Below, one piece after another: positions 1 to 64,000 of a stretch of DNA of 64,000 nt; position 1 is the first letter of the stretch, and the number at the start of each line of letters is the position of its first letter. Where the stretch lies: positions 1-64,000 of the forward strand of contig NZ_LSZH01000015.1 of assembly GCF_001647545.1 (NCBI RefSeq). The letters are read 5' to 3'. A program made the position numbers and the translations under genes. The DNA is from Acinetobacter sp. SFB. Its GTDB lineage: Bacteria; Pseudomonadota; Gammaproteobacteria; Pseudomonadales; Moraxellaceae. The notes below the pieces were generated by a model, which saw only the letters and a program-made list of their open reading frames with translations, was not told where the DNA came from and did not search any database.

Positions 1-75
1 CGAACTCAGAAGTGAAACCTCTTTGCGCTGATGGTAGTGTGGGGTTACCCATGTGAGAGTAAGTCATCGCCAGCT
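1..75 (+). rRNA. rrf: 5S ribosomal RNA, 3' part
   Basis: The first 75 bases read as the 3' two-thirds of a bacterial 5S rRNA. They include the GAACTCAGAAGTGAAAC loop-B/helix-III region and the ATGGTAGTGTGGGG...CCCATGTGAGAGTA segment near the 3' end. The 5' part lies outside the window, so this is the tail of an rRNA operon transcribed rightward. The exact 3' end, about base 75, is inferred from where pairing of the terminal helix should stop. A strong intrinsic terminator follows within 15 bases. Confidence 0.93.
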
Positions 76-86
76 CATTATTCCTG

Positions 87-120
87 AAAACCCCCTCAAA
101 TGATTGAGGGGGTTTTTTTT
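87..120 (+). terminator. Intrinsic terminator of the rRNA operon
   Basis: A 9-bp perfect stem (CCCCCTCAA / TTGAGGGGG, loop ATGA) is followed by eight T residues. It lies directly downstream of the 5S rRNA. The rest of the stretch up to base 310 shows no gene. Confidence 0.9.
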
Positions 121-310
121 AGGTCGCCATTTTTAGCAGCCATTTTTATATGCTAAAAAAAGGCTACAAAAACTCAATGCGAAGAGCCGAGATTAAGCCC
201 CGGAATCAGCCGCTCAAAACCCCTCATTTTAGGTGAAGTTGTTTTTTTATATACAGTGATTTGTCTTGTAATGCTAAATTGGTGGGATGTTCATTTAAGA
301 AGAATAAAGT

Positions 311-1468
311 ATGAATCAAATTCACACCGCTGCGATTTTATGTTTAAGTTTGACTTTTAATGGTTTAACTGCGTGTCATGCACAAAATGACGTTCCGCAG
401 GAGCAACCAAAACAGCAATCTTCCTCAAAAATACAGCAAAGCTATGCTCTCAGTATAGTTGCGCAATTTAATGAGCCTTGGGCCATGACCTCTTTAAAGG
501 ATGGGCGCTTACTGATTAGTGAGCGAAAAGGAAAATTACAATTATTTGATCCCCAAAACCAGCAAAAAGTAGAAGTTGAAGGCATGCCTAAAGTGGCTTA
601 TGGTGGACAAGGCGGCTTGGGCGATATTGCATTACATCCTCAATTTGTACAGAACCATCAAGTCTATATCAGCTATGCAGCAGCAGGACAGGGTGGTTAT
701 GGTGCTGTGGTTGCACGGGGGGAGCTAGATTTATCCAATGCTCAACAGCCACAAATTAAAAATTTAAAAATCATTTGGCAGCAAGTACCTAAAGTTCAAG
801 GTCAGGGGCATTATGCACATCGGCTATTATTTGGCCCCGATGGCAAGCTCTGGATCAGTTCAGGAGAACGTCAGAAGTTTGATCCTGCTCAAGATCTGCA
901 ATCGAATTTAGGTAAAATTCTACGTTTAAATGATGATGGTACACCTGCGTCAGGTAATCCCTTTATGAACCAAGGTGAGATTGCCAAACAGGTCTGGACT
1001 TTAGGCCATCGTAATCCTCTAGGGATTGCATTTGACCACAAAGGTCAGTTGTGGGTGGCTGAAATGGGGCCTAAAGGTGGCGATGAGCTCAATCTCATCA
1101 TAAAAGGTGAAAATTACGGCTATCCGATTGTTTCCAATGGTAATCATTATGATGGCAAAGATATCCCTGACCACAATACCCGACCTGAATTTAAGGCCCC
1201 GGAAATCAGCTGGACTCCGGTCATTTCTCCATCTAGCCTGATATTTTATCAAGGCAATCAATTTCCTGTATGGAAAAATAAGGCGCTAATCGGTGGCTTG
1301 TCATCCAAAGCGATTATGGTGGTTGATACCGCAATGAAGCCTGTGAAGGAAGTGCAGCGCTTAAATATGAAACACCGTATCCGTGGCTTGCGAGAAGCCG
1401 AGGATGGTTCAATTTGGATACTTGAAGATGGTAAAAATGCCAGATTAATCAAAATGACTGCAAAATAA
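311..1468 (+). CDS. PQQ-dependent sugar dehydrogenase, Asd/YliI type, lipoprotein
   Basis: The 385-aa product resembles the soluble aldose sugar dehydrogenase family (YliI/Asd, GSDH domain), a six-bladed beta-propeller that uses pyrroloquinoline quinone and calcium to oxidise sugars in the periplasm. The N-terminus is a signal peptide ending in a lipobox (L-T-A-C, Cys at residue 22), so the enzyme is probably membrane-anchored. Family motifs visible are GHYAHRLLFGPDGKLW (near residue 175), SGERQKFDPAQDLQSNLGK, GHRNPLGIAFD (near 231) and EMGPKGGDELNLI (near 251). The ATG at 311 follows an AAGAAG Shine-Dalgarno-like stretch. It stands alone downstream of the rRNA operon. Substrate and PQQ dependence are family inferences; no pqq genes are in the window. 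Confidence 0.85.
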   Translation: MNQIHTAAILCLSLTFNGLTACHAQNDVPQEQPKQQSSSKIQQSYALSIVAQFNEPWAMTSLKDGRLLISERKGKLQLFDPQNQQKVEVEGMPKVAYGGQGGLGDIALHPQFVQNHQVYISYAAAGQGGYGAVVARGELDLSNAQQPQIKNLKIIWQQVPKVQGQGHYAHRLLFGPDGKLWISSGERQKFDPAQDLQSNLGKILRLNDDGTPASGNPFMNQGEIAKQVWTLGHRNPLGIAFDHKGQLWVAEMGPKGGDELNLIIKGENYGYPIVSNGNHYDGKDIPDHNTRPEFKAPEISWTPVISPSSLIFYQGNQFPVWKNKALIGGLSSKAIMVVDTAMKPVKEVQRLNMKHRIRGLREAEDGSIWILEDGKNARLIKMTAK

Positions 1469-1543
1469 TTTCATCCTTTAATTTAAAAGCCCTTATTAAA
1501 ATGTCGGGCTTTTAAAGGTATCTGCATAAATTATCTGATTGAA

Positions 1544-2584
1544 TTAAGCGGCATAGTGATCATCAGCATTAAATACATTGGCCTGAATTTGAATAAGTTT
1601 ACGATTGCCCTGTTCGCCATTCATGCGCCAATGGGCAATTTTAATATTATCGACAATGGCAACATCCCCTTTCTGCCATTGGAGTAACAGGGCATCACGA
1701 TACATCGCATCAAAAAAAGCCTGTTTCTCTTGATCCGTCCATTCAATTTTATCACCCTGCTGATTGAAAATTTCCCAAGTCAGCTGCATCCCGTCAGCAG
1801 TGGAATCAATTTCAATATCACCACGATTTTCAAAACAATTTTGTGCAGCTTGGTAAGCGAATGGATTGGTATTATTAGCAAAAGCCCAAGGTTGTAGCGC
1901 AAGTTTTTGGGTAACTGGATGCTTAATCACCAGAGGTGCAGGTTGCAAGGTCAGTTTGGCTTTTTGGTCAGGCAGTATACTTACGCTAAAAGGACTCTTT
2001 TTCAGTAAAATCCGATCCATGAAATTAATTTTACGTGATGAGACATACGAAAAATGATTCCAAGTTCCCTGGTATTTTTGCTTAACTGATTCAGGGAAAT
2101 TTTCCCAAATTTTCTCCAGATTATTAAAGCCGGTTTCAGCCAGATAAGTTGAGGGTTCCTGACAAAATAAAGCGATATAGCGTGAGCGTTCAGAACGTAC
2201 CCCACCTTCTATATGCGGACCTTGTACCGAGTTCTCCACGGGCCCCAATTGCACGGTATTACGGTCAATATAGCGCCGATAATCGCCTGCGCCTAAAATA
2301 CTTTCACTGTATTTACGCATCCACGATGCAACCCAACCGGGCATATTGGGATTAAAGGAATTCCACGGCTGTAACTTGAACTTTTGTTCAATCAGTTGAT
2401 GAAATTCATCGGTTTGCTGGATATTAAATCCCCGAAAAATCAAGATGCCATGCTGATGAATTTGTTGCATCAGCTGTTCAAGATTGTTCTCAATATATTG
2501 CGCTAAATCATGACAGGCATTGTGGTCGGGGTGAGCCATGAATACTTTGGCGTAATCATTCAGGAAATGATGTTCTAATTGCAT
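1544..2584 (-). CDS. TauD/TfdA-family (SyrP-like) Fe(II)/2-oxoglutarate dioxygenase
   Basis: The start was chosen at the ATG at 2584 because it follows GAGAGAC and leaves a family-like N-terminus; an in-frame extension to 2656 has no such support. The 346-aa protein carries the iron-binding facial triad expected of this family: H-x-E in GPHIEGG (His124, Glu126) and a distal His in AHWRMNG (His318), with a downstream Arg typical of 2-oxoglutarate binding. It should hydroxylate or otherwise oxidise a small organic substrate using O2 and 2-oxoglutarate. The nearest characterised relatives by look are SyrP/clavaminate synthase-like enzymes. It is a single-gene unit with no biosynthetic cluster beside it, so the substrate is unknown. 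Confidence 0.8.
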   Translation of the reverse strand: MQLEHHFLNDYAKVFMAHPDHNACHDLAQYIENNLEQLMQQIHQHGILIFRGFNIQQTDEFHQLIEQKFKLQPWNSFNPNMPGWVASWMRKYSESILGAGDYRRYIDRNTVQLGPVENSVQGPHIEGGVRSERSRYIALFCQEPSTYLAETGFNNLEKIWENFPESVKQKYQGTWNHFSYVSSRKINFMDRILLKKSPFSVSILPDQKAKLTLQPAPLVIKHPVTQKLALQPWAFANNTNPFAYQAAQNCFENRGDIEIDSTADGMQLTWEIFNQQGDKIEWTDQEKQAFFDAMYRDALLLQWQKGDVAIVDNIKIAHWRMNGEQGNRKLIQIQANVFNADDHYAA

Positions 2585-3041
2585 AGTGTCTCTCTCAAGT
2601 ATTTTTATTGTTTTGCTTATGATGTGTAGAATAATCTTTAACTTTATTCTAATCACTCATAAAAATATTATGGATGATTATTTTTGCTGAATGGGATTAT
2701 AAAGTTTGATATTTCAGCATGATGTAAATTTTGGTCGTTTAATTAAGCTTTTCGACCAGTGGATAGCTCACTTTAAAGCACCAGACCAATAGCTATAAGA
2801 ATAAAATAAGTTTTAAAAAAAGCCCCGACATCCTGTCGAGGCTTTTTTAGATTCATTTTAAAGGTATAACTCCTGTCCTACCCATCAGCATCATGCTAGT
2901 TATTGCCTATCATTATTGTTTTATGCTTTAGAGACTTCCTGTCTCTGTATGAGTTAAATATAGAGCTTAAATTAATATGTGAAAAGTAGAGATATTTGAC
3001 AACTGTTGTAAGCTAAAACCTACATCGGTGATGAAGAAATA
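2585..3041. other. Gene-free stretch with one terminator
   Basis: These 457 bases between the dioxygenase and the FMN reductase contain the hairpin terminator at 2815-2848 and otherwise AT-rich sequence that should include the dioxygenase promoter. I see no ORF with a credible start, no tRNA and no repeat. Confidence 0.6.
2815..2848 (-). terminator. Bidirectional-type intrinsic terminator
   Basis: The stem GCCCCGACA / TGTCGAGGC has one mismatch and is flanked by an A-run on the left and a T-run on the right. The nearest upstream gene on the minus strand is the FMN reductase, so it probably ends that transcript about 190 bases past its stop codon. Confidence 0.65.
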
Positions 3042-3584
3042 TCAGGCACTTACATATTGAATCAGTTTATCCAAAACAGATCTGAGATTTTTGTTATCAA
3101 ATTCATTCGGTTCAAACTGTTCAGTTTTATTGCGCGAGAAAATATCCCGAATTTCAATCACTGCATTGCTGTCGACTAAGCCAAGCTGGGTGCCAACTTG
3201 ACGAATTTGATCAATCGAGCGTGAGCCATTGGTTGCGCCATAGCCAATATAGGCTGCCGGTTTACCTTGCCATTCTTTACCTAGGTAATCCAAAGCATTT
3301 TTAAGTGCCGGACTATAACCATGGTTATATTCAGGGCTAATCAAAATAACCGCATCACCCGAAGCAATTTTGTCTGCCCACTGTTGTTGTTTAGGCTGAT
3401 CATAAATACCGGATAGAGGAGGGTGGCTACCTGCAAAAATAGGCAGGTTCCATTCTTTTAAATCGATGAGTTCAACCTGAACGGTACTGTAATTAGCTCT
3501 CTCGATGCTTCGTTGTACCCAGCGCGCGACTTTAATTGCAATACGACCTTCACGAACACTACCGACAATAATTTGAATGTTCAT
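3042..3584 (-). CDS. NADPH-dependent FMN reductase family protein
   Basis: The 180-aa product is a flavodoxin-fold NAD(P)H:FMN or quinone reductase (NADPH_dep_FMN_red family). The N-terminal VGSVREGRIAIKVARW segment (residues 7-22) matches the flavin-phosphate loop, and SPEYNHGYSPALKNALDY (residues 83-100) is the family's diagnostic second FMN-binding motif. The enzymes use NADPH to reduce free FMN, azo dyes or quinones in the cytosol; which of these applies here is unknown. The ATG at 3584 is preceded by CAGG on the minus strand. It is transcribed leftward on its own, downstream of the lspA-fkpB operon end. Confidence 0.85.
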   Translation of the reverse strand: MNIQIIVGSVREGRIAIKVARWVQRSIERANYSTVQVELIDLKEWNLPIFAGSHPPLSGIYDQPKQQQWADKIASGDAVILISPEYNHGYSPALKNALDYLGKEWQGKPAAYIGYGATNGSRSIDQIRQVGTQLGLVDSNAVIEIRDIFSRNKTEQFEPNEFDNKNLRSVLDKLIQYVSA

Positions 3585-3672
3585 CTTGAACCTGTGTTTT
3601 TTTATAAAGGTAGGATCTAAATTAATATGAATGTGAGCGGCGGAATATGAGGAATTTGTATCTCCAGAACTT

Positions 3673-3696
3673 AAAAAAGCCCCCGAAGGAGCTTTT
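3673..3696 (-). terminator. Terminator of the ribF-ileS-lspA-fkpB operon
   Basis: Read on the minus strand this is AAAAGCTCC, a TTCG tetraloop, GGGGCTTTT and then T residues. It begins 25 bases past the fkpB stop codon. Confidence 0.75.
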
Positions 3697-3720
3697 AAAA
3701 ATCATCAGTTAGATGATCTT

Positions 3721-4203
3721 TTACATCAGCTTAATACCTTGCTGACCGGCAGGCGTTACTTTAAAGATTTCCACTTCAAAGGTAATGTCCTTGCCTGCAA
3801 GCGGGTGATTGAAATCAATTTCAGTAATATCTTCACCGACTGATTTCACCACACCAAATAGACTCTGTTTGGCTTTATCTTCAAATTCAATCATATGACC
3901 GACAATCGGGGTCTGCTCGAATTTAACCGTATCAAATTTTTGTACGTTTTCAGCGTTCCAGGGACCGAAAGCATCTTCAGGAGGAAGACTCACGGTACGA
4001 CGGTCACCGGCACGTAAACCAAACAGGGCTTTTTCAAAACCCGGCAACAAGCTGCCATCGCCCATCACCAGACTGACCGGTTCTTCACGGCTACGGGTAT
4101 TATCAATTTCTACACCATTTTCAATGGCGACCGAAAAATGCAGCTCTACTTTCGAGCCTTCATTAATACGGGTTTCTTCATTTGGATTAATAATTTCAGT
4201 CAT
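3721..4203 (-). CDS. fkpB: FKBP-type peptidyl-prolyl cis-trans isomerase, SlpA/FkpB type
   Basis: The protein is 160 aa when started at the ATG at 4203 ([10 protein letters not shown]); a six-residue upstream extension reads into lspA and is unlikely. It has the SlpA/FkpB layout: an FKBP half at the N-terminus (RINEGSKVELHFSVAI), an inserted IF/chaperone domain (PEDAFGPWNAENVQ and onwards) and the FKBP strand FEVEIFKV at the C-terminus. It catalyses proline isomerisation and acts as a chaperone in the cytosol. It overlaps the 3' end of lspA by 8 bases, the same order as in E. coli (ileS-lspA-fkpB), so translation is probably coupled. It is the last gene of the operon. Confidence 0.93.
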   Translation of the reverse strand: MTEIINPNEETRINEGSKVELHFSVAIENGVEIDNTRSREEPVSLVMGDGSLLPGFEKALFGLRAGDRRTVSLPPEDAFGPWNAENVQKFDTVKFEQTPIVGHMIEFEDKAKQSLFGVVKSVGEDITEIDFNHPLAGKDITFEVEIFKVTPAGQQGIKLM

Positions 4204-4738
4204 TGTGTTGCGCTTCCGCACGTTGAATACGTTGCTTTTCTAGGAAAAAAGTATCGATCAGCAGCAAAATAGTGCCTAGGGTAATGGCACTGTCTGCAAT
4301 ATTAAAAGCAGGAAAATGGCTGTTGTTGTAGTAAACGTGAATGAAATCGACCACATATCCTAAAGAAACGCGGTCAATCAAGTTACCAATTGCACCACCC
4401 AAAATCAGGGCAATCGCTATAGGTAAAATCACCATTTTTTTCGGCATACGCATCAGCCAAAATACAAAAATTACAGACACTAAACCTGCTAGTGAAGTAA
4501 AGAAATAACGTTGCCATCCACCGGCATCGGACAGGAAACTAAAGGCTGCACCATAGTTATGCAGCAATGTCCAATTTAAAAAGGGCAGTACCGGCACAGG
4601 ATCTGCATAATTCAGATGTGTCGTTGCAATCCATTTGGTCCACTGGTCGAGAATAATCGCGACAATGGATAAACCTAGCCACACCAGATTATGTGGGTAG
4701 AACTGGAACAAACCCTTTTTAGCTTGCGGATTAGGCAT
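4196..4738 (-). CDS. lspA: Lipoprotein signal peptidase II
   Basis: The 180-aa inner-membrane aspartic protease removes signal peptides from diacylglyceryl-modified prolipoproteins. Four hydrophobic segments are visible. The catalytic aspartates lie in [10 protein letters not shown] (Asp122) and [11 protein letters not shown] (Asp149), and the conserved [11 protein letters not shown] motif (residues 61-71) is present. The start overlaps the ileS 3' end by 8 bases, so it is cotranscribed with ileS. Likely clients in this window include the sugar dehydrogenase, the second SsuA, BamC and the DUF4136 protein. Confidence 0.97.
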
Positions 4739-7577
4739 ATTTTCTCTCTTCGCCTTGACCTGTAGGAAGGTTAATAATACAACGAGAACAAAGACCTGGA
4801 TGTTCGTGATGTGTATTCACATCCGGCAGTACATGCCAGCAACGGGCACATTTTTCGCCCTCTGCAGCTGATACTTTCACACGTAAGCCTTCAAGATCTG
4901 TGGCTTCACCCTGTGCTTCATCAAATGCATTTACAATGACAGTCGAGGTGATTAACACAAAACGAAGTTCATCATCTAACTGATCCAGCACTGCTTTCAA
5001 TTCAGCATTGGCCCAAAGTTCAACTTTGGCAGACAAGTTTGAACCAATCAGTTTGGCATTACGTGCAGCTTCGATTTGCTTGTTCACCGCAGATTTAACC
5101 GCAATCATGGTTTGCCAGTCTGCTTCTGAAACCAGGTTCGCTTTCGAGGCAACCGGAATGTCATACCATTCCGTGGTGAACACGTATTTCTCGGTTTGAC
5201 CTGGAATTAAAGGCCAAGCTTCTTGCGCGGTAAAGGTCAAGATCGGTGCCATCCAGCGCACAAAAGCTTGTACCAAATGATACAGCGCAGTTTGTGCAGA
5301 ATGACGTGCTTGCGAGTCCGCTTTGGTGGTGTACTGACGGTCTTTGATAATGTCGAGGTAGAAACTACCCAGGTCATTAATACAGAAGTTGGTCAATGAA
5401 CTTGCCACAATATGGAAGTTCATATCTTCATAAGCTTGCTGAATGGTTTTTTGTACGTCTGCTGCACGTTGCAGAATGTATTGATCCAGCGCGATCAACT
5501 GATCGACTGGCAATGCATCTGTAGCCGGCTGGAAACCATTCAGGTTTGCCAACAAGAAACGCAATGTATTACGGATACGACGGTAACCATCAGAGGCACG
5601 ACTAAAGATCTCTTTACCTGCAGTCATTTCATAACGGTAATCTGCAGATGCGATCCAGAAACGTAAACCGTCTGCACCCATATCTTTAATGATGTCTTGT
5701 GGTGTGATCACGTTACCGATTGATTTCGACATCTTACGGCCTTTTTCATCGACCACGAAACCGTGAGTCAACAAGCCTTTGTAAGGTGCGCGGTTATTAA
5801 TTGCGATAGATGTGAGCAATGATGACTGGAACCAACCACGATGCTGATCTGAACCTTCAAGATATAAATCAGCAGGATCAGTCAATTCTTCACGTTCACG
5901 CAGTACCGCATAATGGGTTGTACCCGAGTCAAACCAGACATCTAGGGTATCGCGTACTGCATTGTACTGTTCAGCATCAGCCCCAATGAAGTCTTTCGCT
6001 TCACGGTTATACCAGCCATCGATCCCTTCCTGCTCAATCAGTTTTGCCACTTCTTCGATCAGTTCAGGGGTACGTGGATGCAATTCGTTGGTGTCTTTAT
6101 GCACGAAAAACGGGATGGGTACACCCCAAGTCCGTTGACGCGAGATACACCAGTCCGGACGGCCTTCAATCATCGACTGAATACGGTTTTTACCCCAATC
6201 CGGGACAAAACTGATGTCGTTTTCAATCGCGTTTAAAGCGCCTTGGCGTAAACCTTTTTCGTCCATGCTGATGAACCACTGCGGGGTCGCACGGAAGATA
6301 ATCGGGGTTTTATGACGCCAGCAATGTGGATAACTATGTTTAATCACCACATGTGCCCAAAGCTTGTTGGCTTCACTTAATGCTGCAATAATTTTTGGAT
6401 TGGCTTTGTAGATGTGCTCGCCTGCAAAAACAGGTGCAGTCGGTAAATACACACCGTTACCACCAACGGGATTATCGACTTTCAAGTTATACAGTAAGCC
6501 AACTTTATAATCGTCTACACCATGGCCGGGTGCAGTATGTACCGCACCTGTACCGCTGGTTGCGATTACGTGTTCGCCTAAAATCACAGGAACCTGACGT
6601 TCAGTAATTAAAGGATGTTGTAATTGTAAATTCTCAAGTTTGCTACCGGCAAAATCAGCAATCACTTCAACGGTGGTAAAGCCATAGCGTTCAGTGGCAG
6701 ATTCGACTAAGTCTTTGGCCAAGATAAAGTTTTGCGCTGCTTTTTCATCACCACGCGCTTTAATAAGTTGATATTCAATATCCGCATGCAGGGCAACTGC
6801 CTGATTTGCTGGAATGGTCCAAGGCGTCGTGGTCCAGATCACAATGTCAGTTGAGTCTTTAACTTCTACACCCAAACGAGCCGATAAATCTGCCAAATCA
6901 ACAACCGTGAAGCCAACATCGATGGCATCCGATTTTTTATCTTCGTATTCAACTTCAGCTTCAGCCAAAGATGAACCACAGTCTAAACACCAGTTCACAG
7001 GTTTAAGACCCGGTTCGATATGACCTTGTTTCTGGATTTCACCCAGCGAACGCACAATATTTGCTTCTTGCGCAAAATTCATGGTCAGGTAAGGATTGTC
7101 CCAATCACCAAATACACCCATACGTATAAAGTCTTTTTTCTGTAATTCGACTTGAGTGTAGGCATATTCGCGGCAATGTTTACGGAAGGTTGCAGCATCG
7201 ACTTTAACGCCGACTTTACCGACTTTTTCTTCAACTTTAAGTTCAATCGGCAAACCGTGACAGTCCCAACCCGGAACATACGGTGCATCAAAGCCATCCA
7301 TAATGCGGCTTTTGATGATGATATCTTTCAGTACTTTGTTTACCGCATGACCCAAGTGGATTTGACCATTTGCGTATGGAGGGCCATCGTGAAGCACATA
7401 TTTTTTCTTGCCAATACGCGATGCCCGAATCTGCTGATAAATGTTGTCGGCATACCACTCTTCTAACCATTTTGCTTCACGTACTGCGAGATTTGCTTTC
7501 ATTGCAAATTCAGTACCTGGGAGGTTTAGCGTGGCTTTGTAATCCACTGCATTTTCAGGAGTTTGCTTATCGCTCAT
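4731..7577 (-). CDS. ileS: Isoleucyl-tRNA synthetase
   Basis: The 948-aa class I aminoacyl-tRNA synthetase charges tRNA-Ile and hydrolyses mischarged valine. The HIGH-type motif lies in [12 protein letters not shown] (near residue 66), the KMSKS loop in [11 protein letters not shown] (near 615), and a C-terminal zinc-binding pair CARCWH...CSRC is at the extreme end (about 910-935). Length and domain order (Rossmann, CP1 editing, anticodon-binding, zinc finger) match the bacterial type-1 enzyme. It sits between ribF (upstream, 64-base gap) and lspA (overlap), the usual gammaproteobacterial operon. Confidence 0.98.
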
Positions 7578-7641
7578 GCAAGTTGTCTTCCAATTTAATC
7601 AGTCTTAGTCTGACGCGTTTTACAGTAAAAAAATATGGGAT

Positions 7642-8643
7642 TTAAAAAGGGAAATTGGGAGTGTTTTGTCGAAACTCAAGCAGTTTATCAACATCATCAT
7701 CAATTCCCGCTTTCAATGCTTCAAGCGAAGGGTAGTCCTTTTCACCATGTAAATAGTTCAAGAATGTCACCCGCATTAACAGGCCATACAGATTAGCAGA
7801 AACATCAGGAAAATGTACTTCTAATCGCCATTCTGGATGTTCCTGTTTGATGGCTGGTCGAGTCCCCACATGGCCTGCACCAAACAAGGCTGTTGGTTTA
7901 TAGCCCACAATCCCCAATTTTTCAGGATTGCCGGCTTTCACTTTATCTTTTAAAGATCCGCTTTCACACACGACTTCAACGCCGTAAATCCCGTTTAAAC
8001 ACGGTTTATGCCGGTTGAGACGGACGTTAATGGTGGGGAAATTAAGGGTTCGCCCAATTTGATCACCATATTGTACCCGGCCGGTAATGCTATACGGACG
8101 TCCTAATAGTTTTGCAGCCAGCGCTAAATCGCCTGCTTGTAAGGTATGCCTAATCCGGGTCGAACTGACGCGGTGTCCATCCAATGCAATGGTGTGTAAG
8201 TTGGTGACCTGAAAACCGTAGCCGCGCAAAAATTCACTATTGCCTTGACGGTTTTTACCAAAATGGAAATCGTCGCCCAGAACCAGATGTTCTGCATTAA
8301 GTTTATGTTTCAGAATATCGGCAAAGCTTTCCGCATTTAAACTGCGGAAATAGTTATCAAATTTTGCAATCGCGATATAGTCGACACCTAGTTCGGTTAA
8401 GTATTCGACTTTTTCACGCAAAGATGAAATACGTGGGGGAGCCTCATAACCTTTAAAAAATTCAAGTGGTTGTGGCTCAAAGATCATCACCAATGTTTTT
8501 AAGTTTTGTGCTGCGGCAAGTTGTTTTAATTGTGCAATCATGGCCTGATGACCCAAATGTACACCGTCAAAATTACCAATCGTAACGGCAGTTTTTGGTA
8601 ATTGAAAATTTGGTGCTAAAGCATTCAGGCGGAGCAGCTTCAT
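7642..8643 (-). CDS. ribF: Bifunctional riboflavin kinase / FAD synthetase
   Basis: The start was set at the ATG at 8643 (MKLLRLNALAPN), giving a 333-aa protein of normal length; the 28-residue in-frame extension is not family-like. The N-terminal nucleotidyltransferase domain shows TIGNFDGVHLGHQAM with the HxGH signature and the SSTRIRHTLQAGDL segment. The C-terminal riboflavin-kinase domain contains GRPYSITGRVQYGDQIGR and FPTINVRL. The enzyme phosphorylates riboflavin to FMN and adenylates FMN to FAD in the cytosol. It is the first gene of the ribF-ileS-lspA-fkpB operon. Confidence 0.96.
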   Translation of the reverse strand: MKLLRLNALAPNFQLPKTAVTIGNFDGVHLGHQAMIAQLKQLAAAQNLKTLVMIFEPQPLEFFKGYEAPPRISSLREKVEYLTELGVDYIAIAKFDNYFRSLNAESFADILKHKLNAEHLVLGDDFHFGKNRQGNSEFLRGYGFQVTNLHTIALDGHRVSSTRIRHTLQAGDLALAAKLLGRPYSITGRVQYGDQIGRTLNFPTINVRLNRHKPCLNGIYGVEVVCESGSLKDKVKAGNPEKLGIVGYKPTALFGAGHVGTRPAIKQEHPEWRLEVHFPDVSANLYGLLMRVTFLNYLHGEKDYPSLEALKAGIDDDVDKLLEFRQNTPNFPF

Positions 8644-8851
8644 GGACGAATCAATAAATGAAAAATTATCAGAGCTATATATTGCCATAATCTTGAGCGT
8701 TCGTCTTGTTGTTGTGTTTTTACTCAAGTTATTTTCAGGTCAGAATAAATATTAATCAATATAATTGATATTAAAAATAAAAATTAATCAATTTTTCTTA
8801 TTAATAAATACTTTTACAATGATTTTATCGCAACTCGAAGAGTATCCAGTC

Positions 8852-9979
8852 ATGTATAAACCGTTCCAACAACTGACACAAATGCAGGATATGATCCGTC
8901 ATTTTACCCCAAACTGGTTTACCGTGACCATGGGGACAGGTGTGGTCGCACTTATTCTGGCTGAGTTACCTGTTGCTGAATCGTTGATGTGGTCATTGGG
9001 CGCAATGCTTTGGCAAATCAATATTCTGTTGTTTCTGTTATTTAGCACATTATATGGCCTACGCTGGATGCTCTTTCCCATTGAAGCCAAGCAAATTTTC
9101 AAACATTCTATGATGGGTTTATTTTTAGGCACCATCCCGATGGGCTTGGCGACTATTTTAAATGGTTTTCTAAAATTTGGCATTACACTTTATGGTGATG
9201 TGGCGCTGAACATTGCGCAAAGCCTTTGGTATGTTGATGTTGCTCTGGCTGTGATCATTGCATGGGTTGTACCGTTTGCGATGTACAGCCAACAACAGCA
9301 TGAACTTAAAACCATGTCTGCGGTCTGGTTGCTTCCCATTGTGGCTTGTGAAGTTGCTGCAAGTTCAGGTGGTTTGCTGCTTGCACATATTGATGCCGGT
9401 CAAAATGCCGTGGCTATTCTTTTGGGAAGTTACCTGCTCTGGGGTTTATCCGTATTACCAGCTTTTGCAATTTTAACCATTCTCATGTTGAGATTAGCCT
9501 TGCACCAATTACCTGCAAAAGAGTTGGCGATTAGCAGTTGGTTGGCTTTAGGCCCAATTGGGACAGGCGCATTGGCTTTGTTGCTGCTCGGTGCTCAAGC
9601 GCCGCAGGTATTGAGAAGTATTGGCATGCAAGCATTGGGAGATTTATTCCATTATGCAGGTATTTTCGGCAGTTTGATTCTGATTGGTTTCGGGGTGTGG
9701 TGGCTTGGTATTGCCTTACTGACCACCTTAAAACACTGCAAAGATTTACCGTTTAATTTAGGTTGGTGGGGGCTGACTTTCCCGCTGGGTGTATTTACCT
9801 TGGCCATTTTAAACTTGGGTCAGCAATTAGCCTTGCCGTTTATTTGTCATGTTGCTTATGGCTTGGCAAGCATTTTGATTCTGCTTTGGATAGTGGTTGC
9901 AAGTAAAACCACGCAAGGTTTTTACCAAGGGAATTTGTTTTTCTCTCCGTGTTTAAAAGCCTATTTGGAGAAGAATTAG
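8852..9979 (+). CDS. TDT-family (TehA/SLAC1-like) transporter
   Basis: The ATG at 8852 is preceded by GAAGAG with good spacing and gives 375 aa; in-frame starts at 8765 and 8819 lack ribosome-binding sites. Around ten hydrophobic segments run through the protein. The N-terminal PNWFTVTMGTGVVALIL is characteristic of the tellurite-resistance/dicarboxylate transporter (TDT) and voltage-dependent anion channel family, which includes TehA, SsuE-linked sulfite exporters and yeast Mae1/Ssu1. Roles in the family include efflux of sulfite or movement of C4-dicarboxylates; the substrate here cannot be read from sequence. It is transcribed divergently from ribF. Confidence 0.8.
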   Translation: MYKPFQQLTQMQDMIRHFTPNWFTVTMGTGVVALILAELPVAESLMWSLGAMLWQINILLFLLFSTLYGLRWMLFPIEAKQIFKHSMMGLFLGTIPMGLATILNGFLKFGITLYGDVALNIAQSLWYVDVALAVIIAWVVPFAMYSQQQHELKTMSAVWLLPIVACEVAASSGGLLLAHIDAGQNAVAILLGSYLLWGLSVLPAFAILTILMLRLALHQLPAKELAISSWLALGPIGTGALALLLLGAQAPQVLRSIGMQALGDLFHYAGIFGSLILIGFGVWWLGIALLTTLKHCKDLPFNLGWWGLTFPLGVFTLAILNLGQQLALPFICHVAYGLASILILLWIVVASKTTQGFYQGNLFFSPCLKAYLEKN

Positions 9980-10115
9980 AATAACTTCCTCTCCTTTTAG
10001 CAACGGGTTGAAGAAAGATCAGAAGATAGATTTCCACTCTGGTCATTTTTCCATTTGCCCCTCAATCTATTTTCATCTCTAATAGTGTCTATTTAGTTTT
10101 AATGAGCAAAAGTAA

Positions 10116-10679
10116 ATGTCTGACTTGGCTTTAATCATGGCACTTCCCAATGAATCAAAAGGTTTGTTTGAACAAGCCGGGATTCAAGTGCATTACAGTG
10201 GCATTGGTAAGGTAAATGCCGCATTTAAAGCCTTTGAAGTGATTCAGAAAACTGGTTGTAAAACCTTACTTAACTTGGGCTCAGCAGGAAGTTCTCAATT
10301 TGATGCACATGCATTAGTTGAAGTGACGACTTTTGTGCAACGCGATATGGATGTATCGCCCCTAGGTTTTGCAGTCGGCGTTACACCTATGGATGATGAT
10401 CACCCAGCAGAAATTCATTTAGAGTGTTATTTTCAGCACCTGGAAAAAGGCATCTGTGGAACAGGGGATAGCTTTGAAACAGGTATGCCCAAAGTGCCAT
10501 GCAATCTGGTAGATATGGAAGGCTATGCACTGGCGAAAGTCTGCAAGAAGCTGGGTGTACGATTAATTTCAGTGAAATATATTAGCGATGGTGCCAATGA
10601 CACCGCACATTTAGATTGGGAAGGAAATTTATTATTGGGCGCGCAAAAGTTATTAGGATTATACCAAACGGTCAAATAA
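10116..10679 (+). CDS. Nucleosidase related to MTA/SAH nucleosidase (short form)
   Basis: The 187-aa product belongs to the PNP/UDP phosphorylase superfamily. Landmarks are MALPNESKGL near the N-terminus (the Glu sits where MTA/SAH nucleosidase has its N-terminal catalytic Glu), a LLNLGSAGSS strand-loop, DMEGYALAKVC (the ribose-binding MEG motif) and KYISDGAND (the catalytic Asp region). It should cleave the N-glycosidic bond of a purine nucleoside such as 5'-methylthioadenosine or S-adenosylhomocysteine. It is about 45 residues shorter than E. coli MtnN, so substrate assignment stays tentative. It is convergent with the downstream tetR gene. Confidence 0.72.
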   Translation: MSDLALIMALPNESKGLFEQAGIQVHYSGIGKVNAAFKAFEVIQKTGCKTLLNLGSAGSSQFDAHALVEVTTFVQRDMDVSPLGFAVGVTPMDDDHPAEIHLECYFQHLEKGICGTGDSFETGMPKVPCNLVDMEGYALAKVCKKLGVRLISVKYISDGANDTAHLDWEGNLLLGAQKLLGLYQTVK

Positions 10680-10697
10680 GTAGAGTAGGGTTGGAAA

Positions 10698-10753
10698 TTT
10701 GGCGACCATAGTGGTCTATGGTCGTATGCCAAAATTATCGTAGACGATAATTT
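10698..10753. repeat. Two adjacent perfect hairpins between convergent genes
   Basis: The first hairpin combines a CGACCATAG / CTATGGTCG stem (10703-10711 with 10716-10724) with outer TTTGGC / GCCAAA arms (10698-10703 with 10728-10733). The second is AAATTATCG-taga-CGATAATTT (10732-10740 with 10745-10753). On the minus strand the second has four T residues after it and could end the tetR transcript; the first could serve the nucleosidase gene. Confidence 0.6.
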
Positions 10754-10758
10754 AAGAA

Positions 10759-11373
10759 TTATGGACGAGGAATCACGCCGTATAAAATCATATGGACAGT
10801 ATGTTGGATGATCCGCTGCTGCATACTACGGTTACGCAAGGTCTTGCCTGTGACCATTTCCATTTGTGTCGCAAAATCTGCATAGTTTTGGGTCACCGCC
10901 CAAATATTCAGAATTAAAAGCTCAGGATCAATGTCCTTGGAAATTTTACCTTGCTCTTGCCACATGGTAATGACTTTGGCTTTGCGCTTCACCAGTTTCT
11001 TTAACGGACCTTTTAAAATTGGCAAGATGTGCGGCGCACCTTGAATCACTTCCAAAGCAAACAGTCGTGATGCTTTTGGCTGGGTACGAGAAACCTCAAT
11101 TTTTTGCAATAAATAATTGGTGATCGCTTCTTCAGGCTCAAGGTCTGTTTCTACCATTTGTAGGGGAGCGAGCCACTTTTGCAATACCGTGGTGAGTACT
11201 TCAACGTACAAGGCTTCCTTATTTTCATAATAATAGAAAATATTGGATTTGTGCATTTCAGCAATCTGAGCAATCTCGTCTAAGCTTGCCCCATTAAAAC
11301 CGTAAAGGGAAAATACATCCAGTGCTGCATTCAGCAGTTGATGACGTTTCTGTGTACTCTTTTTTTGTTCCAT
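10759..11373 (-). CDS. TetR-family regulator with RutR-like C-terminal domain
   Basis: Started at the ATG at 11373, the 204-aa protein has an N-terminal helix-turn-helix (LLNAALDVFSLYGFNGAS through MHKSNIFYYYENKEALY, about residues 12-58). Its C-terminal half resembles the RutR/YcdC ligand-binding domain (SRLFALEVIQGAPHI). RutR in E. coli senses pyrimidines and controls the rut operon; no rut genes are near, so the ligand and targets are unknown. It is transcribed leftward and convergent with the nucleosidase gene. The 353 bases upstream of it are AT-rich and gene-free. Confidence 0.78.
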   Translation of the reverse strand: MEQKKSTQKRHQLLNAALDVFSLYGFNGASLDEIAQIAEMHKSNIFYYYENKEALYVEVLTTVLQKWLAPLQMVETDLEPEEAITNYLLQKIEVSRTQPKASRLFALEVIQGAPHILPILKGPLKKLVKRKAKVITMWQEQGKISKDIDPELLILNIWAVTQNYADFATQMEMVTGKTLRNRSMQQRIIQHTVHMILYGVIPRP

Positions 11374-11726
11374 TGGCCATTTAAAAAACAATTAAAAGTG
11401 GAACCTTAAATTGTACGACAAATCATCAGATTTGTGCACAGGCAAAAGTTTTAATTTTATGGATATTTAAGATTTATTTTTTAGATCAGCTATCAAATTG
11501 CCCAGTTTTCGACCAAGGTAAAAAGATGTGGTAAAAGAGTGCAGAAAATAGCTCAATAGAGATTGTTAAATAATTCAATAAGATTGAATTTTTCAAGGAT
11601 TCAGTTAAAGACTTAACTCATAAATGAATGATTAAAATAATTAAAGAATAAAATAAGGTTTACACCACAATTTTGAAATGAGCCCACAGCTAATCATCAT
11701 GAGGTGCTCATTTCAAAGGTAAAATA
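11374..11726. other. Gene-free AT-rich stretch with an inverted repeat
   Basis: This region lies between the tetR start and the ssuB stop and so should hold the tetR promoter and the ssu operon 3' end. It contains the 12-bp perfect inverted repeat at 11672-11717. I see no coding potential. Confidence 0.6.
11672..11717 (-). repeat. 12-bp perfect inverted repeat at the end of the ssu operon
   Basis: TTTGAAATGAGC (11672-11683) and GCTCATTTCAAA (11706-11717) are separated by 22 bases. It starts 10 bases past the ssuB stop codon. No T-run follows on the minus strand, so it may stabilise the ssu mRNA 3' end rather than be a classical terminator. Confidence 0.6.
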
Positions 11727-12536
11727 TCAGGTTGCTAATACAGCATTGAGAACTTGTTGCTCTAACTCGCTAAACAGGTAATCTTTTTTACGTGGTCGTG
11801 GTAAATCTACTTTGAACTGTTTAGCAATATGTCCTTTATCGAGCAAAATAATTCGATCGGCCAGTTGTACTGCTTCGCTGACATCATGGGTCACTAAAAT
11901 GGCAGTAAAGCCTTGCTCGCGCCAGAGTTTTTCAATCAGGCTTTGCATGTCTAAACGGGTTAAAGCATCCAGTGCCCCCAGTGGTTCATCTAAGAGCAAA
12001 ATGCGAGGCTTATGTGATAATGCACGTGCAAGCGCGGTACGCTGACGCTGTCCTCCCGAAAGTTGTGAAGGCCACAATCCCGCTTTTTCTTTCAGTCCGA
12101 CTTTTTCTAACAGGGCAGAGGCATTGCCTTGATGGGCTTTGGCTAAACCCAACTGTACATTTTGTTCAATGCTCCGCCATGGCAAAAGTCGCGGGTCCTG
12201 GAACATGACACGGATGTCATCACTGCCAATGCCTTCGCGAATATGTCGTGCCGATTTAAACTTGATTTCACCATAGCTGGGTTGTTCTAAATCCGCTATT
12301 AAACGAAGCAGGGTACTTTTACCACATCCGCTACGTCCGACAATGGCAAGAAATTCACCCGGTTGAATATGCAGGTCTAAATCTTCCAGCACCGTGACAT
12401 CACCATAGAATTTATGCAGTTGCTCAATCAGAATTTCTGCACCGACCACAGCGGTTGGATGGATATCTGTAGTTGCAGGCTGTGCTGGTACGGTCTTATC
12501 TTCAGCTACATGTCGCCCTATACTTAAATCAGTCAT
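11727..12536 (-). CDS. ssuB: Aliphatic sulfonate ABC transporter, ATP-binding protein
   Basis: The ATG at 12536 follows AAGGAATA on the minus strand and gives 269 aa. Nucleotide-binding motifs are Walker [10 protein letters not shown], the signature LSGGQRQR, Walker [13 protein letters not shown] and the switch histidine in [10 protein letters not shown]. It energises sulfonate import through SsuC from the cytosolic face. The reading frame overlaps no functional part of ssuC: the ssuC stop lies 11 bases upstream. It is the last gene of the operon. TauB is the closest alternative name, but the SsuD next door favours SsuB. Confidence 0.93.
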
Positions 12537-12546
12537 GAGGTATTCC

Positions 12547-13362
12547 TTATTTTTGATATCCAGCATGCCAGCGCAGTAAGTATTTTTCTAAGCCTACTGC
12601 CAGTACATCGGCCAATTTTCCAAGCAGGGCATAGAGCAAAATTCCAACTAGCACTACATCGGTTTGTAAGAATTCACGTGCATTCATGGTCATGTAGCCA
12701 ATGCCTGCTTGTGCAGAAATGGTTTCTGCCACAATCAGCAGTACCCAAACCAGCCCCAATGCAAAGCGCAAACCGACAAGAATGGAAGGCATTGCACCCG
12801 GTAAAATAATTTCTCTGTACAACTGCCAGCGGGTTAGGCCATAGCTTTTACCCATCTCGATCAGTTGCGGATCAACCGAGCGAATGCCATGATAAGTGTT
12901 GATATAAATCGGGAAGAACACACCGACAGCGACTAAAAAAAGTTTGGCGGATTCATCAATTCCGAACCATAGAATCACCAAAGGAATTAAAGCCAAAGCT
13001 GGAATATTACGGATCATTTGCAAGGTGGTGTCGAGCAGGGTCGATGCCAGTTTAGAAGATCCATTCAGTAGACCAAGCAGTAATCCTAAACCACCGCCCA
13101 CCAATAAACCGAGCAGGGCACGTCCGGCACTGACTTTGACATGTTGCCAAAGTTCACCCGAGATGGACAGATGCCAAAATGCAGCGACGACCGCCGTCGG
13201 TGCAGGCAAAATACGGCTTTCCAAAAGTCCGGTACCAGATGCAATTTGCCAAATCAGGATCAGGGCAATGGGAACCAACCAAGGCAGCAAGTGCTGCCCA
13301 AATTGTGTTCCACGTGAAACCTTGGTTTTAGCCAGGGTTTCGGCAGAAATGCTTTTACTCAT
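12547..13362 (-). CDS. ssuC: Aliphatic sulfonate ABC transporter, permease
   Basis: The 271-aa inner-membrane protein has about six transmembrane segments. The binding-protein-dependent transport (EAA) loop is recognisable around [21 protein letters not shown] (given here only as a location, roughly residues 170-190), where the cytosolic helix docks on SsuB. It forms the sulfonate channel with SsuB, fed by SsuA. Its ATG touches the ssuD stop codon (shared base at 13362), so the two are translationally coupled. Confidence 0.93.
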
Positions 13363-14537
13363 TAAGCCAGCTCCTGAGTTTTCACTTCTTGTTTCGCCTC
13401 ATCTGGTACATAGTTATTTGCCACGATTTCACCAAAAGGGCCGGTCAGATTTGGCTGAGCCAATTTTTTACGGGTTTCCAAAGGCAGTAACGGGAACACC
13501 AGTTCAGCAAAACGGATGGATTCTTCCAGATGCGGATAGCCCGAGAAAATAAAGGTATCAATACCCAAATCTGCATATTCCTGAATACGTGCAGCTACAG
13601 TTTCAGCATCGCCTACCAGTGCTGTACCTGCACCGCCACGAACCAGACCTACACCTGCCCAAAGGTTCGGAGACACTTCAAGTTTGCTGCGGTCACCGTT
13701 ATGCAGTTCAGCCATGCGACGTTGACCGACTGAATCCATTTGTTTGAATTTCTTTTGCGCTGCTTGAATGGTTGCATCATCAACATATTGAATCAGTTCT
13801 TCCGCTGCCGCCCATGCCTGTTCATTGGTTTCACGGACAATCACGTGTAAACGGATACCGTAATTTAGGCTACGACCTTTAGCAGCAGATTTGGCTTTCA
13901 CATTTTCAATTTTTTCTTTTACTGCTGCAGGTGGCTCACCCCAAGTTAGATAAGTATCGACTTGATCAGTGGCCAAATCGACTGCGGCATCTGAAGAACC
14001 GCCGAACCAAAGGGGTGGATATGGTTTTTGCACCGGTGGATAAAGCAATTTGGCATCTTCCACTTGTAAACGTTCACCATTGAAACTGAAGCTTTCACCG
14101 CTATGTGAACGTTTTAAAATTTCACGCCAGATGGTGGTGTATTCAGCGGCAGTTTTATAGCGCGTCGCATGATCTTCATAAACGCCATCACCTTTCAGCT
14201 CTTGTTCATCACCACCGGTGACCAAGTTAAGCAGAACACGACCATTGGATAAACGGTCAAAAGTTGCAGCCATACGTGCAGCCAGTGCCGGAGTTGTTAC
14301 TCCCGGACGTAGTGCAACCAGGAATTTTAAATTTTTGGTGGCATCAATCAGGCTGGCTGCAGTAATCCATGGATCTTCACATGAGCGACCGGTTGGAATC
14401 AGTACGCCTTCATAACCCAGGTTATCTACCGCTACGGCAATCTGTTTCATATAAGCATGATCGACCTGACGCGCACCTTTGCTTGTACCTAAATAACGAC
14501 TGTCACCGTGTGTTGGGATAAACCAGAAAATTTTCAT
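13362..14537 (-). CDS. ssuD: FMNH2-dependent alkanesulfonate monooxygenase
   Basis: Started at the ATG at 14537 ([17 protein letters not shown]), the protein has 391 aa, close to E. coli SsuD (381). This bacterial-luciferase-fold flavoenzyme cleaves C1-C14 alkanesulfonates to aldehyde and sulfite using FMNH2 and O2. Conserved stretches include the N-terminal [18 protein letters not shown]-like [16 protein letters not shown], and [16 protein letters not shown]. The FMN reductase SsuE is not in the operon; a flavin reductase must be supplied elsewhere, and the FMN reductase at 3042-3584 is one possible but unproven donor. Confidence 0.95.
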
Positions 14538-14553
14538 CGCTTTGATCCTTATA

Positions 14554-15546
14554 TTATTTGCCTGCCCAAACGGCTTGCTGAATATTGATTTGATTGGGAA
14601 TGATTTTGAGTTCACTAAAGCGGTTTGCCAGTTGCTGCTGTTCCAAAATCACTTTTTTAGTCAAAGGTGCTGCAATAGAGGGACGCGGACGGCGCTGAAC
14701 AAAAGTGAGGCTCACGTTAGGCTTTAAGCCGGTGTTTTTTGCAATTAAATTTGCAGTCGCCTGCTGATTCTTTTGCACCCAGGCATCGGCTAAATTAATC
14801 TGTTGAATTACCCCTTTAATTGCTTGGGGATGCTGTTTTACAAATTCAGGTGCCGCCAGATAAAAGGTGTAATTTGGACTGAGGCCTTTACCTGCGGCAA
14901 GGACTTTGGCTTGATCTTCAAGTTGAGTCGATGCGTAATATGGATCCCAGATGGCCCAGGCATCCACAGCACCTTTTTGGAAAGCTGCGCGTGCATCGGC
15001 AGGGCTGAGCCATATCGGCTGAATATCTGTCCATTTCAAGCCTGCTTTGCGTACGGCCTGAACCAATAAATAATGAGCACTTGAGCCTTTTTGCAATGCA
15101 ATACGTTTGCCCTTTAAATCACTCAGTTTTTTTAAGCTCGAGTTTTTAGGCACTAAAATTGCGGATGCCAAAGGTTTAGCTGCCTCATAAGCAATGTAAT
15201 ACAAAGGCTTATTGGCGGCTTGTGCATATACCGGTGGTGTATCGCCAGTGACGCCAATATCTACCGAACCTACAGCAAGCGCTTCTAAAATTTGCGGACC
15301 GGCTGGAAATTCATTCCATGTTATTTTTGCGTTTGGAAACTCTTTCTCATAGAGCTTTTGCTCTTTGGCTACAGCAAAGTTAATGGAACTTTTTTGGTAA
15401 CCAATCCGCAGTTCTTTAACCGAAGGATCGATTGCCCAAGCCGTACTTGAACCCAACATCGCACAAGCAATCAACATCGCATTCATGCCATGGCTGGACG
15501 TTTTAAACCAGGTAATTGCTTTATGATCTTGCTGTTGTTGAGTCAT
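14554..15546 (-). CDS. ssuA: Sulfonate ABC transporter substrate-binding protein (soluble SsuA)
   Basis: The 330-aa periplasmic binding protein has a signal peptide ending near AWA (about residue 38). The mature part starts with [20 protein letters not shown], and [18 protein letters not shown] is the family's sulfonate-pocket region. The ATG at 15546 is preceded by AAGGATTAGATA. It delivers alkanesulfonates to SsuC. It is paralogous to the gene just upstream, with the same domain but a different export signal. It lies 16 bases before ssuD. Confidence 0.92.
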
Positions 15547-15571
15547 TATCTAATCCTTTATGGTGATTTCT

Positions 15572-16534
15572 TTACTTGGCTAAAATTGCAGATTGAATAT
15601 TGATTTTGTTTGGAATCAGTTTCTGGTTATAAAAAGCATCGGCAACATATTGCTGCTCTTGCACCACTTCATTAGAAATTGGTTGTACACCAAAGCCCAT
15701 GCGCGAAATGGAGGATTTAATAATGCCGCTAGACAGTCCTGTCGGTTTTTCCAGAAGTTTAGCCGCTTCATCTTGATGCTGTGATACCCATTGGGTCGTG
15801 GTGTTTAATTCATTGATGACAGCTTTCAGCACATTCGGATGTTGCTCGGCAAATTTACGGTCAGCCAAATAGAACTGATGGTTACTGACCAAGTTTTCAC
15901 CGGTTGCAATGACACGTGCACCAATTTGCTGTTCAGCAGCTGCAAAGAACGGATCCCAAATGACCCAGGCATCGACTGCACCTTTTTCAAAAGCGGCACG
16001 TGCATCCGAAGGCGGTAAATACACCACTTGAATGTCATCCAGTTTCAGGTTGTTGGCTTCAAGTAATTTGAGTAATAGGTAATGCACGTTTGAGCCTTTA
16101 TTCAGGACAACACGTTTACCTTTTAAATCCTGAATGTTTTGAATGGCTGAATCTTTTTGCACAATTAAGGCTTCAGCTTTAGGTGCTTGCGGTTGGTTAG
16201 CCACATACACCAAATTAGAATTGGCTGCCTGAGCAAAAATAGGAGGCGCTTCACCGGCTTCACCTAAGGAGACACTGCCGACATTTAAACCTTCAAGCAG
16301 TTGTGGACCGGCAGGGAATTCCACCCATTTCACATTGACACCTTGTTGTTTTAATGCTGTTTCTAAAATGCCGCGTTCTTTAATAATCGGCAACAGGCCA
16401 TATTTTTGAAAACCGATATTTAAAGTCACCGTTTCAGCTTCTTTTTTCGCACAACCTGACATCATCATTGCGCCAGCAACTACTGAAGAAAGGACCAGCG
16501 ATTTCGCCCAGAATTTTGCTTGAATGGCGCTCAT
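15572..16534 (-). CDS. Second sulfonate-binding protein, lipoprotein (SsuA paralogue)
   Basis: The 320-aa protein has the same fold and motifs as the downstream SsuA (LNIGFQKYGLLPIIKERG, PAGPQLLEGLNVGSV, AFEKGAVDAWVIWDPFFA). Instead of a soluble-type signal peptide it has a lipobox, MMMSGCAKKE, with Cys at residue 28. It should therefore be tethered to a membrane facing the periplasm. It heads the ssu operon, 25 bases ahead of the soluble paralogue. Different sulfonate specificity is a reasonable inference but is not shown. Confidence 0.88.
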   Translation of the reverse strand: MSAIQAKFWAKSLVLSSVVAGAMMMSGCAKKEAETVTLNIGFQKYGLLPIIKERGILETALKQQGVNVKWVEFPAGPQLLEGLNVGSVSLGEAGEAPPIFAQAANSNLVYVANQPQAPKAEALIVQKDSAIQNIQDLKGKRVVLNKGSNVHYLLLKLLEANNLKLDDIQVVYLPPSDARAAFEKGAVDAWVIWDPFFAAAEQQIGARVIATGENLVSNHQFYLADRKFAEQHPNVLKAVINELNTTTQWVSQHQDEAAKLLEKPTGLSSGIIKSSISRMGFGVQPISNEVVQEQQYVADAFYNQKLIPNKINIQSAILAK

Positions 16535-16862
16535 GAATGTGTGCTCCGCAATAATGAAGTGTTGAATATTGAACAGATACGCTAAAGCCTTTTCTTTTTC
16601 GAAAATAATAAAAAAATAGGAATTCTTAATGAGGAAAAAAGATAAATAAAAAAAAGAAAAACTTATGTGAGAAAGTGATTTATATAAAAAATAAAATATG
16701 CTGTTTTAATATTATAAATTATTGATATTTATTAAATTTAATTCTAAATATTACACTGTTATAAGATTATGCAAAAATTGTATAAATCAAATTTTTCAGA
16801 TTCACTAAAAAGATGAATAAAGATATAAAAAATAAAGCTATAGCTAGAATAAAAAAGCCACT
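16535..16862. other. Gene-free, very AT-rich region between ssu operon and argA
   Basis: The 328 bases hold the ssu promoter region (transcription leftward) and the argA terminator on its right edge. Long A and T runs dominate between 16600 and 16830. I could not place a reliable CysB or sulfur-response site. Confidence 0.5.
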
Positions 16863-16877
16863 TTAAAGTGACTTTTT
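16850..16877 (-). terminator. argA terminator, overlapping its stop codon
   Basis: On the minus strand the last argA codons and stop form AAAAAGTCACTT / AAGTGGCTTTTTT. The stop codon lies in the loop and a T-run follows. Confidence 0.75.
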
Positions 16878-18215
16878 GAATACCATGGAATTACGTTGGT
16901 AGTTATATAGCGCCTGCCGTGCATTGGGCAGATCATCGACACTGGCTGGCTCAAAACCGTGCTCGACAAACCAGTGTGCAGTACGTGTGGTCAATACAAA
17001 CAGTTGCTGAATGCCCATTTTTTTGGCTTTATCTTCCAGATAATACAAAATCTGGCTGCCACGATTGGACTTGCGATAAGTGGGGTCAACCGCGACACAG
17101 GCAATCTCGGCCGACTTGATTTCATGGGCTGAAGCCGGAATCGGATATAGCGCAGCACAGGCTAAAATCATGCCATCACGTTCAATCACAGAAAACTGCT
17201 CAATTTCACTTTCTAAGCGTTCCCGTGAGCGATATACCAAAATGCCTTCGGCCTCCAGTGGACGAAGTAGATTCATCAAGCCACCAACATCCTGAATATT
17301 TGCAGTACGCACTTCTTCATAATGTGAATTGGTCATCATGGTGCCTGTACCATCGCGAGTGAACAGTTCTTCCAGCAATGCACCATCGTAGGTATAAGAA
17401 ATTAGATGTACACGACGTACACCTTGCATTGAGGCGTTTTTTGCACCGCGTAACTGCAACGCAATATCCGGATTGGAGTCTTGATACTGCAAAATATGCT
17501 GATCAAGTTGATGCGGCGGAATTTCCCGCTGCAATTGGCCCAATTCATTGACCAGACCTTGTTGTTTACCCAGAAAAATCAGCTTGTCGGCTTTAAGCAG
17601 AATAGCAGTATTGGTGGCAACTTCTTCCGCCATCAGATTAAACACTTCACCTGTGTTGGAGTAACCGGTGGGGCCAAGCAGTACAATATTATGATTTTTA
17701 AGATGGCGTTGAATGGCTTCGGTATCGACGGTACGCAGTTCACCGGTGAGCTGGAAGTCAATGCCATCACGAATGCCATAGGGTTTTGCGGTGACAAAAT
17801 TACCTGAAATGACATCAATACGTGCGCCGTACATCGGTGAGTTGGCCAGGCCCATGGAAAGCAGCGCTTCAATTTGCAGGCGAATCGAACCCACCGCATT
17901 CATCACGCAGCTTAAAGATTCGCGCGTGGTAATCCGGCGATGATTATGAAACGGGGTTTGAATGCCGCTGGCTTTTAAGTTCTGATTGATTTGCGAACGC
18001 GCGCCATGCACCAGAATCAGACGAATGCCTAAAGAATGCAGCAGGGCAAGGTCATGAATAATATGCTGGAAATTTTCATGTTGTACCGCTTCACCATCAA
18101 ACATTATGACAAAGGTTTTATTACGGTGGGCATTGATATAAGGTGCAGAATGTCGAAACCAATGCACATATTGTAAAGTTGTGCTTTGTGATGTTTCCGA
18201 TGAATTCTCGTGCAT
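16863..18215 (-). CDS. argA: N-acetylglutamate synthase
   Basis: The 450-aa protein has the classical ArgA architecture. An N-terminal amino-acid-kinase-like domain (about residues 25-285, with LILVHGARSQINQNL and LLGPTGYSNTGEVFNL) binds the arginine feedback inhibitor. A C-terminal GNAT acetyltransferase domain (about 295-440) carries the acetyl-CoA loop region VDPTYRKSNRGSQILYYLE. It makes N-acetylglutamate from acetyl-CoA and glutamate, the first step of arginine synthesis, in the cytosol. It is monocistronic here. Confidence 0.96.
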   Translation of the reverse strand: MHENSSETSQSTTLQYVHWFRHSAPYINAHRNKTFVIMFDGEAVQHENFQHIIHDLALLHSLGIRLILVHGARSQINQNLKASGIQTPFHNHRRITTRESLSCVMNAVGSIRLQIEALLSMGLANSPMYGARIDVISGNFVTAKPYGIRDGIDFQLTGELRTVDTEAIQRHLKNHNIVLLGPTGYSNTGEVFNLMAEEVATNTAILLKADKLIFLGKQQGLVNELGQLQREIPPHQLDQHILQYQDSNPDIALQLRGAKNASMQGVRRVHLISYTYDGALLEELFTRDGTGTMMTNSHYEEVRTANIQDVGGLMNLLRPLEAEGILVYRSRERLESEIEQFSVIERDGMILACAALYPIPASAHEIKSAEIACVAVDPTYRKSNRGSQILYYLEDKAKKMGIQQLFVLTTRTAHWFVEHGFEPASVDDLPNARQALYNYQRNSMVFKKSL

Positions 18216-18290
18216 ACCTGTCTCAAATGAAGAATAAAATCCTATGTTTGATTCTAATCAAAAAAAAGCGCAGCGGAAGGGAAAAATTAA

Positions 18291-18322
18291 AAAAACACCT
18301 TAACTGACGTTAAAGTGTTTTT
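18291..18322 (-). terminator. Terminator of the first RcnB-like gene
   Basis: On the minus strand AAAACACTTTAAC, loop GTCA, GTTAAGGTGTTTTTT forms an imperfect stem with a T-run. Confidence 0.65.
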
Positions 18323-18349
18323 GAGGGGGTATTTCTAGAAGTAAATAGC

Positions 18350-18706
18350 TTAGTTTCGAATGTTAATAATGCGATTGTTACGTTCATTGACTAGCACATA
18401 GTCACCATTCACTTTATACCATTGCTGATTACGGTTTGATTTAGGTAATTGACGTGCTTCACGGTCACTGATTTGGAAACGTGAGCTGCTGTATTGACGC
18501 GGTAAAGTTTGTCCTTTACGCCAATCACGACTTGGGTTTACCCGTTTGTTATCATAACGGTTATTGTTGTCCCAGCGGTTATCTTGATGCGATTGTGCAT
18601 GGTTATAGCGTTGACGATCATCATAACGATGATCTGGTGCTGCCATTGCTGAAGTTGCCATCAATGCAGTTAAAGACAGCGCAATTGTTGTTAGAATTTT
18701 TTTCAT
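18350..18706 (-). CDS. RcnB-family small periplasmic protein (copy 1)
   Basis: The ATG at 18706 follows TTAGGTG with 8-base spacing; a GTG nine bases upstream is part of that ribosome-binding site. The 118-aa product has a signal peptide ending after SAMA, then a His/Arg/Asn/Asp-rich low-complexity stretch. It ends in the RcnB domain core QQWYKVNGDYVLVNERNN. RcnB of E. coli influences periplasmic nickel/cobalt homeostasis; many RcnB-like proteins have unknown roles. No rcnA efflux gene is adjacent, so metal function here is only suggested. Confidence 0.75.
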   Translation of the reverse strand: MKKILTTIALSLTALMATSAMAAPDHRYDDRQRYNHAQSHQDNRWDNNNRYDNKRVNPSRDWRKGQTLPRQYSSSRFQISDREARQLPKSNRNQQWYKVNGDYVLVNERNNRIINIRN

Positions 18707-18891
18707 ATCTTTCACCTAAATTTCAGAGAGTACAGTTATTTCGTTAACGCTAAATTAACCAAAAATTAGAGATAAAAAATGAGAGCTTTATAGTTGAATT
18801 GTGAAATTGATGGAGAAAAAAAGAAGATTTTAAAAATGCTGAAAAACTTGCAGTCAAAGACCTGCTGTTAAAACAGACGATTTTTAGAAAT

Positions 18892-18919
18892 AAAAAAAAG
18901 CCCAAACCGAAGTTTGGGC
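18892..18919 (-). terminator. Terminator of the second RcnB-like gene
   Basis: On the minus strand GCCCAAAC-TTCG-GTTTGGGC, a C(UUCG)G tetraloop hairpin, is followed by eight T residues. Confidence 0.9.
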
Positions 18920-18940
18920 ATGGAGAATTTAAAAAGGAGT

Positions 18941-19348
18941 TTAAAAACCTTGAATACGAATAATATTATTACTGTCAGTGTCGACTAAAATATAGTCATT
19001 ATTAATTTTGTACCACTGCTGGTTACGAGAGGGTTTCGGCAAGTCATGGCTTTTGTAATCGACTTTATAACCGTTGCCCCGATAATGCTGCGGCATCACA
19101 TAACCGGTTTGCCATTTATGCTGTTGTAGACGTTTTACTCCACGTTCTTCCCGAACACGGCGTTTATCTTGCATACGATCATCGTCATCATCCTGGTTAC
19201 GAAAATCTCGCCCATTATTCGATTGCTGATGACGTGATTGGTCCCAACCACGATTGTTATCGTGTTTCTCGTGAGGTGCAGCAGTGGTTACACTGTTTGC
19301 CATCAATGCACTGAAAGAGATTGCCAAAATTGTCAAAATCTTTTTCAT
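18941..19348 (-). CDS. RcnB-family small periplasmic protein (copy 2)
   Basis: Started at the ATG at 19348, preceded by GAGGG. The 135-aa protein has a signal peptide (MKKILTILAISFSALMANS), a charged middle region rich in Asp, Arg, Gln and His, and the RcnB-type tail NQQWYKINNDYILVDTDSNN. It is a diverged tandem paralogue of the gene 234 bases downstream. Each copy has its own terminator, so they are separate transcription units. Function is unknown beyond the family. Confidence 0.72.
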   Translation of the reverse strand: MKKILTILAISFSALMANSVTTAAPHEKHDNNRGWDQSRHQQSNNGRDFRNQDDDDDRMQDKRRVREERGVKRLQQHKWQTGYVMPQHYRGNGYKVDYKSHDLPKPSRNQQWYKINNDYILVDTDSNNIIRIQGF

Positions 19349-19644
19349 GTTGAACCCTCGTAGAAAAATTATTAATTTCAATCATGCTAATGTACGAAAA
19401 AATTGCAGAGAAACTGTGAAGATAAATCACTCATTTATTATAAAATGCAGAGATAATAAGGATATTATGCCGAAATATCTCACGATTTAAAAATCTAAAG
19501 AAATTTTATGTCGATATTAAATACTACAAAAACAATATATTGATGAAAAATTTGTATCAAATTTTTGATAACGCTTTTATTTATTCAAAATTGTTCTGAC
19601 TACAGGCTGCAACAGCCCTATGCCAACTGTTCAATAAAACTGTT

Positions 19645-19800
19645 CTAGTTCCATTGCTCAGCAAGGTCTTGAAGTGAGTTCACCGCCTGTGCAATTGCTT
19701 CTGCTTGTCCTGCATCATCCAGAGCTGTAATCAATGTATTTGAAAGCTGTAAATTTTTAATGCGATGGATCGTTTCAATTTTACGTTGTTGATCAGCCAT
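19645..19800 (-). CDS. Small protein of 51 aa, hypothetical
   Basis: A short ORF starts at the ATG at 19800 with AAGGAA eight bases upstream (CCCTATAAGGAATAGATT-ATG) and ends in TAG at 19645. The product begins MADQQRKIETIHRIKNLQ and looks like an amphipathic, mostly helical, acidic peptide (ALDDAGQAEAIAQAVNSLQDLAEQW). There is no signal peptide or membrane segment. I do not recognise the family. The good ribosome-binding site and isolated position support a real gene; conservation would need checking. Confidence 0.55.
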   Translation of the reverse strand: MADQQRKIETIHRIKNLQLSNTLITALDDAGQAEAIAQAVNSLQDLAEQWN

Positions 19801-19958
19801 AATCTATTCCTTATAGGGGGTGTTTTTCAATATGAATCAGCATAAGCTGATCTTTTTAATTTGAAAAACCGAATATTATTATTAAAATGATTTAAAAATA
19901 CGATTTATAGTTTTGTATGATCTAAAAGTGATTTCACCTCAAACAAGAGGCATAAACT

Positions 19959-19982
19959 AAAAAGGGAGCCTATGCTCCCTTT
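19959..19982 (-). terminator. Terminator of the SDR gene
   Basis: AAAGGGAGC / GCTCCCTTT with a four-base loop, followed on the minus strand by T residues. It starts 16 bases past the SDR stop codon. Confidence 0.85.
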
Positions 19983-19997
19983 GGATCTTTTTAAGAA

Positions 19998-20744
19998 TTA
20001 ATCCTGCGCATCAATACTTTGACCATTCATATGCAAGCTGTCGTCACCCATTAAATACAGGTAGGCCGGCATAATCATTTCAGGCGTCGCTAAAGTTTTT
20101 GGATCTTCTTCCGGATAAGCTTTGGCACGCATGGCGGTACGAGTTGCGCCCGGATTAATGCAGTTAAATCGTACATTCGGATAGACATTTTCTTTGGCAA
20201 AAATCTGATTGACCGCTTCAACGGCAATTTTAGAAACCGAGTATGCACCCCAACGTTCACGTGCTTCACGGCCTACACCAGAACTGGCAAAAACCACAGA
20301 GGCATGTTCTGATTTATGCAGCAGTGGTAACAGCTCTTGCGTCAGTAAAAATGGCGCACGCAAATTCACTGCCATCACATCATCCCAGACGTCGATCGGA
20401 TAATTGGCCAGTTCGGTACGTTCACCCAGAATACCGGCATTATGCAAAATGCCGTCTAAGCGACCAAACTGTTTATCTAAGGTATCGACCAGTAACTCAT
20501 AGTCTCGAGGAGATGCACTGGATAACTGCAATGGGAGAATTGCCGGTTGTGGCGCACCCAAGCTTTCAATTTCATCATAAATGACTTCCAGCTTGTTTAG
20601 CGTGCGTCCATGCAGTACCACAGTTGCCCCATGCAGGGCATAGCTAATTGCAGCTGCACGACCAATACCATCGCCCGCCCCTGTAATCAGGATAATGCGA
20701 TCTTTTAACAGATCAGGGCGAGGTTGATATTCTGAATATTTCAT
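19998..20744 (-). CDS. YciK-like short-chain dehydrogenase/reductase
   Basis: The 248-aa protein shows the classical SDR cofactor motif ILITGAGDGIGRAAA (residues 17-31), the HNAGILGE motif, the catalytic Ser in ASSGVG and the YSVSK active site. It is an NAD(P)-dependent oxidoreductase of the YciK group; the substrate is unknown. A strong GAGGAGG ribosome-binding site precedes the ATG at 20744. The order ubiG-mupP-SDR matches Pseudomonas, and all three genes point leftward with short spacing, so they probably form one transcript. Confidence 0.88.
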   Translation of the reverse strand: MKYSEYQPRPDLLKDRIILITGAGDGIGRAAAISYALHGATVVLHGRTLNKLEVIYDEIESLGAPQPAILPLQLSSASPRDYELLVDTLDKQFGRLDGILHNAGILGERTELANYPIDVWDDVMAVNLRAPFLLTQELLPLLHKSEHASVVFASSGVGREARERWGAYSVSKIAVEAVNQIFAKENVYPNVRFNCINPGATRTAMRAKAYPEEDPKTLATPEMIMPAYLYLMGDDSLHMNGQSIDAQD

Positions 20745-20777
20745 TGCATACCTCCTCGGTTATATATTGTTATATCG

Positions 20778-21476
20778 TTATGAAATGAGAGAATGATTAT
20801 CTTGCTTTGAGCTGACCAGTCGATTAATCACCTGATGCAATTCGGCAACTGTCTTGACTATACAATCAGCTTGCCATGCTGTTAAGTCATCTTTGTGTTG
20901 CAATGGTAAATAACCATAGCCGGCCAAGATGGTGTACATATTGGCGTTACGACCGGCATCGATATCACGGGGATGGTCGCCCACATAAATGCAATCTTCC
21001 GGCTGAAGCTGAATATGCTTGGCTGCCAGATACATCGGTTCAGGATCCGGTTTGGTTTTGCTGACATCTTCCGGGCAGACCAGAACGGCACAGCGATCAG
21101 TCAAATTGAGTGCTTTTAGCAGCGATTCACTGAGCCAGCGTGGCTTATTGGTCACAATACCCCAAGGAATATTCTGGCTTTCCAGTTCTTCAAGCAGGGG
21201 ATACATGCCGTCGAACAGGTCGGTATCCACCGCAATATCTTCACCATACAGGTCTAAAAAACGTTGCCGATGGGCAAGAAATACCGGATCTTCAACATCC
21301 AGTTCCGGATAGACCAGTTTCACCATGGCACGTGCGCCTTCCGACACCTGGGTGCGAATCAGATCGGCAGCCACGATCTCGCATTGTTTATTGCGGCACA
21401 TGTCTTGAATAATGCGAATAAAGTCGGCAGCAGTGTCAATCAGAGTGCCATCTAGATCAAACAGTACAGCTTTCAT
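20778..21476 (-). CDS. mupP: N-acetylmuramic acid 6-phosphate phosphatase (HAD family)
   Basis: The 232-aa HAD-superfamily phosphatase shows motif I FDLDGTLIDT (nucleophile Asp7), motif II TNKP, and motif IV YVGDHPRDIDAGRNA. It resembles phosphoglycolate phosphatase, but its position between ubiG and a YciK-like SDR is that of Pseudomonas MupP. MupP dephosphorylates MurNAc-6-phosphate in the AmgK-MurU cell-wall recycling route that bypasses fosfomycin-sensitive synthesis. The start codon overlaps the ubiG stop by one base (TGATG). The mupP name rests on synteny plus family; gph is the fallback. Confidence 0.8.
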   Translation of the reverse strand: MKAVLFDLDGTLIDTAADFIRIIQDMCRNKQCEIVAADLIRTQVSEGARAMVKLVYPELDVEDPVFLAHRQRFLDLYGEDIAVDTDLFDGMYPLLEELESQNIPWGIVTNKPRWLSESLLKALNLTDRCAVLVCPEDVSKTKPDPEPMYLAAKHIQLQPEDCIYVGDHPRDIDAGRNANMYTILAGYGYLPLQHKDDLTAWQADCIVKTVAELHQVINRLVSSKQDNHSLIS

Positions 21477-22189
21477 CAGGCACCTTCTTTTACGGTGTAC
21501 ACCATGTAGTTCACATCGACATTCGGTGCCAGCCAGTAACGTTTGGTAATGGGATTAAAATGCAGACCGGTCATGTCTTTGAGTTTTAAGCCTGCACTGC
21601 GAATGTCATGTGCAAGTTCAGAGGGCTTGATGAATTTATGATAATCATGCGTACCTTTGGCCAGCATCCGAAGGACGTATTCCGCCCCAATGATGGCAAA
21701 TAAATAAGATTTTGGATTACGGTTAATGGTCGAGAAGAATACATGACCACCCGGTTTGACCAAGGTTTGACAGGCTTGGATAATTGATGCCGGATCTGGA
21801 ACGTGCTCAAGCATTTCCATGCAAGTGACCACATCATATTGTCCGGCTTGTTCTTGCGCCAACTGTTCAACCGGAACCTGGCGATATTCAATATTGCTCA
21901 CATTTTCTTGTTCTGCATGAATACGCGCCACGTTTAAAGGGGCTAAACCCATATCGATGCCTAAAACATTTGCACCACGCCGTGCCATGCTTTCAGACAA
22001 AATACCGCCGCCACAGCCGACATCGAGGACTTTTTTACCGCTAATGCCACCTGAATGTTCATCAATCCAATTTAAGCGTAAAGGGTTAATCTGATGCAGG
22101 GGACGGAACTCAGAATGCTGATCCCACCATATGGCTGCGAATGCTTCAAATTTGGCAATTTCTTGTGGATCAACATTCAATTGCGACAT
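21476..22189 (-). CDS. ubiG: Ubiquinone biosynthesis O-methyltransferase
   Basis: Started at the ATG at 22189 ([18 protein letters not shown]), the protein has 237 aa. Class I SAM-dependent methyltransferase motif I is [13 protein letters not shown], and the UbiG-specific N-terminal [19 protein letters not shown] is clear. It performs both O-methylations of the ubiquinone ring at the inner membrane surface. It is the first gene of the ubiG-mupP-SDR set and is divergent from dsbA. Confidence 0.96.
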
Positions 22190-22285
22190 CGGTATCACCT
22201 CAATCAAGTCGTTATATTTTAAAAAAAGTTATAGGCGCTTAGTGTAGCGTTTATTCTCAAAAAAGCGATAAAAGCTGTAAAAAAG

Positions 22286-22315
22286 TTCACAGAATGAAAA
22301 CGAATTCGGCATAAT
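22286..22315 (+). promoter_or_regulatory. Candidate sigma70 promoter of dsbA
   Basis: TTCACA (22286-22291) and CATAAT (22310-22315) are separated by 18 bases, about 55 bases before the dsbA ATG. Found by eye only. Confidence 0.4.
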
Positions 22316-22370
22316 TGATTTATAGTCATCGTATAACTTAATCATAACGATTCAGAGGACAATAAGGTCA

Positions 22371-22988
22371 ATGAAAAAATTCCTTTTAGGTAGCGTTGCT
22401 ACTGCTATTTTTGCCTTTTCAGGCACTGCAATGGCTGCCGATTTTGTCGCGGGTAAAGATTACACCGTGATTGCCAACCCAGGTAAAGTTGAAGTGCCTG
22501 GAAAAATTGAAGTACGTGAGTTCTTTTGGTATGGCTGTCCACACTGCTTTAAATTAGAACCCCATATGCAGGCTTGGCTCAGAAAAATTCCTAAAGATGT
22601 CAACTTTATACGTACACCTGCTGCAATGAATCCAGTCTGGGAACAAGGTGCGCGTGGTTATTATGTCTCTGAAGCATTAGGCGTTCGTAAAAAAACTCAC
22701 TTGCCTTTATTCCATGCCATTCATGCCGGGGGCCAACAGATTTTTGACCAAAAATCACAAGCCAAGTTCTTTGTGAAATATGGCATACCTGAAGCCAAAT
22801 TTAACAGCATGTTTAATTCATTCGCGATTACCTCTAAAGTGGCTCAATCCAAGCAATTGGCGCAACAATACCAATTGAGCGGTGTTCCGGCTGTTGTGGT
22901 GAATGGTAAATATGTGGTTCAAGGTGAAGATGGCAAGGTGACTCAAGTCGTGAGCTATCTGGTAGAAAAAGAGCGTAAAGCGAAATAA
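22371..22988 (+). CDS. dsbA: Thiol:disulfide interchange protein DsbA
   Basis: The 205-aa periplasmic thioredoxin-fold oxidase has a signal peptide ending at AMA (about residue 22). The active site is CPHC in FFWYGCPHCFKLEP, and the cis-proline loop lies in LSGVPAVVVNGKY. It introduces disulfide bonds into exported proteins and is reoxidised by DsbB, whose gene is at 59437. It is monocistronic, with its own terminator. Confidence 0.97.
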   Translation: MKKFLLGSVATAIFAFSGTAMAADFVAGKDYTVIANPGKVEVPGKIEVREFFWYGCPHCFKLEPHMQAWLRKIPKDVNFIRTPAAMNPVWEQGARGYYVSEALGVRKKTHLPLFHAIHAGGQQIFDQKSQAKFFVKYGIPEAKFNSMFNSFAITSKVAQSKQLAQQYQLSGVPAVVVNGKYVVQGEDGKVTQVVSYLVEKERKAK

Positions 22989-23000
22989 GTGTGATGAACT

Positions 23001-23029
23001 AAAAACCCGCAATGATTGCGGGTTTTTTT
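23001..23029 (+). terminator. dsbA terminator
   Basis: CCCGCAA-tga-TTGCGGG is flanked by an A-run and followed by seven T residues, so it can work in both directions (desT converges from the right). Confidence 0.9.
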
Positions 23030-23048
23030 ATGTCTAAGCTGTAGTGAA

Positions 23049-23705
23049 TTATTCAGTGATTGTCTTTGAAGTATCCCAGTTGGAAATACCTCGGAAAATG
23101 ACATGCACTTGAGTAATGGTTTGCGTCTTAAATTGTATTTGTTGTTCTATGCGTTCTTCAGCCTGATAGTGACGATTGATGTCCATCCAGGTCATCGCCC
23201 AGGTAAAGGATAAATTAATTAGAATATTAGAAATGACTTGCAGGTCTTGCAGATTGCGGATGTGCTGTACCGTTTCCATTTTGCATAAATCATTGGCCAG
23301 ATCTTCAATTAAAAAATTAATTTCCCGGGCAATGGCCTGACGAATCACTTCTGATCCCCCCCAACGCTCGGCAATCATAAACACCCACGGTTCAGGATGA
23401 TGCTCAACCGCCTGGAAAAACAGGTCTAGGCTGATTTTCGCTTGAGTATTCGGTTGGTAGATATAGGCTTGTCCAAGTTGATGCAAAATACCCTTCAGAT
23501 GCAGAGCCACCTCATCAACCAGTTCCAGCCCAAGCTCATTCATGTCTTGAAAATGGCGATAGAATGCAGTCGGTACCAGTCCCACATGACGAGCGATTTC
23601 GCGCAAGCTGATGCTACTGAAAGAACGTCCAGACGTGCTTAAAGCAAGCGCGGCATCCAAAAGTGCTTGGCGGCTTTGTTGTTTACGCTCATCCCGGATC
23701 GACAT
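23049..23705 (-). CDS. desT: TetR-family regulator of unsaturated fatty acid synthesis (DesT/FabR type)
   Basis: The 218-aa repressor has an N-terminal helix-turn-helix very like FabR/DesT: SFSSISLREIARHVGLVP followed by TAFYRHFQDMNELGLELVDE (residues about 28-66). DesT in Pseudomonas binds acyl-CoA and represses desCB according to the saturated/unsaturated balance. Here the gene is divergent from a desC-like and a desB-like gene, the same arrangement. Three operator-like repeats lie in the shared 175-base intergenic region. FabR is the alternative name; the neighbours favour DesT. Confidence 0.88.
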   Translation of the reverse strand: MSIRDERKQQSRQALLDAALALSTSGRSFSSISLREIARHVGLVPTAFYRHFQDMNELGLELVDEVALHLKGILHQLGQAYIYQPNTQAKISLDLFFQAVEHHPEPWVFMIAERWGGSEVIRQAIAREINFLIEDLANDLCKMETVQHIRNLQDLQVISNILINLSFTWAMTWMDINRHYQAEERIEQQIQFKTQTITQVHVIFRGISNWDTSKTITE

Positions 23706-23770
23706 TCGCTTACCTTAAAAAAAATATAAATGAAGTCTATCAAAAAAAAACAAACTAAACGACGAATGTC

Positions 23771-23788
23771 AGTGAACATGTGTTGACT
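23771..23788. promoter_or_regulatory. DesT/FabR operator-like site 1
   Basis: AGTGAACATGTGTTGACT has the half-site layout AGTGAAC-N4-GTTGACT described for Pseudomonas DesT boxes. It lies in the desT/desC divergent region. Confidence 0.7.
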
Positions 23789-23806
23789 GAATCAAAAAAT
23801 AATTAT

Positions 23807-23824
23807 AGTGTACAAGTGTTCACT
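23807..23824. promoter_or_regulatory. DesT/FabR operator-like site 2
   Basis: AGTGTACAAGTGTTCACT is a near-palindromic copy of the same 18-bp motif, exactly 36 bases after site 1. Confidence 0.65.
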
Positions 23825-23825
23825 G

Positions 23826-23843
23826 TAAGAACACCTGTTCACT
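23826..23843. promoter_or_regulatory. DesT/FabR operator-like site 3
   Basis: TAAGAACACCTGTTCACT keeps GAAC and the whole right half-site GTTCACT. It starts 19 bases after site 2 and lies 37 bases before the desC start. Confidence 0.5.
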
Positions 23844-23880
23844 CAAATAAATAACCAGCAATAAGAAAGAGGAACCTCCT

Positions 23881-24903
23881 ATGAGTCATGTGATGCAGTA
23901 CCAACCGCAATGGATCCGAGAAGATTTCGTCGATTTTATTGCTGAAAAAGTGAATCCAGTGTGGGCATGGAAAAAAGTTAAAGCCAGTATTGTCGACATG
24001 CATATGTTGAGTGAAGACTTTTATCAAATTCAGCTTCAGCCAAATCATAATTTTAAGGCAAAAGCATTCCGTGCCGGGCAAAGTATTTTAGTGACTTTGG
24101 TGATTGCAGGGGTTCGTCAGCAACGTAGCTATTCGATTGTGAAAATCACCGAGACGGGCAACATCGTGATTGCGGTGAAACGTCAGGGTAAAGTTTCCAA
24201 TGCCTTAACCCAGTTGACGCTAGGCAGCGTGGTGGAAATCTCTCAAGTTCAGGGCGATTTCAGCTTAAGTTCATCTCAGGCGCCTGTGCTATTGCTGGCA
24301 TCAGGCAGCGGTATTACCGCGATTTATTCGCTATTGCAACAGGCACTTACTCAAAATATCAGCCAAATTGATCTGTTGTATTTTACCCGTGATGACGCGT
24401 TTCATAGCGAATTACAGCAATTAGCCGAACAACATCCACAGTTTCAATACCATCATTTTAATACCGTAGCCCAGAAACAGCATTTAAATATAGAACTGCT
24501 CGAAAGTACGATCGCCGATTTCAAGCAACGTCAAAGTTATGCCTGTGGTGCTCAGGGGATGATGCAAAGCCTGAACCAGATTTATCAACAGCTGGGGATT
24601 GTCGATCAACTTAAACAGGAATATTTCCAGGTGGTTGTTGATGAAACTGCAGCTGTACAACCGGTGATATTTCTACGTGCCCAACAAGAATTTGAAGCAA
24701 AAACCAATTTACTTGAAAGTGCTGAACAGGCTGGGTTGAAACCGGCGCATGGTTGCCGTATGGGTATTTGCAACACTTGTACCTGTACTAAAGTCAGCGG
24801 CTCAACCAAAAATTTACTGACCGGCGAAATTGACCACGATAGCAATACCCAAATTAAGTTGTGTATTAGCCAAGCCGTCAGTCCTGTCGTGATCAACCTT
24901 TAA
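23881..24903 (+). CDS. desC: Desaturase electron-transfer reductase (DesC-like, FNR plus 2Fe-2S)
   Basis: The 340-aa protein combines a ferredoxin-NADP reductase-like FAD/NAD(P)H module (RSYSIVKI flavin motif near residue 82; LLASGSGITAIYSLLQQ near 139) with a C-terminal plant-type 2Fe-2S ferredoxin domain (HGCRMGICNTCTCTK...KLCISQ, about 292-330). It passes electrons from NAD(P)H to the desaturase encoded 63 bases downstream. GAGG precedes the ATG. Operator-like repeats upstream indicate control by the divergent TetR regulator. The pair should be active at the cytoplasmic membrane. Confidence 0.9.
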   Translation: MSHVMQYQPQWIREDFVDFIAEKVNPVWAWKKVKASIVDMHMLSEDFYQIQLQPNHNFKAKAFRAGQSILVTLVIAGVRQQRSYSIVKITETGNIVIAVKRQGKVSNALTQLTLGSVVEISQVQGDFSLSSSQAPVLLLASGSGITAIYSLLQQALTQNISQIDLLYFTRDDAFHSELQQLAEQHPQFQYHHFNTVAQKQHLNIELLESTIADFKQRQSYACGAQGMMQSLNQIYQQLGIVDQLKQEYFQVVVDETAAVQPVIFLRAQQEFEAKTNLLESAEQAGLKPAHGCRMGICNTCTCTKVSGSTKNLLTGEIDHDSNTQIKLCISQAVSPVVINL

Positions 24904-24966
24904 AAAATTTAGTTTTGCTCGTACTTGCCGTGAATAGGTGCTAGAGCATGACTCAGGAGAAAAATA

Positions 24967-26112
24967 ATGAATATGTCAGTTAAGTTTCCAGAAAATAGTA
25001 AATCAAAATATTTAAGTGCAGAGCAAATTGCAGAATTTGGTGAAAAGGTCGATGCAATTCGCCGTGAAATTATGGACAGTATTGGCGAGCAAGATGCCAA
25101 ATACATTTATAAAATTCGTGATTTTGTTCGTTATAGCGAAATCGCCTCTCGCGGCATGTTGATGTTCGGCGGCTGGATTCCACCAGTATGGTTATTGGGA
25201 ACCGGTTTGTTGGGTATTTCCAAAATCGTGGAAAACATGGAGTTAGGGCATAACGTGATGCATGGTCAGTTTGACTGGCTTAATGATCCAAACCTGAACG
25301 GTGCCAATTATGACTGGGATACCATGGCGACGGGTGATGACTGGAAATATACCCACAACTATATTCACCATACGTATACCAATATTGTCGGCAAAGACCA
25401 TGATGTCGGTTATGGCCTGATTCGTGTCAGCGAATCGCAAAAATGGGAACCGCGCTTTTTATTCAATATTCCTTTGGCCATTCAATTAATGGTGTTTTTC
25501 GAATGGTATGTGGGCTTACAAAACCTACATTTAGAAGATGCGATTGCCTATAAAACCAAAACATGGAAAGAGGTTTGGGTCGACTCAGCGAAATTCCGTA
25601 AAAAAGCTGTGCGTCAGGTGGCCAAAGATTATGTGTTTTTCCCGCTAATTGCCGGTCCAAATGCCCTTCCGGTATTTGCAGGCAACGCCGTAGCCAATGT
25701 GATTCGTAGCCTCTGGTCTTCAGCAGTGATTTTTAATGGTCATTTCACTGAAGATGCAGAAACTTTTGAACTGGACAATACTGAAAATGAAACCCGTGCA
25801 GAATGGTATTTACGTCAAATTCGCGGATCGAGTAACTTTAGTGGCACAGAATGGTTGCATATTTTAAGTGGTAATTTGAGTCATCAAATTGAACACCATT
25901 TATTCCCGGATATGCCTGCCAATCGTTATGCTGAAGCGGCACCCAAAATTCGTGCCTTGTGCGCAGAGTATGGAATTCACTATAACGAAGCCAGTTTCGT
26001 TAAACAGTTTGGCAGTGTTTGGGTGCGTTTAGCCAAATGCTCATTACCGAATTCCTGGACGGCATCGGTTGTGCAATCCAAACAGAAGTTGAAAACATTA
26101 TTTGGCTTTTAA
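24967..26112 (+). CDS. desB: Fatty acid (acyl-CoA) desaturase, DesB-like
   Basis: The 381-aa membrane-bound di-iron desaturase carries three histidine boxes: GHNVMHGQ (near residue 95), HNYIHHTYTN (near 130) and HQIEHHLFPDMPANRY (near 306). Hydrophobic segments lie around residues 55-80 and 215-240. It inserts a double bond into long-chain acyl groups using O2 and electrons from DesC. It follows desC on the same strand and is probably cotranscribed. The two upstream starts differ by two codons; the first ATG is used. Confidence 0.92.
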   Translation: MNMSVKFPENSKSKYLSAEQIAEFGEKVDAIRREIMDSIGEQDAKYIYKIRDFVRYSEIASRGMLMFGGWIPPVWLLGTGLLGISKIVENMELGHNVMHGQFDWLNDPNLNGANYDWDTMATGDDWKYTHNYIHHTYTNIVGKDHDVGYGLIRVSESQKWEPRFLFNIPLAIQLMVFFEWYVGLQNLHLEDAIAYKTKTWKEVWVDSAKFRKKAVRQVAKDYVFFPLIAGPNALPVFAGNAVANVIRSLWSSAVIFNGHFTEDAETFELDNTENETRAEWYLRQIRGSSNFSGTEWLHILSGNLSHQIEHHLFPDMPANRYAEAAPKIRALCAEYGIHYNEASFVKQFGSVWVRLAKCSLPNSWTASVVQSKQKLKTLFGF

Positions 26113-26244
26113 AGTGAAATAGCGAGTGCTTTGAAATAAGCATAATGGGTGTCTCATTCAACTCGCGGTTTAATAGAAGCAGCATGATTTTATGGTTTTT
26201 GCCAATTGACAATGTCCTGACAAAACCTTCAAGCTTGCTTCTGT

Positions 26245-26250
26245 TATACT
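26245..26250 (+). promoter_or_regulatory. Candidate extended -10 promoter of rph
   Basis: TGTTATACT (extended -10, TGnTATACT with the hexamer at 26245-26250) lies 36 bases before the rph start. No good -35 hexamer is present at 17 bases, which fits an extended -10 promoter. Confidence 0.4.
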
Positions 26251-26285
26251 AAGCCGCAATGAATTTTAGCCAAAGAGAACCCATT

Positions 26286-27002
26286 ATGCGTATCGACCAA
26301 CGTACTTTAGATCAATTACGTGACGTAAAAATTACCCGTAACTATACGCGTTATGCGGAAGGTTCAGTATTGATTGAATTTGGTCATACGAAAGTTCTTT
26401 GTACTGCCAGTATTGACAATTCAGTGCCACGCTTCCTTAAAGGTAAGGGACAAGGCTGGGTCACTGCTGAATACGGTATGTTGCCACGTTCAACCCATAC
26501 CCGTAGTGACCGTGAAGCCGCTCGTGGTAAACAGAGCGGCCGTACTCAAGAGATTCAGCGTCTGATTGGTCGTAGCTTGCGTGCCATGGTCGATTTGAAA
26601 AAACTGGGTGAAAATACCATTACCATCGACTGTGATGTGATTCAGGCAGATGGGGGTACACGTACCGCATCTATTACCGGTGCAGCTGTTGCCTTGATTG
26701 ATGCGATGAATGTATTGCTTGAGAAAAAGAAAATTAAGCAAGATCCACTTAAAGGCTTGGTGGCTGCGATTTCTGTCGGTATGTATAAAGACGAAGCGTT
26801 ATTGGATTTGTGTTATGAAGAAGATTCAAGCTGTCAAACTGACCTCAATGTGGTGATGACTCAAGCCGGTGAGTTTATTGAACTGCAAGGTACTGCGGAA
26901 GAAAAACCGTTTACGCGTGCACAGTGTAACGAAATGCTTGAATTGGCTGAAAAAGGCATTCAAGAACTGATTAAAAAACAACAGGAAGCTTTAGGCTGGT
27001 AA
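26286..27002 (+). CDS. rph: Ribonuclease PH
   Basis: Started at the ATG at 26286 ([12 protein letters not shown]), the product has 238 aa, the normal length. This phosphorolytic 3'-5' exoribonuclease trims tRNA precursors and rRNA. Conserved segments include [32 protein letters not shown] and [18 protein letters not shown]. The protein is full-length, unlike the truncated rph of E. coli K-12. It is monocistronic with a strong terminator. Confidence 0.97.
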
Positions 27003-27020
27003 GTTTTTTAATTAAGAAAT

Positions 27021-27048
27021 AAAAAACGCACCTCAAGGTGCGTTTTTT
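27021..27048 (+). terminator. rph terminator
   Basis: AAAAAACGCACC-tcaa-GGTGCGTTTTTT, a perfect stem with a T-run, starts 19 bases past the rph stop. Confidence 0.9.
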
Positions 27049-27182
27049 ATGGAGTAGTCAAAATTAAATTTAAAAAGGGCGGATACAAAATGGCTGCAAC
27101 TTTTACACCTTTTGAAACGCAGGCTTAAGATTCAGCTCATATTGAGTGCTTAAACTCATGCCTTATTTTACAGGAGCATTAG

Positions 27183-27365
27183 ATGCTAAATATTATTATC
27201 CTGGTTATATCCGTGGTAACTCTGGCGCTGATGATCAGTGATCCACGTGCTTCAGAACAACAATCAACCCACTCAGCTTGGCAACAGCAAAAACAATACA
27301 GTGAAATTCAGGATTCAACCTCTAAACCAAAATCTCAACCGAAAAATGATACTGAGCAGAGTTAA
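27183..27365 (+). CDS. Small membrane-anchored protein, hypothetical
   Basis: The 60-aa product has a single N-terminal hydrophobic segment (IIILVISVVTLALMI) followed by a Gln/Ser/Lys-rich hydrophilic tail. A clear AGGAG sits 7 bases before the ATG, which argues that it is real. It overlaps the convergent nadC gene by four bases. I do not recognise a family. Confidence 0.55.
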   Translation: MLNIIILVISVVTLALMISDPRASEQQSTHSAWQQQKQYSEIQDSTSKPKSQPKNDTEQS

Positions 27366-28207
27366 GCATTAAAGCGCATGGATAAATCAACCGCTTTGAC
27401 ATCCTTGGTTAAAACGCCCATCGAAATATAGTCGACACCGGATGTTGCTACTTCACGTAAGTTGTCAATGGTGATGTTACCCGAAGCTTCCAATTTGCAA
27501 CGACCTGCTACATGCTTCACCGCATCAATCATCTGCTGTTGACTGAAATTATCCAGCATCACGATATCGGCATGGGCTTCCAAGGCTTGATTCAGCTCAT
27601 CCCAGGTTTCGACTTCAACTTCGACAGGTTTACCCGGGGCAATGTTATGCGCTTTGGCAATCGCCTGAGTAATGCCGCCTGCTGCCATAATGTGGTTTTC
27701 TTTAATTAAAAAAGCATCAAACAAACCAATGCGATGGTTTTGACCCCCACCAATTGCCACGGCATATTTTTGCGCAATACGTAAGCCGGGAAGGGTTTTA
27801 CGGGTATCGAGCAATTTGGTGTTTAAACCTTCTAATTGTTTTACATATTCAGCGGTTTTGGTCGCAACCGCAGAAAGTGTTTGTACAAAATTTAGTGCAG
27901 GACGTTCAACCGTAAGTAAGCTGCGTGCAGAGCCGGCCAGTTTTAAAAAGGCTTCATTGGCTTGAACACGCTCACCATCATTTTTAAGCCAAGTCACTTG
28001 GACGGATGAATCATAGGCTTGGATTAAAGCATTCACCCAAGGTTGACCCGCAAGTACCATATCTTCACGGCTAATGATGGTTGCAGTGGCTTGTTCATCT
28101 TCAGGAGTCAATAAAGCGGTGATATCACCCTCGCCAATATCTTCTTGTAAAGCCTGTTGAATATTGATCTGGATTGCGTGTTCCAACAAAGATTGAGATA
28201 TGCTCAT
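27362..28207 (-). CDS. nadC: Nicotinate-nucleotide pyrophosphorylase (carboxylating)
   Basis: The 281-aa protein makes nicotinate mononucleotide from quinolinate and PRPP in de novo NAD synthesis. Family signatures seen are LLTVERPALNFVQTLSAVATKT, LDTRKTLPGLRIAQKYAV (the KTxPG(L/M)R quinolinate-binding motif) and EVEVETWDELNQALEA. It is divergent from ampD, the same arrangement as in E. coli. The NAD salvage genes pncA and pncB are elsewhere in the window. Confidence 0.96.
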   Translation of the reverse strand: MSISQSLLEHAIQINIQQALQEDIGEGDITALLTPEDEQATATIISREDMVLAGQPWVNALIQAYDSSVQVTWLKNDGERVQANEAFLKLAGSARSLLTVERPALNFVQTLSAVATKTAEYVKQLEGLNTKLLDTRKTLPGLRIAQKYAVAIGGGQNHRIGLFDAFLIKENHIMAAGGITQAIAKAHNIAPGKPVEVEVETWDELNQALEAHADIVMLDNFSQQQMIDAVKHVAGRCKLEASGNITIDNLREVATSGVDYISMGVLTKDVKAVDLSMRFNA

Positions 28208-28381
28208 CAGAATTCCGTATCTTTTTTAAGCCATGAAAATTGCGCGTTATATTAGCACTGTTCATTTAAAAGAAATGCTTTTTCAATGGATTTTTATTCT
28301 GGGAGTTTGAGATTTTAAGCTTAAAGTCTTAGGATTGCGCTAAAATCATCTACTTAGACGAATAAAACTGAGGATAGGAAT

Positions 28382-28954
28382 ATGCAACAGGCACCGTCTT
28401 TTCAGGTCATCGAGGGTCAGTTGATCGGTGCAAGGCAAGTACCATCCCCGAACTATAATCAACGTCCCGAACACACCGAAATTCAGTTGGTGGTGGTGCA
28501 TAACATCAGTTTGCCACCCTCGCAATTTGGCGGCGGCTATATTGAACAGTTTTTTCAAAACCAGCTGGATTGGTCAAAGCATCCTTATTTTCAGACCATT
28601 GAAGGCATGCAGGTGTCTACTCATCTGTTAATTTTGCGCACGGGCGAAGTACTGCAATGTGTGAATTTTAATGATCGTGCTTGGCATGCAGGGCGTTCCA
28701 GCTATTTGGCCAAAAAAGAATGTAATGATTATTCCATTGGTATTGAGCTGGAAGGCAGCGATGACCAGCCTTTTGAAGATGTGCAGTACAGCGTATTGGC
28801 AGAAGTCATTGCGACCTTACAGGCAACCTATCCGAAAATATTACAACATTTGGCAGGGCATTCGGATATTGCGCCAGGACGTAAAACCGATCCGGGGCCT
28901 TTTTTTGATTGGCCAAAAACCAGAGCATTAATCCAACAATATAAAGCAGATTAA
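28382..28954 (+). CDS. ampD: 1,6-anhydro-N-acetylmuramyl-L-alanine amidase
   Basis: The 190-aa cytosolic zinc amidase of the Amidase_2 family cleaves anhydromuropeptides during peptidoglycan recycling and so controls muropeptide signals. The zinc ligands are in VVVHNIS (His near residue 36) and AGHSDIAPGRKTDPGP (His and Asp near 158 and 168). There is no signal peptide, as expected for AmpD rather than AmiD. A GAGGATAGGA stretch precedes the start. Confidence 0.95.
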   Translation: MQQAPSFQVIEGQLIGARQVPSPNYNQRPEHTEIQLVVVHNISLPPSQFGGGYIEQFFQNQLDWSKHPYFQTIEGMQVSTHLLILRTGEVLQCVNFNDRAWHAGRSSYLAKKECNDYSIGIELEGSDDQPFEDVQYSVLAEVIATLQATYPKILQHLAGHSDIAPGRKTDPGPFFDWPKTRALIQQYKAD

Positions 28955-29039
28955 TAGCTGCCCGATTTTATGATTTAACAACGAAATTCCTGTGAAGTTT
29001 CTTTACAATAGCGACTTATTTTAATACTAGGTGGAAACG

Positions 29040-30581
29040 ATGGCACTGTGGCGGTCGACCTTTATTGTCAGTGCAATGACCATGTTGTCTCGGGTTTTGG
29101 GTCTGGTCCGAGATGTGGTTTTGCTGAATGTGTTTGGTGCAGGTAAAGATTTCGATACCTTTGTGGTTGCCTTTCGTATCCCGAACTTCTTTCGGCGGCT
29201 GTTTGCCGAAGGGGCATTTTCTCAAGCCTTTATTCCAGTTTTAACCGAATACAAAACTACAAAAACCCATGCTGAAGTGCAAATTCTGATTAGTCGGGTA
29301 TTTGGTTGCCTGGCGACCTTTATGACCGCACTGACCTTTATTGCCATGATTGCCGCCCCTGCGATTTTGTATATCTATGCACCGGGCTTCCATAGTGATC
29401 CAGAAAAATTTGCCTTAGCCACAGACATGTTCCGTCTGACCATTCCCTATTTACTGTTTATGTCGCTGACTGCTTTTGCCAGCAGTATCTTAAACAGTTA
29501 CGGTTCATTTTCCACCCCAGCTTTTGCGCCAGTCTTACTGAATATCACCATGATTGCAGGCGCATGGTGGTTGACACCGTATATGGCTGAACCGATTATG
29601 GCCTTGGGCTGGGCAGTCGTGGTTGCAGGGGTATTGCAACTGGCCATTCAAATCCCGGAGCTGTGGCATAAAAATCTGCTGATTCCACCGAAAGTAGATT
29701 TTAAGCACGAAGGTGTGGATCGCATCATGAAACTGATGCTGCCTGCACTGTTTGGTGTTTCGGTAACGCAAATCAACTTGCTGCTGAACACTATCTGGGC
29801 ATCATTTATGCAAGACGGGTCAGTGTCCTGGCTATATAGTGCCGAGCGTATGACCGAATTGCCTTTAGGCTTAATTGGGGTAGCCATTGGTACGGTGATT
29901 CTGCCATCGCTTTCTATGCGTCATGCCGAGCAAGATCAATTAAAGTTCCGTGGCATGATTGACTGGGCGGCAAGAGTGGTTATGTTAGTCGGTATTCCCG
30001 CCAGTATTGCCTTATTCATGTTGTCGACGCCCATCATTCAGGCACTGTTCCAACGCGGGCAATTTACCCTTGAAGATACTCAAATGACGGCATTGGCTTT
30101 GCAATGCATGAGCGCCGGGGTAATTTCCTTCATGCTGATTAAAGTCTTTGCGCCAGGCTTTTACGCACAACAAGATACCCGAACACCGGTACGAGTCGGC
30201 TTGATGGCTGTTGCAGCCAATGCCATTCTAAACGTGATCTTTATTGGCTTCTTTAAACTGATCCATTGGGAAGCAGAACATATGGCCTTGGCCTTGGCCT
30301 CTTCAGGTTCAGCACTGGTAAATGCCGGAATGTTGTATTTTTATCTGCACCAACGCAATATTTTCCGTTTTGGAGCGCACTGGAAAAAACTTTTCCTTCA
30401 GTTTGCCATTGCCAATGCCCTCATGATTGCGGCACTTTGGTATGGCTTAACTTGGTATCACGGTGAGGTATCCCAATGGATCCGTATATTTGAAGTGATC
30501 GGGCTCTGTGTGGTGGGCGTTTTAGCGTATGCGATTGGTTTACTGGTCACTGGGTTTAGACCACGTCACTTAAAACCCTAA
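29040..30581 (+). CDS. murJ: Lipid II flippase MurJ (MviN)
   Basis: Started at the ATG at 29040 (MALWRSTFIVSAMTMLSRVLG), because the GTG nine bases upstream is within the AGGTGG ribosome-binding site. The 513-aa, about 14-helix membrane protein of the MOP superfamily flips lipid II across the inner membrane. Signature segments include SRVLGLVRDVVLLNVFGAG and RIPNFFRRLFAEGAFSQAF with the essential Arg residues. It lies 85 bases after ampD and may be read from the same or its own promoter. Confidence 0.96.
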   Translation: MALWRSTFIVSAMTMLSRVLGLVRDVVLLNVFGAGKDFDTFVVAFRIPNFFRRLFAEGAFSQAFIPVLTEYKTTKTHAEVQILISRVFGCLATFMTALTFIAMIAAPAILYIYAPGFHSDPEKFALATDMFRLTIPYLLFMSLTAFASSILNSYGSFSTPAFAPVLLNITMIAGAWWLTPYMAEPIMALGWAVVVAGVLQLAIQIPELWHKNLLIPPKVDFKHEGVDRIMKLMLPALFGVSVTQINLLLNTIWASFMQDGSVSWLYSAERMTELPLGLIGVAIGTVILPSLSMRHAEQDQLKFRGMIDWAARVVMLVGIPASIALFMLSTPIIQALFQRGQFTLEDTQMTALALQCMSAGVISFMLIKVFAPGFYAQQDTRTPVRVGLMAVAANAILNVIFIGFFKLIHWEAEHMALALASSGSALVNAGMLYFYLHQRNIFRFGAHWKKLFLQFAIANALMIAALWYGLTWYHGEVSQWIRIFEVIGLCVVGVLAYAIGLLVTGFRPRHLKP

Positions 30582-30706
30582 CAAATTAGAGAAAGAATTT
30601 ATTCTTGATGGTAAAACGATGACCTGAATTGAATAGATGAAAAATACTTTAATTTTCTTAATTTAACTCAGGTCTTTGATGATGTAAAAGATGAAATTTT
30701 GATATG

Positions 30707-30734
30707 AAAAAAGAGCCTATTTAGGCTCTTTTTT
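30707..30734. terminator. Bidirectional terminator between murJ and the DUF1328 gene
   Basis: AAAAAAGAGCC-tatttag-... forms a near-perfect palindrome (AAAAAAGAGCCTA / TAGGCTCTTTTTT) with A and T runs on both sides. Confidence 0.9.
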
Positions 30735-30767
30735 CATTGTTTAATCGTTTTTAACTAACGGTGGTAT

Positions 30768-30926
30768 TTATATCTTGCCACGTGACAGGAAACCGACAAT
30801 TGCTAGAATAACTGCAATGACAAGTAGAATAACCGCGAAGTCTTTAGATAGACCAGCGACACCACCAAAACCAAGTAGACTCGCAATCAGCGCAATTACT
30901 GCAAAAATAATAGCCCAACGAAACAT
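30768..30926 (-). CDS. DUF1328 (YtjA-like) small membrane protein
   Basis: This 52-aa ORF starts at the ATG at 30926 ([19 protein letters not shown]) and ends at 30768. Two hydrophobic helices flank [10 protein letters not shown], and the tail is GFLSRGKI. That is the DUF1328/YtjA pattern of a very small inner-membrane protein found across Proteobacteria; function is unknown. On the minus strand GAGAAAGATT precedes the start. It is monocistronic. Confidence 0.85.
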
Positions 30927-31118
30927 AATCTTTCTCCATGAGTTGTTGTTTTCAAAGTAGATTCAGTATAGGGCCTAGATATTCCTAAAATTGTTATGCT
31001 TGTGTTTGCAAAATGTTCACTTTGACAATAAATATATGATTCAAAGTAAAAATAACATTCATACATTGTGAACTTGAACACGTTATAATAATGCCCTACC
31101 TTTCTTCTTTTTGGTTTT

Positions 31119-31571
31119 ATGACTGAACAATTACGTCCGGAATTCTGGAAAAAATATCCTTTAGCTGAATTGAATCCTACTGAGTGGGAGGCACTTTGTG
31201 ATGGATGTGGTTTATGTTGTCTGATCAAACTAGAAGATGAAGAATCCGGCGAAGTGGCTTATACCCAAGTGTCGTGCAAACTGCTTGATTGCAAAACAGC
31301 ACATTGCAGTAATTATGCCGAACGTTTTGAATATGTTCCTGATTGCATTCAACTCACGCCTGAAAAATTAGCTACGATTCACTGGTTGCCACCCAGTTGC
31401 GCTTATCGTCGCTTAAAAGAAGGTAAAAAATTACCGTCTTGGCATTATTTAAATACCGGTACACGGGATAGTGTGATTAAGGCGAAAAAGTCGGCCGCAG
31501 GGCGCTGTATTTCAGAAGTTGATGTGAATGAAGATGATATTGAAGACTATATTGTTCGCTGGGTACGTTAA
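31119..31571 (+). CDS. YcgN/UPF0260-family cysteine-cluster protein
   Basis: The 150-aa protein has an N-terminal FWKKYPLAELNPTEWEALC segment followed by a cysteine cluster, CDGCGLCC...CKLLDCKTAHCSNY (residues about 28-65), typical of the UPF0260/YkgJ CxxCxxCC family thought to bind zinc or an iron-sulfur cluster. Function is unknown. The ribosome-binding site is weak. It is a single-gene unit. Confidence 0.85.
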   Translation: MTEQLRPEFWKKYPLAELNPTEWEALCDGCGLCCLIKLEDEESGEVAYTQVSCKLLDCKTAHCSNYAERFEYVPDCIQLTPEKLATIHWLPPSCAYRRLKEGKKLPSWHYLNTGTRDSVIKAKKSAAGRCISEVDVNEDDIEDYIVRWVR

Positions 31572-31781
31572 TTTTAACTGTCCATTTCTTGGAAAAGACT
31601 TTCTAAAAGATATTTACTTGAAATCATTTTAATCATGGCAAGATTGCGCCGCCTGGTGCAAGACCGCATGAATTGGTAAAGTTCAAAATCAGATGATTTT
31701 TTTGTAAAACATTTCAATTGAAATACGCGATATTAAAATTACATAGTAGACTTGTTTTAAGCACACTCAAGAAATAACAAG

Positions 31782-33056
31782 ATGTCAGATAGTCATATTC
31801 CACTGCCTGAACGGCTTCGTCCGCGTGATTTATCAGAAATTATTGGTCAAGATCATTTATTAGGTGATCAGGCTCCTTTACGCCAAATGATTGATCAGGG
31901 GCATTTACCCTCGATTATTTTTTGGGGACCACCGGGTGTGGGGAAAACCACCATTGCTGTGCTTCTGGCACAGGCGGTTGATCGACCTTTTGTCAGTCTG
32001 TCGGCTTTGAATACGGGCGTGAAAGAACTTCGTGAGATTATTGCTGAAAGTGGGGACTTACTAAAACCTGTGGTGTTTATTGATGAAATCCACCGTTTCA
32101 ATAAGTCACAGCAAGATGCCTTATTGAATGCAGTGGAAAAGGGTAAAATCACGCTGATTGGTGCCACCACAGAAAATCCTTCCTTTGAAGTGAATAGCGC
32201 ATTGTTATCGCGTTGTCAGGTGTATAGCCTGAATGCTTTAGATGCCGATTCGATCCAGACGTTATTGAATCAAGCATTGCAAAATGATGCTTTTTTAAAA
32301 GAACGATTGATTCAAATTGAAGAATATGAAGCACTCATTCAATTTGCTGCCGGAGACGCGCGTAAGGCCCTTAACCTGCTAGACCTGATCGCCAGCACCT
32401 TTGAACCTGAACTTGAAAACATCATTACCAATGCCATTGTGGTGAAAGTCGCGCAGCAGAATATTGCCCGCTATGACAAATCGGGCGAGCAGCATTATGA
32501 CCTGGTCTCGGCTTTTATTAAGTCAATTCGCGGTAGTGATCCGGATGCGACTTTGTATTGGATGGCGCGCATGCTCAAAGGCGGTGAAGATCCGATCTTT
32601 ATTGCACGTCGCATGCTGATCGCAGCTTCTGAGGATATTGGCAACTCCAATCCGAATGCACTGCTTCTTGCAGGAGAGTGTTTCCGTTCGGTTCAAGCTG
32701 TGGGCATGCCAGAATGTCGTATTATTCTGGGGCAATGTGCGGTCTATCTGGCCACCAGTGCAAAAAGTAACAGTACCTATTTAGCCATCAATAAGGCGTT
32801 GGATTTAGCTGAAAAAACCGCAAATTTACCGGTACCCTTACATCTAAGAAATGCGCCGACTAAATTGATGAAAGAGCAGGGCTATGGTGTGAATTATCTC
32901 TATCCACACAATTATCCAGAGCATTTTGTCTTGCAAGAGTATTTGCCGCCTGAATTAAAAGGCACCAAGTTGTATGAGTCCGCGCGAAATAAACGTGAAG
33001 TGGAAGGTGAAAAACTTCAACAACGTCGCTGGCAGCAGGAACAACAGCAGCAGTAA
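31782..33056 (+). CDS. rarA: Replication-associated recombination protein A (AAA+ ATPase)
   Basis: The 424-aa clamp-loader-like ATPase (RarA/MgsA, WRNIP1 homologue) acts at stalled replication forks. Walker A is GPPGVGKTT (near residue 49), Walker B VVFIDEIHRF (near 97), sensor 1 GATTENPSFE, and the arginine-finger region SALLSRCQVY. The C-terminus ends in a Gln-rich tail (RRWQQEQQQQ). The nine As after its stop codon are the T-run of a minus-strand terminator, so rarA has no obvious intrinsic terminator of its own. Confidence 0.96.
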   Translation: MSDSHIPLPERLRPRDLSEIIGQDHLLGDQAPLRQMIDQGHLPSIIFWGPPGVGKTTIAVLLAQAVDRPFVSLSALNTGVKELREIIAESGDLLKPVVFIDEIHRFNKSQQDALLNAVEKGKITLIGATTENPSFEVNSALLSRCQVYSLNALDADSIQTLLNQALQNDAFLKERLIQIEEYEALIQFAAGDARKALNLLDLIASTFEPELENIITNAIVVKVAQQNIARYDKSGEQHYDLVSAFIKSIRGSDPDATLYWMARMLKGGEDPIFIARRMLIAASEDIGNSNPNALLLAGECFRSVQAVGMPECRIILGQCAVYLATSAKSNSTYLAINKALDLAEKTANLPVPLHLRNAPTKLMKEQGYGVNYLYPHNYPEHFVLQEYLPPELKGTKLYESARNKREVEGEKLQQRRWQQEQQQQ

Positions 33057-33185
33057 AAAAAAAGCCCAACTCAGGGTGAGTTGGGCGGAAAATAGGATGT
33101 CTTGGGGGAGATACATCCTAGAGGGTAACAGTCATCTGGTCGGTAAGACCTCAGATGAAGATTCAATTACAATGTTGCTAGCTAT
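33055..33185 (-). ncRNA. Candidate intergenic small RNA, about 130 nt
   Basis: A minus-strand transcript is predicted from a sigma70-like promoter (33192-33220) to an intrinsic terminator (stem 33064-33086, then nine Us over 33063-33055). Inside it, hairpin 1 spans 33132-33158 (UCAUCU/AGAUGA with inner GGUC/GACC). Hairpin 2 has a perfect UAGGAUGU/ACAUCCUA stem (33113-33120 with 33093-33100) and a 12-nt loop displaying CUCCCCC. The longest ATG-started ORF fully inside is only five codons. No named family is recognised. Its terminator abuts the rarA stop codon. Confidence 0.65.
33064..33086 (-). terminator. Terminator of the candidate small RNA
   Basis: GCCCAACTCA-ccc-TGAGTTGGGC on the minus strand, a perfect 10-bp stem, is followed by nine Ts. 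On the plus strand no T-run follows, so the orientation is minus. Confidence 0.88.
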
Positions 33186-33191
33186 GAAATT

Positions 33192-33220
33192 ATATTAGCG
33201 GCTTAAGTATCGAATGTAAA
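33192..33220 (-). promoter_or_regulatory. Candidate sigma70 promoter of the small RNA
   Basis: On the minus strand TTTACA (33220-33215) and TAATAT (33197-33192) are separated by exactly 17 bases. The expected start is near 33185. Confidence 0.6.
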
Positions 33221-33279
33221 AACGATGATTTTTATTAAATAAATTTGTTTATCCGATTGCATGCTTTATTCATGATCAT

Positions 33280-33309
33280 AAAAAACCGAGCTTAAAAGCT
33301 CGGTTTTTT
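33280..33309 (-). terminator. purC terminator
   Basis: ACCGAGCT-taaa-AGCTCGGT is flanked by A and T runs, starting 18 bases past the purC stop. Confidence 0.9.
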
Positions 33310-33326
33310 GAATCCGTAAGTACGAA

Positions 33327-34046
33327 TTAGATATCAGAAAGATCGAGACCTAAACGTGCTGCAACTTCTTCATAAGCTTCAACCACACCGCCTAAACCTT
33401 GACGGAAACGGTCTTTGTCGAGTTTTTTCTTGGTGTCTTTATCCCATAGACGGCAACCGTCTGGAGAGAATTCATCACCCAGAACAATACGGTCGTGGAA
33501 CACACCAAATTCAAGTTTGAAGTCAACAAGCAGCATGTTGCCTTTGTCGAACAAATCTTTAAGAACATCGTTGACTTGATAAGTCAGGACTTTCATTTGT
33601 TCAAGTTGTTCAGCAGTTGCCCAACCTAAAGCAATCGCTTGAGATTCGTTCACCATTGGATCGCCAAGAGCGTCATCTTTGAAGAACAATTCAAAAGTAG
33701 AAGGTGTTAACTCTTTACCTTCTTCAACACCTAAACGACGGCACAAGCTACCCGCTGCGTAGTTACGAATAACACATTCAACAGGAACCATTTTTAGTTT
33801 TTTCACTAAAACTTCAGTCGGAGAAAGAAGTTTTTCAAAGTGAGTTTCGATGCCAGCAGCAGCCAATTTTTCCATGATGAAGGCGTTAAAACGGTTGTTC
33901 ACCTTGCCTTTACGATCCAGCTGTTCGATTTTTTCGCCGTTAAATGCAGAGGCATCATCACGGAAGACTAGGATAAGGTGATCTGCACTGTCTGTTTCAT
34001 AAACAGATTTCGCTTTACCAGTATAGAGCAAGGTTTGTTTCAACAT
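33327..34046 (-). CDS. purC: Phosphoribosylaminoimidazole-succinocarboxamide synthase
   Basis: The 239-aa SAICAR synthetase joins CAIR and aspartate with ATP in purine synthesis. Diagnostic segments are [14 protein letters not shown] at the N-terminus, [20 protein letters not shown] and VDFKLEFG...[12 protein letters not shown]. Length is typical. The order dapA-bamC-purC is the same as in E. coli, with 36 bases between bamC and purC, so the three are probably one transcript. Confidence 0.97.
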
Positions 34047-34082
34047 GGGGGAACCTTTTGCAAAAAAAAATGCCTAGTACGA

Positions 34083-34688
34083 CTAGGCTGGCCAATTTTG
34101 GTAAATCTGGGTTAACAGTTCTGCAGCTTTTTCTTGGTCTGCAAAGCTATTATCGGCATTGAACACAGCGATGTTGTTACTCGTTCCTACAGAGGTAAGT
34201 CTTAATACATAGACCTGTTGATCGATCTTAATCGTTACTTCATAACGATTTTTACTTTGACCAACAATGGTATGATTCAGGCTGCTGAGAGTAGCAAGTG
34301 TGTACTGCCAAATTGTAGCAGAATTTCCATCAATTTTGAGCAACGGATTTTGATTTCCATCACGAACTAACTGAGGGCGGCCGACATTTGTGCTTTCATC
34401 TTGGCGATCTGTTGGTGCATTTGCCTGAGTGTTGTCAGGGCGAGGTAAAGCAAAACGGTTGCCGCGCTTATTTTCAAGCTTGGGAGCATGTTCAATCGCA
34501 AGTGGGTCAACCACCGGAGACGGATACAACGGCGTTGCCGGTCGAACCATTGAACCTTCAGGATATTTCAGGGGTTCAAGGGCTGCAGTATTTTTATAAT
34601 CCAGTGAACCGTTGCTGATTCCCACTGAACTACAACCCACTAAACTGAATGCTGAAAGGGCAAGGGTTAAACCAAAACGTAATTGCAT
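34083..34688 (-). CDS. bamC: BamC-like outer-membrane assembly lipoprotein
   Basis: The 201-aa protein starts with a signal peptide and lipobox LVGC (Cys at residue 19). The mature N-terminus (a run ending in LEPLKYPEG) resembles the extended BamC segment that binds BamD, followed by a single small alpha/beta domain. E. coli BamC has two such domains and 344 residues, so this is a short version. Synteny between dapA and purC, exactly as in E. coli (nlpB), supports the call. Sequence similarity alone would be weak. Confidence 0.75.
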   Translation of the reverse strand: MQLRFGLTLALSAFSLVGCSSVGISNGSLDYKNTAALEPLKYPEGSMVRPATPLYPSPVVDPLAIEHAPKLENKRGNRFALPRPDNTQANAPTDRQDESTNVGRPQLVRDGNQNPLLKIDGNSATIWQYTLATLSSLNHTIVGQSKNRYEVTIKIDQQVYVLRLTSVGTSNNIAVFNADNSFADQEKAAELLTQIYQNWPA

Positions 34689-34702
34689 AGTGTTTGTGCT
34701 CT

Positions 34703-35602
34703 TTATTTAATGACACCAGAAGCGTTGAGTGCTTCACGCAGCGGTGTACGATATTGTTCTGCAAGAGGAGTTAATGGTAAGCGAATACCGGTACCAATTA
34801 ATCCCATTTCATGAAGCGCCCATTTCACAGGAATTGGGTTAGATTCACAAAACAGAATATTGTGTAAATTTGCAACTTCATTGTTTAAAGTTTCAGCGCG
34901 TTCTGCATCACCTGCAATCGCAGCAGCACACACCTGGCTCATTTCTTTAGGGACAACATTGGCAGTTACAGAAATGTTGCCTTTTGCGCCGAAGCCCATC
35001 AATTGGTATGCAGTCGCATCATCACCAGAGTAAACGGTCATCTCTTTCCCGTGTAATCCTTCAATAAGTTCTTGACCACGCGGTACGTCACCAGTTGCGT
35101 CTTTAATGCCGATAATTTGCGGGATATCCGCCAGGCGAATCACCGTTTCATTTAACATGTCGACGCCAGTACGCCCTGGTACGTTATAAAGAATTTGTGG
35201 TAAATCAACGGCCTCAGCAATAGCTTTATAATGCTGATATAAGCCTTCTTGTGTAGGCTTGTTGTAATAAGGTGTGACGAGGAGCGCTGCATCGGCACCC
35301 AGTTCTTTAGCTTCTTTGGTCAGTTGGATCGCTTCATGGGTCGAGTTTGCCCCCGTACCTGCAATGACAGGAATACGTTTGTTGGCTACACGAATGATTT
35401 CCGCGATAACTTTGGTGTGTTCTGCCATGCTTAAGGTCGAGGCTTCACCAGTTGTGCCTACAGCAACAATACTATTGGTACCTTGTGCTATATGCCACTC
35501 AACGAGCTTTTCTAGACCCTTCCAATCTACGCTGCCATCTTCAAACATCGGGGTGACGATTGCGACAATTGAACCTTGGATGATCTGTGCTTGCTGAGTC
35601 AT
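34703..35602 (-). CDS. dapA: 4-hydroxy-tetrahydrodipicolinate synthase
   Basis: The 299-aa TIM-barrel aldolase condenses pyruvate with aspartate semialdehyde in lysine and diaminopimelate synthesis. Seen are GTTGEASTLS (pyruvate pocket), YYNKPTQEGLYQHY, YNVPGRTGVDM (catalytic Tyr) and GIKDATGD with the Schiff-base lysine near residue 167. It heads the dapA-bamC-purC operon. A 726-base gene-free stretch lies upstream. Confidence 0.97.
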   Translation of the reverse strand: MTQQAQIIQGSIVAIVTPMFEDGSVDWKGLEKLVEWHIAQGTNSIVAVGTTGEASTLSMAEHTKVIAEIIRVANKRIPVIAGTGANSTHEAIQLTKEAKELGADAALLVTPYYNKPTQEGLYQHYKAIAEAVDLPQILYNVPGRTGVDMLNETVIRLADIPQIIGIKDATGDVPRGQELIEGLHGKEMTVYSGDDATAYQLMGFGAKGNISVTANVVPKEMSQVCAAAIAGDAERAETLNNEVANLHNILFCESNPIPVKWALHEMGLIGTGIRLPLTPLAEQYRTPLREALNASGVIK

Positions 35603-36328
35603 TTTAAAAAAATATCCTATTTGTCCATCCGGCTGAGGTAGAAAAGCATAAATTTGGATGGTTACCTATTCTGATTTATAGCATTTTCAATATGATTAGA
35701 GGTAATTGAATAATGCTTATGCAAATTATGAACGAACAAACGATGAAGAACAATATGCTTTAGTCAAACCATCTAAAAACTTTATGAAAAGCAAGTGAAA
35801 AGTCTACTAAACAGAACAAAAGCCCCTTTTACAATTGAATTTCAGTAACTTTTTGCTCAGCATCATTATATAACTGGCCGCTGGGTATCACTCAAAAATG
35901 TCAGGCACGTTGTGATAAAAGTGCTTTAAAGCCAATACCATCGGCAATTCCGGGTAAAAACATCAGGATTTAAGATTTAATAAGGATGAACATAGACTTG
36001 AAAGCTATATAAACCAAGAGCTTAAAAGATAAGAATCATCATTAAAAACTTGCGGAATAATTCGTTAAAACTATTAATCTATTTTTAACGTTTTCGCATA
36101 GGATGATTTTCATACGTGAAATGCTGATTGTGGTGTTAAATTTTTTGTGCTGATTAGTGGGGATTAAGCGTTTTTATGACTAGCAGTGAGTGCATTAAGA
36201 ATGTGTTAAATATCCATTATTTTTGTCAATAACAGGGAACTTGTTCCACTTATTGATAGTTATTTGTATGTTCTGACTCATGGATGATGGTGATCTATTT
36301 TGGACACTAATCGAACAAGGAGTTTGTA
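35603..36328. other. 726-base gene-free region between divergent dapA and MFS genes
   Basis: The longest empty stretch in the window, AT-rich and with no ORF of credible start. It should hold the dapA promoter on the left and the transporter promoter on the right. A 20-codon minus-strand open stretch ending at about 35909 reads like a protein C-terminus but matches nothing I recognise. GTGCTGATT-like sequence occurs twice near 36122-36156. Confidence 0.5.
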
Positions 36329-37537
36329 ATGGAAAGATCAGATAACAAACACTCCGTCATTACAGTTGCTATCTGTTTTTTAATTGCAGTGATTGAAGGA
36401 CTGGATATTCAGGCAGCAGGTATTGCCGCAGCGGGTATTCGCGAAGCTTTTGGCTTGGATAGTTCGCAATTGGGGGTGTTTTTTAGCGCAGGGATTTTGG
36501 GTTTGTTACCCGGAGCGCTGATTGGTGGACGATATTCGGATCGTATCGGACGGAAAAAGGTGCTGATTTGGTCGGTTGCAGTATTTGCAGTATTTACCTT
36601 GTGTACCGTCTGGGTCAATAGTTTTAATACGCTTTTATTGGTTCGTTTTTTAGCAGGTGCAGGTTTAGGCGCTGCCATGCCCAACTTGATTACGCTGGCT
36701 TCCGAAGCGGTTAGACCTGAAAACCGTGGTCGTGCTGTGGGTTTGATGTATTGTGGTATGCCAGTGGGTGCGGCTATTTTGTCGTATATTGCGAGTTTAG
36801 ATTTTGGCTCCAACTGGAAAAATATTTTCTATCTAGGCGGTTTGTTGCCGATTATCGTGCTTCCTATCATGATTAAGTTTTTACCAGAATCACGTGAATT
36901 CTTAAAGGCGCAAACGAACGCGGAAACAACCACAGTTACGACTCAAGGCTCTTTTAAAGATCTATTTAATAGCAGTAACTTGATGCGTACCTGCTTAATT
37001 TCTTTAAGCTATTTCTTCACCTTGATGGTGGTTTACATCATGTTGAGCTGGTTGCCTTCACTGTTTATGGAACTGGGCTTTAGCCGTAAGGAAGGTAGCA
37101 CGGCACAATTCTTCTTCATGATGAGTGCAACAGTCGGTACGATTATTTTAGGTATGCTGACCGACCGCTGGAAAAAAGCCTATGTCATTATTTTGATGTA
37201 CGGCGGTATTTTGGTAGGCTTATTCTGCTTAAATGCAGCAAGCTCGTTGACGCAAATGTACATGGCTTCAGCATTGGTCGGCGCATTCGTGATTGGTTGC
37301 CAAGGCGTACTGTATGCTTTCGGTAGTATTGTTTACCCAACCGAAGTACGTGCAACAGGCGTGGGCATGGCCTCAGCCGTGGGACGTGTAGGTGCAATGC
37401 TTGGGCCGACAATTGCCGGTCAACTCCTTGCCGCAGGTTTTGGTGCAGCTGGGGTTATTTCAGCAGCCATTCCTTGTATTGTGATTTCAGCCGTATTTAT
37501 GCTGATTCTGGTTCGTCGCTTACAAGCTCAAGCTTAA
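36329..37537 (+). CDS. MFS transporter, aromatic acid:H+ symporter (AAHS/MhpT-like)
   Basis: The 402-aa protein has 12 predicted transmembrane helices. The loop 2-3 motif GGRYSDRIGRKK and the loop 8-9 counterpart LTDRWKK are clear. The helix 1 signature EGLDIQAAGIAAAGI is close to MhpT and related aromatic-acid carriers with the DG/D-in-helix-1 pattern. It likely imports an aromatic or related carboxylic acid by proton symport. No catabolic genes are nearby, so the substrate is open. CAAGGAG lies well placed before the start; a terminator follows. Confidence 0.85.
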   Translation: MERSDNKHSVITVAICFLIAVIEGLDIQAAGIAAAGIREAFGLDSSQLGVFFSAGILGLLPGALIGGRYSDRIGRKKVLIWSVAVFAVFTLCTVWVNSFNTLLLVRFLAGAGLGAAMPNLITLASEAVRPENRGRAVGLMYCGMPVGAAILSYIASLDFGSNWKNIFYLGGLLPIIVLPIMIKFLPESREFLKAQTNAETTTVTTQGSFKDLFNSSNLMRTCLISLSYFFTLMVVYIMLSWLPSLFMELGFSRKEGSTAQFFFMMSATVGTIILGMLTDRWKKAYVIILMYGGILVGLFCLNAASSLTQMYMASALVGAFVIGCQGVLYAFGSIVYPTEVRATGVGMASAVGRVGAMLGPTIAGQLLAAGFGAAGVISAAIPCIVISAVFMLILVRRLQAQA

Positions 37538-37552
37538 TTTTTTACTGTTTAG

Positions 37553-37582
37553 AATAGCTCGCAGCTTGCGGGCTATTTTTTT
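37553..37582 (+). terminator. Terminator of the MFS gene
   Basis: The 11-bp stem AATAGCTCGCA / TGCGGGCTATT (one G-T pair) with loop GCT is followed by T residues. Confidence 0.85.
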
Positions 37583-37820
37583 AACTTCAATTTTATTTTG
37601 ATTCTTTAGCCACATAAAATTAAAAACTTTCCCGATGCTTTGGATCAAGTCGAGTATCGGACATGCTTGGTATCGAATCTGTCTAGAAACGAATTTATCA
37701 AAGCCTCTTTATGATTTAAATTGAAAGTCATTTTATTTTTACCATCTAGCTTCAATCCTGCAATTTATTTTGTTATATGCTTAACCAAAATGACAACATG
37801 CAAAGAATGGACTGCCAATT

Positions 37821-38456
37821 ATGCAAAACAATACAGCCTTGATTGTGGTGGATGTACAAAATGGTTTTACCCCAGGGGGTCAATTAGCCGTGGCCGATTC
37901 GGATCAGATCATTCCGAAAATTAACCAGTTGGCGCACTATTTTGACAATATTGTGATTACCCAAGATTGGCATCCGGAAAATCATATTTCATTTGCCAAA
38001 AATCATCTGGGTAAACAGCCTTTTGAAACGATTAAATTGGATTATGGAACCCAAGTGTTGTGGCCGGCACATTGCGTTCAAGGCACGTCAGATGCCGAAC
38101 TGCATCCAGAGCTCAACTTGCCGAGTGCACAATTGATTATTCGCAAAGGGTTCCATACACATATCGACAGTTATTCTGCCTTTATGGAAGCGGATCAAAA
38201 AACCAGCACCGGCTTGGCCGGCTATTTAAAAGAACGTGGAATTGATACCGTGTTTATTGTCGGCATTGCCACAGATTTTTGTGTGGCCTGGACGGCAATC
38301 GATGCTTGCAAACTGGGCTTTAAAGCTTATGTTATTTCAGATGCCACCAAGGGCATTGATCTGGATGGGTCATTGCAACATGCCTGGCAAGATATGCTGG
38401 CAGCAGGAGTGAAACGCCTGTATGTCAAAGATATTATTCAACCGCTGGCATTATAA
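37821..38456 (+). CDS. pncA: Nicotinamidase
   Basis: The 211-aa isochorismatase-like hydrolase converts nicotinamide to nicotinate for NAD salvage. The catalytic triad is visible: Asp in VVDVQNGFTPGG, Lys in IIRKGFH and Cys in GIATDFCV. The metal-binding DWHPENHISF with its His residues is also present. Its product feeds PncB, encoded at 48848. The gene is followed by a transporter gene 99 bases downstream, perhaps cotranscribed. Confidence 0.95.
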   Translation: MQNNTALIVVDVQNGFTPGGQLAVADSDQIIPKINQLAHYFDNIVITQDWHPENHISFAKNHLGKQPFETIKLDYGTQVLWPAHCVQGTSDAELHPELNLPSAQLIIRKGFHTHIDSYSAFMEADQKTSTGLAGYLKERGIDTVFIVGIATDFCVAWTAIDACKLGFKAYVISDATKGIDLDGSLQHAWQDMLAAGVKRLYVKDIIQPLAL

Positions 38457-38555
38457 AGGGCGCAATTAAGCGCCAGGAATAATCAATAATTTCCTCATGC
38501 GTCTTGTATCAGATGATATTTAGCGCGGATGCCAGAATAAAGATTGGATTGAACC

Positions 38556-39509
38556 ATGTCAGCTTTTTTGCGCTTTACGCAATTTATTCAAAAAACTTTT
38601 GCCCTGTGGGTCGTACTATTTGCAGGTATGGCGCTACTTGCACCTGATCTCTTTGTCTGGCTTAAAATGTATATCATCTGGATGCTCGGTATTATCATGT
38701 TCGGAATGGGCATGACCATGACCGTGAATGATTTTAAAGGGGTATTACACAGTCCCAAAGCCGTCATCATTGGAGTGGTCGCACAGTTTATGGTGATGCC
38801 CGGATTGGCTTATCTGTTGTGTCATTTGTTTCAACTGCCATCTGAAATTGCCATTGGCGTGATTTTGGTGGGCTGTTGTCCTGGGGGCACGGCTTCAAAC
38901 GTGATTACCTATATGGCCAAAGGCAATACCGCTTTGTCAGTCGCCTGTACCTCGGTTTCGACTCTTTTAGCACCTGTATTGACACCTGCGATTTTTTATC
39001 TTTTGGCCAGCCAATGGATTGAAATTAATGCCCTGTCGATGTTGGGTTCAATCCTTCAGGTCGTGCTGTTACCAATCATTTTGGGTTTAATCGTTCGGGC
39101 TGTATGGAGGCAAAAAGTTGATGGCTATATTCAAGTGATGCCACTAATTTCTGTGTTGGCCATCGTCGCGATTGTGGCTGCAATTATCGCAGGCAGTAAG
39201 GCACAAATTTTGGAATCTGGTTTACTGATTCTAGGGGTTGTTGCCTTACACAATGGTTTGGGTTATTTGCTGGGTTTTTGGGTAAGTCGTTTATTTAAAT
39301 TACCCTATGCCGACTGTAAAGCAGTGGCGGTAGAAGTCGGTATGCAAAATTCAGGCTTGGGTGTGGCTTTAGCGGCAGTGCATTTCGCTGCATCCCCGGT
39401 TACGGCAGTGCCAAGTGCGATTTTTAGTTTATGGCATAATATTTCAGGCCCTGCATTAGCCACATATTGGGCCAGCAAGGTTGATCAAAAAAAAAGCGGT
39501 AAGAAGTGA
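38556..39509 (+). CDS. Bile acid:sodium symporter (BASS) family transporter
   Basis: The 317-aa protein has about ten transmembrane segments and the family signatures [21 protein letters not shown] (about residues 105-125) and [15 protein letters not shown] (about 262-276). Bacterial members move organic acids; PanS moves ketopantoate. The actual substrate is unknown. It lies downstream of pncA on the same strand. A weak terminator-like GGGTTAACCTCCCTTTTTTT sits at about 39535-39552. Confidence 0.87.
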
Positions 39510-39644
39510 AAATAATTCAGGGAGAAAAGGAAAGGGTTAACCTCCCTTTTTTTATTTAAAACCGCAACATATAAATTATTTTTAATAAAAATCATGTTTT
39601 TAAATTAAACCTTATCTGTTTAAAAACTCCACAGCCAATTATGG

Positions 39645-39677
39645 ATGTAACATAAATGTCATAATCGCTGCATAACA
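39645..39677 (+). promoter_or_regulatory. Pho-box-like 11-bp repeats upstream of ppk
   Basis: Three consecutive 11-mers, ATGTAACATAA, ATGTCATAATC and GCTGCATAACA, are phased like PhoB repeats (consensus CTGTCATAAAT). The middle one fits best. They end 49 bases before the ppk ATG. Confidence 0.35.
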
Positions 39678-39726
39678 TGCCTGAGACTTGAGATAACCAG
39701 ACTGTTGCAAACAGCATAGAGAAACT

Positions 39727-41788
39727 ATGGAACATTTCCAGCATTCATCAGCAACTTATTTTAATCGCGAGTTATCTTTATTTGAATTTAATCACCGTGT
39801 TTTGGCTCAAGCACTGGATTCTCAGTTGCCTTTGCTTGAAAGATTAAGTTTTTTAATGATTTTTTCCTCAAATCTTGATGAGTTTTTTGAGATTCGTGTT
39901 GCTGGTTTAATGAAGCAATTAGACCTAAATGTCGTGACGCGTACTCCAGATGCAGTCCCTACAGAAGTGATCTTATCTGAGTTATCTCAAGTCGTGAATG
40001 AAGCAGTAAAACAACAATATGAGATTTTGAATTATTCAATTTTGCCGGAGTTGCAAAGTTTGGGCATTCATTTTATTCAATATCAACATATTTTAGAAAA
40101 GCATAAGCCCTGGATTGCTGAATATTTTGCGCGACAAGTACAACCTGTGGTTACACCAATTAGTTTAGATCCTTCTCATCCATTTCCCCGTTCAGTCAAT
40201 AAAAGTCTTAACTTTATTGTGAGTTTGTCGGGGAAAGATGCTTTTGGTCGTAACATTACCATGGCGATTGTTCCTGCTCCGCGTTCATTGCCTCATCTGA
40301 TTGCATTACCTGGCGATGTTGCGGGTATAACGAAAGAACATATTTTCTTGTCTGCAATTATTCAACAGCATATTGATGATTTGTTTCCCGGCATGAAAGC
40401 AACGGGCTGTTATGCCTTTCGAGTGACCCGAAATGCCGATTTAATTTTGGCAGAAGATGTGGATGATTTGGCTGTAGCGCTGAAAGATGAATTGTCTTCA
40501 CGTCGTTTTGGTCGTGCGGTACGCTTGGAAATTGAAAAGGATTGTCCATCCTCCATTATCAATTATTTGTTGGCTCAGTTCGATTTAGATGAACAGCATT
40601 TATATTATATTGATGGACCAATTAACTTATTACGTTTGACCACCAGTTTTGACTGCCCAACCTTAAAACATCCAAAATTTTTACCCGTTATCCCGAAGGT
40701 TTTTCGTAAGCAGAAACCTATTTGATATTCTTAAAAAACAGGATGTGTTATTGCATCATCCATTTGATTCTTTTCAGCCAGTAATTAATTTATTACATGA
40801 AGCGGCTAAAGATCCCAATGTTCTGGCAATTAAGCAGACTTTATATCGTAGTGGTCCAAATTCAGAAATTGTACAGGTCCTTGCTGAAGCTGCGCGTAAT
40901 GGTAAAGAGGTAACGGCAGTCATTGAGTTGCGTGCACGTTTTGATGAAGAGTCGAATATTACTGTTGCAAATATTTTGCAAGAAGCGGGTGCTGTCGTAG
41001 TTTATGGCATTGTGGATTATAAAACTCATGCCAAAATGATTTTAATTGTGCGTCGTGAACATAATCAGCTTGTTCGTTATGTACATTTAGGTACAGGGAA
41101 CTATCATGCGGGTAATGCCCGGATGTATACCGATTACGGTTTAATGACCACACATGAAGATATTTGTGAAGATGTACACCGGATGTTCCAAGAGTTAACC
41201 GGTATGGGGAAAATGGCGAAATTAAAAGCCTTATTACATGCGCCATTTACCTTACATAGTGAATTATTAAAATTAATTGAACAAGAAATTACATGTGCAC
41301 AAGCAGGTAAATTTGCACGGATTATCATTAAAGTGAATGCTTTGACGGAACCTCAGTTAATTACTGCTTTATATCGCGCATCACAGGCTGGGGTACAGGT
41401 TGATTTAATTATCCGTTCGATTTGTTGTCTAATTCCGCAAGTAGAAGGGATGTCCGAAAATATTCATGTTCGTTCTATTGTGGGACGTTTTCTTGAACAT
41501 ACACGGGTTTATTATTTTGAACAGGGTGGCGAGCAAAAACTGTATTGTGCCAGTGCAGATTGGATGGGGCGTAATTTATTCTCACGTATAGAAACATGCT
41601 TTCCTATTCTGGATAAACGGATTAAACAGCGTATATTAGAGGATGGTTTGATCAGTTACTTAAATGATAATCAAAATGCATGGATACTCCAAAAAAATGG
41701 ACAATGGCATAAAGTGGCGGTTGAAAAACAAGCGGTTTCATACAGTGCACAAAGGTACTTAATCGAAAAAAAATCAATGAAAATATAA
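39727..41788 (+). pseudogene. ppk: Polyphosphate kinase 1, frameshifted
   Basis: Two frames encode one Ppk1. Frame 1 (39727-40725) reads 329 good residues to VFRKQ, then goes out of register and stops at TGA 40723. From AAC at 40715 the next frame continues [20 protein letters not shown] to the stop at 41788. Dropping one A in the AAA at 40714-40716 restores 686 residues, matching E. coli Ppk (688). Catalytic histidines are intact in the second part (THAKM, equivalent position 434; [10 protein letters not shown]). Ppk makes polyphosphate from ATP. Whether this is a true mutation or a sequence error cannot be told here. Confidence 0.9.
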
Positions 41789-41794
41789 GACCCC

Positions 41795-41830
41795 AAAAAA
41801 AAAGCCTGATATCGAATCAGGCTTTTTTTT
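41795..41830. terminator. Bidirectional terminator between ppk and the YtjB-like gene
   Basis: GCCTGAT-atcga-ATCAGGC is flanked by nine As and eight Ts. Confidence 0.92.
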
Positions 41831-41852
41831 AGCGCTATGCTTCAAAGGAAGA

Positions 41853-43124
41853 TTAAGACGCTTTAGATTGTTTAGCTTTTAAAATTTCAGTTCTGAAAGT
41901 CTGGGCCAATTCTGCTACTTCACTATCCATCCCGTTCATCATAAAGGCATGACGGGTCAGCACATTGGTGGGATTGGGCATGCTGACCAATTGGTAACGG
42001 TCGGAAATATCCTTGAGTAATTCATTGGGTAAATAAATTGCACTTTCTTTTGCCACTAACTGTTGAACCAGACGTTCTGCAGCTTGAACAGGGGTCAGGT
42101 GCATGGCTTCGACATGACTCGAAATTGCACTACGGGTTTGCAAAACGAAGCGTTTTTCTTCGCGATAGCGTTTGTACAATACATCCGACAACAACTGGAA
42201 TACGGTACTGATCATCACCAGGCATTGCACCGCATTTGGCGTATTTACCGATATGCTGATGGTTGCGCCATGTTCATCAAATTTATGCATGGTTGAAATA
42301 TCAGAACTATTCAGTTTGTAGTGTTGAACACAGAGTTCCGCGGTTTTATTCAGGAAAATCTGGCATAAATTAAAATACGGCACGGATACGGTTTTATTCA
42401 CCGAATCCATGAGTTGTTTTGGATCATAAAACTGGATGTTCAATGCAATACATTTGTCATCCAGAACAACAGGTTTGGATTCTTTAATTTTGTTTTTTGC
42501 CTGGGCATTTTGCTGTGCTTGCGCCACTGCGACTGCAGCATTATGCTGCTCTTGTTCTAAAGCTTGGGTCAGGGTTTGAATTTCATGCTTTAAGCGCGAT
42601 TCATTATTAATGCGTGCCAAATATTCAGTTCGACTCGGGCGGGCAATCGCGCGATAAGCCAACCATAATAGACCGTGAATCATCAGCGATAATAAAATTG
42701 CCAGCCATTGGGTACGTAAAATTTCACCGATGCTGGATTGGATTAACGTGATTTCAATGGTGCCGACTTTCTTTTCATTTTGCAGTGCTTCACGAACAAA
42801 CACTTCACCTTGACGTGTCTTGGTTAAACCGCCTGTTGCCAGTACCTGATTGTTAGCATCTAAAATACGAATAGAGGCCACACTCGGATTGGTTGCATAA
42901 CGCTCGGCCAATAAGGCCAAGGATACAGTATTGGCCGGTTCAAGCTCGGATAGGCTGTCTGTGACCAGTTGCGTGGTCATCAGCTGTCCTTGACTGGCGC
43001 GATTTGCATTCAGTTGGTGCGTCGTCGCAAGTACCAGTAAAAAAGTGTGTAAAGCAAAACTTATAATCAGTAGGCTAGCAAATAGCCCTTGTCTAGGCGC
43101 ATTCAACGTAAACTTCCAAGGCAT
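41853..43124 (-). CDS. Two-helix inner-membrane protein, YtjB/SMP-like
   Basis: The 423-aa protein has an N-terminal transmembrane helix (about residues 15-37), a periplasmic segment of roughly 110 residues, a second helix (about 135-157), a Gln/Ala-rich coiled-coil-like stretch (about 170-210) and a cytosolic C-terminal domain. Divergent placement beside serB copies the E. coli ytjB(smp)/serB pair, and the periplasmic part fits the SMP_2 type. The long C-terminal domain is not in E. coli YtjB. Function is unknown; the call rests mainly on synteny and topology. Confidence 0.5.
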   Translation of the reverse strand: MPWKFTLNAPRQGLFASLLIISFALHTFLLVLATTHQLNANRASQGQLMTTQLVTDSLSELEPANTVSLALLAERYATNPSVASIRILDANNQVLATGGLTKTRQGEVFVREALQNEKKVGTIEITLIQSSIGEILRTQWLAILLSLMIHGLLWLAYRAIARPSRTEYLARINNESRLKHEIQTLTQALEQEQHNAAVAVAQAQQNAQAKNKIKESKPVVLDDKCIALNIQFYDPKQLMDSVNKTVSVPYFNLCQIFLNKTAELCVQHYKLNSSDISTMHKFDEHGATISISVNTPNAVQCLVMISTVFQLLSDVLYKRYREEKRFVLQTRSAISSHVEAMHLTPVQAAERLVQQLVAKESAIYLPNELLKDISDRYQLVSMPNPTNVLTRHAFMMNGMDSEVAELAQTFRTEILKAKQSKAS

Positions 43125-43183
43125 TTATATTCAAATTCGATTATGATTCTTACAATAGTTGTAGCTCAGATCCGAGTCAATTC

Positions 43184-44404
43184 ATGCGAGAAATCATTCT
43201 TATATCATTTTTGGGACCCGACCAGCCCAATCAATTTACACGATTAATGCAGGTGCTGTCCGTACATTCTTTACAAATTTTGGATGTTGGACAAGCCGTC
43301 ATCCACAACCAACTGACCTTAGGTATTGTTGTTTCGTCAGATGACCAAACTGCTACAGCATTAGCCATGAAGGAGATCTTGATTCTAGCACATGATATTG
43401 GTTTAACTGTGCGCTTTAAACCAATCTCTACGGCAGAATATGATCAATGGGTCAGTGAGGGTGGCCAGACCCGTTATATTGTGACTGCACTTGCACCGGA
43501 ATTAACCGCATCTCAATTACAAGCAGTCACCAATATTGTGTCTAACCAAGGCTTTAATATTGAAACTGTAACCCGTTTGTCGGAACGTCCAAAGCTAGCG
43601 GGTCAAGCCGACGGGCCGAAACGCTCTTGCGTACAATTTGGTTTGAAAGGACAAATGTTGGATGCCACGGCAATGCGTGCATCTTGCCTGCGTTTATCGA
43701 CTGAACTTAATGTTGATGTCGCAGTTCAGGAAGACAATGCTTACCGTCGTAATCGCCGTTTAGTCTGCTTCGACATGGACTCCACTTTGATTGAACAGGA
43801 AGTGATTGATGAGTTGGCGATAGAAGCAGGTGTGGGTGAGCAAGTTGCTGAAATTACTGAACGGGCCATGCAAGGGGAACTTGATTTCCAGCAAAGCTTC
43901 CGTGCGCGTGTCGCCTTATTAAAAGGGATGGATGCTTCTGTTTTACCTAAAATTGCACAACGCTTAACCGTGACTGAAGGCGCAGAACGCCTGATTTCTA
44001 CATTAAAAGCATTGGGTTATAGAACGGCTATTCTGTCAGGTGGCTTCCAGTATTTTGCTGAATACCTGCAAGAAAAATTGGGGATTGATGAAGTGCATGC
44101 CAATTGCCTGGATATTGTCGATGGTGTGGTCACAGGTGAAGTCAAAGGTCATATTGTCGATGGTGCACGTAAAGCCTTTCTGCTGCGTGAACTTGCCGAA
44201 CGAATGGGCATTTCACTGGAACAAGCCATTGCGGTAGGAGATGGCGCGAATGATTTACCGATGCTGTCCATCGCCGGTTTAGGTGTAGCATTCCGTGCAA
44301 AACCATTGGTTCGCCAAAATGCAAATCAGGCCATTTCTAGCGTAGGTCTGGATGGTGTATTGTATCTACTCGGTGTGCATGATAAAGATCTGAGTCGGGC
44401 CTAA
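43184..44404 (+). CDS. serB: Phosphoserine phosphatase
   Basis: The 406-aa protein has two N-terminal ACT-like regions (about residues 1-80 and 95-175) and a C-terminal HAD phosphatase. HAD motif I is CFDMDSTLIEQE (DxDST), motif II LSGGF, and motif IV VGDGANDLPML. It removes phosphate from phosphoserine, the last step of serine synthesis. The long double-ACT form is usual in Pseudomonas and Acinetobacter. Confidence 0.96.
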   Translation: MREIILISFLGPDQPNQFTRLMQVLSVHSLQILDVGQAVIHNQLTLGIVVSSDDQTATALAMKEILILAHDIGLTVRFKPISTAEYDQWVSEGGQTRYIVTALAPELTASQLQAVTNIVSNQGFNIETVTRLSERPKLAGQADGPKRSCVQFGLKGQMLDATAMRASCLRLSTELNVDVAVQEDNAYRRNRRLVCFDMDSTLIEQEVIDELAIEAGVGEQVAEITERAMQGELDFQQSFRARVALLKGMDASVLPKIAQRLTVTEGAERLISTLKALGYRTAILSGGFQYFAEYLQEKLGIDEVHANCLDIVDGVVTGEVKGHIVDGARKAFLLRELAERMGISLEQAIAVGDGANDLPMLSIAGLGVAFRAKPLVRQNANQAISSVGLDGVLYLLGVHDKDLSRA

Positions 44405-44825
44405 TTATTTGCCTAACTGTTGAAGTTTATTGACAAAACGCGACATTGATGTTGCGTTTTTTATTATAAAAACAGTTAAAACGCGATGAGCGGTTAAGTT
44501 AAATTGCTGATAAAAACGACAATCAATCCATTCGTAAAAAATATTTTTTTAATGCTTTTAACCTATGGTTTTTTTGTAATGACACGGCAAGTCCGTACCC
44601 ATCTCGTTTCCAGAAAAAGTTAAAAATAAAAAGATGTAATGACAAAATAATATTGCGACAAGGTGTGTCGCTTTATCAAAATACAAGACTTTTTTTCTTT
44701 AAAAAACTAAGCATAATGCTTGCATAGGGATTGATATAGACATATTCATCATTTATTTAACGGTATCGGGAATCAGGTTTAGACAAACATTCCATGTCCA
44801 GACCTTATCTTAGACGGAGGTTTTT
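44405..44825. other. Gene-free region after serB, long leader of the next gene
   Basis: Apart from the serB terminator (44435-44462), the 421 bases contain no ORF or RNA that I recognise. GCGACAAGGTGTGTCGC at about 44655-44671 is a small stem-loop (GCGACA / TGTCGC). The promoter of the 111-aa membrane protein should lie here. Confidence 0.5.
44435..44462 (+). terminator. serB terminator
   Basis: AACGCGACA-ttga-TGTTGCGTT (one G-T pair) with a following T-run. Confidence 0.85.
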
Positions 44826-45161
44826 ATGGTTACAGCGAATTTAGCAACCATCGTAGGCTTAAGCTTGATCGCGGCTGCTTTGATAGCTGTTTTCTTCTCG
44901 CCTTATCGTCGTTTGTTAAGCTTTATGTGTGCAGGCATGCTGTTTTGGGGATTGATTGAAGTTGTTCGCTTCGGTACACAAGCGATATTTGAATTACCTA
45001 TGACCTATAGCTATCTTATGGCATCAATGTCAGCAATGGTTGTAGTCGCCATGCTTTTGATACGTGAAGATCGTCGTGCAGAACGTGCTTTAATTGAACG
45101 TCGTTGTATTGAACATACGCCTGTATATGAAGAAGAGCAGCAACACTGTTCAAGCCGTTAA
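44826..45161 (+). CDS. Small inner-membrane protein of 111 aa, hypothetical
   Basis: Three hydrophobic segments (about residues 6-25, 32-50 and 62-80) precede a charged cytosolic tail rich in Arg and Glu. GACGGAGG precedes the ATG, a strong ribosome-binding site, and a perfect terminator follows, so the gene is probably expressed. No family is recognised. It is a single-gene unit with a long upstream gap. Confidence 0.7.
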   Translation: MVTANLATIVGLSLIAAALIAVFFSPYRRLLSFMCAGMLFWGLIEVVRFGTQAIFELPMTYSYLMASMSAMVVVAMLLIREDRRAERALIERRCIEHTPVYEEEQQHCSSR

Positions 45162-45182
45162 ATCAAAGTATTCAAAAATTCT

Positions 45183-45216
45183 AAAAAAGATGTGCCAGAA
45201 GCACATCTTTTTTTTT
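45183..45216 (+). terminator. Terminator of the 111-aa gene
   Basis: AAAAGATGTGC-cagaa-GCACATCTTTT with nine Ts. Confidence 0.92.
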
Positions 45217-45315
45217 GTTCGTTCATTATTGTTATACAAAGCCTTACTTCAAAAAACACAACTTATGTTAGGATAAGTCGTCAATTTTCCAACAATTACA
45301 ATAGGCTTAAATGTC

Positions 45316-45795
45316 ATGAAACTATCTTCGATTCCTGTCGTAAAATTACCGCTGGTCGATGTAAGCACGGATCCGCTTGATTTATTAGTTGCGGGCTTGG
45401 CTTTGCGTATGAAGCAATTGGCTCGTACTAGCCCAAAATTTATTGAGTTAGTTCATGAACGTCAGTTTCGTATTCAAATTGGTACGGATTTGGGCGTTGC
45501 GCGTCAAATTCTGGTAAACAATGGACAAATTGATACTGTGTCTGGCGATGCCGAAAAAGCGGACTTTATTTTACAGTTTGCAGACAGTGAGCAAGGTGTA
45601 AAAACCTTAATGAAAGGTGACCCAACCGCTTTCATGACTGGCATGCAAAATGGCAGCATTAAAATGGAAGGCGATTTTGGTCTTTTGGTTTGGTTTAACA
45701 AAGTAGCCAAACTGATTCCACCCAAATTGCCTAAACCTGTACAAGAAAAAGTGAAATTGGTGCGTTCATTTATTCGTGAAAAAATCGGTAAATAA
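45316..45795 (+). CDS. SCP2 sterol-binding domain protein
   Basis: The 159-aa protein is essentially one SCP2 domain: the beta-sheet region VHERQFRIQIGTDLG, then ADFILQFADSEQGVKTLMKGDPTAFMTGMQNGSIKMEGDFGLLV (about residues 75-120, cited as location). Such proteins bind hydrophobic ligands; UbiJ and UbiT in the ubiquinone pathway are relatives, but the flanking genes do not show that role here. Specific function is unknown. Confidence 0.8.
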   Translation: MKLSSIPVVKLPLVDVSTDPLDLLVAGLALRMKQLARTSPKFIELVHERQFRIQIGTDLGVARQILVNNGQIDTVSGDAEKADFILQFADSEQGVKTLMKGDPTAFMTGMQNGSIKMEGDFGLLVWFNKVAKLIPPKLPKPVQEKVKLVRSFIREKIGK

Positions 45796-45818
45796 TTTTA
45801 GATCTATATTTAAAAAAT

Positions 45819-45844
45819 AAAAGCCCTCATTTGAGGGCTTTTTT
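45819..45844. terminator. Bidirectional terminator between SCP2 gene and dtd
   Basis: AAGCCCTC-attt-GAGGGCTT with flanking A and T runs. Confidence 0.9.
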
Positions 45845-45866
45845 AATGGCGAATATGTTGCGTCGT

Positions 45867-46307
45867 TTATTCAATTTCCAGGTTAAAAGTCACCGGACCA
45901 TCATTCACTAAATGGACTTTCATATCGGCTGCAAAAACTCCGGTTTGCACATTCTCAAATTGAGTATGAGCATAAGCGACCAATTGTTCATATAAGGCTT
46001 TAGCTTCACTCGGCGGCATCGCTGGGCCAAAATCGGGACGCAAGCCTTTTTGCGTTTGAGCCATGAGGGTAAACTGCGAAACCAGTAGTAATCCCCCACC
46101 GGCTTGGCTGACATTCCAGCCCATCTTGCCTTGTTCATCATCAAAAAAACGATATTTTAAAATCTTATCAATCAGCCTCTTACCTTTATCCAGATTATCA
46201 TCTTTGCCCAGACCCAGAAAAACTAAAATACCGTGTTGGATTTCTCCTGTGGTTTCACCGTCTACCACGACTTTGGCTTCTAAGACACGTTGTAATAAGG
46301 CTCGCAT
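45867..46307 (-). CDS. dtd: D-aminoacyl-tRNA deacylase
   Basis: Started at the ATG at 46307 (MRALLQRVLEAKVVVDGET), the product has 146 aa, the usual size. It hydrolyses D-Tyr-tRNA and other D-aminoacyl-tRNAs (and Gly-tRNA-Ala). Signatures are LLVSQFTLMAQTQKGLRPDF (about residues 73-92) and the cross-subunit Gly-cisPro motif in NDGPVTFNLE. A seven-residue upstream extension is in frame but not family-like. Confidence 0.95.
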   Translation of the reverse strand: MRALLQRVLEAKVVVDGETTGEIQHGILVFLGLGKDDNLDKGKRLIDKILKYRFFDDEQGKMGWNVSQAGGGLLLVSQFTLMAQTQKGLRPDFGPAMPPSEAKALYEQLVAYAHTQFENVQTGVFAADMKVHLVNDGPVTFNLEIE

Positions 46308-46464
46308 AATTGATTTTGATTCCATCATTTTTGGCTGAAAGTGATTGTAGCAAAATGCGCTGTTAATGATTGAGTTTATGTCTTTTTTTTAAGCAATAAA
46401 ATACTGAAAAATAAAGAATTAAACTTTAAATATTCAATAAAACGATTACAACCATAAAGATTAT

Positions 46465-46491
46465 CTGTTTTCACTATTTATTTGAAAACAG
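46465..46491. promoter_or_regulatory. Dyad symmetry upstream of the catalase gene
   Basis: CTGTTTTCA (46465-46473) and TGAAAACAG (46483-46491) form perfect 9-bp arms with a 9-bp spacer, about 48 bases before the katA ATG. It may be an operator or a leader hairpin; it does not match the OxyR pattern well. Confidence 0.4.
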
Positions 46492-46538
46492 TATCTTTGT
46501 CGTGCAGGAAAGGTATAAATTTTAGTGAGATTAAGACG

Positions 46539-48056
46539 ATGTTTAAGCGTTCTTTATTGGTTGCAATGCTTGCAACAGCAACAGCTGCGACTCAAGCTGC
46601 GGCATTAACTAAAGATAATGGTGCACCAGTCGGCGATAACCAGAACTCTATTACAGCTGGTCCTAACGGTGCTGTTTTATTACAAGATGTACAATTGGTA
46701 CAAAAATTACAGCGTTTCGGTCGTGAGCGTATTCCTGAGCGTGTAGTACATGCACGTGGTACAGGGGCATACGGTGAATTTGTTGTTTCGAAAGATTTAT
46801 CTGATTTAACACTTGCGTCAATGTTTAAAGCAGGGACTAAAACTCCAGTTTTTGTACGTATGTCTACCGTAATTCACCCTAAGGGTTCTCCAGAGACCTT
46901 ACGTGATCCGCACGGTTTCGCAATTAAATTTTACACGAAAGAAGGTAACTGGGATTTAGTGGGTAACCAAACTCCAGTATTCTTTATTCGTGATGCGATT
47001 AAATTCCCAGACTTCATTCACGCAATGAAACCAAGTCCAATCAACAATGTTCAAGATGCGAACCGTGTATTTGACTTCTTGTCTAGTCAACCCTGGGCAA
47101 CCAACATGTTGACTTATGTTTACGGCAAGCAAGGTGTTCCAACCAGCTACCGCGAACAAGATGGCTTTGGTGTTCACGCCTATAAATTGTATAACGATAA
47201 AGGCGAATACAAATACGTGAAGTTCAACTTCCGTTCACAACAAGGTGTTAAAGGCCTGAACGTGAAAGAAGCTGCTGAACAACAGGGTAAAGACTTCAAC
47301 CACTTAACCAACGACCTGTATAAAAATATAAACGCTGGTAACTTCCCTAAATGGGATCTTCACATTCAGGTTCTTGATCCTAAAGATCTAGGCAAGTTTG
47401 ATTTTGATCCGTTGGATCCAACTAAAATCTGGCCAAATGATTTAGTTCCTGAAGTTAAAGTCGGTACGATGACGCTGAACCGTATGCCGAAGAACTTCTT
47501 CCAGGAGACTGAGCAAGCTGCTTTCGCTCCAGGTAACTTGGTTCCAGGGATCGAACCATCTGAAGACCGTTTACTTCAAGGTCGTATCTTCTCTTACTCA
47601 GATACTCAAATGTACCGTTTAGGTGTAAATCACCAACAACTTCCTGTAAACCGTCCATTGGTTAATGTGAACAACAACAACCAAGAAGGTCACATGAATA
47701 CAGCTGCTACGACTTCGAACGTAAACTACGAACCAAGCCGTATGGAACCTAAACCATCTACTGATAAAGCACGTGCTGTACAAACGCCACTTTCTGGTTA
47801 TGTACAACAAATGGGTACGAAAGAGCAAAATTTCAAGCAAGCGGGTGAACTTTACCGTTCATACACTGCGAAAGAAAAAGATGACTTAATCATGAACTTG
47901 GCTGCTGATCTGGGTGCAGTGAAAGATGCTGAAACCAAGCACATCATGTTGTCTTACTTCTATAAAGCTGATGCAGACTACGGTACTCGTATGACTAAAG
48001 CCGTGAGCGGTAACCTGGCCACTGTTAAAACGAAAGCAGAAAAATTGAAAGACTAA
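46539..48056 (+). CDS. katB: Exported monofunctional haem catalase
   Basis: Started at the ATG at 46539, because it opens a signal peptide (MFKRSLLVAMLATATAATQA) that an upstream extension would spoil. The 505-aa small-subunit catalase has the distal His in RVVHARGTGAYGEF, the Asn in GNQTPVFFIRD and the haem-ligand Tyr in RIFSYSDTQMYRLG. It decomposes hydrogen peroxide, here in the periplasm. The following ankyrin gene copies the Pseudomonas katB-ankB pair, hence the symbol; katA is an equally usable name. Confidence 0.9.
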   Translation: MFKRSLLVAMLATATAATQAAALTKDNGAPVGDNQNSITAGPNGAVLLQDVQLVQKLQRFGRERIPERVVHARGTGAYGEFVVSKDLSDLTLASMFKAGTKTPVFVRMSTVIHPKGSPETLRDPHGFAIKFYTKEGNWDLVGNQTPVFFIRDAIKFPDFIHAMKPSPINNVQDANRVFDFLSSQPWATNMLTYVYGKQGVPTSYREQDGFGVHAYKLYNDKGEYKYVKFNFRSQQGVKGLNVKEAAEQQGKDFNHLTNDLYKNINAGNFPKWDLHIQVLDPKDLGKFDFDPLDPTKIWPNDLVPEVKVGTMTLNRMPKNFFQETEQAAFAPGNLVPGIEPSEDRLLQGRIFSYSDTQMYRLGVNHQQLPVNRPLVNVNNNNQEGHMNTAATTSNVNYEPSRMEPKPSTDKARAVQTPLSGYVQQMGTKEQNFKQAGELYRSYTAKEKDDLIMNLAADLGAVKDAETKHIMLSYFYKADADYGTRMTKAVSGNLATVKTKAEKLKD

Positions 48057-48075
48057 TTTTGCTTGGTTGATCAAA

Positions 48076-48159
48076 TCGGTGACTAGGGCTTAGGAGTCAC
48101 CACCGAAAAGTCCTGTAAAACTCAAATCCTTTCCTGCAACCCTAGGGGAGTTTTACAGG
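48076..48159 (+). repeat. Two inverted repeats between catalase and ankyrin genes
   Basis: GGTGACtagggcttaggaGTCACC (about 48079-48102) is followed by CCTGTAAAACTC (48112-48123) and its exact reverse complement GAGTTTTACAGG (48148-48159). No T-run follows closely, so these could be mRNA structures that tune expression between the two genes. Confidence 0.6.
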
Positions 48160-48208
48160 CATTTTATATTTCCAATATTTTGTCTAAGCAAACTTGAGGT
48201 CAATTGAA

Positions 48209-48733
48209 ATGAAAGTAATCTTGAATAGTGTGATGATGGCGATGTCCAGCATTTTATTAATGACAGTGCTTACGCTAGGAATGACTAAACTTCATGCTCA
48301 AGAAACAGTTCAGGTGGCTCAGCAACACACAGTAAATTCTCAACAGGAATTGCTGGATATCTTTTTTGCCGCAGCAAAAACCGGGCAGCAAGAAGTCATT
48401 GATGAATTTTTAAAACATGGATTCCCTGTCGATGTCCGCAACACAGCCAACTATACGCCTTTAATGATGGCAGCCTATTATGGTCATCAAGATACAGTCA
48501 CTACATTGCTGAAATATGGTGCAGATCGTTGTGCACGTGATAGCAAAGGCAATACTGCCTTGATGGGGGCGATGTTTAAGCTTGAATGGGCGATTGTGAA
48601 ACAGTTACGCCAAGTCGATTGTGATCGCAATGCCAAGCAAACAGGACAAAAAACAGCAGCTGAATTTGCCAAAGTCATTGGTCAAGAAAAGCAGCTGAAG
48701 AAAATACTTGAATCGTATAGGGAGCAGAAATAA
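48209..48733 (+). CDS. ankB: Exported ankyrin-repeat protein, AnkB-like
   Basis: Started at the ATG at 48209 (TTGAGG lies ten bases upstream). The 174-aa protein has a signal peptide ending near LHAQ (about residue 31) and three ankyrin repeats, the clearest being NYTPLMMAAYYGHQDTVTTLL (about residues 75-95; location only). In Pseudomonas aeruginosa the periplasmic AnkB is needed for full activity of the neighbouring catalase KatB. The same partnership is inferred here from order and export signals. Confidence 0.82.
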   Translation: MKVILNSVMMAMSSILLMTVLTLGMTKLHAQETVQVAQQHTVNSQQELLDIFFAAAKTGQQEVIDEFLKHGFPVDVRNTANYTPLMMAAYYGHQDTVTTLLKYGADRCARDSKGNTALMGAMFKLEWAIVKQLRQVDCDRNAKQTGQKTAAEFAKVIGQEKQLKKILESYREQK

Positions 48734-48847
48734 AAGTGCCAGTCTTCACATAATGAGTCGAATAGATCTGAGCATTTACTAAAACATGGCTCTGTAGTTT
48801 GGAAAAATATGCTTTAATGCGGACAGTTGATAAAAACTGAAAGTTAT

Positions 48848-50059
48848 ATGTCCGCAATCATCCATTCATTATTAGATACCGACCTGTATAAATTCACCAT
48901 GTTACAGGTTGTTCTGCATAAATTCCCTCAAACGCATAGCGTCTACCATTTTCGTTGTCGTAATTTAGAAGATACCGTTTATCCACTGACGGATATTCTG
49001 GACGATTTAAATCAGCAGCTCGATTATCTATGTCAGCTCAAGTTTAAAGAAGATGAGTTGCAATATTTACGTAGCTTACGTTTTATTAAAAGTGATTTTG
49101 TCGATTACTTAGAACTCTTCCAGCTAAAACGACGCTTTATTAAAGCCAGTATTGATGATCAAGGCCGTTTGGATATTTGGGTGGAAGGCCCGATGGTACA
49201 AGCGATGATGTTTGAAATCTTTGTTCTGGCCATCGTGAACGAATTGTATTTCCGCCGTATCAGTAGTGATGATGTTTCGGCGGAAGGTGAACGTCGTTTG
49301 CAAGCCAAAGTGGCGTTGCTTAAAAAGTACGAACAAGAACAAAATCCCAATGATCCCCCTTTCTTGGTGTCCGACTTTGGTACCCGTCGTCGTCATAGTT
49401 ATGCCTGGCAGAAACACGTCATTACCGAGTTTAATCAAGCCTCACCCTATATTTTCCGCGGTACCAGCAATGTACTGATTGCCAAAGAATTGGGTATTAC
49501 CCCAATTGGCACCATGGCACATGAATTCCTGCAAGCCTTTCAAGCCCTGGATGTGCGTTTACGCAATTTTCAAAAACTGGCATTGGAAACCTGGGTGCAG
49601 GAATATCGCGGCGACTTGGGAATTGCCTTGACCGATGTGGTCGGGATGGATGCTTTCCTGCGTGACTTTGACTTGTATTTTGCCAAACTGTTTGATGGTC
49701 TGCGTCATGATAGTGGCGACCCTTACGAATGGGGTGATAAAGCCTATGCCCATTACAAAAAACTAAAAGTGGACAGCAAAAGCAAGATGCTGACCTTTAG
49801 TGACGGGTTGAACCTGGAAAAAGCCTGGGATTTGCATCAGTACTTTAAAGATCGTTTTCAGGTGAGCTTTGGTATTGGGACCAACTTGACCAATGATTTG
49901 GGGCAAACCCCACTGAATATTGTGTTGAAACTGGTGGAATGCAACGGTCAGTCGGTGGCTAAAATTTCCGACAGCCCAGGTAAAACCATGACCGATAACG
50001 ATACTTTCCTGGCTTATTTACGTCAGGTATTCCAAATCACTGAAACTGAATCACAGTGA
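48848..50059 (+). CDS. pncB: Nicotinate phosphoribosyltransferase
   Basis: Started at the ATG at 48848 ([19 protein letters not shown]), giving 403 aa. It makes nicotinate mononucleotide from nicotinate and PRPP (Preiss-Handler NAD salvage). [20 protein letters not shown] and [22 protein letters not shown] are family signatures, and the His in RRRHS matches the autophosphorylated residue. Works after PncA (37821). Confidence 0.96.
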
Positions 50060-50069
50060 TTTTTCTATA

Positions 50070-50104
50070 GCTGATTTTTTGCTAAAAGAATGCAAAAAAT
50101 CAGC
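50070..50104 (+). terminator. Perfect 13-bp hairpin after pncB
   Basis: GCTGATTTTTTGC and GCAAAAAATCAGC are separated by nine bases, starting 11 bases past the pncB stop. The run of T lies inside the stem rather than after it, so terminator function is probable but not typical. Confidence 0.55.
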
Positions 50105-50166
50105 ATAATAGTGAAAATGAGTTGTGCTAAGATCAGCAATATTGATCTAAATAAAACTCGAAAAGT

Positions 50167-51015
50167 ATGACTGTTTCTGCATTTGATTTTGGTCTGCTCA
50201 TTGAAGCAGAAGAACTCTTGCCACATCTGGGCAATGAGAAATTACGCATTGTCGATTTAAGCCGTAGTTCTGTTTATGATCAATTGCATATTCCGCATGC
50301 GATCCATGTCAAGCCGAAACAGCTGCTTCGCCAAGAAGAACAAGCCTCGGGTTTACTTGCCGATGTTGAAAGCTTGAAAGCCCTGATTGAATATTTGAAT
50401 ATTTCTCCAGAGCATCACGTTGTTGTTTATGACGATGAAGGCGGGGCATGGGCAGGGCGCTTGATCTGGAATTTGCATTGCCTAGGTTTTGAAAACACCA
50501 GTTTACTCAATGGTGGTATTCATGCCTGGTTAGCGACAGGATTTCCAACGTCTTCTGATGTCGAAAAATTAGCGCCTGTTTCAAATCTGGTTGAAATTAA
50601 CCAGACTCAAATGAATCAATACCGTATTGAATACCCACAACTTCTTGAGAAAGTTCAAAATCATAAAATCCAAGTGTGGGATTGCCGCACGGAAGATGAA
50701 TACAGCGGACTTCGACTGGCAGCGCGACGCGGCGGTCACATTCCAAATGCCCGACATTTTGAATGGAGTACTGCCCTTAATCGTGAAAATCATTTAAAAT
50801 TACATCCTTTAGAACGCACGCAACAACGCTTAGAACAATTGGGGTTCAATTTAAATGAACCTGTGGTGGTGTATTGTCAGTCCCATCACCGTTCAGGTTT
50901 AGCTTATATTTTGGGTCGATTACTCGGCTGGAATATTCAAGCTTATGATGGTGCGTGGAGTGAATGGGGCAACCGCTTCGACAGTCCGATTATTACCGGA
51001 GATTTACCGTCTTGA
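50167..51015 (+). CDS. Tandem-rhodanese sulfurtransferase
   Basis: The 282-aa protein has two rhodanese domains. The N-terminal one (about residues 12-130) lacks the active cysteine, while the C-terminal one (about 158-275) has it in [12 protein letters not shown]. It resembles thiosulfate:cyanide or 3-mercaptopyruvate sulfurtransferases (SseA type), though the CQSHHRSG loop is closer to the thiosulfate-like variants. It acts in the cytosol. Its stop overlaps the TTG start of psd (TTGA). Confidence 0.88.
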
Positions 51016-51866
51016 GTTTCGCATCACGATTAAAAAAACAAATTTTTATTCAAGCACAACGTGTTGTGCCACAACACCAGTTATCACGTGTGGTGGGGAA
51101 ACTCGCTGCCAGTGAAAACCCGGTTGTCAAAAATACCGTAATTCAGGCTTTTAAAGCCCAATATGGCATTGATATGTCAATTGCTGAACAAAGTAATGAA
51201 TTGAAATACAAGTCTTTCAATGAATTCTTCACTCGTTCATTGAAAGACGGAGTTCGCGCGATTGATAACAATCCCAACAGTATCGTTTCACCTGCGGATG
51301 GTGCAATTTCACAATTGGGCAAAATTGCAGATGGCGATATTTTTCAGGCCAAAGGTCAAAGCTTTTCAGTTGAAAAATTAATTGCCGATCCGCAACTGGC
51401 AGAACCGTTTAAAAATGGCCAGTTCGCAACCGTGTATTTATCGCCTAAAGATTATCACCGTGTGCATATGCCTTTTGCGGGAACTCTAACTGAAACTTTA
51501 TATGTGCCAGGTGAATTGTTTTCGGTCAATCAAACCACTGCGGAAAATATTCCGGGTTTATTTGCGCGTAATGAACGCATGGTGTGTTTGTTTGATACTG
51601 AACTGGGACGTATGGCTGTAGTTTTAGTCGGTGCCATGATTGTTGCCGGTATTGAAACAGTGGCGACAGGTAAGGTAAAACCCACAGGCCGTCTCGAACT
51701 CAACCAGCATAATCTATTCCTTGAAAAAGGAGCAGAGCTGGGGCGCTTTTATCTAGGTTCTACAGCGGTCATTTTATTTGAACAAGATAAGATGCAGTGG
51801 GATGCGATGTTTAAAGCCAACTCGGTTGTGGTGATGGGTGAAGCTTTGGGACATACGGTTGAATAA
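51012..51866 (+). CDS. psd: Phosphatidylserine decarboxylase proenzyme
   Basis: The start is a TTG at 51012 that overlaps the sulfurtransferase stop (TTGA); it gives 284 aa starting [13 protein letters not shown], the expected family N-terminus and length. An upstream reading-frame extension reads through the sulfurtransferase gene. The self-cleavage site LGST (in [12 protein letters not shown]) generates the pyruvoyl group, and HRVHMPFAG is conserved. It makes phosphatidylethanolamine at the inner membrane. Translational coupling to the sulfurtransferase is likely. Confidence 0.94.
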
Positions 51867-51905
51867 AATATTCCCTCTCCTGCGAGGAAAGGGAATTTAA
51901 GCTAT

Positions 51906-51935
51906 AAAAAAGCGCCTCATTTGAGGCGCTTTTTT
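51906..51935. terminator. Bidirectional terminator between psd and the SPOR gene
   Basis: AAAAAGCGCCTC-attt-GAGGCGCTTTTT with flanking A and T runs. A second, weaker hairpin (ATTCCCT / AGGGAAT, 51871-51896) lies just before it. Confidence 0.92.
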
Positions 51936-51946
51936 ATGAATTCAAC

Positions 51947-52558
51947 TTAACGTTTCACTACAATCGAATCAATGCCGCTGCGTTGTAAAGTTTGCTGTGC
52001 AATCAGTGCCGCATCAGCAGAATCATAAGGCCCTGAAATCACCCGATACCAAGTTTGACCATTTTCAACCGATTTAACCACATCTGCAGATAATCCATTT
52101 AAAATAATTTCAGCACGACGGGCATCAGCACTATCTGGATCAGCATAGCTACGGACTTGAAGAATATAACTGGGTTGATAGGCAGGCGGAGCTTCAGCAC
52201 TTTCAAGACCGGGCTCAGTGGCTTCCGTGTTAATGGTTGGTTTTGGTTCAGGTGCTTCCACAATCACCACTGCTTCTGAATTTTTAGTTTCCGGCACAGC
52301 CTGATCAGGAATAGGCGTGACTTGCTGCTGAGGTAATAAATCGTAGAAACGATAATCTTTGTTGGTGTCTTCCTGGTAATGTTCAGAATTAATCTGATTC
52401 TTCGGCTGAACCGGTGCCCACGGTTTCCATAGCATCAAGGCTACGGCAAAACTCAGCACGATTAAAATGACGACAAGTGTTCCAAGCCATGCCGGAATCA
52501 ATGGCTTTTTAGGCTTGTTCGGTCGCTCAGATACACCGCGTTGCGTTTTTCCAAACAC
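51947..52558 (-). CDS. SPOR-domain inner-membrane protein
   Basis: The 203-aa protein starts at a GTG (52558) with AAGGAAG upstream. It has one transmembrane helix (about residues 24-46), a Pro/Glu/Thr-rich periplasmic linker and a C-terminal SPOR domain (SYILQVRSYADPDSADARRA, with VKSVENGQTWYRVISGPY). SPOR domains bind denuded septal peptidoglycan, so a cell-division role like FtsN is likely. Position downstream of argS matches Pseudomonas and related genomes, where the gene is often annotated FtsN-like. Confidence 0.85.
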   Translation of the reverse strand: MFGKTQRGVSERPNKPKKPLIPAWLGTLVVILIVLSFAVALMLWKPWAPVQPKNQINSEHYQEDTNKDYRFYDLLPQQQVTPIPDQAVPETKNSEAVVIVEAPEPKPTINTEATEPGLESAEAPPAYQPSYILQVRSYADPDSADARRAEIILNGLSADVVKSVENGQTWYRVISGPYDSADAALIAQQTLQRSGIDSIVVKR

Positions 52559-52579
52559 GTGGACTTCCTTTTGTTCTAA

Positions 52580-54370
52580 TTACATGGAGGTAGGGGCAGA
52601 TACGCCTAATAATTCTAAACCATTACGTAACACTTGTTGTACGTTTACTGAAAGGAGTAAACGGGCTTGCGTAAGGTCAGCATCATTGTTGAGTACTTTA
52701 TGCTCATTATACCAACCATGGAATAATGCTGCCAATTCTTTCAGATAGTTACCGACCTGATGCGGTTCATAACTGTTGGCTGCACGAATCACAATTTCAG
52801 GATACGCGGCAAGTTTGGCCAGAATTTCAGTTTCAGCATCAAGATCAAGTCTTACTGCAAATTGACGTGCATTTACTGCATCAAAATTTACATCAGTAGA
52901 CGCTGCTTTCTCTAACATACGGCAAATACGGGCGTGGGCATATTGAATGTAATACACCGCATTGTCTTTGCTTTGTGACACTGCAAGGTCAAGGTCAAAG
53001 TCAATGTGCTGTTCAGATTTACGCATTACATAATAGAAACGCGCTGCATCATTACCGACTTCTTTACGCAGGTCGCGTAAGGTGACGAACTGACCCGAAC
53101 GAGATGACATTTGCACCATCTCACCGCCACGCCATAGACTGACGAACTGAACTAAAAGCACAGTCAGTTTTTTCGAGTCATAACCCATTGCATCAATTGC
53201 CGCTTTTACACGTGCGATATAACCGTGGTGATCTGAACCCCAGATATCGACGATATCGGTATAGCCACGTTGTAATTTATTTAAATGGTAAGCAATGTCA
53301 GAGGCGAAATAGGTGGTTTGACCATTACGGCGTTTGACTACACGGTCTTTTTCATCGCCGAATTCAGTCGATTTAAACCAGATATTGCCGTCTTTTTCAT
53401 ACAAGAAACCGCGTTGATCTAAAGTTCCTAAAGCTTCATCAATTTTTTCAGTTAAAGATTCTTCGCTGAACCATTGATTGAAGGTTACACCGAATTCGCC
53501 AAGGTCATCTTTAATGTCATCAAGAATGGCCTTTAAGGCAGCTTGTAAAAATACACGGTAGCCTTGACCAATTAATTGTTGTGAATTGAAGATCAAGCCA
53601 TCGATATGTTTTTCTTTATCACCTGAAAGTACCACTTTATTGCCATCTGCATCGAGTTCAGCAGCAAATTGCACATCTTCCGGTACATCTTTATAGACAT
53701 CTGCAACAGGGCGTACATACGCATCACCCTCTTGGTCGAGAATACTTTGCGCGATTTCTTTAACATAGTCACCTTGGTAGGCATTTTTTGGGAATACCAA
53801 TGTTTGACCAGTAAGCTCTAGATAACGAAGATATGTAGAGGTCGCAAGAATGTCCATTTGACGGCCGGCATCATTGACATAATATTCACGGTCAACTTTT
53901 GCACCCGTTGCTTCAAGCAAGTTGGCGACCGTCATACCATAGGCTGCACCACGACCATGACCTACGTGTAGGCTAGAGGTGGGATTGGCAGAAACGAATT
54001 CGACTTGAATGCGTTTTTCAGCGTTGGCTTGGGTACGACCGAATTGATCTTTTTGCGCTTGAACCTGATCAAGCACAGTAAAGCGTTGGTCGGCATTTAA
54101 AAAGAAATTAATAAAGCCAGGGCCGGCAATTTCTGCTTTGCTGATATCTGCAACTTCAGGAAGACTGGCGAGGATTTTTTCCGCGAGATCACGAGGCTTC
54201 ATGCCCGCAGCTTTAGAACCCATCATCGCGATGTTTGAGGCGAAGTCACCGTGGCTTCGGTCTTTGGTTCGCGTTAAGTTACCACTGTTATTAAAGTCGG
54301 ATGGGAGTACACCTTCAGCTTGAAGAGATTGCACTGCATGTTCGAGAGCTGCTTGGATTGCCGTATTCAT
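52580..54370 (-). CDS. argS: Arginyl-tRNA synthetase
   Basis: Started at the ATG at 54370 (MNTAIQAALEHAVQSL), the enzyme has 596 aa. The HIGH-like motif is HVGHGRGA (in NPTSSLHVGHGRGA, near residue 125) and the KMSKS equivalent is degenerate (VQMSSRSGQ), usual for ArgRS. The C-terminal DALR anticodon-binding domain ends LLGVSAPTSM. It charges tRNA-Arg without needing the KMSK lysine loop. It lies 21 bases before the SPOR gene on the same strand. Confidence 0.97.
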   Translation of the reverse strand: MNTAIQAALEHAVQSLQAEGVLPSDFNNSGNLTRTKDRSHGDFASNIAMMGSKAAGMKPRDLAEKILASLPEVADISKAEIAGPGFINFFLNADQRFTVLDQVQAQKDQFGRTQANAEKRIQVEFVSANPTSSLHVGHGRGAAYGMTVANLLEATGAKVDREYYVNDAGRQMDILATSTYLRYLELTGQTLVFPKNAYQGDYVKEIAQSILDQEGDAYVRPVADVYKDVPEDVQFAAELDADGNKVVLSGDKEKHIDGLIFNSQQLIGQGYRVFLQAALKAILDDIKDDLGEFGVTFNQWFSEESLTEKIDEALGTLDQRGFLYEKDGNIWFKSTEFGDEKDRVVKRRNGQTTYFASDIAYHLNKLQRGYTDIVDIWGSDHHGYIARVKAAIDAMGYDSKKLTVLLVQFVSLWRGGEMVQMSSRSGQFVTLRDLRKEVGNDAARFYYVMRKSEQHIDFDLDLAVSQSKDNAVYYIQYAHARICRMLEKAASTDVNFDAVNARQFAVRLDLDAETEILAKLAAYPEIVIRAANSYEPHQVGNYLKELAALFHGWYNEHKVLNNDADLTQARLLLSVNVQQVLRNGLELLGVSAPTSM

Positions 54371-54549
54371 AATCAGTCGAAAAATAAACGTCGCGGAAAA
54401 ACAGCAAATATAGCAAATTTCACCGTCTTTAGGTAAACCCATTTGTATTGAATGAAGGTTGTCTGACTGTCTACATACTTAGGCAAGGGGATAAAAAAGG
54501 GAAAGATCGCAAAAATCATGATTTATGGCATATTGGAGGACGTGAAAAA

Positions 54550-54852
54550 ATGAACAGAGCAGAGCAGATGCAAACTGAACGCCCGACGATTATCGGCAAT
54601 ATTCCCAAACTTCCAGCAAAATGGGCCGCAGTGGTATTGCCGTTTATTTTATCTGGCCTGATGAGTGGCATTATTTCCTTGATCAATATGCTGCGCAATC
54701 TGGGTTGGATCGACGGTTTTATAAATTTATGGTTTCACAACTGGATGATTTCCTGGGCCTTTGCTTTTCCGATTGTATTAATGCTTTTACCCTTGGTACG
54801 CAAATTGACAGGCCAACTGGTCGATCTATCGGCTGCAAATGGGCCGAAGTGA
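54550..54852 (+). CDS. DUF2798 small membrane protein
   Basis: The ATG at 54550 has a strong TTGGAGGA upstream; longer in-frame starts lack one. The 100-aa product has two transmembrane helices (about residues 25-47 and 58-80) joined by LRNLGWIDGFINLWFHNWM, the DUF2798 pattern. Function is unknown. It is divergent from argS. Confidence 0.75.
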   Translation: MNRAEQMQTERPTIIGNIPKLPAKWAAVVLPFILSGLMSGIISLINMLRNLGWIDGFINLWFHNWMISWAFAFPIVLMLLPLVRKLTGQLVDLSAANGPK

Positions 54853-55133
54853 TTTTGTCCTTTAGGCGATAGTCTGTTCCCATTAATCTGTTTTTTTATT
54901 TTGAAATATCTAATTTTGAAACATCTACAGTCTACAGACATTAAAACTTTAATGATTTTGGCTAGGCACAGAGCTGGTTTTAAAGGCAGTGGCTTTTAAT
55001 TTTGTTGTTGTTATAAATACATAGACATCAGCCTAGCTTGCCACATCAGTTTATTAAGCATCAATATTAAGCCGTTTAAAAGACATTTTGTTTATTGAGC
55101 AATGTCTGCTGCAATTTAAATAGCTGAATGCAA

Positions 55134-56441
55134 CTAAAGCACCACATCTACCAAAGCGCGAATAATCCCCAGCACCAAACCAATAAATGCACCCACGACC
55201 ACGCCATTGACACGGATCATGTGCAAGTCGCCACCGACTTCATTTTCAATTTTGTCGATCATTTCCCGCGAATCCCATTCATGAATACGCTCGCTAATAA
55301 ACCGAATGACTTTCTCACTGTATTGGTCACTTAAATTAACCGCAATCCCACTCATCCGGTCATTGAGTAATTCACGTACTGCCGAGTTGGAAATAATATT
55401 TTCCCCCACTTGCTGAATGGCAACCCGCAGGTTCTGTGCAATGCCTGAATCGTCTTTGAGCAAGTCGGCTTTAATCGCATCACAAAGAATGACCACAGCC
55501 CCGCTAATAAAATTCAGTACTTGTGGGCTATCCAGCAAGGCATCTTTGGTGCTATTTAAACGATGACTGGCATTACTTTCATCATTTGCCAGTTCCAGCA
55601 TCAACTGATGACCCATTTCTTCAATTTTTTGACGCCACGGATGCTCCGGGTCGGCCAGCATTGATTCCACCCGTTCCACCAGTGAGTCGATGGTACGTTG
55701 CTGTACATCAATGCCAATCCAGCTTGCACCTTTGGCCAGTTTCCACACGCCTAATTCCTTGAATAAGGTGCGGGTCAGCTGACGGGTTTCTTCCGGATGT
55801 GACATCACCCATTCATGTGCAAGATCAAGTCCGCGTTGTAAGACATCCTGATGAAAATCATTTTCCAGAACTGCACGCAGCATTTCACTGGCCAAGGTAT
55901 TGATTTGGGTATTGCGCACCCATTGCACGCTATTGCTTTGAATAAAGCGCCCAATTTGTTCCTGTCCCACAAATTCAAAAATTTTCGGTACCGTTTGCTG
56001 AATGACTTGGGTGACTTGAGCGTTATTTTCAGCTTTGGCCAGCCATTGTCCAACGGCCAGACTGATATCGGTATTGTGCAGACTTCGCTTCACCACTTGC
56101 GGCGATAAAAAGTTTTCCTGTACAAAACGTCCCATAGATTCTGCAATACGGGCTTTGTTACGTGGAATAATTTCGGTGTGATCGCGCATAAATTTAGGAA
56201 TCGGCATTTTCCCAAACGGGTTGCGGAACAGCACGGTAATGGCATACCAGTCCGCTAAACCACCGACCACACCGGCTTCGGCCGCCAGCATCAAAATATG
56301 AATCAGCCAGATATATTCAGGAAGCAGCTTGGCCACCACCATCAGCACTAACCATGTTAAAACCGCCAAAATTAGCGCAATGGTGGCGAAGCGTTTACTG
56401 CGTTGCAAACTAGGTGGAGGGGTTACTTCCGCTGGAGTCAT
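55134..56441 (-). CDS. DUF445 family (YjiN-like) membrane protein
   Basis: The 435-aa protein has hydrophobic helices at the N-terminus (about residues 17-70) including GGLADWYAITVLFRNPFG, the DUF445 signature, a long helical middle part, and a final helix GVVVGAFIGLVLGIIRALV. E. coli YjiN is the reference; the role is unknown, with an inner-membrane location expected. The next gene (DUF4136) lies 28 bases upstream on the same strand, so an operon is likely. Confidence 0.87.
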   Translation of the reverse strand: MTPAEVTPPPSLQRSKRFATIALILAVLTWLVLMVVAKLLPEYIWLIHILMLAAEAGVVGGLADWYAITVLFRNPFGKMPIPKFMRDHTEIIPRNKARIAESMGRFVQENFLSPQVVKRSLHNTDISLAVGQWLAKAENNAQVTQVIQQTVPKIFEFVGQEQIGRFIQSNSVQWVRNTQINTLASEMLRAVLENDFHQDVLQRGLDLAHEWVMSHPEETRQLTRTLFKELGVWKLAKGASWIGIDVQQRTIDSLVERVESMLADPEHPWRQKIEEMGHQLMLELANDESNASHRLNSTKDALLDSPQVLNFISGAVVILCDAIKADLLKDDSGIAQNLRVAIQQVGENIISNSAVRELLNDRMSGIAVNLSDQYSEKVIRFISERIHEWDSREMIDKIENEVGGDLHMIRVNGVVVGAFIGLVLGIIRALVDVVL

Positions 56442-56469
56442 GCAATATTCCTGTTAATAGGGCGGTCGG

Positions 56470-57024
56470 TTATTTTTTGGGTGTCACGACCGGGGGCTGT
56501 AAAACTTGTCCAGTCGGACTAAGTCCGTATTTTTGTCCTAACGATTGTAAAATTAAATAGGCATCGAAGGCATCATTCGGTGCTTTTTTCTGATCTTTAT
56601 AACATTCAATAGTATAGGAAACCTCTATCGGGTCAATATTGACTACGCGCGGCATATCATAAAACGGGTCAGGCCAGAAACCCGGGTAACGGCTATAATA
56701 GCCGTATGGATAGTACATTGGGGTGGAGTAGACCAGAGCTTGTCGTGGGGCTTGGCTACGATTACTTGGATCATTCAGGACTTTAAAATAGCGAAATCCA
56801 TTTTGTAGGGTGGTTTGAGCGGCTTTTACCAAGGTGATTTCTTCGGCTGTCCCAAAACTCATGTTGGGGCGTGCCTGGAAACTAATACGATAGGACTGAG
56901 AATTTAAAGGGATATTACTGAATTGACCTAATTGGTCAAAAGTCAGCGGTTTGGAAGGTGTGGTTGCACAGCCAGAGAGGGCAATTGCCGCCACTATGCT
57001 TAGACCGATAATGCTATTTTTCAT
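56470..57024 (-). CDS. DUF4136 family lipoprotein
   Basis: Started at the ATG at 57024 (MKNSIIGLSIVAAIALSGC), the 184-aa product has a clear lipobox LSGC. The mature part contains a Tyr/Pro-rich stretch (PMYYPYGYYSRYPGFWPDPF) and fits the DUF4136 family of outer-membrane-associated lipoproteins with no known role. It lies between the DUF924 gene (52 bases upstream) and the DUF445 gene. Confidence 0.75.
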   Translation of the reverse strand: MKNSIIGLSIVAAIALSGCATTPSKPLTFDQLGQFSNIPLNSQSYRISFQARPNMSFGTAEEITLVKAAQTTLQNGFRYFKVLNDPSNRSQAPRQALVYSTPMYYPYGYYSRYPGFWPDPFYDMPRVVNIDPIEVSYTIECYKDQKKAPNDAFDAYLILQSLGQKYGLSPTGQVLQPPVVTPKK

Positions 57025-57075
57025 GTTAAACCTCCATACCAATTTACTGTGCGAGGGAGGAGACACAATAAATGT

Positions 57076-57615
57076 TTAGAAACTGCTGTTGGGTTGGGTT
57101 AAAAATTCGAGCTCTTCTGCAGTCGATGTACGCGCTAAAATTTGATTACGGTGCGGATAGCGCCCGAAACGGTCGATAATCGCTTTATGCTGTTTTTCAT
57201 AATCCAGATTCATGGGATTACCCAGTCGTTGAAATAATTTTAACGCGAATTCATGGATTAATTTCGATTCACTGTGCATAAACGGCATGTATAAAAACGC
57301 ACGTTGTTGCGGACTTAATTGTTTATCCAAATCCAAGCTAATTGCCTCTTGGGCAAGGGTCAGTGCCAAAGCATCTTGAGCAAAGGCTTGCGCTTGATCA
57401 CGGAACAAATTGCGCGAAAACTGGTCCAGTACAATAATTTCAGCCAGACGGCCTTCGGCGGTTTTGCGCCAGGACCAAAGCTCGGCTTGTGTAGCTTGAT
57501 GGTGAATATCACGAAACTGTTGATTAATTAATTCATCAAAATCATCACTTTTTACAAACCATAAGGGCTGTGTTTCCGAATTAAACCAAAAGTCCAGAAT
57601 ATCCAGATAATTCAT
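57076..57615 (-). CDS. DUF924 family protein
   Basis: The 179-aa helical protein has the DUF924 landmarks LDFWFNSE at the N-terminus, ILDQFSRNLFRDQAQAFAQD and FLYMPFMHSES in the middle, and RFGRYPHRNQILAR at the C-terminus. The family looks like an all-helical, TPR-like fold without assigned function. It is first of the leftward three-gene group and divergent from gshA. Confidence 0.88.
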   Translation of the reverse strand: MNYLDILDFWFNSETQPLWFVKSDDFDELINQQFRDIHHQATQAELWSWRKTAEGRLAEIIVLDQFSRNLFRDQAQAFAQDALALTLAQEAISLDLDKQLSPQQRAFLYMPFMHSESKLIHEFALKLFQRLGNPMNLDYEKQHKAIIDRFGRYPHRNQILARTSTAEELEFLTQPNSSF

Positions 57616-57840
57616 AATATTTACAATTCCTTAGCACTTATTATTCAATACAATCACAAATTGTAGGTGTCTTATAGAGTAACTTTGTGATAAAAATTTG
57701 CCAGAAATAAAATCGACATTTTGTTTGAAAACTATACAGGGTGTAATGTAGCAGCCAAAAATCACGTTATACTGCTATAAACTGATGATTTTATTTTAGT
57801 AGTTCTATTTAGTAGTTATCTTCCGATAAGCGAGATTGTA

Positions 57841-59418
57841 ATGAGTCAACCCGAATCGACCTCTCAAGTGCTATTACCAGCTTGGGTGGATTCTTCGCTG
57901 TTTAAAGGCATGTTGCGCGGTATTGAGCGCGAAAGCCTGCGTATGCAAAGCAATGGTTTTTTATCACAGGCATCGCATCCAAAAGCACTCGGGTCGGCTT
58001 TAACACATCCGCATATCACCACGGATTATTCAGAAGCCTTGATGGAGTTCATTACTCCGCCGCAAGACAGCATAAAAAAAGCATTAGATTATTTAGAAGA
58101 TATTCATGCGGTTGCACATCGCCATTTAGCAAAGGGTGAAAAACTGTGGCCCTTGTCGATGCCCTGCATGCTCGATGATGACGAAAGCAATATTCGTTTA
58201 GCACAATATGGCACGTCTAATGTGGGCCGTTTTAAGACTTTATATCGGCATGGTTTAGGCGTGCGTTATGGTCGTCGTATGCAGACTATTTCAGGGGTAC
58301 ATTATAATTTATCTTTTCCTGATCAAGTGTTTGAAGCCCTGCAACAACAGGAAACTGACGACACGCTAAAAAGTTTAACTTTGCAGGATTATCGCAGTCA
58401 TCGTTACTTTGGTTTAATTCGCAACTTTATTCGTTTAACCCCGTTGGTGATGTTCCTGGTCGGTGCCAGTCCCTCAGTGTGCCAGTGCTTTATGACCGGG
58501 CGTGAACATCACTTATTGCCTTTATTAAAAGGAACTTTGTTCCTTCCTTATGCAACCGCACTGCGCATGGGCAATTTTGGTTATCAGAATTCTGCCCAGA
58601 AAGAATTGGGCATTCACTACAATAGTCTGTCTGGCTATTTAGACGGCTTGAAAAAAGCAGTAAAAACCCCTTATGCACCGTTTAGCCGTTTAGGTCTAAA
58701 TGATGAACAGGGCGAGCCGATTCAAATCAATGATCATGTGCTGCAAATTGAAAATGAATACTACAGCTTAGTCCGTCCGAAACAGGTGCCTCAAGCTGGG
58801 GAAACTCCATCTCAAGCGCTTGAGAAGCGTGGGGTAAGTTATGTTGAATTGCGTGCGGTTGATGTCAATCCATATAGCCCGATCGGGATTGATGAAAACA
58901 CCGCGGCATTCCTGGAAGTGCTGGCACTGCATTGTTTATTACAAGATAGTCCGGATTTACTGGATCCAGAACAAGAACAGATTGAACGTAATCAGGCCGA
59001 AGTGGTGAATCGTGGTCGTGCGCCCAATGCATTGATTATTGATGCAGCAGGTGAACATGCCATTGAAAACTGGTCACGTACCCAGCTTACAGAAATGCAA
59101 CCTTTGGCTGATGTACTGGATGCGACTTATAGTACGACTCTGTATTCAGCTGCATTGGCGATCATGTTTAAACGCATTGATGACGTGGATGAAACCCTGT
59201 CTGCACAAGTGATTGCCGATACTTTAGAAAATGGCGGCACCTGGAGCTTTGGCAGTTTCATGGCACAACAACATGCAACGACCTATGAGCAGCATCAATT
59301 AAGTCCAGATACATTGGCTTATTTTGAGGGGGTTGCTGAACAATCTTTGCAACAACAACAGCAACTCGAACAAGATAGCAGTCTCAGTTTTGAACAATAT
59401 CTTGCCGATTATCGATAA
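57841..59418 (+). CDS. gshA: Glutamate-cysteine ligase
   Basis: The 525-aa enzyme of the gammaproteobacterial GshA family makes gamma-glutamylcysteine, the first step of glutathione synthesis. GIERESLRMQSNGFLSQ and ITTDYSEALMEFITPP at the N-terminus, SGVHYNLSFP and the YVELRAVDVNPYSPIGID segment are diagnostic. It is followed 18 bases later by dsbB on the same strand, so the two probably share a transcript, linking cytosolic and periplasmic thiol chemistry. Confidence 0.96.
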   Translation: MSQPESTSQVLLPAWVDSSLFKGMLRGIERESLRMQSNGFLSQASHPKALGSALTHPHITTDYSEALMEFITPPQDSIKKALDYLEDIHAVAHRHLAKGEKLWPLSMPCMLDDDESNIRLAQYGTSNVGRFKTLYRHGLGVRYGRRMQTISGVHYNLSFPDQVFEALQQQETDDTLKSLTLQDYRSHRYFGLIRNFIRLTPLVMFLVGASPSVCQCFMTGREHHLLPLLKGTLFLPYATALRMGNFGYQNSAQKELGIHYNSLSGYLDGLKKAVKTPYAPFSRLGLNDEQGEPIQINDHVLQIENEYYSLVRPKQVPQAGETPSQALEKRGVSYVELRAVDVNPYSPIGIDENTAAFLEVLALHCLLQDSPDLLDPEQEQIERNQAEVVNRGRAPNALIIDAAGEHAIENWSRTQLTEMQPLADVLDATYSTTLYSAALAIMFKRIDDVDETLSAQVIADTLENGGTWSFGSFMAQQHATTYEQHQLSPDTLAYFEGVAEQSLQQQQQLEQDSSLSFEQYLADYR

Positions 59419-59436
59419 AAATTAAGAGGATTCACC

Positions 59437-59961
59437 ATGCAATGGAGTTATCGCTTCGTGAGTGGTTTTTTGTTTTTGGCCAGCGTCATTGGAATGGCGT
59501 TTGCGTTATATCTGGAACACGTACAAGGGCTTGAACCTTGTCCATTATGTGTGTTTCAACGCATTGGCCTGATGGGCTTGGGGATTGTTTCTCTGGTCGC
59601 TTTTTTGCATAACCCTAACTCAAATACGGCAAAACGTATTTATGCCTTGTTGGGTTTAATCAGCATTCTCTGGTCGGCAGGCGTAGCAGCGCGTCATGTC
59701 TGGCTGCAAAATTTGCCACCCGATCAAGTTCCCAGCTGTGGTCCAGGCCTGGATTACTGGGTAGAAACTTTGCCTTTAAAGTCGGTGTTTGAACAAGTGC
59801 TGACCGGTTCGGGCGAATGTGCCAAAGTGGATTGGACTTTCTTGGGGCAATCCCTTCCAGTGTGGTCACTGGCCTTTTTTGCGGTGCTGGCTTTGATCAG
59901 TTTATGGCAGCTGTTGCGTAAATATCCGTTTGTAACGTATAAACCTATCAAGAAGAAATAA
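59437..59961 (+). CDS. dsbB: Disulfide bond formation protein B
   Basis: The 174-aa inner-membrane protein has four transmembrane helices. The first redox pair is CPLC in EPCPLCVFQRIG (near residues 32-35) and the second pair is in PSCGPGLDYW and SGECAKVDW (near 101 and 127). It reoxidises DsbA and passes electrons to quinones. AGAGGA precedes the ATG. It is probably cotranscribed with gshA. Confidence 0.96.
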   Translation: MQWSYRFVSGFLFLASVIGMAFALYLEHVQGLEPCPLCVFQRIGLMGLGIVSLVAFLHNPNSNTAKRIYALLGLISILWSAGVAARHVWLQNLPPDQVPSCGPGLDYWVETLPLKSVFEQVLTGSGECAKVDWTFLGQSLPVWSLAFFAVLALISLWQLLRKYPFVTYKPIKKK

Positions 59962-59971
59962 AGATTCTCAT

Positions 59972-60000
59972 AAAAAAGCCAACATTAAGTTGGCTTTTTT
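59972..60000. terminator. Bidirectional terminator after dsbB
   Basis: AAGCCAAC-attaa-GTTGGCTT with A and T runs on both sides, ten bases past the dsbB stop. Confidence 0.9.
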
Positions 60001-60009
60001 ATTCTCAAG

Positions 60010-61341
60010 TTAAGTGAGGGCAATACCTGATAAGTCTTCCAATTGCAGTATGTACTCATGCACCTGTTCTTTCACTTGCTCATCCTTTGGCGGATAGAAC
60101 CATTTTATAATTTGTTCAGCTACGCTGGGGTGATTATGCAGTTCAAAATGATTTAAGCCATAAAAAATTGCTTTATGTGACTCAGGTACTTTCAATTGAA
60201 AACGTGGATTGGGATGTTCGCCTAAAGCACTTTTAATATTCACCAGATAATCGCCCAGTACATTTAAAGGGCGATTTTTTCTATTTTCATAAGCAATAGA
60301 GGCGGCAATGAAAAAAGTATTAATGTGAGAAGGCAATGGCGCGGGTTTGCGGTTGTCATCCATCCCGCCAATCCGGGCATGATTATGTTCCCAGTCATCA
60401 TCACGGACGCTGCCATAACGTAAATCCAGAATCCCGTTACTGCGGATATTGACGATATGCCGAACGATTTTGACAAAGGGAAAGTGTCCCAGTTTATCCT
60501 GCATGATAAAACCAAAACGTTCTAAAACGGCGCCATGATGCGGTGAACCTAAACAGACCAAATTTTCGGTCAGATGTATCCAGGGATACATGTTCTGTTT
60601 GCCATAAAACAAGGCGCTGCGTAGCACTAAGCCGCCCATACTATGTCCAATCAAGTCAATGCTGGTAATCAGCGGATTACGCCGAATCAGATCTTCGAGA
60701 GTGTTGGCAAGACTGCGTCCATTGGCAGAAATACGCCGCCCGGTGTTGTAGTTAAGGTAGAGCATGGTGTTGTTGTCACGCTGTGCCAAGAGCTTTTCGC
60801 CAATACCGCCGTACGGATGGTTTGACCAATCCAGATGGTTTAAGCATAAGCCATGCACAAAAATTACCACACGACCGGATAAATCCCCTTTTTGCAGTTC
60901 ACCATAGTGGTCGTATAACACCATCGGCAGCGCAAGTGGGTTTTGATATTTGAGTAAATAATCCCCCAATATACCGTTTAGCACCCCCACTAAAAAATGC
61001 AGTGATGGTGTAAGCGGTTTATCATGCAATTTTGGATATTTTTCAATAATTTGACGTAAACCAGGCGCAAGCAAATAGAGACCGGAATTGAATAAAGTAT
61101 CGTAGGAGAACTGATACAGTTTTTCAATATATGGAATGCGCTGTAATTTTTTCGAGCGTTGTTCACTCATGCCAAACAAGCTGATCATGATTTCGCGTTG
61201 AATAACCTGTATCAGGTCTTGTACCACATCCCCTAAACGGGTCGTAACCAATTGAGCCAAGCCTTCCAGTACATCGGCTTGGCTGGGTGGGGTACGATCC
61301 CATTTACAATAGGTTTCATGCAATGGTGTTAAACTTGGCAT
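60010..61341 (-). CDS. Alpha/beta hydrolase, lipase/PGAP1-like
   Basis: The 443-aa protein has an alpha/beta hydrolase core in its middle: FVHGLCLNHLDW (about residues 160-171, oxyanion-hole region), the nucleophile elbow DLIGHSMGGLVLRS (about 234-247) and CLGSPHHGAVLERFG, a lid-proximal segment seen in triacylglycerol lipase and PGAP1-like hydrolases. An N-terminal helical extension of about 130 residues has no recognised domain, and no signal peptide is obvious. Substrate is unknown, probably a lipid ester. It is monocistronic. Confidence 0.8.
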   Translation of the reverse strand: MPSLTPLHETYCKWDRTPPSQADVLEGLAQLVTTRLGDVVQDLIQVIQREIMISLFGMSEQRSKKLQRIPYIEKLYQFSYDTLFNSGLYLLAPGLRQIIEKYPKLHDKPLTPSLHFLVGVLNGILGDYLLKYQNPLALPMVLYDHYGELQKGDLSGRVVIFVHGLCLNHLDWSNHPYGGIGEKLLAQRDNNTMLYLNYNTGRRISANGRSLANTLEDLIRRNPLITSIDLIGHSMGGLVLRSALFYGKQNMYPWIHLTENLVCLGSPHHGAVLERFGFIMQDKLGHFPFVKIVRHIVNIRSNGILDLRYGSVRDDDWEHNHARIGGMDDNRKPAPLPSHINTFFIAASIAYENRKNRPLNVLGDYLVNIKSALGEHPNPRFQLKVPESHKAIFYGLNHFELHNHPSVAEQIIKWFYPPKDEQVKEQVHEYILQLEDLSGIALT

Positions 61342-61587
61342 TTTATCCTATCCTTTTCTGGTCGGGTCCCGCAGGTACTTTATTTTTTCTTAAGATCACG
61401 GTATAAATTCTTAGCTTTTAATCTTGTAGGGTTCTCTCGAACAGCTTTTACAATACCGATGATTACCTTTTAGAGTTGATTTTTTTGTCTGACAATTCCT
61501 GTTATATCCATATTAAAATAAGGGAGTGATAAGCTTCCCGTTTTAGCATAAATCAGATTCATTTAAATTAATATGAAATAAAAAGTG

Positions 61588-62172
61588 ATGAACATTATTT
61601 ATTTACATGGTTTTCAAAGTAGTAGCTTGTCCATTAAAGGACAACAGATTAAAGCCTTTTGTCAGCAGCACACCGATTTTCAAGTCTATTTGCCTGATTT
61701 AAATATGCCACCGCAACAGGTTTTGGCTTATGTTTCAGATATGATTGCACGTTTAGATCAAGTGGTACTGATTGGCAGTAGTCTGGGCGGCTTTTATGCG
61801 ACACAACTGGTCGCAAAACACGGGGTGCCGGCTGTTTTAATTAATCCTGCCATGCGACCATGGCAACTGTTTGATGATTTATTTGGCAGCCAGCATATTC
61901 CCTATGTAGTGAGTGCCGCATGGACTTTGAATCATACTGATCTTGCTCAACTGGAGCAGATGGCGCTGCCATTTGTGCAAGATGCAGACAAAATTTTAGT
62001 GTTACTGCAACAAGGTGATGAAGTTTTGGATTATCGTGAAGCACAGCGTTATTATAGCAACGCTTCACATCAGTCCATGATCATCACAGAAACGAATGGC
62101 AAGCATGCGATGGACAATTTCGCAGACAAAATACCGATGGCATTACAGTTTTTATCGGATTGTATAAAATAA
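61588..62172 (+). CDS. yqiA: YqiA-like esterase
   Basis: Started at the ATG at 61588 (MNIIYLHGFQSSSLSIKG), since the preceding in-frame GTG adds a single residue and has no better ribosome-binding site. The 194-aa alpha/beta hydrolase of the UPF0227/YqiA family has YLHGFQSS, the nucleophile in IGSSLGGFYA and the catalytic His in NGKHAMDNF. It acts on acyl esters in vitro in E. coli; the natural role is unknown. Position just before parE is the same as in E. coli. Confidence 0.9.
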   Translation: MNIIYLHGFQSSSLSIKGQQIKAFCQQHTDFQVYLPDLNMPPQQVLAYVSDMIARLDQVVLIGSSLGGFYATQLVAKHGVPAVLINPAMRPWQLFDDLFGSQHIPYVVSAAWTLNHTDLAQLEQMALPFVQDADKILVLLQQGDEVLDYREAQRYYSNASHQSMIITETNGKHAMDNFADKIPMALQFLSDCIK

Positions 62173-62186
62173 GGAAACAGTACAAC

Positions 62187-64000
62187 GTGTCTCAATATAC
62201 GGCTCAATCACTTGAAGTTTTATCTGGTTTAGATCCGGTTCGTCGTCGTCCGGGCATGTATACCGATACCACTCGTCCAAACCATTTGGCACAAGAAGTC
62301 ATTGATAATGCTGTGGATGAGGCACTTGCAGGACATGCCGATAAAATTACCGTGACGGTGTATAAAGATGGCTCTTTATCGGTAGAAGACAACGGTCGGG
62401 GTATGCCTGTCGATATTCACCCTGAATATGGTCAGAGCGGGATTGAAATTATCATGACCAAATTGCATGCCGGCGGTAAATTCAGCACCGACAACTACCA
62501 GTTTTCAGGGGGGTTGCATGGTGTGGGCATTTCAGTGGTTAATGCTTTGTCTAACCGGGTGGAAGTTGAAGTTCAGCGTCAGGGCAATGTCTATAAAATG
62601 GCATTTGAACATGGTGAACCGGTTTCACAACTCGAAGTTTTGCAAGGCAAAGCACCCAAGCGCGCTTCAGGCACCAAAGTGCATTTCTGGCCCGATACCA
62701 AATATTTTGATTCGCCCAAATTTGCCTTAAAAGCGTTAAAACATAATTTAAAAGCCAAAGCGGTTTTGGCGGCCGGCTTACAAATTGTATATGTCGACCA
62801 AATTAATAACGAAAAAATTGAATGGCAATTTGAAAATGGTTTGGTCGACTATTTGATGGATGAATTACAAGACCGTGACATTATTCCCTGTCCTGCTTTT
62901 GTAGCAACCGGTGAAGCAGAACGTGCCAGTGCGGAGTTTGCCATTTGCTGGAATGCGGAAGGTGGTGAACAGGTTCAGGAAAGTTACGTCAACCTGATTC
63001 CAACGGCGCAAGGTGGTACGCATGTGAACGGTCTTCGTTCAGGTGTCACGGATGCCATGCGTGAGTTCTGTGAACTGCGTAATTTATTGCCACGTAATTT
63101 AAAGCTTTCTGCAGAAGATGTATGGGATGGCGTGAACTACATTCTGTCCTTGAAATTTCAGGAACCACAATTTTCCGGTCAAACCAAGGAGCGTCTTTCA
63201 AGTCGTGAAGCATCCAGCATTGTGCTGAATATCGCCAAAGATGCTTTTGCACTGTGGTTGAATCAAAACTCTGATACTGCCATGCAGATCGCTGAAATCA
63301 TGATTGCCAAAGCCGGTCGTCGTTTAAAAGCCGCAAAAAAAGTTGAACGTAAAAAGATTGTGGCTGGGCCAACTTTGCCGGGGAAACTGTCCGATTGTGT
63401 CGGTCATACTCTGGATGAATCGGAACTGTTTATTGTGGAAGGGGATTCAGCCGGGGGGTCTGCCAAACAGGCACGGGATAAAAATTTCCAGGCAATCATG
63501 CCGATTCGCGGGAAAATTTTAAACACTTGGGAAGTGGCATCTGATGAAGTTCTGGCCTCTCAGGAAGTACATAATATTGCCATTGCGATCGGGGTCGATC
63601 CTGGCAGTGATGACCTTTCAGAATTACGTTATGGCAAAGTGTGCATCCTTGCCGATGCCGATTCAGATGGTTTGCATATCGCGACCTTATTGTGCGCATT
63701 GTTTGTGAAACATTTCCCGACCTTGGTCGAAGAAGGGCATTTGTATGTGGCCATGCCGCCACTCTTCCGGATTGACGATGGTAAAGACGTTCATTACGCA
63801 CTAGATGAAGATGAACTAGCATCAATTTTGAAGAAAACCAAGACCAAAACCCCACAAATTACCCGATTCAAAGGTTTAGGTGAAATGAATGCCAGTCAGC
63901 TTCGTGAAACGACTTTAGATCCGGATACCCGCCGTCTGGTACAGCTTGATTTAGACGACATGCAATTTACCACAGGTTTGCTCGATAAATTGCTTGCCAA
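62187..64000 (+). CDS. parE: DNA topoisomerase IV subunit B (partial, 3' end outside window)
   Basis: The frame starts at GTG 62187 (AAGGAAAC upstream) and runs open for 604 codons to the window edge, within about 25 residues of the usual length. The GHKL ATPase part shows EVIDNAVDEALAGHA and DNGRGMPVDIHPEYG. The TOPRIM part shows EGDSAGGSAKQARD and DADSDGLHIATLL, and LDDMQFTTGLLDKLLA near the end. It pairs with ParC to decatenate chromosomes. GyrB is the alternative, but the lack of the gyrB insert and the upstream yqiA favour ParE. Confidence 0.95.
   Translation, partial: MSQYTAQSLEVLSGLDPVRRRPGMYTDTTRPNHLAQEVIDNAVDEALAGHADKITVTVYKDGSLSVEDNGRGMPVDIHPEYGQSGIEIIMTKLHAGGKFSTDNYQFSGGLHGVGISVVNALSNRVEVEVQRQGNVYKMAFEHGEPVSQLEVLQGKAPKRASGTKVHFWPDTKYFDSPKFALKALKHNLKAKAVLAAGLQIVYVDQINNEKIEWQFENGLVDYLMDELQDRDIIPCPAFVATGEAERASAEFAICWNAEGGEQVQESYVNLIPTAQGGTHVNGLRSGVTDAMREFCELRNLLPRNLKLSAEDVWDGVNYILSLKFQEPQFSGQTKERLSSREASSIVLNIAKDAFALWLNQNSDTAMQIAEIMIAKAGRRLKAAKKVERKKIVAGPTLPGKLSDCVGHTLDESELFIVEGDSAGGSAKQARDKNFQAIMPIRGKILNTWEVASDEVLASQEVHNIAIAIGVDPGSDDLSELRYGKVCILADADSDGLHIATLLCALFVKHFPTLVEEGHLYVAMPPLFRIDDGKDVHYALDEDELASILKKTKTKTPQITRFKGLGEMNASQLRETTLDPDTRRLVQLDLDDMQFTTGLLDKLLA

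Follow-up and report, generated by a model that had tools for sequence, protein, structure and literature searches.

The minus strand between rarA and purC of Acinetobacter sp. SFB very probably carries a small RNA (sRNA) gene that is conserved in many Acinetobacter species and has no Rfam family. We consider it probable that this is a stand-alone gene whose product represses translation in trans, by means of anti-Shine-Dalgarno motifs. Within the window, by which we mean the whole 64,000-nucleotide stretch of DNA that was analyzed, rarA occupies 31782-33056 on the plus strand and purC 33327-34046 on the minus strand. The predicted sRNA gene lies between them on the minus strand, where positions 33055-33220 hold a promoter-like site, a predicted transcript of about 130 nt and a terminator. 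The features of the locus are as follows:

33247-33256, minus strand: TCGGATAAAC, a conserved block some 65 bases 5' of the predicted sRNA start (mean pairwise identity 0.86 across 19 thinned rarA loci)
33215-33233, minus strand: operator-like near-palindrome AAAAATCATCGTTTTTACA, which includes the -35 hexamer (conserved blocks, 0.84-0.85)
33215-33220, minus strand: putative -35 hexamer TTTACA (motif match)
33192-33197, minus strand: putative -10 hexamer TAATAT (motif match)
33055-33186, minus strand: predicted sRNA transcript, about 130 nt (from sequence)
33132-33158, minus strand: predicted first hairpin (by folding; differs from the form kept in relatives)
33120-33126, minus strand: ACCCUCU, a UC-rich segment 5' of hairpin 2, its last U paired in the stem (block identity 0.96)
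33093-33120, minus strand: hairpin 2, with stem UAGGAUGU/ACAUCCUA and loop AUCUCCCCCAAG (predicted fold and conservation)
33055-33086, minus strand: intrinsic terminator with a perfect 10-bp stem, a loop of 3 and nine U (sequence and covariation)

The initial annotation had proposed an independent sRNA gene with a TTTACA-17 bp-TAATAT promoter, and both hexamers are present on the minus strand at 33220-33192, with 17 bp between TTTACA (33220-33215) and TAATAT (33197-33192). The -10 position, together with a CATA(C/G)C conserved at that point, would place the start of transcription near 33186. The perfect 10-bp terminator with nine U was likewise found where it had been described, at 33086-33055, abutting the rarA stop codon: the stem-loop spans 33086-33064, and the nine T at 33063-33055 overlap the final two bases of that codon. 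It had been said to have no other gene to serve, which fits the layout, as purC has a hairpin of its own and the sRNA hairpin, read on the plus strand, leads into GGAAAAT instead of a T run. The purC hairpin (33280-33309), located between the purC stop and the sRNA promoter, is preceded by an A run and followed by a T run, and apparently serves both purC and rarA as a bidirectional terminator. The region contains one promoter-like site versus a shuffle mean of 2.3 (sd 1.7) and two terminator-like sites versus a mean of 1.4 (sd 1.1); such counts are at chance level, so the motifs by themselves are no proof and conservation is the decisive evidence.

We profiled conservation as mean pairwise identity in ten-base blocks, using the 19 rarA loci that remained after a set of 30 had been thinned to below 90% identity. 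Three blocks covering the -35 region and the sequence upstream of it reached 0.84-0.86, the -10 block 0.66, the start block 0.77 and the block at UUACCGACCA 0.82. Identity was 0.83-0.96 from ACCCUCU to just beyond hairpin 2 and 0.76-0.92 across the terminator. The variable blocks in between fell to 0.32-0.55, two blocks near purC to 0.12 and 0.23, and the purC hairpin was partly conserved (0.52-0.80). With a putative promoter and a terminator of its own, both conserved, the locus has the makeup of an intrinsically terminated stand-alone sRNA gene. The near-palindrome at the -35 reads AAAAATGATCGTTTTTACA in many relatives and follows the pattern AAAAA(C/T)GATC(A/G)TTTTT. At up to three mismatches this operator-like motif had 32 matches in the same genome versus 10 for the reversed pattern, several sites matching both strands and hence being counted twice. 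The best match was the sRNA locus itself, with one mismatch; every other site had two or three.

The predicted transcript (33186-33055, 132 nt) folds with a z-score of -4.68, and none of 200 dinucleotide shuffles was equally stable. Hairpin 2 consists of an 8-bp stem (33120-33113 paired with 33100-33093) and a 12-nt loop, AUCUCCCCCAAG, at 33112-33101, so that the perfect stem with a C-rich 12-nt loop reported earlier is present. An iterated profile search from 72 loci yielded 91 matches, and alignment A1 comprises 55 sequences (E ≤ 3e-10, minus three duplicate loci and identical sequences). Across 16 named pairs in A1, 95.6% of cells pair and 10 pairs show two-sided changes. The covariation score was reached in 0 of 500 shuffles, and the measure of further pair types in 175 of 500. 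The compensatory changes that had been expected in the stems were borne out in the terminator, where all nine pairs counted show two-sided changes, but not in the stem of hairpin 2, whose sequence GGAUG/CAUCC is nearly invariant. Four of its seven counted pairs are invariant, two deviate solely through unpaired cells, and the outermost is paired in 36 of the 55 sequences, with two two-sided changes; hairpin 2 hardly varies, and its pairing is therefore not proven by covariation. ACCCUCU is also nearly invariant in A1. Two hairpins besides the terminator had originally been drawn, of which hairpin 2 is conserved, but the first, as drawn, does not fold significantly in this species (z-score -0.86 for the 5' region in the window) and takes another form in relatives, 8 of 19 of which reach z < -1.5 (mononucleotide shuffles). 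This 5' hairpin was judged by single-sequence folding; alignment A2 is unreliable in that region.

We then analyzed how widely the CUCCC-loop type, here called family A, is distributed. It is defined by ACCCUCU, a hairpin with the loop AUCUCCCCCAAG and a terminator, that is, the 3' half of the predicted sRNA. A BLASTN query of 181 bases hit 70 of the 175 Acinetobacter genomes (E ≤ 0.01), in some cases through a short weak match alone. Covariance model R1 matched 168 of the 175 at E ≤ 0.01, a count that overstates family A because it includes the paralogous family B, which has the same ACCCUCU-GGAUG core with another loop and also matches, at about 50-55 bits. A family A cut-off of E ≤ 1e-9 retained 79 genomes, one of which (G134) was rejected as a carrier and dropped, its sequence being that of family B. 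Family A was thus counted in 78 of 175 Acinetobacter genomes (R1, E ≤ 1e-9, G134 excluded), which is not an upper bound because diverged members under the cut-off would be missed. All 77 family A genomes that were read (78 minus G074; 80 copies in total) keep the C-rich loop hairpin, partly a selection effect because R1 was built from family A. In the genome of the window, the copy between rarA and purC scores 89.5 bits with R1, and the next match is family B at 49.8 bits.

Among these 77 genomes, family A sites lie beside rarA in 44, with OXA-type and/or porin genes nearby in 31 and elsewhere in 3, one genome (G149) being counted in two groups; the labels are approximate because neighbors were called through short protein motifs. 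Both rarA and purC fell within the fetched stretch in 40 of the 44 rarA-site genomes. In one relative (G026, L033:3251-4037), the interval between rarA and purC holds a tandem array of three full copies plus a fourth, weak match, with a -35-like pattern upstream of two of the three full copies. Outside Acinetobacter, 10 genomes among 299 of the taxonomic family matched at E ≤ 0.001 (best 1.5e-4), as did 12 of 293 genomes at the level of the order, two Acinetobacter aside (best 46 bits, G574). The exact core pattern occurred in 36 stretches of named genomes, 33 labelled Acinetobacter and 3 from other bins. The Acinetobacter labels include A. lwoffii, A. haemolyticus, A. schindleri, A. variabilis, A. 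venetianus and A. dispersus, and none of the 36 stretches is labelled A. baumannii. The plasmid and phage collections gave no family A match. Taken with the conserved blocks and the covariation, conservation at two main chromosomal sites supports the proposal of an independent sRNA gene.

Family B, which accounts for many matches of 50-55 bits throughout the genus, is a second predicted sRNA of the form ACCCUCUGGAUGUG...CACAUCC, with a loop lacking CUCCC and a terminator of its own. It is represented by locus L082 (G000:C2:6866-6937, minus strand) and similarly by L101-L112 and L114; L082 and L110 had no Rfam match at the gathering threshold. A possible third RNA, L083 (G000:C15:131944-132007, plus strand), carries GAUUCUCCAU before a terminator and is flanked by genes for a porin and an OXA-type beta-lactamase; its match to the model is weak (35.4 bits).

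The sRNA could be real and yet work mainly through ACCCUCU-GGAUG, which would bind a protein or pair once the stem has opened, with the C-rich loop secondary. GGAUG/CAUCC is conserved beyond the need of a stem, the family B RNAs that were read keep ACCCUCUGGAUG with a different, non-C-rich loop, and PMC11472050 describes the first hairpin of the Acinetobacter sRNA Aar as opening on one target. The CUCCC loop, however, is kept in 77 of 77 genomes, albeit with a model selected in its favor, and we regard this alternative as unlikely.

The distribution of family A also bears on the idea that the transcript is a cis-antisense RNA, or the hairpin a shared terminator, at the 3' end of rarA. The RNA does lie opposite any rarA readthrough transcript, and its U tract overlaps the rarA stop codon, but 31 of the 77 genomes have the hairpin near OXA-type or porin genes instead and conservation is confined to the RNA and promoter blocks, which makes this reading very unlikely. 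We judge it more improbable still that the RNA is the 3' untranslated region or a processed tail of purC. Although the sRNA is directly downstream of purC on the same strand, purC ends in its own hairpin and T run, the -35 region beyond that hairpin is conserved, and other members have other neighbors. A small protein gene deserves almost no credence: a 53-amino acid frame is open at 32955-33116 (minus strand), with its ATG within the hairpin, but it passes through the terminator into rarA, and among relatives the distance separating the two stem arms changes by single bases, putting the frame out of register.

Given a stand-alone sRNA gene, we compared it with known families. No named family had been recognized at the outset, and the Rfam search agrees: at gathering thresholds, the sole match in the whole window was a partial 5S rRNA (positions 1-75, 42.1 bits), leaving the sRNA locus without a family. 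The best-scoring family at the locus, below threshold, was suhB/mmgR (RF00519; 34.2 or 29.6 bits versus 41). Both are short RNAs with a CUCCC stretch and a terminator, but CUCCC lies between hairpins in the suhB/mmgR model and in a hairpin loop in the window RNA. The alpha-r14 model (RF02344) reached 16.1 bits versus a threshold of 58.8. Like the window RNA, alpha-r14/NfeR1 and its relatives in Rhizobiales form multi-member families in which a C-rich anti-Shine-Dalgarno motif is exposed on a hairpin loop. According to PMC3927594 and PMC10746234, alpha-r14-type RNAs have CCUCCUCCC loops, with the motif on each of two to four hairpins and variable stems; the window RNA, by contrast, has one C-rich loop and a nearly invariant stem.

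Aar (RF02375, 60-bit threshold) was suspected on account of its CUCC seed and rejected, having no match at the locus. The actual Aar gene of this genome is found beside trpS, downstream of it (L162:2587-2774, 106 bits); in A. baylyi, Aar is presumably located between trpS and sucD. The two RNAs share the genus, and PMC11472050 describes for Aar a CUCC seed that covers Shine-Dalgarno sites and two 3' hairpins; in A. baumannii, the seed covers the Shine-Dalgarno sequence of carO (PMC11472050, PMC12802169 and PMC12646401). The Aar seed is a single-stranded region, whereas the C-rich motif of the window RNA is also found in a hairpin loop.

NgncR_162/163 are the gonococcal siblings of NmsRA and NmsRB of Neisseria meningitidis. 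In NmsRA/NmsRB, according to PMC5362039, the single strand joining stem-loops 1 and 2 is UC-rich, as is the loop of the second; each serves as an anti-Shine-Dalgarno motif, and the NmsRs lower the translation of TCA-cycle enzymes. By sequence and predicted fold the window RNA has this layout: its UC-rich single strand precedes a hairpin whose loop is also UC-rich, and a final stem-loop closes the 3' end. A possible counterpart of NmsR SL1 would be the predicted first hairpin, with the z-scores given above. The NmsRs are tandem siblings, whereas the genome of the window has a single strong copy and tandem copies occur in one relative (L033). The NmsR host belongs to another class of the phylum, and the likeness drawn here is one of layout. 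NmsR targets are central-metabolism mRNAs; those of the window RNA are candidates at most. Our literature search recognized no publication describing this RNA, although it did not cover sRNA supplementary tables, in which an unnamed entry is possible.

By analogy with the layout of these known RNAs, the most likely mechanism is trans-acting repression of mRNAs whose ribosome-binding sites are rich in G. If expressed, the RNA would be transcribed on the minus strand from near 33186 to the terminator abutting rarA. It would present two conserved pyrimidine-rich stretches, predicted to be exposed: ACCCUCU, candidate anti-Shine-Dalgarno motif 1, and UCUCCC(CC) in the loop AUCUCCCCCAAG, candidate motif 2. 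Only the loop had been put forward as the motif at first; it is kept, but ACCCUCU before hairpin 2 is at least equally conserved. Both stretches would base-pair with the purine-rich Shine-Dalgarno sequences of mRNAs encoded elsewhere, which would keep ribosomes from entering and reduce translation of these targets. Hfq would probably bind the U-rich 3' end, as suggested by analogy with the NmsR, alpha-r14 and Aar RNAs. The initial annotation is partly supported: it is right in outline, but the stem of hairpin 2, the presence of a second motif and the form of the first hairpin call for correction.

Next, we searched for candidate targets. In the genome of the window, GGGGGAGA stands 2-12 bases before an ATG at 7 sites versus 3 for the reversed control, a weak excess. 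Three of the seven are placed as Shine-Dalgarno sequences, before tsx, a 94-amino acid frame without a Pfam match and the gene for a PilX_N protein; the others precede a 213-amino acid frame (L219) and three frames of at most 57 amino acids. The tsx-like gene encodes 247 amino acids (Channel_Tsx, 54.3 bits versus a cut-off of 27.2), and its Shine-Dalgarno region, GGGGGAGAUA, could form 10 perfect pairs with the sRNA loop. A tsx homolog is present in 161 of 175 Acinetobacter genomes. The tsx Shine-Dalgarno region is unusually G-rich: all 30 best-matching loci (L218/L221, L222-L250) have at least five consecutive G upstream of the start, whether the genome carries family A (19 loci) or has no counted copy of it (11 loci). 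Across 18 genomes, predicted sRNA-tsx pairing averaged -17.8 kcal/mol within species versus -17.2 across species, and -12.7 (sd 3.4) for shuffled cores. Pairing with the own-species tsx was not significantly better, 405 of 5000 permutations being as good in this set, which includes several close relatives. The Tsx-like outer-membrane channel is one plausible target in this genome, a candidate and not a demonstrated one.

A broader reading seems to us possible but doubtful. Families A and B would form a modular, genus-wide set of RNAs sharing an ACCCUCU-GGAUG...CAUCC core and exchanging loops. Family A would occupy two alternative chromosomal positions, each with a related promoter bearing the operator, and would have multiplied in tandem in certain lineages. 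Targeting would involve the stem sequence itself, which would open on the mRNA, and the set would jointly control outer-membrane channels such as Tsx.

The Acinetobacter sRNA literature drawn on here concerns A. baumannii, and this RNA is found, among other lineages, in A. lwoffii, A. haemolyticus, A. schindleri and A. venetianus. The analysis predicts two anti-Shine-Dalgarno motifs, a stem whose sequence is kept, and an outer-membrane channel as a candidate target. If our reading is true, this would be an Acinetobacter case of an sRNA with an exposed anti-Shine-Dalgarno loop, a design already known in Neisseria and Rhizobiales.
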